Part shown: in pieces, positions 1-64,000 of the stretch
Position numbering within the stretch: the stretch's first letter is position 1
Layout: every line of letters begins with the position of its first letter
Origin: Sedimentitalea xiamensis
GTDB lineage: Bacteria > Pseudomonadota > Alphaproteobacteria > Rhodobacterales > Rhodobacteraceae
DNA: 64,000 nucleotides
Direction: 5' to 3'
Assembly (NCBI RefSeq): GCF_030164465.1
Contig: NZ_JASNJE010000001.1
Span: 186,001 to 250,000, forward strand
Notes under the pieces: generated by a model
Seen by the model: the letters and a program-made list of their open reading frames with translations, nothing else
Databases searched by the model: none
What the model was told of the DNA's origin: nothing
Translations under genes and position numbers: made by a program

Positions 1-563
1 TCAAAGCCGAGCCACGCGGCGACCGATGCGGTAAAGGCCGTGAACCCGCCCGACACCAGCGCGGCATGGGCGCCGTTGGCCTTCATCGTGGCGACCAGCG
101 TTTGCCCGCCCGGCATCAGGGTGATGCGATCCGCGAGAACCTGTCCGATCACGGATTCCGGCAGCCCCGCCAAAAGTCCGACCCGTTCCGTCAGCGCGCC
201 TTCGAAATCGAGTTCGCCGTTCATGGCGCGGGCGGTGATCTCCTTGACCCGGTCGCCGACGCCGGCCACGTCGGCCAGTTCGTCGATGCATTCCTGCTGA
301 ATCATGGTGCTGTCCATATCCGCCAGAAGCATCTTCTTGCGCCGCCCCTCGGCGGGCTGCACGATCAGATCGACGCCCAGACGCTGCACATCGTCCCACA
401 CCTGCCACTGATTGCCGGGACGGCTTTCCATCGCGAATTCCGCCGCCTGGTCCGGAGCCAGCCACTGGATCTCGCGACCGCCCCAGGCATTGCGCAACGA
501 TTCAACGAGACTCGGATCGAGCTGCGGCGTCTTTGGATCGGTCAGCAGGGTTGCCACATACAT
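1..563 (-). CDS. serB: phosphoserine phosphatase SerB (3' end cut by window edge)
   Basis: Catalyses the last step of serine synthesis, hydrolysing O-phosphoserine to serine in the cytoplasm. The reading frame starts at ATG 563 ([16 protein letters not shown]...) and runs off the left edge. It carries the HAD-family signature [14 protein letters not shown] about 100 residues in, with the nucleophile and general-acid aspartates, followed by the [17 protein letters not shown] segment typical of SerB and a motif II region ending LVSGGFTAF. It is divergent from serC-serA, so all three steps from 3-phosphoglycerate to serine sit together. The 156 bp between the two start codons must hold both promoters. 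The C-terminal third lies outside the window. The identification is firm. Confidence 0.95.
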
Positions 564-644
564 GAACGAGTTTCCTATAGGCGACAGGCATGTCGCAATT
601 GCAGGCCCAAGCGGCGCTATAGCGACGTTTTCCGTCTTGTGAAA

Positions 645-719
645 GCCCGGGACTGGCCGTATTCCCGCCAGTGGGACACCCCTCCCCAACGAGGGGCGCT
701 TATCTGGAAGGGTAGCTAC
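645..719 (+). ncRNA. serC leader RNA motif (putative cis-regulatory RNA)
   Basis: Directly upstream of serC are two consecutive perfect hairpins: ACTGGC / GCCAGT (652-657 with 667-672) and CCCCTC / GAGGGG (679-684 with 691-696). These are followed by the ribosome binding site GGAAGGG (706-712) and the serC ATG at 720. A structured 'serC' RNA motif in exactly this position is an established alphaproteobacterial element reported by comparative genomics. The match here rests on position and hairpin layout; I could not run a covariance model. A leader structure this close to the ribosome site could affect serC translation or early transcription. Confidence 0.7.
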
Positions 720-1874
720 ATGGCTATTGCACAACCGGCAACGCGGCCGGCGAATCCGCGTTTTTCTTCTGGCCCCTGCGCCAAACCCCCCGTTTTCGAT
801 CTGACAAAGCTGGCTGACGCGCCTTTGGGCCGCTCGCACCGCGCCGCTGTCGGCAAGGACAGGTTGAAATCCGCGATCGAGGAAACCCGCGAGTTGCTGG
901 GCATCCCGGCGGAGTACCGGATCGGCATCGTGCCGGCCTCGGATACCGGGGCGTTCGAGATGGCGATGTGGAACCTCTTGGGCGCGCGCCCGGTAGAGAT
1001 GCTGGCCTGGGAAAGCTTCGGTTCCGGCTGGGTCACGGACGTGGTCAAGCAGCTGAAGCTGGATGCCACGGTCAAGACCGCGGACTATGGCGAGATCGTC
1101 GATCTCGCGGGCGTCGATTACAACAGGGATGTCTGCTTCACCTGGAACGGCACGACGTCGGGCGTGCGGGTGCCGAATGGCGACATGATCCCCGCCGACC
1201 GCGCCGGGCTGACCCTGTGCGATGCGACCTCGGCGGCCTTCGCGATGGACCTGCCCTGGGACAAGCTGGATGTGACGACCTTCTCCTGGCAGAAGGTGCT
1301 GGGCGGGGAGGCGGCGCATGGCATGCTGATCCTGAGCCCGCGCGCGGTGGAGCGGCTGGAAAGCTATACCCCGGCCTGGCCGCTGCCGAAGATCTTCCGC
1401 CTGACCAAGGGCGGCAAGCTGATCGAGGGTGTTTTCAAGGGCGAGACCATCAACACGCCGTCGATGCTTTGTGTCGAGGATTACCTGCTGGCGCTGGACT
1501 GGGCCCGGTCGGAAGGCGGGCTGACGGGCATGATCGCCCGCGCCGATGCCAATACCGCCGCCGTGACCGCGTTTGTGCAGGCGCATGACTGGATCGACTT
1601 CCTCGCCACCGACCCGGCGACGCGGTCGAACACATCGGTCTGCCTCAAGTTCACCGATGCAAGGATCGCGGATGGCGCCGGGTTTGCCAAGGCCGTGGCC
1701 AAGCGTTTGGAAGTCGAGAATATCGCGCTGGATATCGGCGCCTATCGCGACGCCCCCGCGGGCCTTCGCATCTGGTGCGGCAGCACGGTGGAGACCGCCG
1801 ATATCGAGGCGATGCTGCCTTGGCTCGAATGGGCCTTCGAGGCCGAGATCGCGGCGCAGTCGCAAGCTGCCTGA
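720..1874 (+). CDS. serC: phosphoserine aminotransferase SerC
   Basis: PLP-dependent transfer of the glutamate amino group to 3-phosphohydroxypyruvate, step two of serine synthesis; it may also serve the pyridoxal-phosphate pathway. The product is 384 residues, the length seen in the alphaproteobacterial branch of the family. The PLP-lysine context [17 protein letters not shown] is near residue 200, and the N-terminal [10 protein letters not shown] matches the family start. The open frame reaches back to 66, but ATG 720 is chosen because a strong GGAAGGG site lies 7 bases upstream and the leader hairpins lie just before it. serA follows after 68 bp on the same strand, so the two are probably one operon. 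Confidence 0.96.
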
Positions 1875-1942
1875 CCCACAAACCACAGGGCGGGGGTGTC
1901 CCCGCCGCTTCCCCTCTCTATTTCTCACGAAGGACCACGAAA

Positions 1943-3538
1943 ATGGCTCCCAAAGTACTCGTTTCCGACAAGCTCTCTCCGACCGCCGTGCAGATCTTCC
2001 GCGACCGCGGCATCGAGGTGGATTTCCAGCCCGACCTCGGAAAGGACAAGGACCGGCTCGCGGAAGTGATCGGCCAGTATGACGGCCTTGCCATCCGCAG
2101 CGCCACCAAGGTGACGGAAACCATCCTGCGCAATGCCGACCGGCTCAAGGTCGTGGGCCGCGCCGGGATCGGCACCGACAATGTCGACAAGGACGCCGCC
2201 AGCAAGAAAGGCGTGATCGTGATGAACACGCCGTTCGGCAACATGATCACTACCGCCGAACATGCGATCGCGCTGATGTTCGCGGTGGCGCGTCAGATCC
2301 CCGAGGCCAGCGCCAGCACCCATGCCGGCAAATGGGAGAAATCCAGGTTCATGGGGGTCGAACTGACCGGCAAGACCCTGGGCGTGATCGGCGCCGGCAA
2401 TATCGGCGGCATCGTCTGCGACCGGGCGCGCGGACTCAAGATGAAGGTCATCGCCTTTGACCCGTTCCTGAGCGAGGAGAAGGCGCAAAAGATGGGGGTC
2501 GAGAAGGTCGAACTCGATACGCTGCTGGCGCGGGCCGATTTCATCACCCTGCACGTGCCGCTGACCGACAGCACCCGCAACATCCTGTCGGCGGAGAACC
2601 TCGCCAAGACCAAGAAGGGCGTGCGCATCATCAACTGCGCGCGCGGCGGGCTGGTCGACGAGGCGGCGCTGGCGGATCTGCTGAAATCCGGCCATGTCAC
2701 CGGGGCCGCGTTCGATGTGTTCGCGGTGGAACCCGCCACGGAAAACCCGCTTTTCGGCCTGCCCAACGTGGTCTGCACCCCGCATCTGGGCGCGGCGACC
2801 ACCGAGGCGCAGGAAAACGTGGCGCTGCAGGTGGCCGAGCAGATGTCGGATTACCTGCTGACCGGGGCCGTCACCAACGCGCTGAACATGCCGTCGGTGA
2901 CCGCCGAAGAAGCGCAGATCATGGGCCCCTGGGTCAAGCTGGCCGGGCATCTGGGCGCGTTCATCGGCCAGATGACCGACGAGCCGATGGAGGCGATCAA
3001 CATCCTTTATGACGGCGTCGTCGCCGGGATGAACCTCGAGGCGCTGAACTGTGCCGTGGTGGCGGGTATCATGAAACGGGCCAATCCCGAGGTGAACATG
3101 GTCAGCGCGCCGGTCGTCGCCAAGGAACGTGGCGTCAAGATCAGCACCACCAACCAGGACAAGTCGGGCGCGTTCGACGGCTATATCAAGGTCACGGTCA
3201 AAACCGCCAAGCGGGAACGTTCCATTGCGGGCACCGTGTTCTCGGACGGCAAGCCGCGCTTCATCCAGATCAAGGGCATCAACATCGACGCCGAAGTCGG
3301 GGCGCACATGCTTTACACCACGAACGAGGACGTGCCGGGCATCATCGGCGCGCTTGGACAGACCATGGGCGAGAATGGCGTCAACATCGCCAATTTCACC
3401 CTTGGCCGGGCGGACAAGGGCGGCGAAGCGATTGCACTTCTCTATGTCGATGACGAGGTGCCCGCCCCGGTGCGCGAGAAACTGGCGGCGACCGGACTGT
3501 TCCGCCAGATCAAGCCCCTGACCTTCGACGTGGCCTGA
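1943..3538 (+). CDS. serA: D-3-phosphoglycerate dehydrogenase SerA
   Basis: NAD-dependent oxidation of 3-phosphoglycerate to 3-phosphohydroxypyruvate, the committed step of serine synthesis. The 531 residues fit the long SerA type: a substrate/NAD domain with the Rossmann motif GVIGAGNIGGIV near 150, the catalytic region ending TPHLGAATTEAQENVA near 280-295, then an intervening domain and a C-terminal ACT domain (MLYTTNEDVPGIIGALG) for serine feedback. Start ATG 1943 is preceded by an AGGA-type site (1930-1933); the frame is open further upstream into the serC end but has no comparable start. It is co-directional with serC and is followed by an unrelated phosphatase gene after 85 bp. Confidence 0.96.
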   Translation: MAPKVLVSDKLSPTAVQIFRDRGIEVDFQPDLGKDKDRLAEVIGQYDGLAIRSATKVTETILRNADRLKVVGRAGIGTDNVDKDAASKKGVIVMNTPFGNMITTAEHAIALMFAVARQIPEASASTHAGKWEKSRFMGVELTGKTLGVIGAGNIGGIVCDRARGLKMKVIAFDPFLSEEKAQKMGVEKVELDTLLARADFITLHVPLTDSTRNILSAENLAKTKKGVRIINCARGGLVDEAALADLLKSGHVTGAAFDVFAVEPATENPLFGLPNVVCTPHLGAATTEAQENVALQVAEQMSDYLLTGAVTNALNMPSVTAEEAQIMGPWVKLAGHLGAFIGQMTDEPMEAINILYDGVVAGMNLEALNCAVVAGIMKRANPEVNMVSAPVVAKERGVKISTTNQDKSGAFDGYIKVTVKTAKRERSIAGTVFSDGKPRFIQIKGINIDAEVGAHMLYTTNEDVPGIIGALGQTMGENGVNIANFTLGRADKGGEAIALLYVDDEVPAPVREKLAATGLFRQIKPLTFDVA

Positions 3539-3623
3539 ACCTGACGCGCCGGCCCGCCCGCAGGACCGGGCAGGTCGGCAAAGGCCGCTTTCCTTTGCCG
3601 TCCGGCTGCGCTAGCCCACGCCC

Positions 3624-4352
3624 ATGACAGACCCGATTTACGCCATTGGCGACATTCACGGCCAGATCGGCTTTCTCGAGGCGGCGCTCGACCTGATCGC
3701 CGCCGATGGCGGGACCGAGGCCGAAACTGTTTTCCTGGGCGACCTGGTGGATCGCGGCCCGGACAGCCAGGGCGTGATCGAGCGCCTGATGCAGGCACAG
3801 GCCGCCGGGCGCGACTGGCATGTTCTCAAGGGCAATCACGACCGCATGTTCCATCGCTTCGTTACCGAAGGGACGGAACATGACGCCCGTATCCTGTCTG
3901 GACTGGGCTGGCTCAATCCCCGGCTGGGCGGGCTGGGGACTCTGGCCTCCTACGGGGTCGATGTCGAGGCGATCGGTTCGGCCGAACTGCTGTCCGAGGC
4001 GGCCCGCAAGGCGGTTCCACAGGCGCATCTGGACTATGTGAACACCCTGCCGGTCTATCGGGAGCGTGGCGATCTTCTCTTCGTACATGCGGGGATCGCG
4101 CCGGGCGTGCCGCTGGCCGAGCAGACCGAGGACGACCTGATCTGGATCCGCGATCCCTTCCTGAAACATACCCGGCGCCATCCCTGGCTGGTGGTGCATG
4201 GCCACACCGCGCTCGACATGCCGTTTCACTTCGGCAACCGTATCGATCTCGACGGCGGCGCGGGATACGGGCGGCCGATCTACCCGGCGGTGTTCGAGGG
4301 GACAGATTGCTGGCTCCTGACCGAGGGCGGACGGATTCCGCTGGTGCCTTAA
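3624..4352 (+). CDS. calcineurin-like metallophosphatase (Ser/Thr phosphatase / Ap4A hydrolase type)
   Basis: 242 residues with the complete bimetal phosphoesterase signature: GDIHGQ near residue 9, GDLVDRGPDS near 39, GNHDRMF near 72, then conserved histidines in FVHAGIAPG near 155 and VVHGHTA near 190. This order is that of the PPP/bacterial ApaH-like family, whose members dephosphorylate phosphoproteins or cleave dinucleoside polyphosphates. The substrate cannot be told from sequence. It is a soluble protein with no signal peptide. Its stop TAA overlaps the stop of the convergent gene within one TTAA tetranucleotide, so there is no room for a separate terminator between them. Confidence 0.85.
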   Translation: MTDPIYAIGDIHGQIGFLEAALDLIAADGGTEAETVFLGDLVDRGPDSQGVIERLMQAQAAGRDWHVLKGNHDRMFHRFVTEGTEHDARILSGLGWLNPRLGGLGTLASYGVDVEAIGSAELLSEAARKAVPQAHLDYVNTLPVYRERGDLLFVHAGIAPGVPLAEQTEDDLIWIRDPFLKHTRRHPWLVVHGHTALDMPFHFGNRIDLDGGAGYGRPIYPAVFEGTDCWLLTEGGRIPLVP

Positions 4353-5305
4353 CGCCACAGGTCGGTCGAAAGGTATTTCAAACCGCTGTCGCAGATCACC
4401 ACGGCGATGCGCCCACCGGCTTCGGGGCCGGCCAGAAGCGCCAGCGCGGCGGCGACATTGGCGCCGGCGGAAAACCCTGCGAAAATGCCTTCCTCCCGTG
4501 CCAGCGCCCGCGCGGTGTCCCGCGCCAGCACGCCGCTGACCGTTCGGTAGCCCTGCACCAGATCCGCGTCGAGCAGCGACAGGTCGCTCATGGCATAGCC
4601 GCCGCCCTGGATCGGATGACCCGGTCGCGTCACCGGCTGCCCGGCCAGCGCCGCGGCACCTTCGGGTTCCACCACGTAGCCGCGCAAGGAAGGGTTGCGT
4701 TTTCTCAGCGCCCGCATGGTGCCGCCGAACGTACCGCCGGAACCCGCGAAATCGGCAAAGGCGGTCAGGCTGCACTCGCTGTCGGCCCAGAGCTCCGGGC
4801 CGGTGGTGTCGAAATGCGCCTGCGCGTTGCCGGGATGGTTGAACTGATCGGCCCGGAATGCCCCGCACGCCGCCGTGATGCGCCGCGCCTCCTCTTCGAC
4901 CAGGGCGAGATCGGCACCGGAGACCTCTCCGGGGACGCTCTCGGGGGCCTGGTCGACCAGCACCACCTCGGCCCCGAGCGCAGCCATCATCCGCGCGCGT
5001 TCGGGCGAATTGCCCCGGCTCATCACCGCCACGAACGGGTGGCCCAGCACACCGCAGACGATGGCGAGCCCGGTGCCCATGTTGCCGCTCGTCAGTTCGA
5101 CGACGCTCTGCCCCGGTTGCAGCGTTCCATCGGCGCGCGCCGCCTCGATGATCCCGCGGGCCGTGCGATCCTTCTTGGAAAAGCCTGGGTTCAGGTAATC
5201 CAGCTTGGCGAGGATCCGCCCCTCCAGTCCGCGCGCTTCAACCATCCGGTCGAGCCAGACGGACGGTGTCCGCCCGATCACCTCCACGATCGACGCGCCA
5301 GCCAT
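4349..5305 (-). CDS. cysteine synthase family PLP-dependent enzyme
   Basis: 318 residues of the fold-type II PLP family. The PLP lysine lies in NPGFSKKDRTA near residue 44, the substrate-binding loop TSGNMG is near 73, the phosphate loop GSGGTFGGT is near 180, and the tail ICDSGLKYLST resembles the CysK/CysM C terminus. Known members make cysteine from O-acetylserine, cystathionine from serine, or act on related amino acids. The length matches CysK, but divergence in the second half makes the exact substrate uncertain. It lies 86 bp downstream of tdh on the same strand and may be read from the threonine-degradation transcript. The gap holds a GC-rich repeat that could stop or stabilise that transcript. 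Confidence 0.85.
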   Translation of the reverse strand: MAGASIVEVIGRTPSVWLDRMVEARGLEGRILAKLDYLNPGFSKKDRTARGIIEAARADGTLQPGQSVVELTSGNMGTGLAIVCGVLGHPFVAVMSRGNSPERARMMAALGAEVVLVDQAPESVPGEVSGADLALVEEEARRITAACGAFRADQFNHPGNAQAHFDTTGPELWADSECSLTAFADFAGSGGTFGGTMRALRKRNPSLRGYVVEPEGAAALAGQPVTRPGHPIQGGGYAMSDLSLLDADLVQGYRTVSGVLARDTARALAREEGIFAGFSAGANVAAALALLAGPEAGGRIAVVICDSGLKYLSTDLWR

Positions 5306-5314
5306 CTCCTGCTC

Positions 5315-5378
5315 CCTTCATCTTTGGGAAAATACTCCGGGGGAGTCGCCCGGAACGGGCGACGGGGGCAGCGCCCCC
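5315..5378 (-). repeat. GC-rich intergenic repeat, copy 1 (two hairpins plus CCCCCGGAGTATTTT box)
   Basis: Between tdh and the cysteine-synthase-like gene, read on the minus strand, are GGGGGCGCTGCCCCC (5378-5364), then the inverted repeat GTCGCCC / GGGCGAC (5363-5357 and 5351-5345), then CCCCCGGAGTATTTTCCC, an A-rich run and GATGAAGG. A related arrangement occurs after the thiolase gene at 9692-9765. I recall similar GC-hairpin plus GAGTATTTT elements as common intergenic repeats in Rhodobacteraceae, but that recollection was not checked. Confidence 0.6.
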
Positions 5379-5391
5379 CTTGCCCCCCAAT

Positions 5392-6429
5392 TCAGGTCCA
5401 GTCCAGAACCACCTTGCCGCTTTGCCCGGATTTCATCGCCGCGAACCCGTCCGCGAATTGCGCGGCCGGAAAGCGGTGGGTGATCACCCCGCTCACGTCC
5501 AGCCCGTTCTGCAGCATGGCGATCATCTTGTACCAGGTCTCGAATATCTCGCGGCCATAGACACCCTTGATGGTGATCGCCTTGAACACGATGCGCGACC
5601 AGTCGACCGGGGATTTGCCCGGCGGGATGCCCAGCATCGCGATGCGCCCGCCCATGGTCATGGCTTCGACCATCTGGTCGAGCGCCTGCTGGTTGCCCGA
5701 CATCTCCATGCCCACGTCGAATCCCTGTTTCATGCCGAGCCGCGCGATCACCGCATCGAGATCCTCCTCGGCCACGTTCACCGGCACCACGTCCGCGACG
5801 CGGGCGGCGAGGTCGAGTCGCGCGGGGTTCACGTCGGTGATCGCCACGTGGCGCGCGCCGACATGCCGCGCGACGGCGGCCGCCATGATGCCGATGGGGC
5901 CGGCGCCGGTGATCAGCACGTCCTCGCCCACGAGATCGAAGCTCAGCGCGGTGTGCACGGCATTGCCCAGCGGGTCGAGAATGGCGCCGATATCGTCGCT
6001 GATCTCGCCCGGCAGCGGCACCACGTTGAAGGCGGGCAGCCGCAGGTATTGCGCGAACGCGCCCTGTTCGTTCACGCCGATACCGCGGGTTTCCGGATCG
6101 AGGTGGAACTTTCCGGCGCGCACCTGCCGCGAGTGATGGCCGATCAGGTGGCCCTCGCCGCTACAGCGCTGGCCGATCTGAAGATCCTCGACGTCGCGGC
6201 CGATCTCGACGATCTCGCCCGCGAATTCGTGGCCCGTGATCAGCGGCACCGGCACGGTCTTCTGCGCCCAGTCGTCCCAGTTCCAGATATGCACGTCGGT
6301 GCCGCAGATGCCGGTCCTGTTGATCCGGATCAGCACATCGTCGGGGCCGATTTCGGGCACCGGCGCGTCGATCATCCACAGCCCTTCGGCGGATTGCGAT
6401 TTTTCCAGCGCTTTCATCGTGTTCCTCAT
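5392..6429 (-). CDS. tdh: L-threonine 3-dehydrogenase Tdh (structural zinc cysteines replaced)
   Basis: Zinc-dependent oxidation of threonine to 2-amino-3-ketobutyrate with NAD. The 345 residues follow E. coli Tdh almost end to end: catalytic zinc residues in [13 protein letters not shown] and GHEFAGE, the proton-relay region, the Rossmann motif [15 protein letters not shown] near 180, and GIYGREMFETWYK-like [13 protein letters not shown] near 295. The structural zinc lobe is unusual: the four cysteines expected between residues 95 and 112 are replaced ([19 protein letters not shown]). The start overlaps the kbl stop as ATGA, which implies translational coupling. The product feeds Kbl, giving glycine and acetyl-CoA. 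Activity without the structural zinc is inferred from an otherwise intact protein. Confidence 0.95.
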
Positions 6430-7613
6430 GAGATCACTCCCAATGCCCTGCCGGCGGTCGCAAAGGCGGCCAGCGCGCGGTCGAGTTCGTCCCGCGTCAG
6501 CGCCGCGTTCATCTGGGTGCGAATCCGGGCCTGCCCGCGCGGCACGACCGGAAAGAAGAAACCCGAGACATGGACGCCTTCCTGAAACAGCCGCGCCGCC
6601 ATGTCCTGCGCCAGTCGCGCATCGCCCAGCATCACCGGCACGATCGGATGTTCACCGGCCAGCAACCGGAACCCGAGGTCCTCGAGTCCGCGCCGCCAGT
6701 AGGCAGCGTTTTCAAACAACTGCTTGCGCAGGGTGTCGCCGTCCTCCACCAGCCGGATCGCCTCCAGACCGGCAGCCACGATCGACGGCGGCAGGGAATT
6801 CGAGAACAGGTAGGGGCGCGCCCGCTGGCGCAACAGATCGATCACCACCTGCGGTCCCGCGACATACCCGCCGATCGCCCCGCCCAGGGCCTTGCCAAGC
6901 GTGCCGGTCAGGATATCGGCCTTGACCCCGAAATGCGCCGGGGTGCCCGCGCCCTTCGGCCCCATGAAACCGGTCGCATGGCAATCGTCCACCATCAGAA
7001 CCGCGTCGAAACGGTCGGCCAGCACGCGGATTTCCGGCAGTCTCGCCAGGTAGCCATCCATGCTGAACACCCCGTCGGTGGCGATCATCACGTGGCGTGC
7101 ACCGTCGGCGCGGGCCTTGCGCAGCTGGGTTTCGAGATCGGCCATGTCCGAGTTGGCGTAACGGTAGCGTTTTGCCTTGCAGAGCCGGATTCCATCGATG
7201 ATCGACGCGTGGTTGAGCGCATCCGAGACGATCGCATCCTCGGGACCGAGCAAGGGTTCGAACAGCCCGCCGTTGGCGTCGAAACAGGCGGCAAAGAGGA
7301 TCGAATCGTCCATGCCGAGGAACCCGGCGAGACGCTGTTCGAGGTCGCGGTGCAGATCCTGCGTGCCGCAGATGAAGCGGACGCTCGCCATTCCGAACCC
7401 GCGGGTCTGCATCGCGGCGCCTGCGGCGGCGATCAATGCCGGGTGATCGGCGAGCCCGAGGTAGTTGTTTGCACAGAGATTGATGACGTGGCGGCCTTCG
7501 ACATCAATCTCGGCCCCTTGCGGAGACGAGATCGGCCTCTCGTTCTTGGTCAGCCCCTCGGCGTCGATCTGCGCCAGGGTTTCGCCGATGTGGGACAGAA
7601 ACGCGGTAGACAT
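6426..7613 (-). CDS. kbl: 2-amino-3-ketobutyrate coenzyme A ligase Kbl
   Basis: PLP enzyme that cleaves 2-amino-3-ketobutyrate with CoA to glycine plus acetyl-CoA, the partner of Tdh in threonine breakdown. The 395 residues match the usual length. The PLP-lysine motif [17 protein letters not shown] lies near residue 243. The alpha-oxoamine-synthase features [14 protein letters not shown] near 50, [12 protein letters not shown] near 210 and the C-terminal [19 protein letters not shown] are present. It is the first gene of the kbl-tdh pair. The start at 7613 follows a 94 bp gap that contains the terminator of the upstream regulator gene, so kbl probably has its own promoter there. Confidence 0.96.
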
Positions 7614-7684
7614 GAACGGAACTCCCTATGGCGGCGTTCTATCACGACGGACAGGGGTCTGAAAACAAGAAAGTTCGGAAAAAC

Positions 7685-7709
7685 GGAAAAAAATCCGCTA
7701 CAACGGATT
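7685..7709 (-). terminator. terminator of the XRE-cupin regulator gene, overlapping its stop codon
   Basis: On the minus strand a perfect 6 bp stem AATCCG / CGGATT with loop TTGTAG (7709-7692) is followed directly by a run of T (7691-7685). The stem begins inside the TAA stop of the regulator (7710-7708). The layout is a classical intrinsic terminator and would separate the regulator transcript from kbl-tdh. Confidence 0.7.
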
Positions 7710-8280
7710 ACCCCGCATCCTTGACCACCAGGAAGGCCCGCGCCGGACCGTCCGCCGCCGCGACGATACGGTGCGCGACATCGGCCGCGTAACGGGCCGT
7801 GTCCCCGGCTGCGAGCTCTTCGCGCGCCTGGCCAGAGGTGACGGTCAGCGCGCCCTCGATCACCGTCAGCTGTTCGCGGGCGCCCTGCCTGTGCGGCTGG
7901 CTCGTCAAATGGCCGCCGGGGCCGAACCGCAGGTCGTATATCTCGTGGCGTCCGGCTTCCTCCGGCGGCGACAAGATCCGGATCCGGCAATCCCGGCCCA
8001 TGTTGTCGATGCTCGGGACCGCGCCGGCGCGCAGGACTTCGATCCGGTCGGGCTGGTCGACGCCGTCCAGCAGTCCGGCAAAGTCAACCTGCAAGGCCCG
8101 CGTCAGGTTCCACAGCGTCGCGATGGTCGGACTGCTTTCACCGCGCTCGATCTGGCTCACCATCGAACGCGATACGCCGGACAGGTTGGCAACCGCCTCC
8201 AGAGACAGCCCCTGAGACCGCCGCGCCTCTTTCAGGCGCGCGGGCAGAAGCGATAATATATCGACAGAGGTTTCCACCAT
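7708..8280 (-). CDS. XRE-family transcriptional regulator with C-terminal cupin domain
   Basis: 190 residues with two domains. Residues about 10-65 form a lambda-repressor-type helix-turn-helix (LSLEAVANLSGVSRSMVSQIERGESSPTIATLW). Residues about 110-180 form a cupin barrel (HRQGAREQLTVIEGALTV, then ELAAGDTARYAADVAHRI). Proteins of this architecture sense a small ligand in the cupin and control nearby amino-acid or polyamine catabolic genes. Here the neighbours are kbl-tdh, so control of threonine degradation is a fair inference, with the ligand unknown. ATG 8280 is chosen because the helix-turn-helix begins within 15 residues of it; the frame is open upstream to 9324, opposite the thiolase gene, but that stretch is antisense noise. 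It is divergent from thiolase across a 223 bp gap. Confidence 0.88.
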   Translation of the reverse strand: MVETSVDILSLLPARLKEARRSQGLSLEAVANLSGVSRSMVSQIERGESSPTIATLWNLTRALQVDFAGLLDGVDQPDRIEVLRAGAVPSIDNMGRDCRIRILSPPEEAGRHEIYDLRFGPGGHLTSQPHRQGAREQLTVIEGALTVTSGQAREELAAGDTARYAADVAHRIVAAADGPARAFLVVKDAG

Positions 8281-8503
8281 GACGGACAGAAGGAGTGCGG
8301 AAGCACGGTTTGTCAATCCTCCGGCCCCCTCGCGAGTTGCGGTAACGCGGCGACACGCCGCTTTCCGCGGCGGGCGCGGCAGTGTAGAGGAGGGCCATTG
8401 GGGGCGGAAGACAAACACGCCCGCTTGTTGAAAAGCCCGACGCCTGTCCGGACAGCCCTTGCCGCGCGGCCATGTTTCGGGATCAGAGGAGAAGATCACC
8501 ATC

Positions 8504-9679
8504 ATGACCGACATCGTCATTCTGGATGGCGCCCGCACCGCCATCGGCACATTCGGCGGAGCCCTTGCCAGCACCGCACCGATCGATCTGGCCACGGTCG
8601 CCAGCGAAGCCGCCCTGGAACGTTCCGGCGTGGAAGGCGGGCAGATCGGAAATGTCGTGTTCGGCCACGTGATCAACACCGAACCCCGCGATATGTATCT
8701 GAGCCGTGTTGCCGCCATGCAGGCCGGTATCCCGGAAGCGACCCCGGCGATGAACGTGAACCGCCTCTGCGGTTCCGGCGCGCAAGCCATCGTGTCCGCA
8801 GTCCAGTCGCTGATGCTGGGGGATGCGGAATTCGCCCTGGCGGGCGGCGCGGAAAGCATGTCGCGCAGCCCTTTCATCATTCCGCAGCAGCGTTGGGGAG
8901 CAAAAATGGGCGACGTGATGACGCTCGACATGATGCTGGGCGCCCTGAACTGCCCCTTCGGAACCGGCCATATGGGCGTGACAGCGGAAAACGTCGCCAG
9001 CGAACACCAGATCACCCGCGAAGAACAGGACGCCTTTGCGCTGAGCAGCCAGACGCGGGCGGCGGCGGCCATCGAAGCCGGTCTGTTCGAGAGCCAGATC
9101 GCCCCCGTCCAGGTCAAGGTCCGCCGCGACATGGTCGATTTCAAGGTGGACGAACATCCCAAGGCGACGACCGCCGAAGCCCTGGCCGGGCTGCGCACCG
9201 TATTCAAGAAGGACGGCACGGTCACGGCCGGGAACGCCAGCGGCATCAACGACGGGGCGGCGGCCATCGTCATGGCGACGGCGGAGGCCGCCAACCGGGC
9301 CGGTCTGAAACCGAAGGCGCGCATCCTTGGCTATGCCCATGCCGGCGTGCGCCCGGAAGTGATGGGGATCGGCCCGATTCCCGCGGTGCAGAACCTGCTG
9401 AAGCGCACCGGCCTTTCGATCGGCGATTTCGACGTGATCGAAAGCAACGAGGCCTTCGCGGCGCAGGCGCTCGCGGTGAACAAGGAACTCGGCCTCGACC
9501 CGGCCAAGGTCAATCCCAACGGCGGAGCCATCGCCCTTGGTCATCCGGTGGGCGCGACCGGGGCCATCATCACGGTCAAGACGCTTTACGAACTGGAGCG
9601 GACCGGTGGCAGGAAGGGTCTGATCACCATGTGCATCGGCGGCGGCCAAGGCATCGCCCTGGCCATCGAGATGCTCTGA
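8504..9679 (+). CDS. thiolase (acetyl-CoA C-acyltransferase family)
   Basis: 391 residues, the standard length of a degradative/biosynthetic thiolase. The acylated cysteine sits in NRLCGSGAQAI near residue 89, the active-site histidine in GHPVGATGA near 350, and the second cysteine in CIGGGQG near 380. Such enzymes interconvert two acetyl-CoA with acetoacetyl-CoA or cleave 3-ketoacyl-CoA. Chain-length preference cannot be read from sequence. ATG 8504 is chosen for the AGAGGAGA site 9 bases upstream (8486-8493). It is a single-gene unit: divergent from the XRE-cupin regulator, convergent with ubiB, and followed by a GC-rich hairpin. A role in acetyl-CoA handling for polyhydroxyalkanoate or threonine metabolism is possible but unproven. 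Confidence 0.92.
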   Translation: MTDIVILDGARTAIGTFGGALASTAPIDLATVASEAALERSGVEGGQIGNVVFGHVINTEPRDMYLSRVAAMQAGIPEATPAMNVNRLCGSGAQAIVSAVQSLMLGDAEFALAGGAESMSRSPFIIPQQRWGAKMGDVMTLDMMLGALNCPFGTGHMGVTAENVASEHQITREEQDAFALSSQTRAAAAIEAGLFESQIAPVQVKVRRDMVDFKVDEHPKATTAEALAGLRTVFKKDGTVTAGNASGINDGAAAIVMATAEAANRAGLKPKARILGYAHAGVRPEVMGIGPIPAVQNLLKRTGLSIGDFDVIESNEAFAAQALAVNKELGLDPAKVNPNGGAIALGHPVGATGAIITVKTLYELERTGGRKGLITMCIGGGQGIALAIEML

Positions 9680-9691
9680 CGGAAACGGCCG

Positions 9692-9712
9692 GAGGGGGCT
9701 TTCCGCCCCCTC
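9692..9712 (+). terminator. GC-rich hairpin terminator after thiolase
   Basis: GAGGGGGC (9692-9699), loop TTTCC, then GCCCCCTC (9705-9712) form a perfect 8 bp stem 12 bases after the thiolase stop. The downstream sequence is only moderately T-rich (TTGGTCTT). It lies between convergent genes and also forms the first part of the repeat described next. Confidence 0.6.
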
Positions 9713-9765
9713 TTGGTCTTCGACCAATTCACCCCCGAGAGTTTTTTTCGCAAGAGGAAGTTCGC
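9692..9765 (+). repeat. GC-rich intergenic repeat, copy 2 (diverged)
   Basis: After the GGGGGC / GCCCCC hairpin comes CCCCCGAGAGTTTTTTT, then CGCAAGAGGAAG (9732-9760). Compared with copy 1 at 5315-5378 (CCCCCGGAGTATTTT ... AAAGATGAAG), the order of hairpin, C-run, GAGT, T-run and purine-rich tail is the same, with several substitutions and without the second hairpin. Both copies are intergenic and lie at gene ends. Confidence 0.45.
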
Positions 9766-9778
9766 GGGGATACCGATC

Positions 9779-11311
9779 CTAGAGCAGCGTTCCGAGCGAG
9801 AACAAGATCGCCGCGCCAAAGATCGCTCCGCCGACCGCCGCCGCCAGAAGCTTACCCCAGCCAGGCCCGCGCGGCTTTTCCGGCGGCATTGCCTGCCGGA
9901 TCAGCGCCCGCTCCACCAGAGTGGGAAGGCGCGGCCCGAAGCGGGCCAGAACGCGCGCGGTGCGGGCCAGATCGCCGGCGACCGCCTTCGGGCCGATGGA
10001 CTGCTTGATGTAATCCTCGACGACGGGGCGGGCGACCTGCCAGATGTTCATGTGCGGGTCCAGAGACCGCGCCACGCCTTCGACGACGACCATGGTCCGC
10101 TGCAACAGGATCAGTTCGGTCCGGGTTTCCATACCGAACCGCTCCGTGACCTCGAACAGGTAGCTGAGCAGCCGCCCCATCGAAATCTGGGTGGCGTCCA
10201 TGCCGAAGATGGGTTCCCCCACCGCGCGCAGGGCGCGGGCGAATTCGTCCACGTCCTTGTCTGCCGGAACATAGCCGGCTTCGAAATGCACCTCGGCGAC
10301 ACGTTTGTAGTCCTTCCGGATGAACCCGAACAGGATCTCCGCATAGACCCTGCGGGTGTATTCGTCGATATGGCCCATGATCCCGAAATCATAGGCGACA
10401 ATATCGCCGTTCGGGGCGACCTTGAGATTGCCCTGATGCATGTCGGCATGGAAGTAGCCGTCGCGCAGGGCATGCAGAAGGAACAGTTTCAGCACCCTTT
10501 CGCTGAGCGCCCGGCGATCGTGCCCGGCCGCATCGATGGCGGCGTTGTCCCCGAGCGGGACGCCGTCGGCCCACCCAAGCGTCATGACGCGCCGGGCGGA
10601 CAGGCTCCAGACGATCGGCGGCAGCTGGAAACCTTCGTCATCCTTGGTATTGGCGGCGTATTCGGACGCGGCGGAGCTTTCCAGCCGCAGGTCCAGTTCT
10701 CCTCGCACGACCCCGTCGAAGTGTTCGATCACGTCCATCGGACGCAGGCGCCGGGCGCCGGGCGCGAAAAGCTCCACGATGCGCGCCGCGAAATAGAACG
10801 CATCCACATCCTTGCGAAACGCCCGTTCGATGCCCGGCCGCAGAACCTTGACCGCCACCATGTCGCCGGAGTCCGCAAGCCGCGCCTTGTGCACCTGAGC
10901 GATGGATGCGGCCGCGATCGATTCGCTGAATTCCGAGAACATCCGGTCCACCGGTTGGCCCAGTTCCCTGGCCACTTCGGCCTTGGCCACATCGACCGGA
11001 AACGGCGGCAGCTTGTCCTGCAGAACGCGCAACTGGTCCGCCAGATCCTGCCCGACCACGTCGGGCCGGGTGGACAGAACCTGCCCGAACTTGATGTAGG
11101 CAGGCCCCAGCGCGGTCAAGGCGCGGGTCGCCGGCGGCATCGACGGATCGCCCTTGTAGCCGAGCCATCTGAACGGCTTGCCCAGCGCGTGCGCGACGAA
11201 CCGCAGCGGCCTGGGCGCTTCGAAAGCGTCCAGCACCACGTTCATGGCCCCGGTCCGTTCGAGTGTTGCGCCTGTCCGGACCAGGCGGATGATATTGTGG
11301 GGTCCGCGCAT
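9779..11311 (-). CDS. ubiB: ubiquinone biosynthesis protein UbiB (ABC1/ADCK atypical kinase family)
   Basis: A 510-residue member of the UbiB/COQ8 family needed for ubiquinone synthesis, probably as a lipid-associated ATPase rather than a direct enzyme. The KxGQ motif (AYIKFGQVLSTRPD) is near residue 75, followed by ESIAAASIAQVHKARL near 130 carrying the atypical alanine-rich nucleotide loop, VAVKVLRPGI near 150, and the catalytic FHADMHQGNL with the DFG-like AYDFGIMG near 290-310. A hydrophobic segment at the extreme C terminus (AAVGGAIFGAAILFSLGTLL) fits the family's membrane anchor. The start lies one base after the ubiE stop, so it is translated as the second gene of a ubiE-ubiB pair. Confidence 0.94.
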   Translation of the reverse strand: MRGPHNIIRLVRTGATLERTGAMNVVLDAFEAPRPLRFVAHALGKPFRWLGYKGDPSMPPATRALTALGPAYIKFGQVLSTRPDVVGQDLADQLRVLQDKLPPFPVDVAKAEVARELGQPVDRMFSEFSESIAAASIAQVHKARLADSGDMVAVKVLRPGIERAFRKDVDAFYFAARIVELFAPGARRLRPMDVIEHFDGVVRGELDLRLESSAASEYAANTKDDEGFQLPPIVWSLSARRVMTLGWADGVPLGDNAAIDAAGHDRRALSERVLKLFLLHALRDGYFHADMHQGNLKVAPNGDIVAYDFGIMGHIDEYTRRVYAEILFGFIRKDYKRVAEVHFEAGYVPADKDVDEFARALRAVGEPIFGMDATQISMGRLLSYLFEVTERFGMETRTELILLQRTMVVVEGVARSLDPHMNIWQVARPVVEDYIKQSIGPKAVAGDLARTARVLARFGPRLPTLVERALIRQAMPPEKPRGPGWGKLLAAAVGGAIFGAAILFSLGTLL

Positions 11312-11312
11312 T

Positions 11313-12065
11313 TCAGAGTTTCCAGCCGGAGTGCAGCGCGGCGATGCCCATGCTCAGGTTCCGGTATTTCGCGTTTTCGAATCCGGCAGCGCGGACCATG
11401 GCGAGAAACGTCTCCTGGTCGGGAAAATTGCGGATCGATTCCACCAGATATTGATAGCTGTCGCGATCACCGGCAATCATCTGGCCCATGCGCGGAATGA
11501 CGTTGAAACTGTAGAGATCGTAAAGTTTCTGCAACCCGTCGTTTGGCAACTGGCTGAACTCCAGCACCATCAGGCGACCGCCGGGCCGCAGGACGCGATA
11601 GGCTTCGTTCAGCGCCACCTGCGGGCGGGTGACATTGCGAATTCCGAAACTGATCGTATAGACATCGAACGTGTTGTCCGGAAACGGCAGCGCCATGGCG
11701 TCGCCGACGATCCAGTCGAGATTTTCGGCCATCCGTTCCGCATCGGCGCGCTTGCGGCCTTCGATCAGCATGGGTTCCGTCAGGTCGAGCACCGTCGCAT
11801 GGCCGGCCCCCGCCCGTTTCAGGAACCGAAACGATATGTCGCCGGTGCCGCCCGCCACGTCCAGCAGCCTCTGCCCCGGGCGCGGCGCCAGCCAATCCAT
11901 CATCGCGTCTTTCCAGAGGCGATGGATACCCGCGCTCATCACGTCGTTCATGATGTCATAGCGCGAGGCGACCGAATTGAACACGCCCTGCACACGCCCG
12001 GCCTTTTCATCCTCCGGAATGGTTTCAGAGCCGAAATGGGTGGTCTTGTCGGTATCGTTCGTCAT
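11313..12065 (-). CDS. ubiE: ubiquinone/menaquinone C-methyltransferase UbiE
   Basis: SAM-dependent C-methylation of the benzoquinol ring in ubiquinone synthesis. The 250 residues follow E. coli UbiE (TTHFG near the start, then [25 protein letters not shown]). The SAM motif [15 protein letters not shown] is near residue 66, the post-II motif [10 protein letters not shown] near 125, and [14 protein letters not shown] follows it. The frame is open 19 codons upstream of the chosen ATG 12065; that start is preferred because it yields the family N terminus [12 protein letters not shown]. It is divergent from mutM with an 85 bp gap, and is directly followed by ubiB, its functional partner. Confidence 0.95.
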
Positions 12066-12150
12066 TGGAACTTGTCGCCTTGCAGTTTCGACTTTGTTAT
12101 AGGGCGTCAGGGACAGGCACAATGCGTCCCCTTGGACATGAAGAGACAGA

Positions 12151-13002
12151 ATGCCGGAATTGCCAGAGGTTGAAACCGTCCGGCGGGGATTGGCCCCGGC
12201 AATGGAAGGTCAGGCGATCCTGCTTGCAGAGGTCAACCGCCCGGACCTGCGCTGGCCGTTTCCTCCGAACATGGCGGCCCGCCTGATGTCGCGGACGGTT
12301 CTGCGTCTCAGGCGGCGGTCCAAATACATCCTGGCCGATCTGGACAATGGGGAAACCCTGTTGATCCACCTTGGCATGTCCGGCCGCATGACGGTATCCG
12401 GCGATCCCCTGGGTCGGTTCGAGCATGACCATCCCGCCGCACAGAAACATGATCACGTCGTTCTGCACATGGCCAACGGCGCGCGGATCACCTTCAACGA
12501 TCCGCGCCGTTTCGGGGCCATGGACCTGTTGCAGACGGCGACGGCGGACCGGCACAAGCTGCTTTCGGTCCTCGGGCCGGAACCGCTGGGCAACGGGTTC
12601 CACGAACAGCACCTGACAGAGGCGTTCCGGGGTCGGCGGAGTCCGGTCAAATCGGTGCTTCTGGACCAGAAGGTCGTGTCGGGGCTTGGCAATATCTATG
12701 TTTGCGAAGCCCTGTTCCGCGCCGGTATCTCGCCGCGCCGCCGGGCTGACGGCATTTCCCGGATCCGCGTGGCCGCGCTTGTCCCGACGATCCGGCAGGT
12801 CCTGAACGAAGCCATCGAAGCCGGGGGATCGTCCCTGCGCGATTTCCGCCAGGCCGATGGGGAGCTCGGGTATTTTCAGCACTCATTCGACGTCTATGGC
12901 CGCGCGGGCGAACCCTGCCACACCCCCGGTTGCGGCGCGCCCATCAGGCGAATCATCCAGTCCGGACGATCCACTTTCTATTGCGCGCAATGCCAAAGAT
13001 AA
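12151..13002 (+). CDS. mutM: formamidopyrimidine-DNA glycosylase MutM (Fpg)
   Basis: Bifunctional base-excision repair enzyme that removes 8-oxoguanine and formamidopyrimidines and cleaves the abasic strand. The 283-residue product starts [14 protein letters not shown], so after Met removal Pro is the catalytic N terminus followed by the essential Glu. The conserved lysine is in [11 protein letters not shown] near residue 58, and the helix-two-turn-helix region [22 protein letters not shown] is near 180. A C-terminal zinc finger has the pair C-x4-C (CHTPGC) and the closing CAQC. All catalytic elements are intact. It is divergent from ubiE and 65 bp ahead of an enoyl-CoA hydratase gene on the same strand. 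Confidence 0.97.
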
Positions 13003-13067
13003 CTTGAACCCTTGCGATTGCATGTTAAGGAGTCGGGCCTGAACGGGAACAATCGAAAGCGGATTCC

Positions 13068-13844
13068 ATGGCCTTTGAGACGATCAGCGTTGAAACCGAA
13101 GATCACGTTGCCCTGATCAGATTGAACCGACCCGATGCGTTGAACGCATTGAACACTCAACTTCTACGGGAACTCTGCCAGGCTCTTGAAGAGGCCGATG
13201 CCAACGACAAGGCGCGCTGCATCGTCGTTACAGGGTCGGAAAAAGCCTTTGCCGCCGGCGCCGACATCAAGGAAATGTCGACGATGAGTTTCGGAGATGT
13301 CTTTACGATCAATCTGTTCGCCGATGCAAGCGACCGCATCGCAAAGATTCGGAAGCCGATCATTGCCGCGGTCTCCGGCTATGCCCTGGGCGGCGGTTGC
13401 GAACTGGCAATGGCGTGCGACTTCATCATCGCAGCGGATACCGCCAAGTTCGGGCAACCTGAAATCAACCTTGGGGTGATTGCCGGAATGGGCGGAACGC
13501 AACGGCTGACGCGTTTCGTCGGCAAGTCGAAATCGATGGACATGAACCTGACCGGCCGTTTCATGACCGCGGAAGAGGCGGAACGCAGCGGGCTGGTCAG
13601 CCGGGTCGTTCCGGCCAAGAAGCTGATGGAAGAAGCCATGAGCGCCGCCCAGAAGATCGCGGAAAAGTCCCGCATGACCGTGATGGCCGCCAAGGAGGCG
13701 GTGAACCGCAGCTACGAACTGACCCTGTCAGAGGGCATTCTGTTCGAACGCCGGGTGTTTCATTCGATGTTCGCGACCGAGGATCAGAAGGAAGGCATGG
13801 CCGCGTTTCTTGAGAAACGAACGGCGCAATTCCGCGACAAGTGA
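13068..13844 (+). CDS. enoyl-CoA hydratase (crotonase family)
   Basis: 258 residues, a typical single-domain crotonase that hydrates 2-trans-enoyl-CoA. The oxyanion-hole segments [11 protein letters not shown] near residue 61 and [16 protein letters not shown] near 105 are present. The two catalytic glutamates are in GGGCELAM and in [20 protein letters not shown] near 132. Sequence style is that of the short-chain hydratases (FadB1/PaaF/Ech), with preference for short or medium chains likely but unproved. It lies between mutM and rpsT, in the same direction as both, and has no other beta-oxidation gene next to it. Confidence 0.92.
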
Positions 13845-14023
13845 CCCGGCCAAGCGTTGGCGGACAAGTTTCGGCTTGGCAAGACCGCAAATCTTGGATA
13901 CGAGCCACGCCATACATGCGCGTGCGGCCCGCTCAGGCTAGAATCACACCGTCGGATCATCCTTCGGATCGTGTTGCCCATTGCGCAGATGAAATGAAGC
14001 AACTCGAATGAAGGTTTGATAGA

Positions 14024-14287
14024 ATGGCCAATTCGCCGCAATCCAAGAAAAGAGCCCGTCAGAACGAAACCCGCTTTGCCGTCAACAAGGCACGTCGGTC
14101 GCGGATTCGCACGTTCCTGCGCAAGGTCGAGGAGGCAATCGCCTCCGGTGACAAAAATGCCGCAACCGAAGCGCTTCGCGCCGCCCAGCCCGAGCTGATG
14201 CGCGGTGTTTCCAAGGGCGTTTTCCACAAGAACACCGCCTCTCGCAAAATGTCGCGTCTGGCGTCGCGGGTCAAAGCCCTGGGTTGA
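14024..14287 (+). CDS. rpsT: 30S ribosomal protein S20
   Basis: 87-residue basic protein ([18 protein letters not shown]...) that binds 16S rRNA early in 30S assembly. The lysine/arginine-rich N terminus, the central [25 protein letters not shown] and the C-terminal [22 protein letters not shown] match S20 throughout. It stands alone between the enoyl-CoA hydratase and dnaA and ends in a strong intrinsic terminator 33 bases later. Placement just upstream of dnaA is a common order in alphaproteobacteria. Confidence 0.98.
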
Positions 14288-14319
14288 TCCCGGACCAGAC
14301 CGTTAAAAAGCGAGTAATC

Positions 14320-14350
14320 AAAAGGCGTTGCAGGTGCAGCGCCTTTTTTG
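14320..14350 (+). terminator. intrinsic terminator of rpsT
   Basis: AAAAGGCGTTGCA followed by TGCAGCGCCTTTTTT forms a stem of about 11-12 base pairs with one G-T pair, ending in a run of six T. The A-rich left side would also allow it to work on the opposite strand. Confidence 0.88.
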
Positions 14351-14835
14351 TTGACCACCGAGGGTTGACCGGCGTTTTTCCGCCGACAGATTCTTTGTGT
14401 GCAAAACCCGAGTCAACAACAGAGTTTGATTGCCGCTTGTGCTCCTAAATTGCTACCACTGTTGCAGCGATTCACTTGCTTGGGGGGACAGGCGGTTAGG
14501 GTTCGAAACCGACGGGCATCGGTTTCAAACGTTAACTTTTGTTGAACGGTTCGGCTGCCATACCAACCGCTTCAGCCTGCTGCATCTATCGGTATCTACC
14601 GAAACGCGGCCCTGTCATAACATGAGTGTGTAACGGTAGTTTGTCGGTCGACATGTCATTTCAGACATGATCATCGGCGGCTATCAACACAACTGCAGCG
14701 CGAACTGACAGCGCATGCGGTGCCATCCTTACGGTTGGCGCAGTGCTTCCGTGCGGCGTGAATCCTACCGGATCTGCTCCGGTCAATCAAAGGGACAGGC
14801 CGCAAGGCCGCTATTGGGGATGCGTGAGGCGCTGA
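14351..14835 (+). promoter_or_regulatory. dnaA upstream region with hairpin and CtrA-like site
   Basis: 485 bp without a convincing gene. It contains a perfect 8 bp inverted repeat, GAAACCGA / TCGGTTTC, with a 6-base loop (14505-14526). This is followed by TTAA-N7-TGAA (14532-14546), which matches the CtrA full site TTAA-N7-TTAA at seven of eight positions. I looked for TTATNCACA DnaA boxes on both strands and found no cluster, so I do not call oriC here. A 67-codon frame at 14430-14633 has no protein-like composition. The region presumably holds the dnaA promoter and a leader of unknown length. Confidence 0.5.
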
Positions 14836-16194
14836 ATGACACAAGAAAAATGGGGCCAACTCAGACAACGGCTGCTGAAGACAGTCGGCCAGAACAACTA
14901 TACCACTTGGATCGAACCACTTGTCTTTTCCGAAGTGCAGGACGGAGTCGCGACATTCAATGTGCCGACGAACTTCATGGGCAACTACGTGAGCCAGAAT
15001 TTCGCGGACCTGATCCTGTATGAACTGAACACGGCAGGCGCCAAGGTTCAGCGGGTGTCTTTCCAGGTTGCCGCCAATGTGGCGGCGCGCCCCTCTACGC
15101 GGGTCGCCGCGCCCGAGACTCCGCAGGACACTTCGCCGGCGCCGTTGGATGAACTGCAGGCCGCCCCGCTCGATCCCCGTTTTACCTTTGACAGTTTCGT
15201 CGTCGGAAAACCCAATGAACTGGCCCATGCGGCGGCCCGTCGGGTCAGCGAAGGCGGACCCGTCACCTTCAACCCCCTGGTCCTTTATGGCGGCGTCGGG
15301 CTCGGCAAGACCCACCTGATGCATGCGATCGCCTGGGAATTGCGCGCCCGGAAACCGGAACTGAACGTACTGTACCTGTCCGCGGAACAGTTCATGTACC
15401 GATTTGTCCAGGCTCTGCGCGAACGCAAGATGATGGATTTCAAGGTCCTGTTCCGGTCCGTCGACGTGCTGATGGTCGATGACGTTCAGTTCATCGCCGG
15501 CAAGGACAGCACTCAAGAAGAATTTTTCCACACTTTCAACGCGCTGGTCGACCAGAACAAGCAGATCATCATTTCGGCGGACAGGGCTCCGGGTGAAATC
15601 AAGGACCTGGAGGACCGGGTAAGATCCCGCCTTCAATGCGGTCTCGTGGTGGACCTGCATCCCACCGACTACGAACTCCGCCTCGGCATTCTGCAAACCA
15701 AGGTGCAGCAGTATCGCGGGTCCTATCCGGGCCTTGAGATCGCCGACGGCGTTCTGGAATTCCTGGCGCACCGGATTTCGACCAACGTCCGCGTTCTCGA
15801 AGGCGCGCTGACTCGCCTGTTCGCCTTTGCGTCGCTCGTCGGACGCGAGATCGACATGGAGCTGACGCAGGATTGTCTTGCCGACGTTCTGCGCGCCTCC
15901 GAACGCAAGATCACGGTCGAAGAGATTCAGCGCCGGGTGTCGGATTACTACAACATCCGCCTGAGCGACATGATCGGCCCCAAACGCCTGCGATCCTACG
16001 CACGTCCCCGGCAGGTCGCGATGTATCTGTCAAAGCAGCTGACCAGCCGGAGCCTGCCCGAAATCGGGCGTCGTTTCGGCGGTCGCGATCACACCACGGT
16101 CATGCATGGCTGCAAGCGGATAGAGGAACTGAAACTCACCGACGGTCAGATTGCCGAGGACGTGGAAATGCTGCGGCGCGCGCTGGAAGCCTGA
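14836..16194 (+). CDS. dnaA: chromosomal replication initiator DnaA
   Basis: AAA+ ATPase that binds DnaA boxes and opens the origin. The product has 452 residues. Domain I (about 1-80, WGQLRQRLLKTVGQNNYTTWIEPL) contacts DnaB or regulators. A short Pro/Ala-rich linker (about 85-115) is followed by domain III with Walker A YGGVGLGKTH near 155 and Walker B VLMVDDVQFI near 215. Domain IV ends with the DNA-binding signature GRDHTTVMHGCKRI near 425. Start ATG 14836 gives the expected N terminus MTQEKWGQL. It leads the conserved dnaA-dnaN-recF-gyrB order. A terminator after the gene suggests that dnaN also has its own promoter. Confidence 0.98.
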   Translation: MTQEKWGQLRQRLLKTVGQNNYTTWIEPLVFSEVQDGVATFNVPTNFMGNYVSQNFADLILYELNTAGAKVQRVSFQVAANVAARPSTRVAAPETPQDTSPAPLDELQAAPLDPRFTFDSFVVGKPNELAHAAARRVSEGGPVTFNPLVLYGGVGLGKTHLMHAIAWELRARKPELNVLYLSAEQFMYRFVQALRERKMMDFKVLFRSVDVLMVDDVQFIAGKDSTQEEFFHTFNALVDQNKQIIISADRAPGEIKDLEDRVRSRLQCGLVVDLHPTDYELRLGILQTKVQQYRGSYPGLEIADGVLEFLAHRISTNVRVLEGALTRLFAFASLVGREIDMELTQDCLADVLRASERKITVEEIQRRVSDYYNIRLSDMIGPKRLRSYARPRQVAMYLSKQLTSRSLPEIGRRFGGRDHTTVMHGCKRIEELKLTDGQIAEDVEMLRRALEA

Positions 16195-16213
16195 ATTCCC
16201 GAACCCGCGGACC

Positions 16214-16245
16214 AAAGGGGGCGCCAGGACCAGCGCCTCCTTTTT
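16214..16245 (+). terminator. intrinsic terminator after dnaA
   Basis: AAAGGGGGCGC, an 8-base loop, then GCGCCTCCTTTTT forms a stem of about 11 pairs with one G-T wobble and ends in five T. It lies 20 bases after the dnaA stop and separates dnaA from dnaN. Confidence 0.85.
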
Positions 16246-16416
16246 CGTTTCGGGCCTCTGTCCTGCGCCGGAATTGCCGCAAAGCCATAGATGGCAAATG
16301 CCTTTGGTCAGCCCCTTGACGCCCGAATCATTCCATCGGACAAATTGACAAAAACCTTGTGCTGACGAGGCAAACCGCTACGTTGCCCTTCCCGGCCCAA
16401 CAGAGGATCGAACGAA

Positions 16417-17535
16417 ATGAAGATCAGCATCGAACGCGGCGCGCTTCTGAAGGCCGTGTCACAGGCGCAGTCGGTTGTGGAACGCCGCAACACGATACCG
16501 ATCCTCGCCAACGTGCTGATCGAAGCCGAAGGCGATCAGGTTCAGTTCCGCGCAACCGACCTGGATATCGAGGTCGTCGACAAGGCCGCCGCCATGGTCG
16601 AACGGCCCGGTGCCACTACGGTCGCCGCCACGACCCTGCACGAGATCGTCCGGAAACTTCCTGACGGGGCGCTGGTGACGCTGACCGCCGACAGCGCAGC
16701 CGGCCGTCTGACCGTGGAGGCGGGCCGGTCGAATTTCTCGCTCGCGACGCTGCCGAAGGAGGACTTCCCCGTGATGGCCTCGTCGGAATACGAATGCAAT
16801 TTCTCCGCGCCCGCAGCGGTCTTGCGCCGACTGTTCGACAAATCGAAATTCGCGATTTCTACGGAAGAGACCCGCTATTATCTCAACGGCGTCTACATGC
16901 ACGTGGCGGACGCCGATGGCGGCAAGGTATTGCGCTGTGTCGCGACGGACGGCCACAGGTTGGCCCGGATCGATGCGGACCTGCCCCAGGGGGCGGCGGA
17001 CATGCCCGGCGTCATCGTTCCGCGCAAGACAGTCGGGGAGTTGCGCAAACTTCTGGATGACGATGACATGTCCATCGCGGTGTCCGTCAGCGAAACCAAG
17101 ATCCGCTTTGCCACGCCGGACATCATCCTGACGTCCAAGGTCATCGACGGAACCTTCCCCGACTACACGCGGGTCATTCCGCAGGGAAATACCCGACGGC
17201 TCGAAGTCGATGCCAGCGAGTTCGCGCAGGCCGTGGACCGGGTCGCGACGGTTTCGTCGGAACGGTCCCGTGCGGTCAAGCTGCAACTTGACGAGGATCG
17301 GCTGATCCTGTCAGTCAACGCCCCCGACAGCGGCGCGGCAGAGGAAGAACTGGCCGTGGCCTATGGCGATGAACGGTTGGAAATCGGGTTCAATGCCAAG
17401 TATCTGCTCGAAATCGCCAGCCAGGTCGATCGGGAGAACGCGGTGTTCATGTTCAACTCCGCGGGCGACCCGACGCTGATGCGCGAAGGCAACGATCAAA
17501 GCGCGATCTATGTCGTCATGCCGATGCGCGTATAG
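16417..17535 (+). CDS. dnaN: DNA polymerase III sliding clamp, beta subunit
   Basis: Ring-shaped dimeric clamp that tethers the replicative polymerase and other partners to DNA. The 372 residues form three similar folds, with the usual start MKISIERGALLKAVSQAQSVVERRNTIPILANVL and the terminal segment SAIYVVMPMRV that lies by the partner-binding pocket. It sits between dnaA and recF in the standard order. A -35-like TTGACA occurs at 16345-16350, but I see no good -10 element at normal spacing, so the promoter is not called. The AGAGGA element at 16402-16407 is the likely ribosome site for ATG 16417. Confidence 0.98.
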   Translation: MKISIERGALLKAVSQAQSVVERRNTIPILANVLIEAEGDQVQFRATDLDIEVVDKAAAMVERPGATTVAATTLHEIVRKLPDGALVTLTADSAAGRLTVEAGRSNFSLATLPKEDFPVMASSEYECNFSAPAAVLRRLFDKSKFAISTEETRYYLNGVYMHVADADGGKVLRCVATDGHRLARIDADLPQGAADMPGVIVPRKTVGELRKLLDDDDMSIAVSVSETKIRFATPDIILTSKVIDGTFPDYTRVIPQGNTRRLEVDASEFAQAVDRVATVSSERSRAVKLQLDEDRLILSVNAPDSGAAEEELAVAYGDERLEIGFNAKYLLEIASQVDRENAVFMFNSAGDPTLMREGNDQSAIYVVMPMRV

Positions 17536-17592
17536 GGATCTCCCGGCTCCGGCGGAACCATCCCCGCACAGAAGGCACGGGGCAGAGTCGGC

Positions 17593-18687
17593 GTGCACCT
17601 GACGGCATTGACCCTTTCGCATCTTCGGTCCCACAAGTCCGCCCGGATCGCGGTCGATGAACGCCCCGTGGCCATTGTCGGCCCGAACGGAGCCGGCAAG
17701 ACCAACATTCTCGAAGCCATATCGATCCTGTCTCCGGGACGCGGTTTTCGCCGGGCCAGCGCCGAGGACATGACGCGCCGCCCCGAAGCGCTCGGCTGGA
17801 AGCTGACCGGGCTTGTCCAGTCCTTTGGGCGCATCCACGAGATCGAAACCTGGTCCGAGGCTGGCGCCGCGCGTCAGGTCCGGATCGATGAGAAGATGGC
17901 AAGTCAGGTCGCACTCGGTTCCGTGGCCCGAATCCTGTGGCTGATCCCGGCGATGGACCGGCTCTGGATCGAAGGAGCGGATGGGCGCAGGCGGTTTCTC
18001 GACCGCCTCACACTGAGTTTCGAACCCGCCCATGCGGATGCGGCACTCGATTACGAAAAGGCGATGCGGGAACGCAACCGCCTGCTCAAGGATCAGGTTC
18101 GGGACATGGCGTGGTATGGCGCCCTGGAAGCGAGAATGGCCAAGGCAGGCCATATGATCCACCGGAACAGGGTTGCCGCCCTGGACCTGCTGCGACAAGC
18201 GCAGGATCAGGCCGAAACCTCGTTTCCGGTTGCGGAACTGGAACTGGTCCAGACCGAAGGGTCGATGCCGGAAACCGAAGGCGACTTGCGCGACGCATTT
18301 GCGGAAAGCCGGTTTCGCGATCTGGCTGCGGGCCGGACCCTTGTCGGACCGCACCGGGCGGATCTGTATGGCGTATATGCGGCCAAGGGCGTGCCCGCGC
18401 GGGATTGTTCGACGGGCGAGCAGAAAGCCCTGCTGGTATCGCTCATCCTGGCGAATGCGCGGGCGCTGGCTGCGCGGATCGGCGAACCGCCGATCCTGCT
18501 GCTGGATGAGGTGGCCGCGCATCTGGACGTGAACCGCCGTGCCGCGCTTTATGACGAGATCTGCGCGCTTGGCGCGCAGGCGTGGATGACCGGAACCGAG
18601 GCGGACCTGTTCGCGGACCTGGGAACAAGAGCGCAGTTTCTCCGCGTGACCGATCAGGCCGGCGAGTCCACGGTCGCACCTTTCTGA
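17593..18687 (+). CDS. recF: DNA replication and repair protein RecF
   Basis: SMC-like ATPase that helps load RecA at gaps through RecFOR. The 364 residues include Walker A VGPNGAGKTNILEA near residue 30, the ABC-type signature region DCSTGEQKALLVSLILA near 275, and Walker B ILLLDEVAAHLD near 300. The start codon is GTG 17593, giving the family N terminus (M)HLTALTLSHLRSHK. The 57 bp gap from dnaN and the absence of a terminator there suggest cotranscription with dnaN. gyrB follows after 161 bp with its own promoter. Confidence 0.95.
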   Translation: MHLTALTLSHLRSHKSARIAVDERPVAIVGPNGAGKTNILEAISILSPGRGFRRASAEDMTRRPEALGWKLTGLVQSFGRIHEIETWSEAGAARQVRIDEKMASQVALGSVARILWLIPAMDRLWIEGADGRRRFLDRLTLSFEPAHADAALDYEKAMRERNRLLKDQVRDMAWYGALEARMAKAGHMIHRNRVAALDLLRQAQDQAETSFPVAELELVQTEGSMPETEGDLRDAFAESRFRDLAAGRTLVGPHRADLYGVYAAKGVPARDCSTGEQKALLVSLILANARALAARIGEPPILLLDEVAAHLDVNRRAALYDEICALGAQAWMTGTEADLFADLGTRAQFLRVTDQAGESTVAPF

Positions 18688-18792
18688 ATCCCGCCGGCAA
18701 CCCCGCCAGCCCCTTGCCGGACACCATTCGGAGTCCCGTTCCGTGCGGCCTCGGCCTGTCGTGTCCCGGACCACAAAATATGGGGCACATGC

Positions 18793-18821
18793 GTGACATC
18801 CCCATCAATAAGCCGTATTAA
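18793..18821 (+). promoter_or_regulatory. probable sigma70-type promoter of gyrB
   Basis: GTGACA (18793-18798) and TATTAA (18816-18821) are separated by exactly 17 bases, about 28 bases before the gyrB start. The ribosome site AAGGA (18836-18840) lies 8 bases before ATG 18849. Each hexamer differs at one or two positions from TTGACA and TATAAT. Confidence 0.6.
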
Positions 18822-21266
<2,445 letters not shown>

Positions 21267-21276
21267 GGCACGGCGC

Positions 21277-21374
21277 TGATCGCATTGCACGGTCGGCGTC
21301 CCGGTCCAGGGGCGAGTCGCGCCTTTCTGGCAAGTCCGGATCGTCCGGGGAAAACGCGCCGACCGGTGCGATCA
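21277..21374. repeat. bipartite inverted repeat between gyrB and the RND gene
   Basis: TGATCGCA and GGTCGGCG (21277-21284 and 21291-21298) have exact reverse complements in the order CGCCGACC and TGCGATCA (21357-21364 and 21367-21374). The 58-base interior holds a smaller hairpin CCGGA / TCCGG. The element lies between convergent genes and has no T-run. It may be a bidirectional transcription end or messenger-stabilising structure; no function is established. Confidence 0.55.
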
Positions 21375-21379
21375 CCGAA

Positions 21380-24300
21380 CTAACTTGCCGCATCCAGTTC
21401 CCGGACCAGGCGCTGTTCTTCGGCGACCCTGGGTTTGGACAGCCCGGCCAGAAGCAGGTAAGCGACGGGGGTCAGGTATAGCGTCGACAGGGTTGCCAGA
21501 CCAAGACCGCCGACGATAACCCATCCCAGCGCCTCCCGCGCTTCGGCCCCGGCCCCGGACGACAGGATCAACGGCACCCCGCCAAGGACGGTCGATGTCA
21601 TCGTCATCATCACCGGACGCAACCGGACCGTCGAGGATTCGAAGATGGCTTCGCCGACATCCCGTCCGGCGTCACGAAGCTGGTTGGCGAATTCGACGAT
21701 CAGGATACCGTTCTTGGCCATGATGCCGATCAGCATCACAAGGCCGATCTGGCTGTAGACGTTCAGGCTGAGTCCGGTGAACAACAGGGCAATGATCGCA
21801 CAGGCCAGCCCGATCGGCACGGTCGCCATGACCACCACAGCCGACACGAAACTTTCGAACTGCGCCGACAGCACCAGAAAAACGACAAGGATGGCGAAAC
21901 CGAAGGTCAGGAAAAGACCGGCATTCGTCTGATCGAGCGTCGCCGCTTCGGCCAGCGGGACCAGGCGGTTCTGTTCAGCGAGAATATCCTCGGCCACGTC
22001 ACGCACTTCGTTCATCGCATCGCCCAGCGACATCTGCGGCGTCAGCCCCGCAGAGATTTCGACGGACCGGTTCTGACCTTCCCGATCCAGTTCCGGGGCC
22101 ACGGGCCTTTCGATCAGGTGAACGAAACTGGACATCGGAACCATCTGGCCGCTGCCGGCCTGCACGAAAATGTTCTCGAGATCGCCCGGATCGTCCACCG
22201 GGTTGGCGGTCGACAGCAGCTGGATGTCAAAGCTGGTGTCGTTCACGAAAACCGACCCGATGCTGTTGCCGTCCAGAACCGCCCGCAGCGCCTGCCCCAG
22301 GCCGGAAATGTCGATACCGAGGTCTGATGCGCGCTCCCTGTCGATTTCGATGAACAGCTGCGGTTGAGTCGTTTCATATTCCAGTCTGACCTGCCCCATC
22401 GCCGGATTCTGCTGGAGCCTCGCGACCAGCCGGTCCGACACGTCCGCCAGCTGCGCATAGTTGTCGCCCGTTACGGCGAAACTGAGCCCGCGGCCGGCTC
22501 CACGAATGCCCAGGCTGTTGGGCTGGATCGCGAAAGCGCGGATTCCGATGATCCGGGACAGCCGTGCATTGATGTCGGAAACGATCTGTTGCTGAGACCT
22601 TTCGCGGTCCGCCCATTTCGACAGGGTGAAAACCATGAAGCCGCGGTTCTTTGCCCCAAACCCCGTTATCGAAAAGACATTGGTGATCTCTCCGGACTCA
22701 CGAAGGGGCTGAACCGCGTCCTCGATCTGCCGCATCTTGTCGATCGTGTAGTCGAGCGAAACGCCCTGGGGCGCTGTCACCCGCAGCAACACGACCGCGC
22801 GATCCTCGGGCGGGGTCAGTTCCTGCTTGATCCCGCCGGCCAGAAACCCGGCCGTCACTGCGAACAGGACGGCCACCAGAACCACCACCAAGGGCACCGC
22901 CAGCGCCGCGCGCAGTGTCAGGGCATAGAATGCCGCCAGCCTGTTTCCCAGCCACACCATCGGTCCGCGCTGCTCCGTTTCGATCGGGCTGCTCAGAAGA
23001 CGGCTGGCCAGGACAGGGCACAGGGTCAGCGCCACGACCGAGGACAGCATTACCGCCATCGCCAGGGTGAATCCGAATTCCCGGAACAGCCCGCCAGCTT
23101 GTCCCGGCAGGAAAGACAAGGGCACGAAAACCGCCGCCAGGGTGGCGGTCGTCGTGACGACGGCAAAGAACACCTGCTGCGTTCCCAGAACCGCGGCGGC
23201 GCGGGGGCCTATGCCTTCCGCACGGCGGCGGACGATGTTTTCCAGCACAACGATGGCGTCATCGACCACCATCCCGGTGGCGAGAACCAGTGCCAGAAGG
23301 GTCAGGATATTGATCGAGAAACCGACCAGGTAGATCGCGGCGAGAGTGCCCACCAGAGCCACAGGTAAGGTCAGGGCGGGTATCATCGTGGCCCGGACGT
23401 CTCTCAGGAACAGGTAGATCACGGCGACGACGATCAGAACCGCCAGCCCCAGCGTCTTGAGCACCTCGTCGATCGACCCCTGAATGAACAGCGCGTCATC
23501 CGACGTCACGAAAATGTCGATATCGTCGGGCAGCGTCCGGTTGAGCTCGGCGATCTCGGCCCGGACGGCCGCCGAAATCTCCAGCGTGTTGGACGTCGCC
23601 TGCCGGATCACGCCCATGCCCAGCCCGGATCGTCCGTTCGCGCGCAGCACGGTTTCATTGGGCGCCGGGCCCAGCGTAACGTTCGCGACATCGCCAAGCA
23701 GGACATCGTCGGCAATCCTCAGGGCTTCGAAACCCGCGGGAGACGCGACCGTCGCGGTGGTGCGAACATTGATCGACTGGCGTGTGCCGGCAAGATCGCC
23801 GGCCGGCGCGTCAAAGGCGGCGTCCGACAATGCGCCGCGCAGGTCGGCAAGGGTCAGCCCGCGGCTCGCCAGTTCCAGAAGATCGATATCGACGCGAAAG
23901 ATCGGTTCCCTGTCGCCGTAGATCTGAAGATCCGCGACCCCGTTGATCGATATGATCTGATCCTCGATGCGGTCCTGAACGATCTGCGTCAGTTCCTGCG
24001 GCGAACGCCCCGAGGACGTCACGGCGATGCGCATGATCGGGTCGGCATTGGCGTCCGCCTTGACGATCTGCGGGTTCTCGGCGTCTTCGGGCAGATCGTT
24101 CACGATCCGCGATACCGCATCGCGGACATCGGTCGCCGCCACATCGATATCGACGTTCTCCTGGAACTCGACCGTTACGCGGCTGCGGGCATATCGGGAA
24201 TTCGATGAAATTGTCCGCACGCCGGACACCCGCCCGACGGCGCCTTCGATCCGCCCTGTCAGTTCCTGATCGACGGTTTCGGGCGACGCGCCCGGAAATG

Positions 24301-24481
24301 GCGTGGTGATCGTCACAACCGGGCGGTCCACGTTCGGCAATTCGCGGATTTCGGCCCCGAACAGGCCGGCGACGCCGGCCAGAACGATCAGCGCGTTCAG
24401 CACGAAGGCGAGAATGGGGCGCCGCACGAAAAGGGCGGTTTTTGAGTTCGACGCGTCGCCGGCTGGACCTCTGCGTGTCAT
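21380..24481 (-). CDS. RND efflux transporter permease (AcrB/HAE1-type)
   Basis: Inner-membrane proton-driven exporter, 1033 residues. It has one transmembrane helix at about 20-40, a large periplasmic loop, a helix bundle from about 335, a second periplasmic loop and a second bundle in the C-terminal third. The proton-relay aspartate pair is in TGMVVDDAIVVLENI near residue 405, and the partner lysine is in GIMAKNGILIVEFANQ near 925. HAE1-type permeases export drugs, solvents or lipophilic compounds through an adaptor and an outer-membrane channel; the substrate is not evident. The adaptor gene lies 13 bp upstream in the same operon. No outer-membrane TolC-like gene is nearby, so the channel must be encoded elsewhere. 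Confidence 0.94.
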   Translation of the reverse strand: MTRRGPAGDASNSKTALFVRRPILAFVLNALIVLAGVAGLFGAEIRELPNVDRPVVTITTPFPGASPETVDQELTGRIEGAVGRVSGVRTISSNSRYARSRVTVEFQENVDIDVAATDVRDAVSRIVNDLPEDAENPQIVKADANADPIMRIAVTSSGRSPQELTQIVQDRIEDQIISINGVADLQIYGDREPIFRVDIDLLELASRGLTLADLRGALSDAAFDAPAGDLAGTRQSINVRTTATVASPAGFEALRIADDVLLGDVANVTLGPAPNETVLRANGRSGLGMGVIRQATSNTLEISAAVRAEIAELNRTLPDDIDIFVTSDDALFIQGSIDEVLKTLGLAVLIVVAVIYLFLRDVRATMIPALTLPVALVGTLAAIYLVGFSINILTLLALVLATGMVVDDAIVVLENIVRRRAEGIGPRAAAVLGTQQVFFAVVTTTATLAAVFVPLSFLPGQAGGLFREFGFTLAMAVMLSSVVALTLCPVLASRLLSSPIETEQRGPMVWLGNRLAAFYALTLRAALAVPLVVVLVAVLFAVTAGFLAGGIKQELTPPEDRAVVLLRVTAPQGVSLDYTIDKMRQIEDAVQPLRESGEITNVFSITGFGAKNRGFMVFTLSKWADRERSQQQIVSDINARLSRIIGIRAFAIQPNSLGIRGAGRGLSFAVTGDNYAQLADVSDRLVARLQQNPAMGQVRLEYETTQPQLFIEIDRERASDLGIDISGLGQALRAVLDGNSIGSVFVNDTSFDIQLLSTANPVDDPGDLENIFVQAGSGQMVPMSSFVHLIERPVAPELDREGQNRSVEISAGLTPQMSLGDAMNEVRDVAEDILAEQNRLVPLAEAATLDQTNAGLFLTFGFAILVVFLVLSAQFESFVSAVVVMATVPIGLACAIIALLFTGLSLNVYSQIGLVMLIGIMAKNGILIVEFANQLRDAGRDVGEAIFESSTVRLRPVMMTMTSTVLGGVPLILSSGAGAEAREALGWVIVGGLGLATLSTLYLTPVAYLLLAGLSKPRVAEEQRLVRELDAAS

Positions 24482-24494
24482 GAGGGACTCGGCC

Positions 24495-25658
24495 TCACAA
24501 TTTCGCCGAAGGCAGCAGAACCTGCTGCGCCGTGGCTTCGTCCGCGACGATCACCTCGGTGCCGGGGCGCAGGTTCTGGACACCCTCCGTCACCACCAGA
24601 TCACCCGGTTCGAGCGCGCCTTCGACCAGCACGGTTGCGCTGTCGCGTTTTCGGATGCGGACCGGAACGGATTCCACCCGGCCATCCGTCACCCGCCAGA
24701 CGAAAGACCCGTCGCCCGACCATTGCAGCGCCAGGGGATCGACCGCAAGAAGGGTTTCACCGGGAAAGGACAGGCTGACGGAAAAGGCCATGCCGACGCG
24801 CAACTGGTCTTCGCTGTTGTCGACCCGCCCCTGCACGCGAAGCGTGCGGCTGGTCCGGTCGACGATCGTGTCGATGGCACTGATTTCACCGTCGAGAACC
24901 AGATCACGCAAGCCCAGCGGCATGATCTTGATCGGCATTCCGACGAACATCTTTCCGATCACCCTTTCCGGCACCCGAAAGTCGATCAGGATCTGCGACC
25001 GGTCGGTGATGATGAACAGCGTTTCCTGTGCCGATACCCGGTCGCCGACTTCATTGTCGATGATCCCGACCCAGCCCGAAATCGGAGCAACCACGTTTCT
25101 CTGGCTCAGGTCGAACCGCGCCTGGCGCAAGGCGAGTTCGGCCGTGCGCAGTTCCAGCTCGGTTTCGCGCAGGCGGACTTCGGTCACCGCCCCGGACGTG
25201 CCGAGCCGGGCGACCCTGCGTTCCTCGTCCTGCGCATTTTCAAGTAGGATGCGCGCCTTTTCCAGCGCGATGGTTTCCGCTTCGTCGTCGAGCCGCACAA
25301 GCACGGCGCCTTCTTCCACACGGCTGCCGGATTCCGGCGCGATCATGGTTATGCGGCCCACCGCTTCGGATCGGACCGTCACCGACTTGTTCGCCCGCCC
25401 GTCGCCGATGGCGGTCACATGATCGGTCAGGGCGCGGTCTTCTACGGACGAAACGACGACCAGCTCCCGCTGTGGGCTTTGCTGTTCTTGCCCGGACGCG
25501 TTCTGGGTTCCGGATTGTTCCGCTTCAATACCCAGCAAGGCGAGAACTCCCAACCGGTCGAGAAACGCCCCGGCGGCAGGCACGTAAGTGACCCAGACAT
25601 AGAACGCCACGGCAAACACGGCCATGCCGATCAGTATCTGTCGCAAAATAGCTATCAA
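24495..25658 (-). CDS. RND efflux periplasmic adaptor (membrane fusion protein)
   Basis: 387-residue adaptor that links the permease to an outer-membrane channel. An N-terminal membrane anchor (residues about 5-22) is followed by a lipoyl-like barrel (RSEAVGRITMIAPESGSRVEEGAVLVRLDD near 95-125), a short coiled coil rich in Glu/Arg (about 130-175), the second lipoyl half (VVAPISGWVGIIDNEVGDRVS) and beta-barrel and membrane-proximal domains. The start shown is TTG 25658, chosen for a GGGAG site about 8 bases upstream; ATG at 25625 (residue 12) is the alternative. The gene is first in the operon, immediately before the permease. Confidence 0.92.
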   Translation of the reverse strand: MIAILRQILIGMAVFAVAFYVWVTYVPAAGAFLDRLGVLALLGIEAEQSGTQNASGQEQQSPQRELVVVSSVEDRALTDHVTAIGDGRANKSVTVRSEAVGRITMIAPESGSRVEEGAVLVRLDDEAETIALEKARILLENAQDEERRVARLGTSGAVTEVRLRETELELRTAELALRQARFDLSQRNVVAPISGWVGIIDNEVGDRVSAQETLFIITDRSQILIDFRVPERVIGKMFVGMPIKIMPLGLRDLVLDGEISAIDTIVDRTSRTLRVQGRVDNSEDQLRVGMAFSVSLSFPGETLLAVDPLALQWSGDGSFVWRVTDGRVESVPVRIRKRDSATVLVEGALEPGDLVVTEGVQNLRPGTEVIVADEATAQQVLLPSAKL

Positions 25659-25848
25659 GTCATACTCTCCCTGCGGGGGTCACTGGTCCGAAACAGATGA
25701 TAGCACGTTTGCGGAAAAGTCATCCGGGCCAATCGACAGCAAGGATCTTATTGCATCGCCAGACAAGAGTGCAATCCGATCAAGGCCCAACGAACAGACG
25801 CCACACTGGCCGCAAAGTCGCGAAATTCCCGGCGGTCCGCAGGTGGAT

Positions 25849-25925
25849 TGGTGACCCTGGCAGGGTTCGAACCTGCAACCTGTCCCTTAGGAGGGGACTG
25901 CTCTATCCAGTTGAGCCACAGGGCC
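25849..25925 (-). tRNA. tRNA-Arg (anticodon CCT)
   Basis: The minus strand folds as a complete cloverleaf. The acceptor stem GGCCCTG pairs with CAGGGTC, followed by discriminator A and an encoded CCA. The D arm contains GGCTCAACTGGATAGAGC. The anticodon stem GTCCC / GGGAC encloses the loop CTCCTAA with anticodon CCT, which reads AGG. The T arm is CAGGTTCGAACCTG around the invariant TTCGA. Length is 77 bases including CCA. I see no integrase or duplicated 3' end nearby, so there is no sign that it serves as an attachment site. Confidence 0.96.
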
Positions 25926-26163
25926 ATGCCATGCGGCGCGCAAATCGCGCCGCACGTCTCAGTAATCTGTTTCAGCCTTCGATTCAAAGCCCAATTTCCG
26001 AAAAATCGCCCCCAAGGGCGGCGGATCTTCCTGGCCGCCAGAACATCCCGGACCGGTCTTCGGCGCCACATTTGAACCGGCGGGCGCGCCTTGCGGGGAT
26101 CCGGCGCCAAAAGCGGACATCGGGCATGCTGCGGATTGCTTGACCGCTGTTGATCACAAAGGT
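25926..26163. other. gene-poor stretch between tRNA-Arg and the LacI-type regulator
   Basis: No convincing frame in either direction. Together with the tRNA and the 190 bp before it, this is the longest protein-free interval in the left half of the window. A small hairpin GCCCCCAAGGGC (26009-26020) is visible. The right end leads into the operator described next. I see nothing else to annotate. Confidence 0.5.
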
Positions 26164-26179
26164 TTGTTCGCGATAACAT
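26164..26179. promoter_or_regulatory. GntR-type (LacI family) operator candidate
   Basis: TTGTTCGCGATAACAT is an imperfect 16-base palindrome matching the gluconate-repressor operator ATGTTACCGGTAACAT at 12 of 16 positions, including both TGTT / AACA arms. It lies 30 bases before the start of a regulator whose DNA-binding domain resembles GntR, which suggests autoregulation. Confidence 0.6.
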
Positions 26180-26209
26180 CGTGCCCAAACAATATCGAAA
26201 GCCCTGACC

Positions 26210-27235
26210 GTGTCGCTTGATTCCAAACGCCCCCTGACCCTTCGCGACGTATCGGAAGCATCGGGGGTGTCCGAGATGACGGTGAGCCGCGTCCTGCGCA
26301 ATCGGGGCGATGTCTCCGACACGACGAGGACCAAGGTCCTGGCGGCGGCCAAGGCGCTGGGCTACGTTCCCAACAAGATTGCCGGGGCGCTGGCGTCAAA
26401 CCGCGTCAATCTCGTTGCGGTCATCATCCCGTCCCTGTCCAACATGGTGTTCCCGGAGGTCCTGACCGGCATCAATCAGGTTCTGGAAGATACAGAGTTG
26501 CAACCGGTCGTCGGCGTGACGGATTACATGCCCGAAAAAGAGGAAAAGGTTCTCTATGAGATGCTGTCCTGGCGCCCTTCGGGCGTGATCATCGCCGGGC
26601 TGGAACATTCCGAAGCGAGCCGGGCCATGCTGAAGGCCGCCGGAATCCCGGTGGTGGAGATCATGGATACCGACGGGATCCCCATCGATGCGATGGTCGG
26701 CATTTCGCACCGGCGCGCGGGACGGGAAATGGCGTCGGCGATCCTGAAGGCCGGCTATCGTCACATCGGTTTCATGGGCACCAAGATGCCGCTGGACCAC
26801 CGTGCCCGCAAGCGGTTCGAAGGTTTCACCGAAGTTCTGGCCAAGAACGGCGTCGAGATCGAAGACCGCGCATTTTATTCCGGTGGTTCCGCGCTCGCCA
26901 AGGGGCGCGAAATGACCCAGGACATGCTGTCCCGGTCCCCGGAACTCGATTTCCTGTATTATTCCAACGACATGATTGGCGCGGGCGGGTTGCTCTACCT
27001 GCTGGATCAGGGGATCGACATTCCCGGACAGATCGGTCTGGCCGGCTTCAACGGTGTCGAGTTGTTGCAGGGCCTGCCACGGCAATTGGCGACGATGGAC
27101 GCCTGCAGGCTCGAGATCGGGCGTCGCGCCGCGGAGATCATCGCCGCGCAGCTGTCGGATCCGCCGGACCCGGTGGAAACCAAAGTGGTTCTTGCGCCGA
27201 CCATCGCCTATGGCGACACGCTGAAAAGACGGTGA
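26210..27235 (+). CDS. LacI-family transcriptional regulator, GntR (gluconate repressor) type
   Basis: 341 residues. An N-terminal LacI helix-turn-helix (TLRDVSEASGVSEMTVSRVLRNRGDVSDTTRTKVLAAAKALGYVPN, split over residues 9-53) and the hinge helix IAGALASNR are followed by a periplasmic-binding-protein-like sugar domain (VAVIIPSLSNMVFPEVLTGI near 65; PVVEIMDTDGIPIDAMVG near 145). These segments parallel E. coli GntR (IPSLTNQVFAEVLRGI; VVELMDS), so a gluconate-like effector is a reasonable inference. The start is GTG 26210. No sugar-acid catabolic gene is in the window, so its targets are elsewhere except for its own operator. The stop overlaps the start of the next gene as GTGA. Confidence 0.87.
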   Translation: MSLDSKRPLTLRDVSEASGVSEMTVSRVLRNRGDVSDTTRTKVLAAAKALGYVPNKIAGALASNRVNLVAVIIPSLSNMVFPEVLTGINQVLEDTELQPVVGVTDYMPEKEEKVLYEMLSWRPSGVIIAGLEHSEASRAMLKAAGIPVVEIMDTDGIPIDAMVGISHRRAGREMASAILKAGYRHIGFMGTKMPLDHRARKRFEGFTEVLAKNGVEIEDRAFYSGGSALAKGREMTQDMLSRSPELDFLYYSNDMIGAGGLLYLLDQGIDIPGQIGLAGFNGVELLQGLPRQLATMDACRLEIGRRAAEIIAAQLSDPPDPVETKVVLAPTIAYGDTLKRR

Positions 27236-28437
27236 CAGCGGCCCGGCTTGAAAACCGCGCCGCACGCCGGCTGTTCATGGACCGGCATGCGCTGGCCGAG
27301 CCGCCCGCCGGGAGGGCGAAAGGCGACGATCTTCACGGGTTGATCCACCGGTTGGGGTTCGTCCAGCTCGACAGCATCAACACGGTCGCGCGCGCGCATG
27401 ACATGATCCTGTATTCGCGCCGCCCGACCTATCGCACACCTAATCTCAAGCGGCTCTATGAGCGGGATCGGGCGTTGTTCGAACATTGGACGCACGACGC
27501 CGCGATGATCCCGATGGACTTCTACCCGCATTGGCGGTTGCGGTTCCGGCGGGATGCGGAAGCCTTAAAGGCGCGCTGGCGAAACTGGCGGCGCGACGGT
27601 TTCGAAGACCGGTTCCACACCGTTCTGCAACATGTCCGCGACCATGGCCCGGTGTGTTCCGCGGATGTCGGAACCGACGAGAAAAAGGGAAACGGCGGTT
27701 GGTGGGACTGGCATCCGTCCAAGACCGCGCTGGAATACCTGTGGCGCAGCGGTGCGTTGACGGTCGTTGGCCGGGACGGGTTTCAGAAACGCTATGACCT
27801 GACGGAACGTGTGATCGACACCGGCATGCAGAACGATCCCGATCCGGACGAGACGATCGACTGGCTGTGCAACGCGGCGCTGGATCGCCTCGGGTTCGCG
27901 ACATCCGGCCAACTGGCGGCGTTCTGGGCGACCGTGACCCCAGCAGAGGCAAAGGCATGGTGCGACCGCAAATTGCGCAGCGGAGAAATCATGCCGCTGG
28001 ATGTGATCAATGCCGACGGCACCAGCCGCCGCTGCATCACGCGGCCGGACGCTGCGGAAATCGCCGCAGAAATCGCTCCGCCACCGGGCCGTGTGCGCGT
28101 GCTCAGCCCGTTCGACCCGGTCTTGCGGGACCGGAACCGCGCCCAGCGCCTGTTCGGTTTTCACTATCGCATCGAGGTCTTCGTGCCCGCGCCCAAACGC
28201 ACCTATGGCTATTATGTGTTTCCGGTCCTGGAAGGTGACAGCCTGGTCGGACGGATCGACATGAAAGCGCGACGCGACTCCGGCCGGCTGACTGTCACCG
28301 CCTTCTGGCCGGAACGCAGTGTCCGATGGTCCGATGGCCGCAACCGGCGCTTGGCGTCGGAACTCGACCGGATCGCCCGTTTTACCGGGCTGGCAGAGGT
28401 GGATTTCGCGGCCAACTGGTTACGGGAACCGATCTAG
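27232..28437 (+). CDS. AlkX/YcaQ-type DNA glycosylase (winged-helix HTH_42 family)
   Basis: 401 residues that parallel E. coli YcaQ (AlkX), a DNA glycosylase that unhooks interstrand crosslinks and alkylated bases. The catalytic-loop region LGFVQLDSINTVARAHDMILYSR (near residues 42-64) carries the Q-x-D signature of the AlkX branch rather than Q-x-Q of AlkZ. Later matches include GWWDWHPSKTALEYLW near 160 and LSPFDPVLRDRNRAQRLFGFHYRIE, then PAPKRTYGYYVFPVL near 285-330. The start is GTG 27232 overlapping the stop of the GntR-like regulator (GTGA), so it is translationally coupled to a sugar-acid regulator, an odd pairing. Its stop overlaps the stop of the convergent remnant gene inside CTAG. 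Confidence 0.86.
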   Translation: MTAARLENRAARRLFMDRHALAEPPAGRAKGDDLHGLIHRLGFVQLDSINTVARAHDMILYSRRPTYRTPNLKRLYERDRALFEHWTHDAAMIPMDFYPHWRLRFRRDAEALKARWRNWRRDGFEDRFHTVLQHVRDHGPVCSADVGTDEKKGNGGWWDWHPSKTALEYLWRSGALTVVGRDGFQKRYDLTERVIDTGMQNDPDPDETIDWLCNAALDRLGFATSGQLAAFWATVTPAEAKAWCDRKLRSGEIMPLDVINADGTSRRCITRPDAAEIAAEIAPPPGRVRVLSPFDPVLRDRNRAQRLFGFHYRIEVFVPAPKRTYGYYVFPVLEGDSLVGRIDMKARRDSGRLTVTAFWPERSVRWSDGRNRRLASELDRIARFTGLAEVDFAANWLREPI

Positions 28438-28751
28438 GCCTTGCCCCAGTCCGCGAACCTTCTCCCCGTCCTTCCGCAGTCCGCGATCAGCGGGCTGTCG
28501 GACCAGGCGATCAGATCCCGGCCCGACAGAACGTCAAGCCGTTCGGTGATCCAGCTCATGCCTCTTGCGTCGCCATAGGCCATCACCCCGACCCGGTCTG
28601 AGGGAAAGCCCAGTCCGGCGACCGATACGAGGTCGATATCGGCGGCGGTCCGCGCCGTCCCATCCGCCAGCATCAGCGCGCCTTCGTGGATCATCGCGAT
28701 GTCCACGCCCGTCGGGCCACCGCCGAGAACCAGCGCGGAGCGGATAGGCAT
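28434..28751 (-). pseudogene. internally deleted 3-hydroxyacyl-CoA dehydrogenase remnant
   Basis: A 105-residue frame starting one base after the boxR stop. Residues 1-19 (MPIRSALVLGGGPTGVDIA) look like the first strand and glycine loop of a Rossmann NAD domain. From residue 20 onward (MIHEGALMLADGTARTAADIDLVSVAGLGFPSDRVGVMAYGD, in parts) the sequence matches the C-terminal helical domain of FadB/FadJ-type 3-hydroxyacyl-CoA dehydrogenases, ending SPLIADCGRTGRRFADWGKA. The roughly 270 residues normally between these parts, including the catalytic His-Glu pair, are missing. An in-frame internal deletion of a pathway dehydrogenase is the simplest reading. It keeps an open frame, so a small expressed protein cannot be excluded. 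Confidence 0.6.
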
Positions 28752-28752
28752 G

Positions 28753-29658
28753 TCAGGCCAGAAAGCCGTTTTCCTCGACCAGCGCCAGCAACTGCGCCAG
28801 AGAGGTTTCGACCGTGACACCGGATGTATCCAGCTGCCCGCCGGCCCTTTCATAGAGCGCTTCGCGACTGGTCAGGATCGTTTTCAGCTGTTCCATGGCC
28901 TCCGGATTGCCCGCCATCGGGCGTTCATCGCCCTGCGCCCTGACCCGCGCCATGTGTTCGCTGGGCGATGTCTTCAGCCAGACCGTGTGAAAACGATTCA
29001 GCAACGTCGCATAGGTTTCGGGTTGCTCTACGATGCCACCGGCAACGGCCAGCACCACGGCCTGATGGCCAGACGCCACGAGAGTCACGGCCTGGGCTTC
29101 GAGACTGCGATATCCTTCCTGGCCATAGAGCGCGATGACCTCTTCGACGGCCATGCCGCTCTGCCGTTCTATTTCCTGGTTCAGCTCGACGAAAGGCAGG
29201 CCCAGTGCCTGTCCCAGCAAGGCTCCCAATGTCGATTTCCCGGCGCCGCGCAATCCGACGAGGCAGATGCGATGCGCTTTGGTTTCCATTCCGCTGTCCG
29301 GCGCGAGAAGGCGCAATACCGCCTGGCGGGTGTCGGGACTCGCCGCGCGAAACAGGTCCGCGACCCGCGCGGAATCGCGGACCGACGCGTCATTCGTTGC
29401 GATCAGGCCCTCCACGCTCTGTCCCAGCGCCTCGGCCACGCGATGCAGCAGGCCGATCGAGATGTTGCCTTCGCCCGCTTCGATCTGCGCCAGATACCGC
29501 GGAGAGACGCCGGATCTTTCGGACAGCACCCGCCGCGGAATGCCGTTGTTCTCGCGCGCCTGTCGCACGCGGTCCCCCAGACGACGGATCATCGCGGTTG
29601 CGGTTTCGCCATCTGCCAGCGTGGATTCGTTTTGCATGCTGTTCCCGATATCGGTCAT
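28753..29658 (-). CDS. boxR: BoxR/BzdR-type transcriptional regulator of benzoyl-CoA degradation
   Basis: 301 residues with the distinctive BoxR architecture: an XRE helix-turn-helix at about 28-85 (RRVLSERSGVSPRYLAQIEAGEGNISIGLLHRVAEALG) fused to a shikimate-kinase-like domain from about 130 (ICLVGLRGAGKSTLGALLG as the P-loop, then LPFVELNQEIERQSG and a conserved AVAGGIV). In studied relatives the kinase-like domain binds benzoyl-CoA and relieves repression of the catabolic genes. It is the second-last gene of the box cluster, 124 bp after boxA, and that gap contains two inverted copies of the proposed operator. A Met at residue 8 is an alternative start. Confidence 0.93.
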   Translation of the reverse strand: MTDIGNSMQNESTLADGETATAMIRRLGDRVRQARENNGIPRRVLSERSGVSPRYLAQIEAGEGNISIGLLHRVAEALGQSVEGLIATNDASVRDSARVADLFRAASPDTRQAVLRLLAPDSGMETKAHRICLVGLRGAGKSTLGALLGQALGLPFVELNQEIERQSGMAVEEVIALYGQEGYRSLEAQAVTLVASGHQAVVLAVAGGIVEQPETYATLLNRFHTVWLKTSPSEHMARVRAQGDERPMAGNPEAMEQLKTILTSREALYERAGGQLDTSGVTVETSLAQLLALVEENGFLA

Positions 29659-29678
29659 CTGTCTACCGCATGTGAATG

Positions 29679-29742
29679 ATATTGCATCATCCTAGTGCGG
29701 CCAGCACGCGATCTCAATGCGGCCCGTAGAAACATGCAATAT
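29679..29742. promoter_or_regulatory. putative BoxR operator pair upstream of boxR
   Basis: ATATTGCAT (29679-29687) and its exact reverse complement ATGCAATAT (29734-29742) face each other across 46 bases in the 124 bp gap between boxA and boxR. The inner copy ends 20 bp from the boxR start. Variants of the same motif occur before boxC and before the benzoate-CoA ligase gene. Confidence 0.6.
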
Positions 29743-29782
29743 GATGCGCAAGAATGACCTTCCGGCGGAAGCCTGCCGTCCG

Positions 29783-30979
29783 TCAGTAGGTTTCGACGTG
29801 ATAGCGCCCGTCTTCGCGCATGGCGTCGCGCATCTGCGACCAGACAAGCCCGACACCGCGCGCTATATCGGACAACGCCTCTTCGACGCCTTGTTCCATC
29901 GCTTTCAGTCCGCAGATATAGATATGCCCCTTCGGATCACGTATCAGGGCCGCGACGTTTTCGGCCTCGGTCCGCAACTTGTCCTGAACATACTGCTTCG
30001 GGTGATCCGGTTCGCGGCTGAAGGCAAACACCTTCTTCATGAACCCGTCCGGCACTTTCTTGAGCGGTCCGAAATAGGGCAGTTCCGCCGGACGGCGCGC
30101 GCCGAAGACCAGGACAAGGGATTCTCGCGTCGCCGGCGCCACCCTCTGCCGACGCATGGTGAATCCGCGAAACGGGGCCGACCCCGTCCCGGTGCATATC
30201 ATCAGCAGGCGGGTTTCCGGATCGGACGGCAACAGGAAAGTCGCGCCGAACGGGCCGGTCAGCCTGACGCTGTCGCCCGGTTTCAGATCGCAGACATAGT
30301 TTGAACACAGCCCGTGCTCTTCGCGTTTCACGGTCAGGGACAGGTTGTTGAAGTTCGGCCGCTCGCCATCGCGCGGGCTGGAGACCGAATAGAGCCGGGG
30401 AAGATGCGGCTTTCCCTCGGCATCGGCCCCCGGTGGGATGATACCGACGCTCTGGCCTTCGAGAACCGGAAACGGCAGGCCGCCGAGATCCAGAATGATA
30501 TGACGGACATCGCTGTCGCTGCCGGCATCCGTCAGCCTGTAGTTTCCCTGCACCGTCGCAACCGCAGGCTTTCCGGGATTGTACATGTTGATCGTCGGCC
30601 TGGACGCCGTGGCGGGCGCTTTCGCCTTGCCGCCCGCGCCCCTGTGCGCCTCGGCCAGCAGGGCCGCCATCGCATCGTCCAGCGCTTCCAGCCCCGTTTC
30701 GGCCTCCCCGCCCGCGGAATCGAGATCCTCCTGATCGGGCAGTTCGTCCCACCCGTATTGATCTTCCAGCGAATAGGGATCGATCACGACCCGCCATTCA
30801 TCGATGGACCCTGTCGGGCAGACCGGTATGCAATCCATGCAGAAATCGCATTTGGAGACATCGACGACCACGTTGTTGTCGTCGTGTTCGATGGCCTGCA
30901 GCGGGCAGGTCATTTCGCATGTGTAACAGCGGATACAGATTTCGGGGTCGATAAGGTGCTGTTTCAGCGGTGCGGACAT
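29783..30979 (-). CDS. boxA: benzoyl-CoA 2,3-epoxidase reductase subunit BoxA
   Basis: NADPH-dependent iron-sulfur flavoprotein that passes electrons to BoxB. The 398 residues start with two [4Fe-4S] ferredoxin motifs (CIRCYTCEMTCP near 15; CDFCMDCIPVCP near 45). An acidic linker is followed by a ferredoxin-NADP reductase module: the FAD motif RLYSVSSP near 220, the NADP loop ICTGTGSAPFRG near 295 and the terminal GRYHVETY. Length and order agree with known BoxA. Its ATG shares one base with the stop of the 57-residue gene upstream (TGATG), so it is translationally coupled to it. boxR follows after 124 bp. Confidence 0.95.
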   Translation of the reverse strand: MSAPLKQHLIDPEICIRCYTCEMTCPLQAIEHDDNNVVVDVSKCDFCMDCIPVCPTGSIDEWRVVIDPYSLEDQYGWDELPDQEDLDSAGGEAETGLEALDDAMAALLAEAHRGAGGKAKAPATASRPTINMYNPGKPAVATVQGNYRLTDAGSDSDVRHIILDLGGLPFPVLEGQSVGIIPPGADAEGKPHLPRLYSVSSPRDGERPNFNNLSLTVKREEHGLCSNYVCDLKPGDSVRLTGPFGATFLLPSDPETRLLMICTGTGSAPFRGFTMRRQRVAPATRESLVLVFGARRPAELPYFGPLKKVPDGFMKKVFAFSREPDHPKQYVQDKLRTEAENVAALIRDPKGHIYICGLKAMEQGVEEALSDIARGVGLVWSQMRDAMREDGRYHVETY

Positions 30980-31152
30980 CAGGTTCCGTGTTTCCTGGAC
31001 AGAATCACATCAGGCACGATCAAGGCTTCGATCAGTTCCTTGCACAATCCGTTGCAATCGGTGCACCCGACGCAGGGTCCGTTCAGCTTCGACAGTTCCA
31101 GGGACAGGGCGGCGGTGCGGGGCGCTGCAGCGACGAGACGGCTGATGTTCAT
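30979..31152 (-). CDS. 57-residue Cys-rich protein between boxB and boxA
   Basis: A small protein (MNISRLVAAAPRTAALSLEL, then SKLNG) with the cluster PCVGCTDCNGLCKEL, i.e. C-x2-C-x2-C-x3-C, near residues 27-36, followed by a hydrophobic stretch EALIVPDVIL and a basic tail. The spacing resembles half of a [4Fe-4S] ferredoxin binding loop. I do not recognise a named family. ATG 31152 is chosen over an in-frame ATG at 31170 because it gives a compact N terminus with GGAGCC upstream. Its stop shares a base with the boxA start, and boxB lies 176 bp upstream, so it is in the box operon. A role in electron transfer or metal handling for BoxA/BoxB is inference only. Confidence 0.7.
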   Translation of the reverse strand: MNISRLVAAAPRTAALSLELSKLNGPCVGCTDCNGLCKELIEALIVPDVILSRKHGT

Positions 31153-31328
31153 GAAAAGGCTCCGATACAATATGACAGTGACAAAAAATGAAAAAATGAA
31201 GCACGACGCATGTCGTCCGACTCAAAGGGTATCATGTGCCCCCCAATTCCGGCAAATATTTGTTGACTTCGCGGATCATCTTCGGTCTCGCGCTGTTGTT
31301 TCGGCGGTGAAAGCGGGATCATTCCGGG

Positions 31329-32780
31329 TCAGGCCATGTGCAGTTTCACATACTCGAAATCGCCCGGCTTGTTGTCGATCCCGACCTTGGGGGGCGCGAT
31401 CCAGCTGGCATATTCCCCCGGTTCCGTCACCGGTTTCATCAGGGACTTGATGAAATCGCCATCGGCATGGGTCGGCAGCCAGCCGGGCAGCCCCTTGTCA
31501 TAATCCGCCCCGGACAGGAGATTTCCGTCGGGATCGAAGTTGTGGCCCGCGAACACACCGATCTTGCGGTGGAAGGATTCGTGCGGCAGCTTCATCTCGA
31601 AGTCCACCCCCGCTTTCTGGATCAGCTTGTTCCAGCGCCCGACGCCGCCCGCCGCGTCACGGGTGTAGTCGTCGCGCAGGCGCATGTTGATCGCGGTCAG
31701 GGCCGGAACCTCGTGATACACCATCTTGCCGTCGACCATGTCCCACACCTTGTAGGTGTCGTTCTTGAGCTGGTGATCGTCGTCGATCCTCATTTCCATA
31801 TAACGGCCCTTGATCCCGGAATTGAACGCATTGGCGGCATTGGTCGATACCTCCTGACCGAACAGGTCCAGCGACAGGGTGTAGTGCAGGTTCAGTTTTT
31901 TCTGGATGGTGGGCAGGTCGATGACGCCCAGGTCGCGGACCTTGTCGATATCGTAAGGATCGCTGATCCCGGCCTTGTTCATCGCCTCGACCGTGGCCTG
32001 AATGGTGCGTCCGACGCCGGTTTCGCCGACGAACATGTGATGCGCCTCTTCGGTCAGCATGAACCGGCAGGTCCGGGACAGGGGGTCGAACCCCGACTGC
32101 GCCAGGCTTTCCAACTGCATCTTCCCGTCCCGGTCGGTGAAATAGGTGAACATGAAGAACGACAGCCAGTCCGGCGTTTCCTCGTTGAACGCACCCAGCA
32201 TCCTCGGGGCTTCTTCCGAACCTGACGACCGGATCAGCAATTCGTTCGCCTCTTCCCGCCCGTCGCGGCCAAAATACTTCTGAAGCAGGTAGACCATCGC
32301 CCACAGATGGCGGCCTTCCTCGACATTGACCTGAAAGAGGTTGCGCAAGTCATAAAGCGATGGCGCCGTCAGCCCGAGGAATCGCTGCTGTTCCACCGAT
32401 CCCGGTTCCGTATCCCCCTGAATCACGATCAGGCGCTTGAGCATGTTGCGGTATTCGCCCGGAACCTCCTGCCAGGCCGGTTCGCCCACATGTTCGCCGC
32501 AGGGAATGCGCCGGTCATCGACCTGCGGCGCCAGGAGCACGCCCCACCGGTATTCCGGCATCTTCACGTAGTCGAACTTGGCCCATCCTTTCGGGTCGAC
32601 CGAAACGGCGGTACGCAGGTAGACCATGCTTTCCTGGAAATTCTGCGGGATCAGGTCATTCCACCAGTTGATGTAGCCCGGATGCCATTTTTCCAGCGCC
32701 TTCAGAACCTTCCGGTCCGAACTCAGCCCGACGTTGTTGGGGATCTGGGTGTCGTAGCTGACATTGATGAGGTCAAGCAT
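31329..32780 (-). CDS. boxB: benzoyl-CoA 2,3-epoxidase oxygenase subunit BoxB
   Basis: Di-iron oxygenase that converts benzoyl-CoA to 2,3-epoxybenzoyl-CoA with O2 and electrons from BoxA. The 483 residues start MLDLINVSYDTQIPNNVGL and match BoxB throughout. Two E-x-x-H iron motifs are visible, EGRH near residue 155 and EEAHH near 245, as expected for a class I di-iron site. RBS AGGAGA lies 6 bases before ATG 32780. boxC ends 36 bp upstream; a 176 bp gap then leads to the small Cys-rich gene, long for this operon and without an obvious terminator. Confidence 0.96.
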   Translation of the reverse strand: MLDLINVSYDTQIPNNVGLSSDRKVLKALEKWHPGYINWWNDLIPQNFQESMVYLRTAVSVDPKGWAKFDYVKMPEYRWGVLLAPQVDDRRIPCGEHVGEPAWQEVPGEYRNMLKRLIVIQGDTEPGSVEQQRFLGLTAPSLYDLRNLFQVNVEEGRHLWAMVYLLQKYFGRDGREEANELLIRSSGSEEAPRMLGAFNEETPDWLSFFMFTYFTDRDGKMQLESLAQSGFDPLSRTCRFMLTEEAHHMFVGETGVGRTIQATVEAMNKAGISDPYDIDKVRDLGVIDLPTIQKKLNLHYTLSLDLFGQEVSTNAANAFNSGIKGRYMEMRIDDDHQLKNDTYKVWDMVDGKMVYHEVPALTAINMRLRDDYTRDAAGGVGRWNKLIQKAGVDFEMKLPHESFHRKIGVFAGHNFDPDGNLLSGADYDKGLPGWLPTHADGDFIKSLMKPVTEPGEYASWIAPPKVGIDNKPGDFEYVKLHMA

Positions 32781-32816
32781 GTCTGTCTCCTGTTGGATGC
32801 GGCGGGGGCCGGCCGA

Positions 32817-34478
32817 TCACACGCGTTCCATGTTGTAGGATCCCCGGACGCCGGTGCCATATCGCTGCAGTGCGCCTTCGGCTCCGACCGCGTTCGGGCG
32901 CTGGAATATCCAGTTCTGCCAGGCGGTCAGCCGTCCGAAAATGCGGGTTTCCATCGTTTCCGGACCTGCAAAACGCAGGTTTGCTTCCATCCCGGTCAGG
33001 GCGTCCGGCGAAAAACTGGCGCGTTCCTCCAGGAAAATGCGCACCTCGTCCTCCCAGTCGATGTCGTCGAACGCTTCGGTGATCAGGCCCAGTTCCTCGG
33101 CGGTTTCTGCATCCAGAGATTCGCCGATGCGGCCCTTGAGCGCGGTTTCCTGTTCCGGCGCCCCCAGGAACCGGGTCTGAAGGCGTGTCAGGTCGTTCGC
33201 CATCGGATAGACGCCGAAGTTTGCCGGCGACAGGGTGATCGACGCCAGCGGACGATTGTTGCCTTCGAACTCCTCCAGCATCATGTAGCTGCGGTCTGCG
33301 GCCCAGATGAGTTCGGCCAGCATTCCGGCGTAACAGGATCCGTGTTCCACCAGCGTGACCAGGCTGCGCGAGGTCATGTCGATACGTTTGAGAAGCCGCT
33401 TCCAGTATTGCAGGATCTCGTTCGCCAGCCAGTGTCCCGCGTTGGCGAGCAGGAAAGCCTCATGCGCCAGAACGCGCTCTGCATCGCCCTGGGTCGTGAA
33501 CACGATCAGGCCGGCTTCGCGTTCGTTCAGGCGCAGATGCAGGATCGCGTCGTCCAGTTCCCGCGCCAGCCGCAGCATGTAGGTGTCCGAACCTTCCGCC
33601 AGCAGGGCGCCGGTGTCGCCGGGCGCCGCGCCATCCGGTCCCTTGATCAAGATCGTCGCGCGATTGGCATCCCGATCCAGGTCCACCTCCAGCAGGGAAT
33701 AGACTACCGTTCCGTCCGGATCGATTTTCCGGTCCAATGGCTTCAGCCGGATACCCTGCAAACCCTCGGGCTTGGACGACCGGTTCGCGAATTCCCGGGC
33801 GCGCTCCTGCACCACGTCGTCAAAGGTGGAATTGGCGACGACCTCGTCCACCAGCCCCCAATCCTTGGCGCGCTGCCCGCGGATGCCTTCTTCGATCGAA
33901 CAGAATACATCCGCCCGATCCCGGCGCAGTTTGCGCTTGTCCGTCACCCGCGTCAGCCCGCCGGTGCCGGGCAGGACCGCCAGCAGGGGCACTTCGGGCA
34001 GCGCCACCGAAGACGTGCTGTCGTTGGTCAGCATGATGTAATTGCACGCCACGGCCAGCTCATAGCCCCCGCCGGCGCAAGCGCCTTTTACCGCGGCGAT
34101 GTATTTCTGGCCCGAATCCCGTTCCGCCGCCTCGTAGGTATTGCGGGTTTCGTTGGTGAACTTGCAGAAATTCACCTTGTGCGCATGACTTGCACCGCCC
34201 AGCATCCGAATATTCGCTCCGGCGCAGAACACCTTGTCCTTTCCCGATTGCATCACGACGACGCTGACCTCGGGATGTTCGAACCTCATCCGCTGCACGA
34301 TATCGGCCAGTTCGATATCGACGCCCAGATCGTAGGAATTCAGCTTCAGTTCATACCCGTCGAACAGGCCGCCGGCCTCGTCCACATCCATGAACAGGTT
34401 GGCGACCGCACCGTCATATTCCACGCGCCAGTGGCGGTATCGCGACGGGTCCGTCTGGAAATCGATGACTTTGCTCAT
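32817..34478 (-). CDS. boxC: benzoyl-CoA-dihydrodiol (epoxybenzoyl-CoA) lyase BoxC
   Basis: Crotonase-superfamily enzyme that hydrolytically opens the epoxide ring to 3,4-dehydroadipyl-CoA semialdehyde and formate. The 553 residues contain a first crotonase module with FCAGANIRMLGGASHAHK near 90, GACAGGGYELAVACNYIML near 140 and SVALPEVPLLAVLPGTGGLTR near 170, then a second crotonase-like half. ATG 34478 (MSKVIDFQTDPSRY) is preferred to the upstream ATG 34505 because AAAGGCGG sits just before it. It is the first gene of boxC-boxB-small-boxA-boxR, with a promoter region carrying repeated TTGCA elements. Formate released here could feed the formate dehydrogenase encoded in the same window. Confidence 0.95.
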   Translation of the reverse strand: MSKVIDFQTDPSRYRHWRVEYDGAVANLFMDVDEAGGLFDGYELKLNSYDLGVDIELADIVQRMRFEHPEVSVVVMQSGKDKVFCAGANIRMLGGASHAHKVNFCKFTNETRNTYEAAERDSGQKYIAAVKGACAGGGYELAVACNYIMLTNDSTSSVALPEVPLLAVLPGTGGLTRVTDKRKLRRDRADVFCSIEEGIRGQRAKDWGLVDEVVANSTFDDVVQERAREFANRSSKPEGLQGIRLKPLDRKIDPDGTVVYSLLEVDLDRDANRATILIKGPDGAAPGDTGALLAEGSDTYMLRLARELDDAILHLRLNEREAGLIVFTTQGDAERVLAHEAFLLANAGHWLANEILQYWKRLLKRIDMTSRSLVTLVEHGSCYAGMLAELIWAADRSYMMLEEFEGNNRPLASITLSPANFGVYPMANDLTRLQTRFLGAPEQETALKGRIGESLDAETAEELGLITEAFDDIDWEDEVRIFLEERASFSPDALTGMEANLRFAGPETMETRIFGRLTAWQNWIFQRPNAVGAEGALQRYGTGVRGSYNMERV

Positions 34479-34500
34479 GCGAACCGCCTTTGGGAAAGCC

Positions 34501-34610
34501 TGCATACGTTTTGCATCTTATCTTTCGGAATCGGTTCGGTAAACCCGATATGTGCAAAATATTGCGCTACTTGCAGGCTGATTTGATGGATTGTCTGCAC
34601 TATATTGCAT
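34501..34610 (-). promoter_or_regulatory. boxC promoter region with putative BoxR sites
   Basis: An AT-rich 122 bp gap plus the tail of the upstream gene contain TTGCAT (34511-34516), ATATTGCGC (34559-34567), TTGCAGG (34571-34577) and ATATTGCAT (34602-34610). The last is identical to the copy before boxR and overlaps the stop of the DUF309-like gene. GCAAAATATTGC (34554-34565) is itself palindromic around four bases. Confidence 0.55.
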
Positions 34611-35025
34611 TTTTTCGTAGCGTTTCGATACGACTTTCCAGATCGTCCAGGGGCAAGCCCATCACATCCCGCACGCCGGAACCGCAGGCATGCAGGTGGG
34701 TTTCGGCCATGCCGCAAAGTCTGCGGACGGCATTGGGGCGATTCATCCGCGCCTTGAGCGCCGCGTTGGCCGTCTGAATCAGTGCCTGCACGGCATGGCG
34801 TTCGACGGAATTGGGGGCCGTGGCCATCCAGACCGGTTCCAATGCCTCGTGCGCTTCCCAATAGAAACCGTGTTCGAAGAACGCCCGGCCTGCCCGCCAC
34901 GCCGCGCTGTTCGCGATCTCGGCGCCGGTCATGCCCACGCGGACGGAGTCATGCAGATCGTCGAACAGGGATGGATCGTGTCGCGGCGTCTGGCCGGGGA
35001 CATAGGCATGGGGCGGCAGGTTCAC
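34600..35025 (-). CDS. DUF309-like protein of unknown function
   Basis: 141 residues. The segment RAFFEHGFYWEAHEALEPVWM near 60-80 matches the hallmark helix of DUF309-type proteins (H/F-YWEAHE-LEPVW), whose Glu/His residues suggest a metal or active site, although no member has a settled function that I know of. The following helical region (VERHAVQALIQTANAALKARM) also fits that fold. The start is GTG 35025, which overlaps the stop of the alpha/beta hydrolase (GTGA). It is the last gene before the boxC promoter, inside the benzoate ligase operon. Why it belongs there is unknown. Confidence 0.7.
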   Translation of the reverse strand: MNLPPHAYVPGQTPRHDPSLFDDLHDSVRVGMTGAEIANSAAWRAGRAFFEHGFYWEAHEALEPVWMATAPNSVERHAVQALIQTANAALKARMNRPNAVRRLCGMAETHLHACGSGVRDVMGLPLDDLESRIETLRKNAI

Positions 35026-35852
35026 CCCACCAGACCCGGCTGAACATCGACGGCTTCGATACGTTGCAGACGTCTGGCAAAGTCTTCGACTGCCGCGAGA
35101 ACCCGGTCCGGCTGTTCCTGATGCGGCGCGTGCTTGCAGCCGTCCAGGATCAGCGTATCGACGGGGGAATAGGCGCGGTCTTCGATCTCGGAAATCTGCG
35201 CCAGCGTTCCATACTGGTCGTCGCGCCCCTGAATCGCCAGAACCGGTATGCGGAAATAGTCGATGGTGTCGGCCACATTCCAGTCCACGAAAGACGGGTC
35301 GAGCCAGGTTTCGGCCCAACCTCGAAATGCGCCATCCACATCCTTGTGATAGCGCGCCAACCGACGCCTCAGCACACCGGACTCATAGGCCTGCGCCGCC
35401 TTTGCGATCTGGGCAAGTCCGGACGGTTCGGTAAAGAAATGCGGCGCCATGAGGATCAATCCACGGATACGGTGGTCCGCGACACCACCCGCGTAAAGCG
35501 CCGCGATCGTCGCCCCGTCGCTGTGACCGAACAGGATACCCTTAGAAAAACCTATCTGATCCAGAATGCCCGGCAGAACGTCGCGGGCTTCTCGCGTCAT
35601 GAAATCAAGCGGTCGTGGCAGCGGAACCGGATCGGAAGCGCCATACCCCTGACGCGAATAGGCGAAGACGCCCATACCGGTCCGTGCCGCGACCTGTTCG
35701 GGAAAATCCCGCCACAATTCGACGCTGCCCAGACCTTCGTGCAGCATGACGATGGTGGGCGAGCTGTCCGGCGAAGGCCCGTGGCAGGCATATTCCAGCG
35801 TCACGCCATTCACGACCAAAGCAGACCGTGGCGTCGATGACCAGTCCAGCAT
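35022..35852 (-). CDS. alpha/beta-fold hydrolase of the benzoyl-CoA cluster
   Basis: 276 residues with a complete triad: the nucleophile elbow GHSDGAT near residue 118, an aspartate in QGRDDQYG near 222, and histidine in GCKHAPHQEQP near 250. The oxyanion region is LHEGLGSVELWRDFP near 38. No signal peptide, so it is cytoplasmic. Position directly after the benzoate-CoA ligase gene (2 bp gap) and before the DUF309-like gene suggests a role in aromatic acid breakdown, for example hydrolysing a stray CoA thioester or a lactone/enol intermediate. Substrate is not predictable from sequence. Confidence 0.82.
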   Translation of the reverse strand: MLDWSSTPRSALVVNGVTLEYACHGPSPDSSPTIVMLHEGLGSVELWRDFPEQVAARTGMGVFAYSRQGYGASDPVPLPRPLDFMTREARDVLPGILDQIGFSKGILFGHSDGATIAALYAGGVADHRIRGLILMAPHFFTEPSGLAQIAKAAQAYESGVLRRRLARYHKDVDGAFRGWAETWLDPSFVDWNVADTIDYFRIPVLAIQGRDDQYGTLAQISEIEDRAYSPVDTLILDGCKHAPHQEQPDRVLAAVEDFARRLQRIEAVDVQPGLVG

Positions 35853-35854
35853 CG

Positions 35855-37396
35855 TCAGGACTCCTCACGCAGCTTGAATCGCTGAATCTTGCCTGTCGCG
35901 GTTTTCGGCAGGTCGCTCACGAATTCGATCCAGCGCGGATATTTCCATTTTCCGACCTTCTTCTTGACGAAGTCTTTCAGTTCGTCAGCCAGACCTTCCG
36001 CACCCTGATCCTGTTTCAAGACAATGAACGCCTTGGGCTTTTCCAGGCCGTCACGGTCGCGCCGCGCAACCACAGCCGCTTCCAGCACCGCCGGATGCCC
36101 GACCAGGGCCTGTTCCACTTCAAAGGGCGACACCCAGATACCCGATACCTTGAACATGTCATCCGTGCGCCCGCAATAGATGTATCGCCCTTCCGGGGTG
36201 CGTTCGTATTTGTCGCCGGTCCGGGTCCATTCGCCTTCGAAGGTCGCGCGGGACTTGGTTCGCTTGTTCCAGTAGCCATCCGCGGCCGAGGCGCCCCGAA
36301 CCAGGAGTTCTCCGATCTGGCCCGGACCCACATCATCGCCACGCTCGTCCACGAGACGGACATCATAGCCGGGAACCGCGCGCCCGGACGTGCCGTAGAC
36401 CACGTCGTCCGGTGCATTCGACAGGAAAATGTGCAGCATCTCGGTGGACCCGACGCCATCCAGGATATCGACCCCCCATATGTCGCGCCATTTGCGGCCG
36501 ATGTCTTCCGGCAGGGCCTCGCCGGCGGAAATGCAGCGCCGCAGCGGAACATCCGGCCGTCCCGCGCGTTCAAGATGGGCCACGGTCGCGGCATAAAGTG
36601 TCGGAACGCCACAGAAGATCGTTGGCTGTTCGGCGGCGAGAATGTCTACCGTCCTGTCTGGTGTCGGACGACCGTCAAACAGGATCGCCGTCGCCCCGAC
36701 GGACATCGGAAAAGTCATCGCATTGCCGAGCCCGTAGGCGAAAAACAGTTTGGCCGCCGAATAGACCACATCGGCCTCTTCGATCCCCAGGACCTGCCTG
36801 CCATAGGTGTCAGATGTCGCCTTCAGGCTGCCATGAACGTGGCGGACGCCTTTAGGCTGCCCGGTCGATCCCGAGGAATAGAGCCAGAAGGCGGTATCGT
36901 CGAGCGACGTTTCAACCGCCGCCACAGGCCCGCAACCCTGCATGAAATCGCCAAGGGTCTGCGTTCCATCCGGCGCGGTGTCGCCGATAACGATGATCCT
37001 GTCGAGGTAGGCGGACGATTCCGCCGCGGCCCGGATTTCGGGCCAGAGACTTTCGGACACGAACAGGCAGGATGCCCGGCTGTCCTTCAGAATGGCGTCA
37101 TATACGGACCCGGTCAGCAAGGTATTGACCGGAACCGGGATGACGCCGGCCTTGATGCAGCCCCAGAAGACCGCGGGGAATTCGAGCTGGTCGAGCATCA
37201 GCATCAAGGCACGCGCCTCGCGCGGGACACCGGCGCGTTGCAGCGCCGCGGCGACGCAACCGGACTGCTCGGCCAGTTCTCCATAGGTAATCGCGCGTCG
37301 CTGACCGGCGGCCTCTCGAAATGCCGGTTTTGCGCCGCGCCCCTCGGCAACATGCCGATCCACGAAGAACTGCGCTGCGTTGCCCGTTGCTGTCAT
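35855..37396 (-). CDS. bclA: benzoate-CoA ligase
   Basis: Activates benzoate with ATP and CoA to benzoyl-CoA, the entry step of the box pathway. The 513 residues have the adenylation core: P-loop LYSSGSTGQPKGVRHVH near 165, DGVGSTEMLHIFLSN near 310, TGDKYERTPEGRYIYCGRTDDMFKVSGIWVSPFEVE over 385-420 (given in parts), and the catalytic lysine in PKTATGKIQRFKL at the C terminus. The motif set is that of benzoate-type rather than fatty-acid ligases. ATG 37396 follows a GGGGGG/GTGAC purine-rich site; 28 upstream codons in frame are probably untranslated. It heads a ligase-hydrolase-DUF309 operon with its own motif-bearing promoter. Confidence 0.92.
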   Translation of the reverse strand: MTATGNAAQFFVDRHVAEGRGAKPAFREAAGQRRAITYGELAEQSGCVAAALQRAGVPREARALMLMLDQLEFPAVFWGCIKAGVIPVPVNTLLTGSVYDAILKDSRASCLFVSESLWPEIRAAAESSAYLDRIIVIGDTAPDGTQTLGDFMQGCGPVAAVETSLDDTAFWLYSSGSTGQPKGVRHVHGSLKATSDTYGRQVLGIEEADVVYSAAKLFFAYGLGNAMTFPMSVGATAILFDGRPTPDRTVDILAAEQPTIFCGVPTLYAATVAHLERAGRPDVPLRRCISAGEALPEDIGRKWRDIWGVDILDGVGSTEMLHIFLSNAPDDVVYGTSGRAVPGYDVRLVDERGDDVGPGQIGELLVRGASAADGYWNKRTKSRATFEGEWTRTGDKYERTPEGRYIYCGRTDDMFKVSGIWVSPFEVEQALVGHPAVLEAAVVARRDRDGLEKPKAFIVLKQDQGAEGLADELKDFVKKKVGKWKYPRWIEFVSDLPKTATGKIQRFKLREES

Positions 37397-37478
37397 GTCA
37401 CCCCCCCGATCCCAGTGGAAACACCCCCAGGAAGCCCGAACAGAGCCGATGCGGCCGCGATCACCCGGACATGGGTTC

Positions 37479-37528
37479 ATAATGCATCCATTCCGGGATC
37501 ATGCAACATACTGCCGCCATGTTGCGAT
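37479..37528 (-). promoter_or_regulatory. putative BoxR operator region upstream of benzoate-CoA ligase
   Basis: ATAATGCAT (37479-37487), then the inverted pair ATGCAACAT (37501-37509) and ATGTTGCGAT (37519-37528) separated by 9 bases. The words are variants of the ATGCAATAT / ATATTGCAT motif seen before boxR and boxC. The region is 80-130 bp upstream of the ligase ATG. Confidence 0.55.
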
Positions 37529-37535
37529 ATAATGC

Positions 37536-39344
37536 CTAGCCGATCCTGATAACGCCCCGATCATCGGATGTGTAAAGCCGGTCGACCAGGGATTTGCGCA
37601 GGTTCAGCACCTTGGCGAAATTCAGGTTTCCCTTGGCGGTGATTTCACCATCCGCCATGGACGGCGGGTCGGACAGAATCAGCGCCCGACAGATCCGGTC
37701 GGACGACCCCCTTGCCGGATCGGACAGAACCGCGAGCCGTCTGGCAATTTCGGACTGAACCGGCGGGCAAAGGCAGGCGCCGTCTTTCACCGTCAGCGCG
37801 GCGTCCGACAGGACGGCTTGGGACGGCAGGATCAGCAACCCGATCTCATCCCGCCCTTCGCCTGTCACCACGACATCCGACGCCAGGGGAGCAAGCATGG
37901 CTAGAACTTCGAGCCTCAAGCCCGCCGCGCGCACCCAGATACCGGTCGCGAGCTTGAAATCCTCGGACATTCTCCCGTCAAATCGCAGGCCGCGAGAGGG
38001 AACGCCCGTATCCACGAAAGTCATCGCATCGCCGGTCTTGAAGAACCCTTCGTCGTCAAAGGACTCCGCCGTGCGTTCGGGATCTCCAAAATATCCCGGC
38101 GTCACGTTGGGGCCTTTGATCCGCACCTCGTAGCGCGGCAAATCCTCGGGCACGAGCTTTGCGACGACGCCGGGCAAAGGCACGCCAAGAATGCCGGGGC
38201 TCGGCGCAGGTTCATGTTGAAAGATGCAGGCCGGGGCGGTTTCGGTCAGGCCCCAGCAGGTCGTGACCAAGGGCGGCTGACCCCGGACATCCGTAGCCAT
38301 CGCGATCAGGTCGTCCCAGACATCGCGGGGCAGCGACGCCCCGGCGTAGAACAGCATGTCGAGATCCTTGAAATAGGTCCGGCGCAGGGCATCGTTGCCC
38401 CGCATCTCGTCCCGAAGCAGGGCGAACCCGGCGGGGACATTGTAGGCGATCGTACCATTCATCAGGAGATTGTTTTCGAAGGTTTTAGCAATCAGCGCTT
38501 TCACCGGCTTGCCGCCGTCGATGTAGAGGCTGCCGCCGTTGGCCAGCATCTGGTTGAAATTGTTCGACCCGCCAAACACGTGGTTCCACGGCAGCCAGTC
38601 CACCAGCCTCGGCGGGCGGTCGCGCAGGAACGGCAGGGCCCGCTCGTATTGCGCCTGGTTGGCGCACATCATCCGGTGCGTCGTCAGAACGCCCTTGGGC
38701 CTGGCGGTCGATCCGGAGGTCATCAGGATCTTGACCACAGATTCCGGCCCCACGGACAGGGCCGCCGCATCCACGTCGGACACGCCGCCGCGCAGCAGAT
38801 CCTGAAACGCCGTCTGGCCCGGACCGGCTTTGCCGCTGACCACGGCGTCGATGCCCGCCAGGCTGTCGATTGCGAGTCCCTCCGCAAATCGCGCGCCGTC
38901 CTCGGCATAGACGAGCTGCGGCCCGATCAGGTCAACGATATGCGCCAGCTGTTTCTGCGCTCCGGGGATCAGCGAATATTGCTCGGCCACCGGAACCGTC
39001 GGGATACCGACCCAATGCGCCGCCAGCGAAAGGACGCCATGATCGATCCCGTTGCCGGACAGGATCAGGATCGGAGTGTCGGACGAAAGACCCCGGTCCA
39101 GCAGGGCCGCGGCGACGGCACGCACCTGCTGCAAGGCCGCGCGATAACGCAGTTCGCGCCACCCCGGCCCGCTGCGTTCCGCCAGAAAGACCGTGTCAGG
39201 CCGTTCGGCCGCCCACCTGCGCAGCCAATCGGCAGATGTCCGGACCGGTTCCGGCAGAGGAAAGGGCGAGTGCAGCAGGATCGTTCCGTCCGGTCTGTCT
39301 TCGCGCTCCACCCGGTTGGTGCTGTATCTGGCGTGCGTCGACAT
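37536..39344 (-). CDS. feruloyl-CoA synthetase-like acyl-CoA ligase
   Basis: 602 residues of the ANL superfamily. The P-loop-like KILMTSGSTARPKGVLTTH is near residue 205, the aryl/acyl pocket region WLPWNHVFGGSNNFNQML near 245, TCWGLTETAPACIFQHEP near 350, and the C-terminal AKGNLNFAKVLNLRKSLVDRLY replaces the usual GK motif. This set resembles bacterial feruloyl/coumaroyl-CoA synthetases of about 600 residues. It would activate a hydroxycinnamate or other aryl acid. It follows the TRAP genes by 18 bp in the same direction, so the transporter and this ligase probably act on the same compound. The exact substrate is inference. Confidence 0.82.
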   Translation of the reverse strand: MSTHARYSTNRVEREDRPDGTILLHSPFPLPEPVRTSADWLRRWAAERPDTVFLAERSGPGWRELRYRAALQQVRAVAAALLDRGLSSDTPILILSGNGIDHGVLSLAAHWVGIPTVPVAEQYSLIPGAQKQLAHIVDLIGPQLVYAEDGARFAEGLAIDSLAGIDAVVSGKAGPGQTAFQDLLRGGVSDVDAAALSVGPESVVKILMTSGSTARPKGVLTTHRMMCANQAQYERALPFLRDRPPRLVDWLPWNHVFGGSNNFNQMLANGGSLYIDGGKPVKALIAKTFENNLLMNGTIAYNVPAGFALLRDEMRGNDALRRTYFKDLDMLFYAGASLPRDVWDDLIAMATDVRGQPPLVTTCWGLTETAPACIFQHEPAPSPGILGVPLPGVVAKLVPEDLPRYEVRIKGPNVTPGYFGDPERTAESFDDEGFFKTGDAMTFVDTGVPSRGLRFDGRMSEDFKLATGIWVRAAGLRLEVLAMLAPLASDVVVTGEGRDEIGLLILPSQAVLSDAALTVKDGACLCPPVQSEIARRLAVLSDPARGSSDRICRALILSDPPSMADGEITAKGNLNFAKVLNLRKSLVDRLYTSDDRGVIRIG

Positions 39345-39362
39345 CCCTATCGCTTTTTCGGT

Positions 39363-40679
39363 CTATGTCGGAATCAGGAACAACGTGATCGTCGGGAACA
39401 GGACCAGGATCACCACCCGGACGATATCGGAGCCGACGAAGAACAGAACCGCCTTGTAGGTTTCCACCATCGGAGTCTGCCGGTCCATCGCGTTGATGAT
39501 GAACAGGTTCATCCCCACGGGCGGCGTGATCAGACCGACTTCGACCACGATCAAAACGAGGATGCCGAACCAGATCGCCACCTGTTCCGGGGTCATCCCG
39601 AAGTCGAGCACGCTGATCACCGGGAAAAAGATCGGGATCGTCAGCAGGATCATCGACAGGCTGTCCATGAGACAGCCGAACAGAAGATAGAAAACTAGGA
39701 TCAGCGTCAGAACCGTCCACGGGCTGAACCCCTGGCTGACCACGAAGTTGGACAGTTCCTGCGGAACCTGCGTCAGGGCGAGGAACCCGTTGTAGAACCC
39801 CGCGCCGAGGACGATGAAAAAGATCATCGCCGTGGACCGCGCCGTGACCATGAAGCTTTCCATCAGGGTCGACCAGTTCAGCCCCCCGTTCAAGAGCGCG
39901 ATGATCCCGGTGCCGGCAGCGCCCACGGCGGCGCCCTCGGTCGGGGTGAACCAGCCGAGATAGATGCCGCCGACCACCAGCCCAAAGACCATCAGGACAG
40001 GCCATACCTGAAACAGGGCGGAAAACCGCTCGCGCATCGGTACGGGCGGGCGCGTCCCCGCGGACCCCGGATGGAGACGCACGTAGATCGAAATCGCGAT
40101 CACGTAGCCCAGCGCCGCCAGAAGGCCCGGAATGAAAGCGGCCAGGAACAGTTTCGCGATGTTCTGCTCGGTCAGGATCGCATAGATCACCAGCACGACC
40201 GACGGCGGGATGAGAATGCCCAACGTCCCTCCTGCCGCCAGTGTCGCGGTGGAAAAGCCGCCCGCATAGCCGTATTGCCTGAGTTCGGGCAGAGCCACGC
40301 GGCCCATCGTGGCCGCCGTCGCCAGCGAGCTGCCACAAATCGCGCCGAAGCCCGCGCAGGCTCCGATGGCGGCCATGGCCACACCGCCCTTGCGATGCCC
40401 GAGGAAGCCTTCGGCGGCCTTGAACAGGGCCGAGGACATGCCGCCAAGCGTCGCGAAATGCCCCATCAGCAGGAACATCGGGACGATCGTCAGCGAATAG
40501 CTGGAAAAGGTCGTGTAGGTTTCATTCTTGAGGCGCGAGAAGGCGACATTCGTTCCGTCCGTCACGATCACGAGCCCGACGAGGCCGACCAGGAACATCG
40601 ACAACCCGATCGGCACCCGAAGAAAGATCAGCGCCATCAGCGCCGGAAAAGACGCGATGCCAATTTCCAGCGCGGTCAT
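39363..40679 (-). CDS. TRAP transporter large permease (DctM type)
   Basis: 438-residue inner-membrane protein with about 12 hydrophobic helices. It forms the sodium-coupled channel of a tripartite ATP-independent periplasmic system. The family segment ALPELRQYGYAGGFSTATLAAGGTLGILIPPS near 120-150 (shown in part) and ITPPVGMNLFIINA near 385 are clear. Its start overlaps the stop of the small permease gene (ATGA). With DctP and DctQ it makes a complete importer, followed by the aryl-CoA ligase, so uptake of an aromatic acid is the likely job. Confidence 0.93.
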   Translation of the reverse strand: MTALEIGIASFPALMALIFLRVPIGLSMFLVGLVGLVIVTDGTNVAFSRLKNETYTTFSSYSLTIVPMFLLMGHFATLGGMSSALFKAAEGFLGHRKGGVAMAAIGACAGFGAICGSSLATAATMGRVALPELRQYGYAGGFSTATLAAGGTLGILIPPSVVLVIYAILTEQNIAKLFLAAFIPGLLAALGYVIAISIYVRLHPGSAGTRPPVPMRERFSALFQVWPVLMVFGLVVGGIYLGWFTPTEGAAVGAAGTGIIALLNGGLNWSTLMESFMVTARSTAMIFFIVLGAGFYNGFLALTQVPQELSNFVVSQGFSPWTVLTLILVFYLLFGCLMDSLSMILLTIPIFFPVISVLDFGMTPEQVAIWFGILVLIVVEVGLITPPVGMNLFIINAMDRQTPMVETYKAVLFFVGSDIVRVVILVLFPTITLFLIPT

Positions 40680-41260
40680 GGATGGACCTCCACGCCGTCC
40701 CAGATCACGATGCGTCCGGTGGCGAATTCATAGATACGCACAAGCGCCATGTAGATGCCGACGATGGCTGAAATCACCGCTCCGAACAGGCTGGCGGCAT
40801 AGGCCCACCAGATCGGGAACTGCAACAGGAACGTCGTCTCCCCATAGCGCATCTTGCTGACCATCCCGTCGAAAAGCTTCCAGGCGATCAGCACCAGCAC
40901 GGCCGCGAACACGACTTCCGTCACCATCCGGAGGAACCGGTTGACACCGGCCGAAAAGGAGTTGGTCAGAATGTCCACCGACGCATGTCCGGATGTGATC
41001 TGGCACAGGGGAATGAACGCGAAAATCGCGAAGGCCACCCCGGATTCCACGAGTTCGAAGTCGCCGTTCACCGGGCCGACACCCAGGTCGATCATCCAGG
41101 CGGCGAACCCCGGCGCCACAGACTGCATGAACCCGCCATGGAAGAACCCGTTCAAGAGCCGGCCGGCGATGGACAGGCACGTGAGCAAGATGAGCAGTGT
41201 CAGAACGATTCCGCCCAGAACCGCCATGATCCGGGCCAGTCCCGACATGAATTTATGCAT
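40676..41260 (-). CDS. TRAP transporter small permease (DctQ type)
   Basis: 194-residue, four-helix membrane protein that pairs with the DctM-type subunit and contacts the binding protein. Hydrophobic segments lie at about 10-32, 68-85, 103-122 and 145-170. ATG 41260 (MHKFMSGLARIMAVLGGIVLTLL) is chosen over the upstream ATG 41329 because the first helix follows directly. It sits 78 bp downstream of the binding-protein gene and overlaps the large permease gene by four bases. Confidence 0.88.
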   Translation of the reverse strand: MHKFMSGLARIMAVLGGIVLTLLILLTCLSIAGRLLNGFFHGGFMQSVAPGFAAWMIDLGVGPVNGDFELVESGVAFAIFAFIPLCQITSGHASVDILTNSFSAGVNRFLRMVTEVVFAAVLVLIAWKLFDGMVSKMRYGETTFLLQFPIWWAYAASLFGAVISAIVGIYMALVRIYEFATGRIVIWDGVEVHP

Positions 41261-41338
41261 TTGCACGCCTCGCCCGTTCCCGGATACAGCACGACCGTGG
41301 CGATCTGGCCGCCACGGTCCGGTTTCCACGGTTTTCGC

Positions 41339-42385
41339 TTATTCCGTGTATTTGTCGATCAGCATCCGGGCTTCGTCGATCAGCGCCTGACCGTCGATTC
41401 CCTTGCTGTTCATGTCCGCGACCCATTCGTCGTAGATGGGTTGCGACGCATCGATCCAGACCTTTGTCTGCGCTTCATCCAGCGTGATGATGTTGTTGCC
41501 CCGGTCCACCGCCAATTGGCGGGCGGGTCCATCCGCATCTTCCTGGGTTCCGCCGGCAAAAACCGAAAACTCCAGGCCGGAGTTGTCGTCGATCACCTTC
41601 TTCAGGTCATCCGGCAGGCTGTCGTATTTCTGCTTGTTCATCGCCAGTACGAAAGTCAGGACATAAAGCGCATTGCCCGAAAATTCCGTGTGGTTGCTGA
41701 CCAATTCCGGCACTTTCAGGGCGGCGGTGACTTCCCACGGGATCGTGGTTCCATCGATCACGCCCTTGGACAGACCTTCGGGAATCGCCGGGACCGGCAT
41801 ACCGACAGGTGTTGCGCCAAGCCGGTCCAGAAGCGAGTTGACCGAACGCGATCCGCCGCGGATCTTCAGGCCCTGCATGTCCTCGGGCGCCGTAACCGGC
41901 TTGTTCGAGTGAATCAGCCCCGGCCCATGCACCCAGGTGCCGAGGATGTGCACATCCTTGAACTCCGTATCCTTCATGTGTTCTTCGAACATTTCCCAAT
42001 AGGCCCGGCTGGCGGCGCGGGCATTGGTCATCATGAACGGCAATTCGAACACTTCGGTGCTCGGAAACCGGCCGGGCGTGTAGCCGACGACGGTCCAGAC
42101 GATATCGGCCACGCCGTCGATCGCCTGGTCCATCAGTTCCGGCGGCCTGCCGCCCAACTGCATGGACGGATAGCGATCGATCTTGATCCTGCCGCCCGAA
42201 TCCTCTTCGACATTGTCCGCCCAGACGTCCAGAACCAGCTTGGGCACGTTCGCCTGCGCCGGCAGGAACTGATGCAGTTTCAACGTGACTTCCTGGGCCA
42301 GCGCCGATGTGGTCGCGAACCCTGCCGCGAGCGCAGCGACTGCCGCGCCGCCAATAAAGCCCAAAAGGCTTCTCCGGTAATTCAT
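41339..42385 (-). CDS. TRAP transporter substrate-binding protein (DctP type)
   Basis: 348-residue periplasmic receptor. The signal peptide (MNYRRSLLGFIGGAAVAALA...) has a likely cleavage after residue 30 (SALA / QEVTLK). The mature part has the DctP landmarks LKLHQFLPAQANVPKLVLDVW near 35-55, GGRPPELMDQAIDGVADIVWT near 97 and the ligand-arginine region MQGLKIRGGSRSVNSLLDRLGATPVGM near 185-210 (in part). Ligands of this family are mostly carboxylates bound through that arginine. The link to an aromatic acid rests on the downstream ligases. It is the first gene of the TRAP operon. Confidence 0.92.
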   Translation of the reverse strand: MNYRRSLLGFIGGAAVAALAAGFATTSALAQEVTLKLHQFLPAQANVPKLVLDVWADNVEEDSGGRIKIDRYPSMQLGGRPPELMDQAIDGVADIVWTVVGYTPGRFPSTEVFELPFMMTNARAASRAYWEMFEEHMKDTEFKDVHILGTWVHGPGLIHSNKPVTAPEDMQGLKIRGGSRSVNSLLDRLGATPVGMPVPAIPEGLSKGVIDGTTIPWEVTAALKVPELVSNHTEFSGNALYVLTFVLAMNKQKYDSLPDDLKKVIDDNSGLEFSVFAGGTQEDADGPARQLAVDRGNNIITLDEAQTKVWIDASQPIYDEWVADMNSKGIDGQALIDEARMLIDKYTE

Positions 42386-42727
42386 GTTTGTCCTCCCTGA
42401 TTTGATGGTTTGTTACGACCTTAGGATAACTTTCGCACAATCGGCAACGTCCACCAGTATTGCGCGTCCAATCTTTCTCTTGTTCCCCTGTGGAGCGAGA
42501 GCGCCCTTCCGCTCCGACCGACGGTTTCAACCTTCCCGCGCCCGCCCGGCATCCGGCAACGGCGCCGGAAAAGCCGCGGATCCGCTTCCGGTTTTCCGAG
42601 ATTGCAACCGAACCCGTGCCTTGCGCAAGCAGCGTTTGTTGTCACCATGCATCAGCAGGCCGGAAATCCGGGAGGCGCAACTGGCGCGCTGGCCTGGAAT
42701 CGTCGCGAAGACATTCCGTTTCAGCAG
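42386..42727 (-). promoter_or_regulatory. TRAP operon upstream region with weak BoxR-like site
   Basis: 342 bp between the FAH-family gene and dctP on the same strand, with no credible frame. GTATTGCGC (42457-42465) differs by one base from the ATATTGCGC before boxC and lies 72 bp before the dctP start. The rest shows no strong hairpin or promoter that I can call with confidence. Confidence 0.4.
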
Positions 42728-43426
42728 TCACTCTGCCGGGGTCAGGGTTAGTTCGATCGGGTCCAACCCGTCGATGCCGCCGGTGAGGACATCACCGGCC
42801 TGCACCGGACCGACTCCGGCAGGCGTGCCGGTCATGATCAGATCGCCGGGGCGCAGGTGATAGAATCCGGACAGATGCGCTATGATTTCATCGATCTTCC
42901 AGATCAACTCGTCCAGCGTCGCATCCTGCCGGGTCTCTCCATTGACCTCAAGATGGATACGCTGATCCGCGACAGCCATCATGTTCTCGGCCTTTGTCAG
43001 AGGCGCGAAGACGGCGGAATTGTCGAAATCCTTGCCCAGGCTCCAGGGGCGCTGCTTGGCGCGTTCGCTCAGTTGAAGATCGCGCCGCGTCATGTCGAGC
43101 GCGCAGCCATAGGCATAAATGGCCGCGCTTGCCGCCTCTCTCGTCACGCGAAAGACAGGCGCGCCGATCGCGATCACGAGTTCCATCTCGTAGTGAAAGT
43201 TCCCGGTTCCCGGAGGGTATGGCACCCGCGCTCCGCTCAATACGGCGGACGCGGGCGATTTCATGAAATAGAACGGCTTTTCCCTGTCGACCTCCACCCC
43301 CATTTCGGCCGCGTGGGCCGCATAGTTGCGTCCGACGCAAAAAATGCGGCCGATCGGATAGGTCGCGGTTTCGCCCTTTACGGGAATTCCGGGGACCTGT
43401 GGCAGGTCGAACAGGGTTTCGGTCAT
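42728..43426 (-). CDS. fumarylacetoacetate hydrolase family protein (fumarylpyruvate hydrolase-like)
   Basis: 232 residues with the single-domain FAH fold: IFCVGRNYAAHAAEMG near 28, KPFYFMKSPASAV near 50, FHYEMELVIAIG near 77 with the metal-binding glutamates, and DLIMTGTPAGVGPVQAGD near 195. Length and motifs fit fumarylpyruvate or acylpyruvate hydrolases, which cleave ring-fission products in gentisate or related aromatic routes. No gentisate dioxygenase is in the window. It lies upstream of the TRAP genes in the same direction but 342 bp away, so linkage to the aromatic cluster is plausible rather than shown. Confidence 0.85.
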   Translation of the reverse strand: MTETLFDLPQVPGIPVKGETATYPIGRIFCVGRNYAAHAAEMGVEVDREKPFYFMKSPASAVLSGARVPYPPGTGNFHYEMELVIAIGAPVFRVTREAASAAIYAYGCALDMTRRDLQLSERAKQRPWSLGKDFDNSAVFAPLTKAENMMAVADQRIHLEVNGETRQDATLDELIWKIDEIIAHLSGFYHLRPGDLIMTGTPAGVGPVQAGDVLTGGIDGLDPIELTLTPAE

Positions 43427-43638
43427 CTTTGTCGTTCCTTATGGGAGCCTTGCCGCGACTGAAGCGCGCGGTCTTTTATACCCATCGGAAGCAGACCCTG
43501 TCTGCCCTCGGTTTCGGGTCGGCGATGAACGCATCATTTTGGCCTCACGTCTCGATTGGCCGTTTGCCTGGGCCGGGCTCTTTTCGGCGATCACGCAATG
43601 AATTCAGGAAGTCGGACGCAAGGGTGGAGAAACGAGCG

Positions 43639-43671
43639 ACCGCCCTTGTCGCATCTGGCGGCAAGGGCGGT
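43639..43671 (-). terminator. hairpin after formate dehydrogenase alpha gene
   Basis: A perfect 10 bp inverted repeat ACCGCCCTTG / CAAGGGCGGT with a 13-base loop lies 6-38 bases beyond the fdhA stop on the minus strand. The following sequence is only weakly T-rich (CGCTCGTTTC), so it may be a terminator or a messenger 3' stabiliser. Confidence 0.6.
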
Positions 43672-43676
43672 GCGGT

Positions 43677-46445
43677 TCATTCCGCCGCGGTCAGGTTGTC
43701 CGAGGACAGCGCGGACACGCGGCAGGCCGAAAACTTGAACTCGGGGATCTTGCCGTAGGGGTCGAGCTTCGGATTGGTCAGGATGTTCGCCGCCGCCTCG
43801 ACATAGGCGAAGGGCAGAAACACCATGTCGGTCGCAACGGCGCGATCCGCCCGCGCCATGATCTCGATCCTGCCGCGGCGTGTTTCCAGCGCGATCATGT
43901 CGCCCGGCCTGACCCCCAGCTTGCGAAGGGTCTGCGGGTGCAGCGAAGCGTTGGCCTCCGGTTCCGCCCAATCCAGAACGCTGGCGCGGCGCGTCATGGA
44001 CCCCGTGTGCCAGTGTTCCAACTGCCGGCCGGTGGTCAGGATCATCGGATACTCCTGGTCGGGAACCTCTGCGGGCGCGATGACGCTGGCGGGCGTGAAC
44101 CTCGCCCGTCCGTCCGGCCGCGGGAAGCCATCGCTGAAAACGATCGGCTGGCCCGGATCGTCGGGCGTCAGGCTGGGATAGGTCACGGCCGTCTTTTCCA
44201 GCCGTTCCCAGGTGATGTTGTTCATGCTGGGCATGTTCAACGCCATCTCGGCGAAAACCTGTTTCGGATGGGTATAGGACCAGTTCAGCCCGAGGCGTTT
44301 CGCCAGTTCCGTCGTGATCCACCAGTCCTCTTTCGCGTCGCCCGGCGGCGGCACCGCAGGCCGTCCCATCTGAACCTGGCGGTTGGTGTTCGTTACGGTG
44401 CCGGTTTTTTCCGGCCAGGCCGAGGACGGCAGGACCACATCGGCGAAATTCGCGGTTTCGGTCAGGAAGATGTCCTGGACCACAAGGCAGTCGAGCTTTG
44501 CGAGCGCATCCCGCGCATGTTCCGCATCCGGGTCAGACATGGCCGGATTCTCGCCGAGGATGTACATGCCCTTGATCTGGTCCGCGTGAATCGCATCCAT
44601 GATCTCGACGACGGTCAGACCGCGCTTGTTGGAAAAATCGCCGCTGCCCCAAACCTCGGTAAAAGCCGAGCGCACGCCGTCGTCTTCCACCGACTGATAA
44701 TCCGGCAGGAACATCGGGATCAGCCCGGCGTCTGACGCGCCCTGGACGTTGTTCTGGCCCCGCAGCGGATGGAGGCCCGCCCCCGGCCTGCCGACCTGAC
44801 CGGTCATCAGCGCCAGCGAGATGAGGCAGCGCGAATTGTCGGTGCCGTGGATGTGCTGGGAAACCCCCATACCCCAGAAGATCATCGCCGCCCTGGCCCC
44901 GGCGAAGGTGCGGGCCACGTCGCGCAGAACGTCGGCCTTGACGCCGCAAAGCGGTTCCATCTTCTCCGGCGTGAAGTCGGCGAGATGATCCTTCATCGCT
45001 GCCCAGTTTTCCGTAAAGGCGGCGATATACTGTTCGTCATACAGTTTCTCTTCGACGATCACGTTCATGATCGCGTTCAGCATCGCCACGTCGGTGCCCG
45101 GCCGGAACTGCAACATGTGCGATGCATGGCGTTTCATTCCGGTGCCGCGCGGATCCATGATGATCAGCTTGCCGCCGCGTTTCGCGAACTGCTTGAAATA
45201 GGTGGCCGCCACCGGGTGGTTTTCCGTCGGGTTGGCGCCGATCACGATCGCCACATCGGCGTTTTCGATTTCGTTGAAAGTGGCCGTCACCGCGCCCGAA
45301 CCCACATTTTCCAGCAAGGCCGCGACAGAGGACGCATGGCAAAGCCGAGTGCAGTGATCGACGTTGTTGTGGCCAAATCCCTGGCGGATCAGTTTCTGGA
45401 ACAGGTAAGCCTCTTCGTTGGAACACTTGGCGGAACCGAAACCGGCGATCTCGGTGCCGCGCCCCTTGAGCCCCTTGGCCGCAGCGTCCAGCGCCTCGTC
45501 CCAGGACGCTTCGCGAAAATGCGTCATCAGGTTCGCGGGATCGACGTTCAATCCCTTGGCGGGCGCATCTTCGCGCCGGATCAGGGGCTTCGTCAGGCGG
45601 TGGGGGTGGTGGATGTAATCGAACCCGAACCGGCCCTTGACGCACAGCCGGTTTTCGTTTGCCGGCCCTTCGACCCCATCGACCCAGGCGATCTTTTCGT
45701 CCTTGATCTTGAACGACAACTGGCATCCGACTCCGCAGAACGGGCAGACGCTCTCGACTTCGCGGTCAAAGCTCTTGCTGTCGCCGACACCGGATTCATC
45801 CAGAACCGTCGCCGGCATGAGCGCGCCGGTCGGGCAGGCCTGCACGCATTCGCCGCAGGCCACGCAGGTCGACGCCCCCATCGGATCGTCGAAATCAAAG
45901 GTGATCTTGGCGTCATGCCCGCGACCGGACATGCCGATCACGTCATTGACCTGCACTTCCCGGCATGCACGGACGCACAGGTTGCAATGGATGCAGGAAT
46001 CCAGGTTGACCGACATGGCGACGTGCGACGCATCCAGCAGCGGAACCCGCTTTGCTTCGATCGGGGGAAACCGGCTCGAACGGACGCCCTGAAGGTCGGC
46101 CATGTCCCAGAAATGCGAGGATCGGTCATGCGCCCGATCCCGCTCCGGCTGGTCGGCGAGCAGCATTTCCACGACCATCTTGCGGGCCGTTTCGGCGCGG
46201 GCGGATTCGCTGCGCACGATCATGCCTTCGGACGGGGTGCGGATACAGCTCGCAGCCAGCACCCGCTCGCCGTCGATCTCCACCATACAGGCGCGGCAGT
46301 TGCCATCGGACCGATACCCCGTCGCATCCTTGTGGCACAGGTGCGGAATGGTCTTGCCGTTTCGCTTGGCGACCTGCCAGATCGTTTCGCCAGGGTTGGC
46401 CGTGACGTCCTGGCCGTCAAGGTTGAATGTGACTGTCTTGCTCAT
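43677..46445 (-). CDS. fdhA: NAD-linked formate dehydrogenase, alpha (Mo/W-bis-MGD) subunit
   Basis: 922-residue catalytic subunit oxidising formate to CO2. Cofactor sites are visible in order: a [2Fe-2S] domain (CHKDATG... CRACMVEI near 37-54), a histidine-containing NuoG-like region, two [4Fe-4S] motifs (CIHCNLCVRAC near 150; CVACGECVQACP near 195), the proximal CPFCGVGC near 233, and the metal-ligand cysteine in DHCTRLCHASSVAAL near 365. That residue is Cys, so no selenocysteine is needed. The tail PEFKFSACRVSAL is typical. It follows the beta subunit gene by 3 bp. The organisation resembles the two-subunit FDH1 of methylotrophs. Confidence 0.94.
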   Translation of the reverse strand: MSKTVTFNLDGQDVTANPGETIWQVAKRNGKTIPHLCHKDATGYRSDGNCRACMVEIDGERVLAASCIRTPSEGMIVRSESARAETARKMVVEMLLADQPERDRAHDRSSHFWDMADLQGVRSSRFPPIEAKRVPLLDASHVAMSVNLDSCIHCNLCVRACREVQVNDVIGMSGRGHDAKITFDFDDPMGASTCVACGECVQACPTGALMPATVLDESGVGDSKSFDREVESVCPFCGVGCQLSFKIKDEKIAWVDGVEGPANENRLCVKGRFGFDYIHHPHRLTKPLIRREDAPAKGLNVDPANLMTHFREASWDEALDAAAKGLKGRGTEIAGFGSAKCSNEEAYLFQKLIRQGFGHNNVDHCTRLCHASSVAALLENVGSGAVTATFNEIENADVAIVIGANPTENHPVAATYFKQFAKRGGKLIIMDPRGTGMKRHASHMLQFRPGTDVAMLNAIMNVIVEEKLYDEQYIAAFTENWAAMKDHLADFTPEKMEPLCGVKADVLRDVARTFAGARAAMIFWGMGVSQHIHGTDNSRCLISLALMTGQVGRPGAGLHPLRGQNNVQGASDAGLIPMFLPDYQSVEDDGVRSAFTEVWGSGDFSNKRGLTVVEIMDAIHADQIKGMYILGENPAMSDPDAEHARDALAKLDCLVVQDIFLTETANFADVVLPSSAWPEKTGTVTNTNRQVQMGRPAVPPPGDAKEDWWITTELAKRLGLNWSYTHPKQVFAEMALNMPSMNNITWERLEKTAVTYPSLTPDDPGQPIVFSDGFPRPDGRARFTPASVIAPAEVPDQEYPMILTTGRQLEHWHTGSMTRRASVLDWAEPEANASLHPQTLRKLGVRPGDMIALETRRGRIEIMARADRAVATDMVFLPFAYVEAAANILTNPKLDPYGKIPEFKFSACRVSALSSDNLTAAE

Positions 46446-46448
46446 GGC

Positions 46449-48137
46449 TCAGACCTCGTCCGCAAAGTGTTTCATTGTCAGCCGGATGGGATTGGGCGCC
46501 GCCTGCCCCAAGCCGCAGATGGATGCATCGACCATCACGTTGCACAGATCCTCGAGCAGCGGCTTGTCCCAGGTGTCGGCCTGCATCAGCTTGACGGCCT
46601 TCTCGCACCCGACCCGGCAGGGCGTGCATTGACCGCAGCTTTCATCTTCGAAGAACCGCAGCATGTTCAGCGCCGCATCTCGGGCCCTGTCCTTGTCTGA
46701 CAGAATGACGATCGCCGCCGATCCGATGAAGCTCCCGTGCGGCTGGAGCGTGTCGAAATCCATCGGAATGTCGTTCATCGACGCCGGCAACAGACCGGCG
46801 GAAGGCCCGCCGGGCTGATACGCCTTGAATGCATGGCCATCCAGCATCCCGCCGCTGGCCTCGATGATGTCCAGGATCGTTGAGCCGGCGGGCAACAGGT
46901 GAACGCCTGGGGACTTGACCCGGCCCGACACCGAATAGGCCCGAAGACCTTTGCGGCCGTTCCTTTCGGTGCCATTCAGGATCTCGGGGCCTTCGCGGCA
47001 GATCCGCGCGACCCAGTAGAGCGTTTCGACATTGTGCACCAGGGTCGGGCGGTTGAAGATGCCCACCTGCGCAACGAACGGCGGCCGATGGCGCGGGATA
47101 CCGCGCTTGCCTTCGATGCTTTCGATCATCGCGCTTTCTTCGCCGCAGATATAGGCGCCGGCGCCGCGCCGCAGGTCGATGAATCCTTCCGGCACGATCC
47201 CGGCGCTTTCGAGTTCCGCGATCTCGTGGCGCAGGATCTCGAGCACTGCCGGGTATTCGTCGCGCATGTAGATGAAACAGGTGTCGGCCTGCACGGCCCA
47301 GGCGCAGATCAGCATGCCTTCCAGGAACAGGTGCGGCGTGCGTTCGAGAAGGAACCGGTCCTTGAACGTGCCGGGTTCGCCCTCGTCGCCGTTCACGGCC
47401 AGATAGCGCGGGCCGGCCTCGGCGCGCACGAAGCGCAGTTTCTTGCCGGACGGGAAACCGGCGCCGCCGAGCCCGCGCAGCCCGGCGTCGAGGACACGGT
47501 CGAGTTCGGCTTCCCAGTCGCCGTCGTTGCGCAACTGCACCAGCTTGTCATAGCCGCCTTTCGCCCGGTAGTCGGCAAAGCCTTCGTAGTCGGGCAAATG
47601 GGCATGCGTGTCGCCCGCCTCGATCGCGGCCAGCACCTTTTCCGGCGTGGCGTGATCGATGTGGTTGTGCCCGAGTTCCAGAACCGGCGCGGTGTCGCAC
47701 CTCCCCATGCAGGGCGCGCGCAGGACGCGCACTTTCGCCGGGTCGAGGCCGGATTCGAGCGCAGACCTGAGTTGCTGCGCCCCGGCGAGTTCGCAACTCA
47801 GGGAATCGCAGACGCGGATCGTCAGCGCCGGTGGCGGAGTTTCGCCTTCCTTCACCACGTCGAAATGCGCGTAGAACGTCGCCACCTCGTAGACTTCGGC
47901 CTGCGACAGCCGCATCTCTTCGGCCAGCGCCCGAAGATGCGCCGACGACAGGCACCCGAACCCGTCCTGAATGAGGTGCAGGTGTTCGATCAGAAGATCG
48001 GACCTGCGGGGCCGGTCCCCCAGAAGCGCGCGGATATCGGAAAGAGCCTCATCGTCGAACTGCCGTCCCTTGGGCGTATTCCGGCCCTTGCCTTTTCCGG
48101 ATTTCCAGACGCCGGGCTTCGTATTGACAACGTTCAT
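46449..48137 (-). CDS. fdhB: formate dehydrogenase beta subunit, NuoE-NuoF fusion (NAD and FMN binding)
   Basis: 562 residues that combine two modules usually separate in FdsGBA enzymes. Residues about 30-175 are NuoE/FdsG-like with a [2Fe-2S] site (CDSLSCELAG and APCMGRCDTAP). From about 200 the NuoF/FdsB-like part has the glycine-rich FMN/NADH loops GLRGLGGAGFPSGKK and VNGDEGEPGTFKDR, RRGAGAYICGEESA, and the [4Fe-4S] motif SCGQCTPCRVGC near 515. It transfers electrons from the alpha subunit to NAD. ATG 48137 is preferred to an ATG at 48173 because GGAGAG lies 7 bases before it. No FdsC or FdsD chaperone gene follows in the window. Confidence 0.93.
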   Translation of the reverse strand: MNVVNTKPGVWKSGKGKGRNTPKGRQFDDEALSDIRALLGDRPRRSDLLIEHLHLIQDGFGCLSSAHLRALAEEMRLSQAEVYEVATFYAHFDVVKEGETPPPALTIRVCDSLSCELAGAQQLRSALESGLDPAKVRVLRAPCMGRCDTAPVLELGHNHIDHATPEKVLAAIEAGDTHAHLPDYEGFADYRAKGGYDKLVQLRNDGDWEAELDRVLDAGLRGLGGAGFPSGKKLRFVRAEAGPRYLAVNGDEGEPGTFKDRFLLERTPHLFLEGMLICAWAVQADTCFIYMRDEYPAVLEILRHEIAELESAGIVPEGFIDLRRGAGAYICGEESAMIESIEGKRGIPRHRPPFVAQVGIFNRPTLVHNVETLYWVARICREGPEILNGTERNGRKGLRAYSVSGRVKSPGVHLLPAGSTILDIIEASGGMLDGHAFKAYQPGGPSAGLLPASMNDIPMDFDTLQPHGSFIGSAAIVILSDKDRARDAALNMLRFFEDESCGQCTPCRVGCEKAVKLMQADTWDKPLLEDLCNVMVDASICGLGQAAPNPIRLTMKHFADEV

Positions 48138-48224
48138 GTCGAGACTCTCCATTCTTTCGGCTTCATGTCCCATTGTTACGTCATATGTTCAAATAGCGAT
48201 TTCATAAGGTATCATCTGATTTTG
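48138..48224 (-). promoter_or_regulatory. probable formate dehydrogenase promoter
   Basis: 87 bp between the LysR regulator gene and fdhB, markedly AT-rich at 48180-48230 compared with the GC-rich surroundings. It contains T-N11-A arrangements such as TTATGAAATCGCTATTTGA on the minus strand that could be a LysR site. No exact consensus is claimed. Confidence 0.4.
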
Positions 48225-49103
48225 TTATAATGAACTCCGCACGGCCTCTCGGAACGCCTTGATGATCGGCGGAACCGGCGACTGTTCCTTGATTGTCAAA
48301 CCGATGGCCTGCGTCAGATGAGGCTCGACCAGATCCAGCTTTATGGCGTCCTGCGCCGCGAAATAGGTTTCGGCAACGATCCTCGGCGCGATCGTGGCGG
48401 CATTCCCGCTGACGATCTGGGCAAGGACGGCCGTGAACCCGTTCGCTTCCATGACCACGTTGGGGCTCGCTCCGATGGACCGAAAGGTTTCGTCCACGAA
48501 CTGTCGGTTCCGCATGTCCTGAGTCAGCAGGCACAATGGCAGATCCGCGGCTTCCAACCAGCTGGCCCTGCCGCTGGACCGCGGCGCAAGCTGCGCAGGG
48601 GCCAGGAGCACATAGCTCTCATCGTAGAGCAATTCCGTGCAGTCGGGATCGGCTTCGTTGACATAGGTAATCCCTGCGTCCAGCGAATAATCGTTCAGAC
48701 GGATTTCGATCTGGCGTGACGACAGCGATTGCAGTTGCAGCGACAGGTCCGGATGGGAGGAGCGAAGACGCGAGGATACACGGGCGGCAAAGGGCAAGGC
48801 GGTCGGAATTGTCCCGACGACCAGCTTGCCCGTCAGATTGTTGCGGAGCGCATCCATTTCCTGGCGCATCCCTTCGGTGTCGTTCAGCAGGCGGCGGGCC
48901 CATTTGAGAACTACCTCGCCCTCACGGGTGAAGCCGAGAAACTTGTTGCCACGCCTGACAAGCGGAATCGCGAATTCCTCCTCCATCTTCCGGATCCGCG
49001 CGGAAAAGGCGGGCTGGGAGACCCCGCAATCATCCGCGGCGCGCGAAAAATGCTTGTGATGCGCCAGCGAAACCAACAGTTTCAAGTCGCGTATTTCCGC
49101 CAT
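48225..49103 (-). CDS. LysR-family transcriptional regulator next to formate dehydrogenase
   Basis: 292 residues. An N-terminal LysR winged helix (LVSLAHHKHFSRAADDCGVSQPAFSARIRKMEEEF, positions about 8-45) and a linker helix are followed by a type-2 periplasmic-binding-like effector domain (LVVGTIPTALPFAARV near 95; DYSLDAGITYVNEAD near 140). It runs in the same direction as fdhB and lies 87 bp upstream, which fits the FdsR-type control of NAD-linked formate dehydrogenases. The sensed ligand is not known. Co-direction rather than divergence is somewhat unusual for LysR regulators, so it might also be read through into fdhB. Confidence 0.88.
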   Translation of the reverse strand: MAEIRDLKLLVSLAHHKHFSRAADDCGVSQPAFSARIRKMEEEFAIPLVRRGNKFLGFTREGEVVLKWARRLLNDTEGMRQEMDALRNNLTGKLVVGTIPTALPFAARVSSRLRSSHPDLSLQLQSLSSRQIEIRLNDYSLDAGITYVNEADPDCTELLYDESYVLLAPAQLAPRSSGRASWLEAADLPLCLLTQDMRNRQFVDETFRSIGASPNVVMEANGFTAVLAQIVSGNAATIAPRIVAETYFAAQDAIKLDLVEPHLTQAIGLTIKEQSPVPPIIKAFREAVRSSL

Positions 49104-49387
49104 CGGTTCTCGTGCACCCTATCACAGAAAGTCGTGACCGGCAGCCGATCATACGCCATCAGGCTAGGGTCGCGCGGTTCGGTTTTCCAGCGAATTCGGA
49201 CGGAAACCGGCCGTTGTCCCGGCTCGGCGGTCAAGTATTCGCCCGGATAGAACCATCGTCTGCGGGCGATCCCAATCCAGGATTTTCCCGTTTTCCCGGT
49301 GCGAACGGGCGGTTGCCGGACCGGTTGCCGGACGGAGGCGAACTCGAAGCTTCCTCGGTACCGGGCTCCGCGCGCCTTCCCGTTCGG

Positions 49388-50134
49388 TCAGGGAAAATAA
49401 CTGCGCACGAGCGCGCTTGCGATGAGGCTCCAACCGTCCGCGACGACAAAAAAGGCCAGTTTGAAGGGGAGCGAGACAATCGCCGGGGGGACCATCATCA
49501 TCCCCATCGACATCAGTATCGCGGCCACGACGAGGTCGATGATCAGGAAGGGCAGGAAGACCAGAAATCCGATCTGGAACGCGCGCGCGATCTCTGACAG
49601 CAGAAAACTGGGAACCAGGACCGACAGGGGCGCGTCCGGCCCGACTTGGATGCCACCCGAATCGGGACGCAGATCCGCCATCGCGCGAAACGTGTCCGGA
49701 TCGACCCGCGCCGCCATGAAACCCCGGAACGGGACCAGCGCCCTGGTCATCGCGGTTTCGACATCGATCGTTTCTTCCATCAGCGGGCTGATGCCGGTGT
49801 CCCACGCCTCCGTGAACACCGGCTCCATCACGAAGTAGGTCAGGAACAGCGCCAGGCTCACGATCAGCATGTTGGGCGGCGACTGCTGCAATCCGATGGC
49901 CTGGCGCAGAATGGCCAGCACCGTCACGAGAAACGGGAAACAGGTCACCATGATCGCGAGGCCGGGCGCGAGGCTCAGAACCGTGATCAGAAGGATGAGC
50001 TGGATCGAGCGGGCGGAAATGGACCCGTCATCGCCCAGAGACAATGTAATGTCCTGGGCCACAGCGGCGTCCGGCACGAAGACGCAGGCGAGAACCAGGC
50101 CCGCCGCGACGAGCGATCGGGGCACGAATGTCAT
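49388..50134 (-). CDS. fliP: flagellar export apparatus protein FliP
   Basis: Core membrane subunit of the flagellar type III export gate. The 248 residues start with a cleavable signal (cut near residue 26, DAAVA / QDITL) and then contain the FliP segments QLILLITVLSLAPGLAIMVTCFPF near 45-68 (in part), RQAIGLQQSPPNMLIVSLALFLTYFVM near 77-103 and the C-terminal helices ending MMMVPPAIVSLPFKLAFFVVADGW. It is the last gene of the fliF-fliH-fliN-fliP operon, and its start shares a base with the fliN stop. The 284 bp beyond its end show nothing I can annotate. Confidence 0.96.
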   Translation of the reverse strand: MTFVPRSLVAAGLVLACVFVPDAAVAQDITLSLGDDGSISARSIQLILLITVLSLAPGLAIMVTCFPFLVTVLAILRQAIGLQQSPPNMLIVSLALFLTYFVMEPVFTEAWDTGISPLMEETIDVETAMTRALVPFRGFMAARVDPDTFRAMADLRPDSGGIQVGPDAPLSVLVPSFLLSEIARAFQIGFLVFLPFLIIDLVVAAILMSMGMMMVPPAIVSLPFKLAFFVVADGWSLIASALVRSYFP

Positions 50135-50424
50135 CAGAGCCCGTTCTGAACGTCTGCGATCTCGGTCAACCTGACGGCCAGTTGGCCGGACTGTTCGCCC
50201 GTCAGTTCTTCCAGCTGCCCGCGCGCCACGAGACGGTCTCCGACATAAAGCTCGACCGGGTCCTCGACTCGTTTATCGAGGGTCAGAACCGCATTTTCCC
50301 CAAGGTTGACCAGGTCGCGGATCAGGGGGCGCGCCTTGCCGACCGAGACAGTGATCTCGATCGGCACCGCGACAAAGGGGTTCGTGTGGTCAGGCCCCGC
50401 ATGCGTGTCCGGTTTCTTATCCAT
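50134..50424 (-). CDS. fliN: flagellar motor switch protein FliN
   Basis: 96-residue C-ring protein of the SpoA fold. VPIEITVSVGKARPLIRDLVNLGENAVLTLDK and VELYVGDRLVARGQLEEL (in parts) match the FliN surface-presentation domain, which forms the lower C-ring and controls rotation direction with CheY. The chosen ATG 50424 overlaps the fliH stop region. A GTG at 50439 would add five residues. It is embedded between fliH and fliP with overlaps on both sides. Confidence 0.93.
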   Translation of the reverse strand: MDKKPDTHAGPDHTNPFVAVPIEITVSVGKARPLIRDLVNLGENAVLTLDKRVEDPVELYVGDRLVARGQLEELTGEQSGQLAVRLTEIADVQNGL

Positions 50425-51019
50425 ATTGTTTTGCCTCACTCAAACTGTAGGAGAACGCTTCGATCGACTCGCGGAGACTGGACAGAAGAAGGGTCGTGTC
50501 GATCTCGCGTTCTCGATCGCCAAGCCTAAGAAAAACCTGCCCCGCACCGATCCTGTCGCTCTCCTGAATATCGACCTTCATGGCCAGGTTCTTTTGTACC
50601 GCCGGCCGGATCGCCGCGCTCGATCCGACAGGGACCACCAGCTTTACCGGTTGATCAAGCTGGCCGGCGGCCAACTCCCGGCACTGCTCCACGATCTGCA
50701 AGCCGATGGTTTGCATCATGGCTTCCGGAAGGACCGTTTCGACCAGCGCCTGGAACACCGGTTCGACGGCCGCCATCATCTGCACGAGGGCTTCCTGGTA
50801 GGTGAACGACAGGTCTTCGAGATTCCGGCCCAAGACGCCCATGATGCGGGATTGATCATCGGCCTGCGCCCGGATCGCATCGTCCCAGCCGGCCTTGTAT
50901 CCCTGCTCGAAGGACGCAAGCTTGACATCTTCCAGCCGGTCTTCGGTCATCAAGGTCGTCGGCTCCAGGTCCAGAGGCTTCAAGCTGAAGTCCTCCAGAA
51001 GATGAGAAATCGCCATCAT
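50417..51019 (-). CDS. fliH: flagellar assembly protein FliH-like
   Basis: 200 residues in the usual FliH slot after fliF. The N-terminal half has helical, acidic segments (ASFEQGYKAGWDDAIRAQAD near 38) as in FliH/YscL. The C-terminal half (LPEAMMQTIGLQIVEQCRELA, DQPVKLVVPVGSSAAIRPAVQ) fits the globular part that binds the export ATPase FliI. FliH sequences diverge strongly, so this is called from position, length and pattern. No fliI gene is in the window. The start overlaps the fliF stop (ATGA). Confidence 0.75.
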   Translation of the reverse strand: MMAISHLLEDFSLKPLDLEPTTLMTEDRLEDVKLASFEQGYKAGWDDAIRAQADDQSRIMGVLGRNLEDLSFTYQEALVQMMAAVEPVFQALVETVLPEAMMQTIGLQIVEQCRELAAGQLDQPVKLVVPVGSSAAIRPAVQKNLAMKVDIQESDRIGAGQVFLRLGDREREIDTTLLLSSLRESIEAFSYSLSEAKQYG

Positions 51020-52686
51020 GCATTCTCCTCGCTTTCTTCCAGCCAGCTGCGCAGTATCTCCACGGTTTCCTCCTGTCTTTCACCGATCATCGACCGCAGT
51101 CTCTCGACCGGCGACAATCCGTTTTCCTGCAGGGCCGGGACCGGGTTTTCAGTGGATCCGTCGCGCGCTTCGATCCTGCCCGGCGATCGGAACGCGTCAG
51201 CGCCTTCATCGTCTATTTCACCTGTCAGGACCGGGCCGTCGTTCAGCTCCGCAGGTCTGTCCCGTCCCTCTTTGGGCAACGCGCCGACGGCCGGGGCCGG
51301 GACGCTTTGCGGGCGGGCAAGAATCGGACGCACAACGAAGAGCCCGAGAACAAGCGCGACAAGAGCGAGCGCGCCCACCTGGATCAGTGACATCGCATCA
51401 AGACCGGTGCCGTCGAAGAAAGCGACGTTTGCGGCGGTCCCGAGCGGCGCCGCCGAGGGAAGATCCATCGACTTGAGCGTGATCACATCGCCGCGTTCCG
51501 CATCAAAGCCCACCGCCGAAGCCACGAGATCCCTGAGCGCCGACAGCTCTTCTTCCGAACGCTGCCGAAAGACCGGAGCGCCGTTTTCTGCGGCTTCGGT
51601 AAATCCATTGACAAGAACCGCCACGGTCAGCCTTTTCACGGCTCCCGGCGTCCGCAGGATTTCGTGTTCGGTTTCCGAAACCTCGTAGTTGACGCGCTCC
51701 CGCGTCTCGGTTGCATTCGCCTTCGATCCTTCTGCCGCCTGTTCTCCGTCCGGCAGGTTCGAAGCGACCGTGACATCTCCGCCGGCGGCATTCGTGGACG
51801 AATCGCTGCGCTCTTCCGTGTCGGTGCTTATCACGACACGGCCTTCGGGATCGAAACGCCGCTCCCGGATGGATTCGGTTTGGGTCACTGTATCGACGCT
51901 GACTTCGACAACGGCATTTCCGGCCCCGACCCGCGCCTCGACCAGGCGCAGGACCCGGTCCCTCAGCACTTGAGCCTTGTCATCCGCCGTGCTCGGAGAG
52001 GCGGCGGTTTCAGCCGATCCGATCAAGGTGCCGTTCGCATCGATCACCGCCACATTCTCGACCGCGAGTCCGGCGACGGCAGACGCGATCAGAAACCGGA
52101 TCGCATTGGCCTGGGCCGGCGTGACCGGAGCGCCCGTCGGCACGACGGACACGGAAGCCGTGGGATCAATGGTTCTCTGAAACGGATTGGATCCGGTATT
52201 TGCAATATGAACGCGGGCCTGCGCGACGTGCGGACTGGCGACGATGGTCCGGGCCAGTTCGCCTTCCTTGGCCCGCCAATAGGCCGCATCGAACATTTGC
52301 GACGTCGTGCCGAACCCGCTGAGCGTGTCCAGCAGTTCGTAGCCTTTTCCGCCATTGGCCGGAAGACCTTCCCCGGCCAGAACCATCCGCAGTTCATCAC
52401 GCTGATTCGCGGGCACATAGATCGATCCACCGCGCACTTCGAAGACGGTTCCTCGCTGCTCCAGGGCTGTCACCACATCCCCGGCAGATCCGACTTCCAG
52501 ACCGGCGTAGAGCAGTTTCATCGTTGGCGCCGTCGCCATGCGCGACATGAAGACAAGGGTCGTCACGATGACCAGTGAGGCCAGGACGATGATGACTTGC
52601 TTGCGCCTGTCCAATGCAATCCAAGCGGATTTGATCTGCTGCACGGTGTCCTCCGTATCGCCGACGTTCTGCCAACGTTCCGCCAT
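51016..52686 (-). CDS. fliF: flagellar MS-ring protein FliF
   Basis: 556-residue protein building the MS ring in the inner membrane. A first transmembrane helix is at about 30-48 (VIIVLASLVIVTTLVFM). The ring-building domains carry YELLDTLSGFGTTSQMFDAAYWRAKEGELARTI near 115-147 (in part), and a second helix lies near 430-450 (SLIQVGALALVALVLGLFVV). The cytoplasmic tail ends in acidic residues (SWLEESEENA) that engage FliG. It is the promoter-proximal gene of the left-running operon, divergent from fliL across 77 bp. Confidence 0.95.
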   Translation of the reverse strand: MAERWQNVGDTEDTVQQIKSAWIALDRRKQVIIVLASLVIVTTLVFMSRMATAPTMKLLYAGLEVGSAGDVVTALEQRGTVFEVRGGSIYVPANQRDELRMVLAGEGLPANGGKGYELLDTLSGFGTTSQMFDAAYWRAKEGELARTIVASPHVAQARVHIANTGSNPFQRTIDPTASVSVVPTGAPVTPAQANAIRFLIASAVAGLAVENVAVIDANGTLIGSAETAASPSTADDKAQVLRDRVLRLVEARVGAGNAVVEVSVDTVTQTESIRERRFDPEGRVVISTDTEERSDSSTNAAGGDVTVASNLPDGEQAAEGSKANATETRERVNYEVSETEHEILRTPGAVKRLTVAVLVNGFTEAAENGAPVFRQRSEEELSALRDLVASAVGFDAERGDVITLKSMDLPSAAPLGTAANVAFFDGTGLDAMSLIQVGALALVALVLGLFVVRPILARPQSVPAPAVGALPKEGRDRPAELNDGPVLTGEIDDEGADAFRSPGRIEARDGSTENPVPALQENGLSPVERLRSMIGERQEETVEILRSWLEESEENA

Positions 52687-52702
52687 GTTTGGGCGATTGG
52701 CC

Positions 52703-52717
52703 TTAACAATCGGTTAG
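52703..52717. promoter_or_regulatory. CtrA-type full site between fliF and fliL
   Basis: TTAACAATCGGTTAG has TTAA and TTAG separated by exactly seven bases, matching TTAA-N7-TTAA at seven of eight fixed positions. It lies in the 77 bp shared upstream region of the divergent fliF and fliL operons. CtrA is an established activator of flagellar genes in Rhodobacterales. Confidence 0.6.
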
Positions 52718-52763
52718 TTCCTGACTGGTTATGAAGAGACCCGAAGAACGGATAGGAATTACG

Positions 52764-53252
52764 ATGTCGGATGCTGTTGCAGACACCCCTGAAGCGGTTG
52801 CGAAATCCAGAAAGCTCCCACTTTTACTTGGGGTGCTGTTCGCGATTCTCGGTGCCGGGGCCGGATATTACATCATGTCATCGGGGCTGCTCGGAGTAAC
52901 GGACAATCATGTCCTGAGTGGCTCCGCGACAGAACGTCCGGCAGCCTTGCCGGACATTGCTTTCGTCGAAGTGGATCCGTTCCTGATCTCGCTGACCGGA
53001 AGCGAGACGGCCCGGCATCTGCGATTTCGCGCCCAGCTGGAGGTCGAGGCGGCGTCCAGGGATGATGTCGAACATGTTCTTCCACGCGTCACGGATGTCC
53101 TCAACGGATATCTCCGGGCTCTGAATGCCCATGATCTTGAAGAACCCCAGGCGTTGATTCGCATCCGGAGCCAGATGTTGCGTCGCGTTCAGATCGTGGT
53201 CGGAAAAGGCCGGGTGCGCGATTTGCTGATCATGGAATTTGTGCTGAGTTAG
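52764..53252 (+). CDS. fliL: flagellar basal body-associated protein FliL
   Basis: 162 residues. A short cytoplasmic start, one transmembrane helix at about 17-40 (LPLLLGVLFAILGAGAGYYIM) and a periplasmic domain ending VGKGRVRDLLIMEFVLS, the typical FliL close. FliL rings surround the stator and help motor torque. ATG 52764 (MSDAVADTPEAV) is chosen; an upstream ATG at 52731 would add 11 residues without a clear ribosome site. It leads the right-running flagellar operon. A second, diverged FliL-like gene lies at 62853-63332. Confidence 0.9.
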   Translation: MSDAVADTPEAVAKSRKLPLLLGVLFAILGAGAGYYIMSSGLLGVTDNHVLSGSATERPAALPDIAFVEVDPFLISLTGSETARHLRFRAQLEVEAASRDDVEHVLPRVTDVLNGYLRALNAHDLEEPQALIRIRSQMLRRVQIVVGKGRVRDLLIMEFVLS

Positions 53253-53261
53253 GAGGCCATC

Positions 53262-53669
53262 GTGGAAATGATAGCGGATATACTACTGGTCGCCGGGGCG
53301 TTGGGCGCGGGTTTCTATTGTTTTGTTCTCGCGCGCCGCCTGAAGCGTTTCAATGATCTTGAAAAGGGTGTCGGAGGTGCGGTCGCCGTGTTGTCCGCCC
53401 AGGTGGACGACCTGAACAAGACGCTGATTGCCGCGCGCGATGCATCCAACGGATCGACCGCCAGTTTGCACGACCTGACCGGCCGGGCGGAAGCAGTTGC
53501 GAATCGGCTCGAACTCATGATGGCTTCCTTGCACGACATACCGGATGCGGCCGACGCGCCGCAAAGATCCGAACCCGGAAAAGCGGCCCCAGAAGCCAAC
53601 CCGCCGGCCAGGGCGACCGGTCCCATGTTCATGCGCCACGAGCGAACCCAGACGGGATTGTCGCAATGA
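53262..53669 (+). CDS. unknown membrane-anchored coiled-coil protein in the flagellar operon
   Basis: 135 residues from GTG 53262. An N-terminal membrane helix (about 4-24, ADILLVAGALGAGFYCFVLARRL) is followed by a helical, coiled-coil-like region (AVAVLSAQVDDLNKTLIAARDAS and LHDLTGRAEAVANRLELMMA) and a Pro/Ala-rich tail. I do not recognise a family with certainty. The gene lies between fliL (9 bp) and the motE-like gene (4-base overlap), so a flagellar role is likely. The architecture, a short anchor plus a cytoplasmic coiled coil, suggests a scaffold or assembly factor. Confidence 0.7.
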   Translation: MEMIADILLVAGALGAGFYCFVLARRLKRFNDLEKGVGGAVAVLSAQVDDLNKTLIAARDASNGSTASLHDLTGRAEAVANRLELMMASLHDIPDAADAPQRSEPGKAAPEANPPARATGPMFMRHERTQTGLSQ

Positions 53670-54271
53670 CCCGAAAGACACGCGGCAGCGCAAGGCGCAG
53701 GTTTCGCACCGGAACGCTGTTTGCGATATCCGTCTTGCTGATCGGTTCGGCATCGCTGCGCATCGGATTGCAGGCCGGACCGGCGATCGCACGAGAATCC
53801 GCCCCGAACCAGGCATCGCATGAACAGGCCGCGATGGCCCCGGCAGGTTCCGGCGCGACCTCGGAAGATCTGGGCGCGTTGATCTCCGCCCTGCAGAAGC
53901 GCGAACAGGATCTGAAGCGGCGGGAACGCCAGATCGAAGATCGCATGAAGGCGCTCAGTATCGCCGAAACGGCAATCGAAGACCGGATTGCGGCTCTGCA
54001 AGGCGCCGAACAGGCGCTGAGCGCGACGCTTTCGCTTGCGGACAAGGCGGCCGAGAACGACCTGGCTGGCCTGACGGATGTTTACGAGAAAATGAAACCC
54101 AAACAGTCGGCGGCGCTGTTTGAAGCAATGGACCCGGAATTTGCGGCGGGATTTCTGGCGCGCATGAAACCGGAAGCCGCGGCCAGCATCATGGCCGGAT
54201 TGAGCCCGATGGCAGCCTACGCCATCAGTGTCGTTCTGGCCGGTCGAAACGCCTCCGTGCCGACCGAATAA
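53666..54271 (+). CDS. MotE-like periplasmic flagellar chaperone
   Basis: 201 residues. A signal-anchor is at about 15-40 (LFAISVLLIGSASLRIGLQAG), then an Ala-rich linker, a coiled coil with repeating Glu/Arg (ISALQKREQDLKRRERQIEDRM near 73-94), and a C-terminal MgtE-N-like helical module (VYEKMKPKQSAALFEAMDPEFAAGFLARMKPEAAASIMAGL in part, near 140-185). This is the MotE layout known from rhizobia, where MotE acts as a chaperone for the periplasmic motility protein MotC. That precedent is relevant because a large exported protein is encoded two genes downstream. Confidence 0.8.
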   Translation: MTRKTRGSARRRFRTGTLFAISVLLIGSASLRIGLQAGPAIARESAPNQASHEQAAMAPAGSGATSEDLGALISALQKREQDLKRRERQIEDRMKALSIAETAIEDRIAALQGAEQALSATLSLADKAAENDLAGLTDVYEKMKPKQSAALFEAMDPEFAAGFLARMKPEAAASIMAGLSPMAAYAISVVLAGRNASVPTE

Positions 54272-54347
54272 ACTTCGGGACAAGTCAGCGTTTATTAAGG
54301 CGAACACGAGACACTCCCCAAAGCCCAGTTTGAAACGGAGTCGAAAA

Positions 54348-55217
54348 ATGATCGGCATGATTGGCATTGTCACGATTTTTGCTATGGTGTTCGGCGGCTA
54401 TTTGCTTGCCGGGGGCAAGATGGCCATCATTCTCAAGAGCCTGCCGTTTGAAATGATCATTATCGGCGGGGCCGCCGCTGGCGCATTTCTGATCAGCAAC
54501 GATTCCTCTGCGGTGAAGCACACGCTCAAGGACATCGGAAAAGTCTTCAAGGGGCCGAAATGGAATCCTCAGGACTACAGCGATCTTCTTTGCCTTCTGT
54601 TCGCATTGATCCGGATTGCGAAACAGAATCCGATCGAAGTCGAACACCATATCGAAGACCCGAGCAATTCGGCGATCTTTTCCAGATACCCGAAGATTCA
54701 AGCGGATGAAGAAGCCATTAACCTGATCTGCGACACCATGCGGTCGGCGTCCATGAACTACGACGACCCTCACCAAGTCGAAGAAGTTCTGGACAAGCGC
54801 ATGGACGCAACTCTGCAACATGCGCTGCATCCGAGCCACGCCCTGCAGACGGTCGCCGACGGACTCCCGGCTCTTGGCATCGTGGCGGCTGTTCTGGGGG
54901 TCATCAAAACCATGGGATCCATCGACCAGCCCCCTGAAGTGCTCGGCAAACTGATCGGTGGCGCCCTGGTCGGGACGTTTCTTGGGGTCTTCCTGGCCTA
55001 TGGTCTGGTCGGTCCCTTCGCCTCGAAGGTCAAGACTGTCGTCGAAGAGGACAGCCACTTCTACTTTCTTATTCGCGAGGTGCTGATCGCCAACCTTCAC
55101 AATCATTCCGCCGCGATGTGCATCGAAGTCGGCCGCCAGAACACGCCCGCTCACATCCGTCCAAAATACGCCGAACTTGAAGAAGCTCTGAAAGCCGTCA
55201 AACAGGACGCAGCATGA
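54348..55217 (+). CDS. motA: flagellar motor stator protein MotA
   Basis: 289-residue proton-channel subunit with four transmembrane helices (about 4-22, 30-50, 165-190 and 200-225) and a large cytoplasmic loop that meets FliG. Landmarks are IGIVTIFAMVFGGYLLAGGKM at the start, GLPALGIVAAVLGVIKTMG near 170 and GALVGTFLGVFLAYGLVGPF near 205. ATG 54348 gives the family start MIGMIGIV; the longer open frame from 54228 is rejected. Its usual partner motB does not follow. Instead the next start overlaps the motA stop (ATGA) and encodes a large exported protein. Confidence 0.93.
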   Translation: MIGMIGIVTIFAMVFGGYLLAGGKMAIILKSLPFEMIIIGGAAAGAFLISNDSSAVKHTLKDIGKVFKGPKWNPQDYSDLLCLLFALIRIAKQNPIEVEHHIEDPSNSAIFSRYPKIQADEEAINLICDTMRSASMNYDDPHQVEEVLDKRMDATLQHALHPSHALQTVADGLPALGIVAAVLGVIKTMGSIDQPPEVLGKLIGGALVGTFLGVFLAYGLVGPFASKVKTVVEEDSHFYFLIREVLIANLHNHSAAMCIEVGRQNTPAHIRPKYAELEEALKAVKQDAA

Positions 55218-57481
55218 TCCGATTTGTCCTGTTTGCATTTGTTCTCGGACTTGCCGCGTCCCATGCGGAAGCCCGCACATCCGTTGTGAGGTCCGGTGAG
55301 CACCGAACTTTCACCCGGCTCACGGTGCAGGTTCCCCAGAATGCCAGATGGTCAATTTTCAATCACCAGAGTGTTTCCGAGATTTCAGTCGATCAACCGG
55401 AGATTCTTTTCGATACCAGCCAGGTTTTCAATCGCATCCCGAAGAAAAGACTGATTGATCTGGAACAATCCGGACCCGGAGGAGCATTGTTGTTGACTCT
55501 GGGCTGTGAATGCGACGTGACCGGATTCAAGCTCGACGATACGATGCTCGTCATAGACATCAAGGATCCAGAGGAAAACCCGACGACTGAAGCGACGGAA
55601 CCGGCTCCGATCCAGGGCGGCCCATTCGGGTTCAGCCAATCCAACCCGCATGAAACCGCTGCCCGGAGAGAGGATTTTCGGTTGCCTGCACCCGTAGGTT
55701 TCAACCGGAACATGCAGCCTCAATTGCCGCCGGATCCTGCGGTCCCTGACGGGCTTGCTGAAAGATCCACAGATGTCGCAATCAACATCTCCGAGCAGCG
55801 GCTGCTGGAGCAGATCGCGAGAGCCTCGCAACAGGGTTTGATCACGCCTGTTTCTCCAAACCGGCCCGCGAAAGCCGATCCCGTAACGGCGACCGGGCAA
55901 ATCGGCACAGCGGAGCAAACCTTTCCCGCTGCGCCGAATGTCAATATCGTGGCGGCCACTTCGATTGACAGGGACATGAAGAACGCAGCCGGACTCTTTC
56001 CCGCAACGGCGGCAAAACAGCAATGTCTTTCCGCGGACATGGTTTCAATTTCCGAATGGAGTGACGGGCGGACATTCTCGGAACAGATCGGCGAATTGCG
56101 GGCCGAAGTTTTCGAGGAGTTCGACCGGCTGGACAAAGCCGCGCTCAGAAATCTCGCCAAGACCTATCTCCACTTCGGTTTTGGGGCAGAAGCGACGGAC
56201 GCCCTGCAAATGACGGGCAATCCTGAGCCGGAAGACATGGTCTTGCTGGCGCTGGCCAAGATCGTCGACGACGATCCGATCGAAACCGTCAATCCCCTGG
56301 ATGGTCAAGAAAGCTGCACAAATGAAGCCGCTCTTTGGGCCGTCTTGAGTCACCCGGAACTTGCAAGCGCGGCAGACCCGGACACGATCCAGCAAGCTTT
56401 TGCGCGCCTGCCCTTGCATCTCAGAGCATATCTCGGTCCTCGGTTGAGCCAGGTCTTTTCCAGATCCGGGGATCCAAACCTGGCCGCCGCAATTCTGAGG
56501 GCGACTGACCGGTCAGGAGAAACTGCCGGCCCGGCGCAGGATTTCGCCCATGCCGTTCTTCAGAATTCTCGTGGCAACGTTGAAGACGCCCGTCGGAAAA
56601 TGACCGACGCGGTCGATCAGAACACGGAGTTTTCGCCGGAAGCCTTGATTGAACTGATCGAAACCCATTGGGTGGAACGGCTGCCGATAGCGCCCGATCT
56701 GCCGGACCTGGCGGCTGCCTACGCGGTAGAGCTCCGTATGAGTGAAATGGCTCTTGCGATGCATCGCGCGCACGCGATTTCCCTGGCGCTTTCCGGTGCG
56801 TTCGATGCCGCCTTCGCTCAGGTTTCGGAAATCGCCGAACTGTATGGGGGTCCGGCGAAAGAACAGGCATCAATTCCCGTTCTTTTCCTGTTGGCCGAGA
56901 ATGCGGACAACGTGACTTTTCTGAAACACGCCATGAATTCCGCAAGCGCGAATGAAACCGCCCTGCCTGTGGAACTGGAAGATGCGACAGCAAGCCGGCT
57001 TCTGGAACTCGGGTTTCCGGAAACGGCCATGACGTATCTTTCGGCGAAGGAAACCGGGCCGGCGTCATCCGGAAGACGTTTGATGCGCACCGAGGCGGCC
57101 ATCGCATTGGGATTGCCCCACCGGGCGCTGATCGAACTCCTGGGCGTGACCGGGCCGGAAGCGGAAAGACTGCGGGCCGATGCAATGTGGCAGAACGGCG
57201 ACGTCAAGCGCGCGAGCGAAATCCTGCAAGACTCCTTGGGCGACGAAGCCGCCAGGCGCGGATTCTGGTTGTCGGATTCCCTGGATCAGGTCGATACCGG
57301 CACAGACAGCAAATATGCAACACTGACAGAAATATCCCTCAGGCTTCAGGAAGAAGCGGCAGCGCCCGAAGCGTCGGCCCCCTTGGCCAGCGCGCGGGCA
57401 TTGCTTTCTGGCAGCGAACGGACAAGAGAAGAAATCGATTCCCTTCTGGGTCTGGCACGAGACAGTTCCGCCGCAAACTGA
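55214..57481 (+). CDS. large exported protein translationally coupled to motA (MotC-like candidate)
   Basis: 755 residues with a signal peptide (MIRFVLFAFVLGLAASHAEA, cut after about 20). Residues about 30-120 form a beta-rich domain resembling AMIN-like modules (FTRLTVQVPQNARWSIFNHQ ... KLDDTMLVIDIKD), then a Pro-rich linker to about 250, then a long alpha-helical region rich in Ala/Leu/Glu that looks like TPR or solenoid repeats. I find no named family. The rhizobial periplasmic protein MotC, encoded in the same motility setting and served by MotE, is the closest functional analogy; it is shorter and I cannot show homology. The position suggests a periplasmic partner of the stator. Confidence 0.7.
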   Translation: MIRFVLFAFVLGLAASHAEARTSVVRSGEHRTFTRLTVQVPQNARWSIFNHQSVSEISVDQPEILFDTSQVFNRIPKKRLIDLEQSGPGGALLLTLGCECDVTGFKLDDTMLVIDIKDPEENPTTEATEPAPIQGGPFGFSQSNPHETAARREDFRLPAPVGFNRNMQPQLPPDPAVPDGLAERSTDVAINISEQRLLEQIARASQQGLITPVSPNRPAKADPVTATGQIGTAEQTFPAAPNVNIVAATSIDRDMKNAAGLFPATAAKQQCLSADMVSISEWSDGRTFSEQIGELRAEVFEEFDRLDKAALRNLAKTYLHFGFGAEATDALQMTGNPEPEDMVLLALAKIVDDDPIETVNPLDGQESCTNEAALWAVLSHPELASAADPDTIQQAFARLPLHLRAYLGPRLSQVFSRSGDPNLAAAILRATDRSGETAGPAQDFAHAVLQNSRGNVEDARRKMTDAVDQNTEFSPEALIELIETHWVERLPIAPDLPDLAAAYAVELRMSEMALAMHRAHAISLALSGAFDAAFAQVSEIAELYGGPAKEQASIPVLFLLAENADNVTFLKHAMNSASANETALPVELEDATASRLLELGFPETAMTYLSAKETGPASSGRRLMRTEAAIALGLPHRALIELLGVTGPEAERLRADAMWQNGDVKRASEILQDSLGDEAARRGFWLSDSLDQVDTGTDSKYATLTEISLRLQEEAAAPEASAPLASARALLSGSERTREEIDSLLGLARDSSAAN

Positions 57482-57612
57482 CGGGCGTCATACCGGCGGG
57501 AATTTGGGTTTGGTGACCAACGAACATGGCCGTCAGGAACCGCTGATAACCGAATCTCAATCCGACACCTATTAGCCTACCGAAACCTGGAACTGGGTAT
57601 GGGATTGGCAGG

Positions 57613-58407
57613 ATGCCGAGAATCGATTGCCGCGTCGGAAACACGAAGTCTGAAAATGCGCTTCTTTCTGTAAACGGGCACTTCGCGCGTCTGCTTGCGG
57701 CCATTGTCCTGGCATTTTGCACGATCGTCACGCCCGCACCGGCAGGAGCTGATCTCGGACCTGCGTCCAGCCTGTGTGACAACGCGGCCCGATCGGCATC
57801 GGCCTCACACGGCGTTCCCCATGATGTCTTGATGGCCATTTCCCGTGCCGAGACCGGAAGGTCGAAATCGGGCAGGCTGCAACCCTGGCCGTGGACCGTC
57901 AACATGGAAGGCGCCGGGAAATGGTTCGCGGATCAGGATGAGGCGCGCGCCTATGTGTTCAAACATTTCAAACGCGGTGCCCGAAGCTTTGACGTCGGTT
58001 GCTTTCAGGTCAACTACAAATGGCATGGCGCTGCGTTTCGTTCCATCGACGACATGTTCGATCCAAAGCTGAACGCGGACTATGCCGCCCAATTCCTGCT
58101 GGAGTTGTATAACGAATTCGGGAATTGGACCGCCGCCGCCGGTGCATATCACTCGCGAACGCCGGTGCACGCCAAGTCCTATGCGGCTCGGTTCGAAAAG
58201 ATCCGGAACTCGATCGAACCGGCGGACGATCCAGAATATGCGGCCAACACCCGAACCCCGGATGACGAACCGCTGGTTGCCGGCGATCTCTTGAATGGCG
58301 GTTTCCGCAAGCCGTTGATCGGGAGCGGTTCCGCCAGGCTTGGTTCCCTGGTTCCGCTGCTCCGAAAGGACGAGAGCCAGGGCCGGGCCTTCGTGATGAT
58401 GAACTAG
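57613..58407 (+). CDS. flagellar lytic transglycosylase (SltF-like)
   Basis: 264 residues. A long N-terminal region with a hydrophobic core at about 27-44 and a likely signal cleavage near APAGA / DLG leads to an SLT-family lysozyme-like domain. The catalytic glutamate is in ISRAETGRSKSGR near 80, with FDVGCFQVNYKWHG near 130 and NWTAAAGAYHSRTP near 175. Such enzymes open peptidoglycan for the flagellar rod; SltF of Rhodobacter sphaeroides is the functional precedent. Its place just before flhA in this operon supports that. The 131 bp upstream may hold a promoter, but none is clear. Confidence 0.85.
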   Translation: MPRIDCRVGNTKSENALLSVNGHFARLLAAIVLAFCTIVTPAPAGADLGPASSLCDNAARSASASHGVPHDVLMAISRAETGRSKSGRLQPWPWTVNMEGAGKWFADQDEARAYVFKHFKRGARSFDVGCFQVNYKWHGAAFRSIDDMFDPKLNADYAAQFLLELYNEFGNWTAAAGAYHSRTPVHAKSYAARFEKIRNSIEPADDPEYAANTRTPDDEPLVAGDLLNGGFRKPLIGSGSARLGSLVPLLRKDESQGRAFVMMN

Positions 58408-58418
58408 GATCGACTTTC

Positions 58419-60500
58419 ATGCCCAGATTTTCCGCAAGAGAGATTTTCAGCCCGACCGTGTTATTGGCGCTGGCGCTGATGGCCGTGATCGTCATGATGA
58501 TCCTGCCGATGCCCGCCTGGGTGCTGGATGTCGGGCTGGCTGCGTCCTTCGGGCTCGCGATCCTGATCTTCACGGTCACCCTGTTCATCGAACGTCCTCT
58601 GGATTTTTCCGCGTTCCCGACGATCCTTCTCGCATCTCTGATGCTCAGGCTCTCCCTGAACGTCTCGTCGACCAAGCTGATCATCGGGCAGGGGCATACG
58701 GGGCCGAACGCCGCAGGAGACGTCATCGAAGGGTTTGCCCAGTTCGTAATGGGCGGCAGTGTCTTCCTCGGGTTGGTGGTGTTCGGCGTCCTGTTGATCG
58801 TCAACTTCATGGTCATCACCAAGGGGGCTGCGCGCATGGCCGAAGTCGGCGCGCGCTTCGCCCTGGACGGAATGCCCGGAAAGCAACTGGCCATCGACAG
58901 CGACATGTCGGCGGGCGCGATCGATCACAAGCAGGCCAAGGAAAGGCGGGAACTCGAACAGCAGGAAACGACCTTCTTCGGATCGCTGGATGGGGCTTCG
59001 AAATTCGTCAAGGGCGATGCCATCGCGGGCCTTCTGATCACGCTTCTCAACCTTGTCATGGGATTGATCATGGGCGTCGCGGTTCACCGGATGCCCATCG
59101 GAGCCGCCTTTGAAACCTATGCCATCCTGACGGTTGGCGATGGCCTGGTCTCGCAGATTCCGGCCGTCATCATCTCGATCGCTTCGGCCCTCCTTCTGGC
59201 CCGCGGCGGCACCCGCGGGGCCACCGATCTCGCGCTGTTCGATCAACTGGGGAAATTCCCGGCAGCGCTGGGGACTGTCGCAGTGCTTATGGCGCTGTTC
59301 GCTCTGGTGCCCGGCCTGCCATTCCTGCCGTTCATCCTGGGGGGCGGAGTCCTGGGCGTGGCCGCCTTCCTGATGAAGAAAAAATCGGATGGCCGGGCAG
59401 AGGAAGAGGAAGCCGAACAGACGCAGGCGCCGGTTCGAAAAGAGCTCGGAGATGTTCTTGACCTCGACGACGTGCACCTGGAATTCGCGCCCGACCTGGT
59501 CAGCATGATCCTTGACGCGGGCACCGGGCTGGACACCCGAATTGCAAACATGCGGACCCACGTCGCGGCGGTCTTTGGTCTCATTCTTCCGGACATACGG
59601 CTGACCGATCAGCCAGAACTTCAGATCGGCACCTATGTCATCCGCGTTCAGGGAGTCGAACAGGCGCGCGGCACGTTGCATCCGGATCTGGTCCTCGCCC
59701 TGATGCCGGAGGATCGGGGCGCGCTGCCATCCGGAACAGACGTGACCGAACCGGTCTACGGCGCCCCCGCCCGCTGGATATCCCCGAAAGACCAGGAATC
59801 CGCCGCTCTCGCAGGGGCGACCATCGTCACGCCGCCGGAGATTCTGGCCACCCATCTTCTTGAGATGATCAAGCAGAACTTCGCACGCCTTCTGACGCTC
59901 AAATCGCTCCGGCGTCTGTTGGCGGAAATGGGTCGTCTGTCCGACCCGGCCAGATCCGAGGCAAATCGCAAGCTGCTCGACGAACTCATACCGGACAAGG
60001 TTCCGATCGATACATTGCATAGCGTTCTTCGCCTGCTGCTCGAAGAACGCGTGTCCATTCGAAACATGCCGCTTATCCTTGAGTCGATCGCAGAGGCGCG
60101 GATTTTCACCACCCAGCCCGAGGGGATCTGCGAACACGTGCGCCAAAGGATGGGATTCCAGCTCGTCGCCGAACTGAAGCGCCAGGATGGCAGTATTCCG
60201 CTCGTGCAACTGGCGCCCGAATGGGAAGACACGTTCCAGGCCTACCAGGTCGAGACCGCACATGGCGGGTTCGATATCGCTCTGCCGCCAGAGCTTTTCA
60301 ATCGGCTGGCGGATGGCGTGTCGGACCGACTGAACCAGACATCGCATCAGGGACTGTTTCCAGCCATCGTCACATCGACGAGAAGACGCCGGTTTCTGCG
60401 AACGATCCTGCGCGCCAGGGGCATAACCAATCCCGTCCTGTCCTTTGAGGAAATCGGACTCGAAGCACGCCCCTCCCTGGTCGGAATGGTCGCGGCATGA
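58419..60500 (+). CDS. flhA: flagellar export gate protein FlhA
   Basis: 693-residue core of the export gate. An N-terminal half of about eight transmembrane helices carries the FHIPEP-family regions (FSAFPTILLASLMLRLSLNVSSTKLIIGQG in part near 65-95; RMAEVGARFALDGMPGKQLAIDSDMSAGAID in part near 140-170, and the following KERRELEQQETTFFGSLDGASKFVKGD). A cytoplasmic C-terminal half from about 345 docks export chaperones. It starts 11 bp after the transglycosylase gene and overlaps fliR by four bases. Confidence 0.96.
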   Translation: MPRFSAREIFSPTVLLALALMAVIVMMILPMPAWVLDVGLAASFGLAILIFTVTLFIERPLDFSAFPTILLASLMLRLSLNVSSTKLIIGQGHTGPNAAGDVIEGFAQFVMGGSVFLGLVVFGVLLIVNFMVITKGAARMAEVGARFALDGMPGKQLAIDSDMSAGAIDHKQAKERRELEQQETTFFGSLDGASKFVKGDAIAGLLITLLNLVMGLIMGVAVHRMPIGAAFETYAILTVGDGLVSQIPAVIISIASALLLARGGTRGATDLALFDQLGKFPAALGTVAVLMALFALVPGLPFLPFILGGGVLGVAAFLMKKKSDGRAEEEEAEQTQAPVRKELGDVLDLDDVHLEFAPDLVSMILDAGTGLDTRIANMRTHVAAVFGLILPDIRLTDQPELQIGTYVIRVQGVEQARGTLHPDLVLALMPEDRGALPSGTDVTEPVYGAPARWISPKDQESAALAGATIVTPPEILATHLLEMIKQNFARLLTLKSLRRLLAEMGRLSDPARSEANRKLLDELIPDKVPIDTLHSVLRLLLEERVSIRNMPLILESIAEARIFTTQPEGICEHVRQRMGFQLVAELKRQDGSIPLVQLAPEWEDTFQAYQVETAHGGFDIALPPELFNRLADGVSDRLNQTSHQGLFPAIVTSTRRRRFLRTILRARGITNPVLSFEEIGLEARPSLVGMVAA

Positions 60501-61270
60501 TCTCGGTTCCGGCTGAACTTCTCGGCCTGCTGTCCGATTGGCTCTGGCAGACGATGATGGTTTTTATCCGGGTGTCCGCGCTGGTTTCCGTTCTGCCGGC
60601 CTTCGGCGAACGCGCCGTTCCGATGCGGATCAAGCTGGGGATCGCAATCGCATTTACCCTGATCATCACCCCGGCGCTGCCGTCAAGCCCGCTTTCGCCC
60701 GAGTTCCCCGCCCTGGCGCGACTAGCCGTTTCCGAAGCCATCGTCGGTCTGGTGCTGGGATTGGGAATACGCCTGTTCGTCCTGGCCCTGCAGACGGCCG
60801 GATCGATCGCCGCGCAATCCACATCGCTTTCCCAGATCCTCGGCGGCGCCGCGGCCGAACCGATCCCGGCGATGGGCTATGTTCTTGTGGTCGGGGGCCT
60901 GGCGCTCGCCGTGATGGCCGGCCTGCATGTATATGCCGCCGAACTCGTCATCAGATCCTACCTGGTGTTTCCGGCCGGGGAGTTTCCCTTCGCCCGTGAC
61001 CTTTCGGCCTGGGGGATCGCGCGCATTTCCAACGCGTTCTCGCTGGCCTTCATGCTGGCCGCGCCATTCGTCATAACCTCGGTTCTCTACAATCTTACCC
61101 TTGGCGTGATCAACCGCGCCATGCCGCAATTGATGGTCGCGTTTGTCGGCGCGCCCGTCATCACACTGGGCGGCATGTTCCTTCTGTTTCTCTGCGCGCC
61201 ATTCATGCTTGCGGTGTGGACCGAAGCCATGATCGCCTTTCTTCAGAATCCCATGGGACCGGCCCGATGA
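60497..61270 (+). CDS. fliR: flagellar export apparatus protein FliR
   Basis: 257-residue membrane protein of the FliP-FliQ-FliR export complex. It has about six hydrophobic helices, with FIRVSALVSVLPAFGERAVPMRIKLGIAIA near 23-52 (in part) and the family segment SLSQILGGAAAEPIPAMGYVLVVGGLALAV near 115-145 (in part). Start ATG 60497 overlaps the flhA stop and its own stop overlaps the flhB start, so flhA-fliR-flhB are translated as a chain. No fliQ gene is visible between or beside them. Confidence 0.94.
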   Translation: MISVPAELLGLLSDWLWQTMMVFIRVSALVSVLPAFGERAVPMRIKLGIAIAFTLIITPALPSSPLSPEFPALARLAVSEAIVGLVLGLGIRLFVLALQTAGSIAAQSTSLSQILGGAAAEPIPAMGYVLVVGGLALAVMAGLHVYAAELVIRSYLVFPAGEFPFARDLSAWGIARISNAFSLAFMLAAPFVITSVLYNLTLGVINRAMPQLMVAFVGAPVITLGGMFLLFLCAPFMLAVWTEAMIAFLQNPMGPAR

Positions 61271-62355
61271 GCGGCGGCGACGACGAATCCGAAAAGTCCC
61301 ACGAGGCGACACCGCAGAAACTCCAGAAAGCCCGTGAAAAGGGCGAGGTCGCCAAATCCGCCGACCTTTCTGTCGCCGCTGCATACGGAGGGCTCCTGCT
61401 GGCAGCGGTCGCTATCGGAGCGCAAACGCTCGAGGATCTCGGCACGACGTTCATGGTCTTGCTCGACCAACCCGACCGGTTGTCGGATCTGATGCTGAGC
61501 GGGCCGGCGACGGCCCCGGTCGGCGGCCTTCTGTCGGCGCTGGCAAGCCCGTTGTCGCCGTGGTTCCTGATGCCGGCGACCGCGGTTCTGCTATCCATCG
61601 TCGCGCAACGCGCCTTTGTCGTCGCACCGACCAAGATAGCACCGAAACTGTCGCGCATTTCCATCGTCTCCAACGCAAAGAACAAATTCGGCCGGTCGGG
61701 CCTGTTCGAATTTGCCAAGAGCTTTGTGAAGCTCGTCCTCTATTCCGTTTGTCTCGGACTGTTCCTGAACGCCCAACTGCCAGAGATCGTCGCGGCGACC
61801 GGTTCCAGCCCGCAGATGGCGGTGTCTCAACTCGTTCGACTTTGCATTCAGTTCCTGTTTCTGGTCCTGGTGATCGCCACGGTTATCGGCGGGATCGATG
61901 CGGTCTGGCAACACAAGGAACATCTCCGCAAGAACCGGATGTCGCGCAAGGAAGTGACCGACGAGGCCAAGGAGGCCGAGGGCGATCCCCACATGAAACA
62001 GCATCGCCGGCAACGCGGCCAGGAAATCGCCATGAACCGGATGATGGCCGACGTTCCAACGGCGGATGTGGTGATCGTGAACCCGACCCACTACGCCGTC
62101 GCGCTGAAATGGAACAGGACGCCGGGAGCGGCGCCCGTTTGCGTGGCCAAGGGTGTCGACGAGGTCGCCGCTTCCATACGCGAAGCGGCAAACCTGGCCG
62201 GCGTTCCGATTCACCATGATCCCCCGACCGCCCGCGCGCTTCACGCCACAATAGACCTTGGGCAGGAAATTTCCGAAGACCACTACCGGGCGGTCGCCGC
62301 CGCCATTCGGTTTGCCGAACAGATGCGCAAACGCGCGAAAGGAAGGGGGCGATGA
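61267..62355 (+). CDS. flhB: flagellar export specificity switch protein FlhB
   Basis: 362 residues. The N terminus KSHEATPQKLQKAREKGEVAKSADL is diagnostic. Four transmembrane helices (about 30-52, 83-105, 140-160 and 180-205) are followed by the cytoplasmic domain with the autocleavage motif in VIVNPTHYAVALKW near 265, where the Asn-Pro bond is cut to switch from rod/hook to filament export. ATG 61267 overlaps the fliR stop; the longer frame from 61216 lies inside fliR and is rejected. It is followed by a four-base overlap with a small coiled-coil gene. Confidence 0.96.
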   Translation: MSGGDDESEKSHEATPQKLQKAREKGEVAKSADLSVAAAYGGLLLAAVAIGAQTLEDLGTTFMVLLDQPDRLSDLMLSGPATAPVGGLLSALASPLSPWFLMPATAVLLSIVAQRAFVVAPTKIAPKLSRISIVSNAKNKFGRSGLFEFAKSFVKLVLYSVCLGLFLNAQLPEIVAATGSSPQMAVSQLVRLCIQFLFLVLVIATVIGGIDAVWQHKEHLRKNRMSRKEVTDEAKEAEGDPHMKQHRRQRGQEIAMNRMMADVPTADVVIVNPTHYAVALKWNRTPGAAPVCVAKGVDEVAASIREAANLAGVPIHHDPPTARALHATIDLGQEISEDHYRAVAAAIRFAEQMRKRAKGRGR

Positions 62356-62762
62356 AACAGGACAAGCTGGGGCAGATGGCGGATGTGACGCACGCGGTCT
62401 ATCTGAACGAGTTTCAGAAGGTCAGAGGCATCCTAGAGGAAGAGTCGCGATTGCGACAGCAACTCGCGCGCGTCAAGGATCAGTCCAGACAGGGGCGCGA
62501 AGACATGAAGGAGGACGTTTCGATGCGTTCGGTCGGCGCGGATCTTCTGTGGCAGGCGTGGCTGACCCGCACCCAGCGCCAGCTGAACATCGAACTGTCC
62601 CAGGTCATGGCCCGGAAATTGACGGCGATGGGGCGTGTCCGCCGCGCGTTCGGCAGGCAGAACGCCGTCGCGGCGATGCATGAAACCCGGAAGGACGAAA
62701 CCGAAAAGGCGCGTCGCAGGAAAGCCTTCGAACTCTTGATCCAGAACTCATCCATAGGCTGA
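62352..62762 (+). CDS. FliJ-sized coiled-coil protein at the end of the flhB operon
   Basis: 136 residues, almost entirely helical and highly charged (YLNEFQKVRGILEEESRLRQQLARVKDQSRQGRED in part near 17-50; LTRTQRQLNIELSQVMARKLTAM near 71). Size and heptad-like pattern resemble FliJ, the export chaperone escort that fits inside the FliI ring, but I see no diagnostic motif, and FliJ is usually next to fliI, which is not here. It overlaps flhB (ATGA), so it is made with the export gate proteins. No membrane segment or signal peptide. A FliJ-like or export-regulating role is a guess from context. Confidence 0.65.
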   Translation: MKQDKLGQMADVTHAVYLNEFQKVRGILEEESRLRQQLARVKDQSRQGREDMKEDVSMRSVGADLLWQAWLTRTQRQLNIELSQVMARKLTAMGRVRRAFGRQNAVAAMHETRKDETEKARRRKAFELLIQNSSIG

Positions 62763-62852
62763 TCCGGACTTTGTCAAACGCGTCCGTGGCCCACCGACTT
62801 TTCCCGCGCTTGCGGCGCGAGACTTTCCAGCCTCCGTCGCCGGTCACGAGGA

Positions 62853-63332
62853 TCAACTGTCCTGACGGGTGATATCGGTGATCAGAACGCTTTGCACATC
62901 GGCCCCGAGCTCCTTGCGCGCCACGTCGTTCAAGGAATTCCGGAGGATGGAAAGCATGTCGGACTTCGTGAACGCGCCGTTGAATCCACCCATGTTGGCA
63001 TGGTCAAACAGAACTTGCAGAAAGGCGTCCCGCAGCCTGGGTTCCCGTTCATACACGACGTCTCTCATCGGGATTCGGGTCTCGATGCTCAGCGAAAGCA
63101 CCACGAGCGACGCAACCTTTTCGTCTTCGATGACGGGAATGACGAACTGGTTGTTGAGCTTGACGAATTCGGTGTCTGTTTCGTCGCGGCCGATGTCGGC
63201 CGGCTTCCGTTCCGTACCCGGTCTGGCGTCCTCGGTTCCGAGCTCATCGGTCGGCGAGAGGACCAGCGCCGCGCCGACGCCTGCGCCGATACCCAGTATC
63301 AGCATGAAAACGGGCAGAAGTTTCAACAGCAT
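62853..63332 (-). CDS. second FliL-like protein
   Basis: 159 residues. An N-terminal membrane helix (about 3-26, LKLLPVFMLILGIGAGVGAALVL) is followed by a periplasmic domain with FVIPVIEDEKVASLVVLSLSIETR near 63-86 (in part) and the end RKELGADVQSVLITDITRQDS, which resembles the FliL fold and closing strand. It is clearly diverged from FliL at 52764-53252. It starts 9 bp after flgH and may be the last gene of that leftward operon. Rings of FliL paralogs in one flagellar region raise the question of stator-specific or redundant partners. Confidence 0.75.
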   Translation of the reverse strand: MLLKLLPVFMLILGIGAGVGAALVLSPTDELGTEDARPGTERKPADIGRDETDTEFVKLNNQFVIPVIEDEKVASLVVLSLSIETRIPMRDVVYEREPRLRDAFLQVLFDHANMGGFNGAFTKSDMLSILRNSLNDVARKELGADVQSVLITDITRQDS

Positions 63333-63341
63333 GTCCTGTCC

Positions 63342-64000
63342 CTAGAACGGCAGAACCGTATCGAGTATCTGCTGGCCATACCGCGGTTGCTGCACATCGG
63401 TGATCTGACCGCGCCCGCCGTAGGAAACCCGCGCGGAGGCAATCTTGTCGTAGGTGATCTCGTTCTGGCGGGAAATGTCTTCCGGCCGCACATAACCGGT
63501 GACAAGAAGTTCGCGAAGCTCGAAATTCACCCGCAGTTCCTGCGTTCCGGAAATCGCGAGGACACCGTTCGGCAACACGTCGACAATGGTCGCCGCCACC
63601 CGCAGCGTCAGCTTTTCGTTGCGCTTGACCGATCCTTTGCCCTTGGTCGCGCTGCTGGAGCCGAGCCCCACCGCCTGGGCCATCGACGCGCCTTCCGGCA
63701 GGCTTTCATCCAGCCGTTGCGGCAATCCCAACAGGTTGGGCACCTTCATGGATTCCTCGCCAAGACGCGACCGCTGCGTGTCGTTGCTGATCTCGGCCTT
63801 CTCGTCGATTTCGATGACCACGGTCATGATGTCGCCCTTGCGCACCGCGCGCCGGTCGCCAAGCAGAGATTGACGTCCTCCGCTCCAGAGCGAAGCCTGA
63901 TCGACGCTCCGCTGCGGCTGGGTCTGAAGGGGCAGGCCGGGCATGAGCATCGCCACATGTTCCGGCGTTTCGGTATTCGAACTGAACGAAGGCGCCTTGC
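63342..64000 (-). CDS. flgH: flagellar L-ring protein FlgH (5' end cut by window edge)
   Basis: Outer-membrane L-ring subunit, normally a lipoprotein. At least 219 residues are visible and the frame continues beyond the edge; upstream codons (KAPSFSSNTETPEH) also read well, so the apparent GTG start at 63956 is internal. FlgH landmarks are VDQASLWSGGRQSLLGDRRAVRKGDIMTVVIEI (in part), GKGSVKRNEKLTLRVAATIVDVLPNG and LLVTGYVRPEDISRQNEITYDKIASARVSYGG (in part), ending DTVLPF. The signal peptide and lipid-attached cysteine are outside the window. Confidence 0.94.
   Translation of the reverse strand, partial: KAPSFSSNTETPEHVAMLMPGLPLQTQPQRSVDQASLWSGGRQSLLGDRRAVRKGDIMTVVIEIDEKAEISNDTQRSRLGEESMKVPNLLGLPQRLDESLPEGASMAQAVGLGSSSATKGKGSVKRNEKLTLRVAATIVDVLPNGVLAISGTQELRVNFELRELLVTGYVRPEDISRQNEITYDKIASARVSYGGRGQITDVQQPRYGQQILDTVLPF

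Follow-up and report, generated by a model that had tools for sequence, protein, structure and literature searches.

In Betaproteobacteria, the BoxR/BzdR operator described in PMC6449761 is a TGCA-N6-TGCA palindrome with the consensus ATGCACTATAGTGCAT, and that account gives more than one site, frequently with several turns of DNA between them, for boxR, boxCBA and the ligase gene. At the Azoarcus PN promoter, the BzdR operator regions OR1-OR3, as presented in PMC6678401, combine upstream N6 palindromes with a TGCA(N15)TGCA element close to the core of the promoter. Benzoyl-CoA is given as the inducer of the BoxR/BzdR regulator in Azoarcus (PMC6678401, PMC4424350). A literature search found no description of a BoxR operator in Rhodobacteraceae.

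The window, i.e. the whole stretch of 64,000 nucleotides of Sedimentitalea xiamensis that was analysed, carries a boxR gene with boxC, boxB, boxA and a benzoate-CoA ligase gene nearby, and the box genes likewise adjoin boxR in most of 80 related loci. The encoded protein displays the N-terminal XRE helix-turn-helix and the C-terminal shikimate-kinase-like domain of BoxR, both Pfam domains scoring over their cut-offs (HTH_3, 44.8 bits; SKI, 117.6 bits). The original prediction was that a nine-base word, ATGCAATAT, and its variants mark three promoters of this region as the BoxR operator. These words are very probably parts of six paired BoxR operators located at three tandem promoters, which would be repressed until benzoyl-CoA releases the regulator. 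The features are given below with their score in a matrix built from the relatives and their rank in the window with an outgroup matrix built from 17 more distant loci.

28753-29658, minus strand: boxR, XRE-type helix-turn-helix and shikimate-kinase-like domain (NCBIfam NF006015, 363.5 bits, cut-off 204)
29673-29686, minus strand: candidate BoxR operator R2, minus-strand TGCAATATCATTCA (matrix 20.7, third in the window; outgroup rank 3)
29689-29717, minus strand: presumed boxR core promoter, TTGAGA-N17-TAGGAT, from a consensus scan
29735-29748, no strand assigned: candidate BoxR operator R1, TGCAATATGATGCG (matrix 19.7; outgroup rank 2)
29783-30979, minus strand: boxA (TIGR03224, 532.8 bits)
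31329-32780, minus strand: boxB (TIGR03225, 900.4 bits)
32817-34478, minus strand: boxC (TIGR03222, 932.7 bits), start 34478 inferred (ORF list: 34505)
34515-34543, minus strand: presumed boxC core promoter, TTTACC-N17-TAAGAT, with a TGCA word at the -10
34553-34566, no strand assigned: candidate BoxR operator C1, TGCAAAATATTGCG (matrix 21.6; outgroup rank 4)
34596-34609, no strand assigned: candidate BoxR operator C2, TGCACTATATTGCA (matrix 22.75, the best in the window)
35855-37396, minus strand: benzoate-CoA ligase gene (TIGR02262, 728.8 bits), start 37396 inferred (ORF list: 37480)
37479-37487, minus strand: half-site TGCATTAT, at the presumed -10 of the ligase promoter
37502-37515, no strand assigned: candidate BoxR operator B1, TGCAACATACTGCC (matrix 11.1, sixth in the window; outgroup rank 5)
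37523-37536, no strand assigned: candidate BoxR operator B2, TGCGATATAATGCC (matrix 15.5; outgroup rank only 10)

All the words listed by the original prediction were found at their seven places, including the three exact copies of ATGCAATAT at 29679, 29734 and 34602, and all seven lie upstream of boxR, boxC or the ligase gene if the latter starts at 37396. With at most one mismatch, the word occurs 12 times in the window versus 5.47 (sd 2.25) expected, a count reached by none of 100 shuffles. Judged by its sequence, the 9-mer is contained in a longer unit, a predicted operator of 14-16 bp with the palindromic form TGCA-N6-TGCA published for BoxR/BzdR. The window contains six such palindromes, a pair in front of each of boxR, boxC and the ligase gene, with 0, 1, 1, 1, 1 and 2 mismatches in their TGCA halves. 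Of the seven places, 37479-37487 is a half-site.

These six palindromes are the top six matches in 64 kb to the relatives' matrix, from which the window was excluded (11.1-22.8; best other match, 9.0), and five of them are the top five matches to the outgroup matrix. The three promoters carry six sites scoring at least 11, whereas 2000 shuffles averaged 0.087 and never gave more than 2. C2 matches the published consensus at 14 of 16 positions, the top value among 63985 window positions, and the other sites match it at 11 positions at most. Each promoter has more than one site, spaced over several DNA turns in all, with centre-to-centre distances of 62 bp (R1 and R2), 43 bp (C1 and C2) and 21 bp (B1 and B2).

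Conservation was analysed upstream of boxR (n=76, four of the 80 loci being left out because their upstream sequence was too short or the match started late), boxC (n=64) and the ligase gene (n=60). The main matrix, which is circular since it was built from 366 distinct sites of the same relatives that it counts, finds sites in 62/76, 64/64 and 47/60 regions respectively, and in 0/227 control regions, in agreement with the predicted conservation. The outgroup matrix, a spacer test and shuffles served as checks on this circularity. The outgroup matrix, which itself contains the published BoxR/BzdR consensus, finds sites in 58/76, 64/64 and 45/60 regions and again in none of the 227 controls. 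A gap of 6 in the spacer test (at most one mismatch) gives 63/76, 64/64 and 47/60, versus 1/64 for boxB, 1/66 for boxA, 3/56 for the hydrolase gene and 2/41 for the DUF309 gene. Furthermore, the numbers of sites observed greatly exceed the shuffle means: 91 vs 0.7 for boxR, 166 vs 1.6 for boxC (two of the 64 regions, with non-ACGT letters, being omitted from the shuffles) and 97 vs 0.4 for the ligase gene. The matrix scan left 14 of the 76 boxR regions without a site at score 13. Among the 13 ligase regions that it missed, ten carry sites 435-632 bp upstream; three of the 60 have no site in the upstream sequence examined, which is only about 315 bp long for one of them.

An equal density of the motif elsewhere would have spoken against the original prediction; the sites reach 5.7 per kb in the promoters of the 80 loci versus 0.044 elsewhere, and 5 of the 20 distinct genomic places with TGCANTATNNTGCA (at most one mismatch) fall within these 7.8 kb. 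In the whole genome (4.75 Mb), TGCAATATNNTGC occurs exactly twice, at boxR and boxC. The operator model is thus upheld with another unit, the palindrome. The 9-mer itself was rejected as the functional unit: it is exact in just 14 of the relatives' 200 promoter regions (boxR, 6/76; boxC, 5/64; ligase, 3/60), though in 0/227 controls. Among the periods 8-14 compared, one of 10.5-10.6 bp fits the distances between sites best, as high a value being found in 0/10000 random sets (0.028 for boxR alone); this test used 67 distinct distances in all, from pairs in related sequences.

The position of the sites differs from one promoter to another. R2 begins 2 bp past the presumed boxR -10, a position common to the relatives. 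The consensus scan that yielded this promoter gave 2 matches in 8.1 kb, not above its shuffles (2.3). In 39 of the 70 anchored boxR regions (those with a site scoring at least 11, window included), the operator follows a -10-like box at 1-3 bp, the arrangement expected for autorepression. At boxC, a TTTAC lies 40-130 bp upstream in 40/65 regions (window included), with a TAA.gTgcA-like consensus -10; the consensus scan gives a different candidate, 34599-34628, whose -10 lies inside C2. Occlusion of the promoter is less obvious at boxC, where the presumed -35 lies downstream of the full operators. C2 also overlaps the end of the DUF309 gene. At the ligase gene, B1 overlaps the presumed -35, and B2 shares one base with the stop codon of the preceding synthetase gene. 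The half-site and the TGCA at 37502-37505 form a TGCA-N15-TGCA pair, which occurs in 33 ligase regions (window included) and is exact in 32/60 relatives. The low scores of the ligase sites (11.1 and 15.5) were counted against the operator reading.

Within the family, boxB was found in 82/394 genomes. Among these, boxR is present in 56 of the 58 searched separately, and the other 24 also have it (the window's genome, 19 relatives, G435, G469, G475 and G319). A plasmid search returned ten records, all below 60 percent identity. For the two genomes without detected boxR, the contig L186 ends inside boxC, so that only L187 is informative, and for the boxC promoter alone (its contig ends in boxB and covers the boxC promoter, not the ligase promoter). 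No site above 2.9 was found there at the boxC promoter, the lack of boxR being itself uncertain since this genome is fragmented (870 contigs). Among nine boxR genes without box neighbours, a site is present at six and absent at three (score 13); L158, L159, L160 and L174, whose BoxR-like genes also lack box neighbours, have no site at this score in the stretches covered.

The window's own genome was covered by the matrix in the window and nine stretches (L180-L185, L188-L190) and by three whole-genome pattern searches. Among the matches listed, places away from box genes score 18.5 (C10:73046), 17.4 (C11:282212), 15.6 (C55) and 14.3 (C35). These scores exceed or approach those of the ligase sites, which was also counted against the operator reading. 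The C10:73046 site has a second site (11.8) 63 bp away and is flanked by a RamB-like regulator gene and, on the other side, by a gene whose product weakly resembles urea-transporter binding proteins and after which comes a UrtB/LivH-like permease gene, all these assignments being below family cut-offs. It may be the own site of the RamB-like regulator. BoxR control of the window's TRAP operon was rejected, no score exceeding 0.4 within 400 bp upstream.

From Azoarcus BzdR/BoxR, we infer that the BoxR protein of this locus would bind these sites, repress and respond to benzoyl-CoA. The genes would form three transcription units, ligase-hydrolase-DUF309, boxCBA and boxR. BoxR dimers would cooperate in occupying the palindromes along a single face of the DNA, to the hindrance of RNA polymerase; the benzoyl-CoA made by the ligase would free BoxR from the DNA, so that the pathway and its own regulator would be induced together. 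The location of boxR beside the predicted operators was counted as a point for BoxR. A more elaborate and rather doubtful scheme is that Rhodobacteraceae BoxR keeps the three tandem promoters in phased nucleoprotein complexes, each wound along one face of the DNA, with a threshold set by autorepression at the start site of boxR and possible bridging between promoters; the operator pairs involved may be those of the ligase gene, boxCBA, boxR and, in some members, a TRAP transporter operon.

Other explanations of the palindromes were considered. Binding by another regulator, either a BenR/XylS-type activator or a general factor, is improbable. BenR/XylS sites do begin with TGCA followed by a 6-base spacer (PMC6449761, PMC6678401), like the window sites, and similar sites exist elsewhere in the genome, one of them beside the RamB-like regulator gene. 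However, these activators belong to another family and their second half is GGNTA: TGCA-N6-GGNTA has no occurrence in the window, where the six sites have at most two of the four defined GGNTA bases. Moreover, across the 80 loci the sites go with boxR and box genes, and they fit the BoxR/BzdR consensus, as do those of the outgroup loci.

Still less probable is that the TGCA words are mainly pieces of -35 and -10 boxes rather than repressor sites. Indeed, TGCA lies within TTGCAT and before CATTAT at the ligase gene and after the presumed -10 at boxC, but at boxC full palindromes also lie upstream, some 50 and 95 bp from the presumed start, and the 10.5-bp phasing of the distances speaks against this interpretation. 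Finally, AT-rich promoter stretches of a GC-rich genome could yield similar words by chance, and relaxed copies of the 9-mer are present elsewhere in the 64-kb window; yet, as the shuffled promoters are almost site-free, the top six matches of the window all lie here and the sites are kept in relatives, chance is hardly credible.

The predicted sites provide Rhodobacteraceae with an operator model of benzoate control in which each site has an exact position, and make their BoxR regulon predictable from sequence. The model is an extension rather than a new one, the motif itself being already in print for Betaproteobacteria (PMC6449761); the Rhodobacteraceae sites are well supported, but known biology largely led one to expect them, and the surprise for the specialist is small. 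With the operators described in PMC6449761, the window shares the palindrome, the multiple spaced sites and the same three targets. The betaproteobacterial clusters presented there are divergent, whereas the genes of the window are in tandem on one strand, and the operator centre weakly prefers TTATAA here over the betaproteobacterial CTATAG. The N15 pair of the ligase promoter has a counterpart at the Azoarcus PN promoter (PMC6678401), which, however, drives the anaerobic bzd operon, has its N15 element on the downstream side of the start site and also carries an FNR-type activator site. Globally, the sites indicate that Alpha- and Betaproteobacteria share the pairing of BoxR with its operator even though the order of the genes has been rearranged.

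The box region of the window lies on the minus strand, where seven genes, with one small open reading frame (ORF) among them, follow one another in tandem in the order benzoate-CoA ligase, hydrolase, DUF309 protein, boxC, boxB, small ORF, boxA and boxR. The ligase, boxC, boxB, boxA and BoxR exceed the cut-offs of their family models, and the hydrolase fold and DUF309 are supported by Pfam. The small ORF is located as follows:

30979-31152, minus strand: 57-residue ORF with CxxCxxCxxxC, between boxB and boxA

Such an ORF occurs in 58 of 65 boxB-boxA gaps, window counted, and the two examples searched gave no Pfam match; its product is possibly a small partner of the epoxidase that binds an iron-sulfur cluster or a metal.

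Every short word that the original prediction placed before boxR, boxC and the ligase gene is present where it was reported, and their interpretation as a candidate BoxR operator holds. The operator unit was delimited by scoring pairs of TGCA words at all gaps from 0 to 20 in 80 related loci, mostly from Rhodobacteraceae with a few other Alphaproteobacteria according to record titles (for part of them, we take the family from the genus). The single peak common to the three promoters is spacer 6, present with at most one mismatch in 63/76 boxR, 64/64 boxC and 47/60 ligase regions, and in 1/64 boxB, 1/66 boxA, 3/56 hydrolase and 2/41 DUF309 regions. The ligase gene displays a second peak at spacer 15 (exact in 32/60 regions). 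Counting words led to the same motif, as did an EM search started from the commonest ones.

We trained a symmetric matrix on these relatives, leaving the window out; it ranks the six predicted box sites as the top six of all 64-kb positions. It finds sites in 62/76 boxR, 64/64 boxC and 47/60 ligase regions and in none of 227 control regions upstream of other genes; across the 80 loci, site density in the three promoters is 130 times that of elsewhere, and shuffled promoters yield almost no sites. Near sites are lacking in 13 ligase regions; 10 of these carry sites 435-632 bp upstream, which in several loci directly precede a further ORF, one fragment of which is weakly like PnbB (E 0.038, under the cut-off).

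In the 4.75 Mb of the window's own genome, TGCAATATNNTGC occurs exactly only twice, at boxR and boxC, and TGCANTATNNTGCA with one mismatch occurs at 20 distinct places, five of them inside the 7.8-kb box region. On the opposing side, places away from box genes score 18.5 and 17.4, exceeding both ligase sites. Further sites noted, in the same genome or in relatives, are:

L188 (further stretch of the same genome), 7047-7123: pair scoring 18.5 and 11.8, spaced 63 bp, flanked by two transporter-like genes on one side and a divergent gene for a RamB-like regulator on the other
L045 (related locus), 15807-15840: three overlapping sites in tandem, TGCA each 10 bp, scoring 19.9, 24.9 and 28.6
L062, L082, L091 (related loci): BoxR-type sites before TRAP transporter genes
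L054, L107 (related loci): the same, about 1.1 kb further upstream

The L188 pair would be either a further BoxR target or the own site of the RamB-like regulator. Sites precede TRAP genes in 5/6 loci with upstream sequence, L072 being the exception; none was found within 400 bp upstream of the window's own TRAP operon.

As for the link between these sites and BoxR, the site is present at 6/9 boxR genes devoid of box neighbours, and the helix-turn-helix region is nearly invariant among the 14 listed of 68 box-linked relatives, with moderate differences in outgroups. BoxR-family genes also occur in L158, L159, L160 and L174, where the stretches analysed showed neither box genes nor any site reaching score 13. 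In genome G549, boxR was not found; its contig L187 carries a partial ligase gene, hydrolase, DUF309, boxC and boxB, and no site scoring above 2.9. As this contig includes the boxC promoter but not that of the ligase gene and ends in boxB, these missing sites tie the predicted operators to BoxR only weakly.

Promoter geometry suggests how BoxR may act. In 39/70 boxR regions, window counted, the operator follows 1-3 bp after the end of a TTGnnn-N17-TAnnnT pattern, which occurs just once at any other offset; the window's candidate core promoter, TTGAGA-N17-TAGGAT, also appears in a consensus scan whose match count is not above chance. The operator therefore overlies the probable start site, in keeping with autorepression: boxR would be repressed by its own product through this predicted operator. 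In boxC regions, a conserved -35 of TTTAC type and a -10 with TGCA after it both lie downstream of the two full operators. The presumed -35 and -10 of the ligase gene contain TGCA words at spacer 15, reminiscent of the TGCA(N15)TGCA element that OR1 has in the PN promoter of Azoarcus; there, however, the element lies downstream of the start site (PMC6678401). Distances between sites fit a period of 10.5-10.6 bp best; in the window they are 62, 43 and 21 bp. Since four Azoarcus BzdR dimers bind PN and loop the DNA (PMC6678401), a phased, cooperative BoxR complex on the box promoters is plausible.

The literature covered, mainly open-access papers and not the 2012 BoxR study (Valderrama et al.) that they cite, gave no account of BoxR sites for Rhodobacteraceae; the prior work listed there is a betaproteobacterial motif paper and the Azoarcus studies, and a term check of PMC12442348, on Roseobacter-type bacteria, gave no mention of BoxR. 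From sequence, we infer that the motif is the known BoxR operator, predicted here in a lineage without a description found. An outgroup matrix built from 17 loci (L141-L157) of more distant genomes finds sites in 58/76 boxR, 64/64 boxC and 45/60 ligase regions of the relatives and in 0/227 controls. All of its top five window matches are box sites, scoring 13.4-22.5 against 8.7 for the next match; the remaining box site ranks tenth (7.9). The published consensus by itself is less selective: its top window match is C2, a boxC site (14/16), and four other box sites reach 11, but so does one outside place. The consensus of the outgroup matrix, ACATGCACTATAGTGCATGT, includes ATGCACTATAGTGCAT, the published BoxR operator consensus of Betaproteobacteria (PMC6449761).
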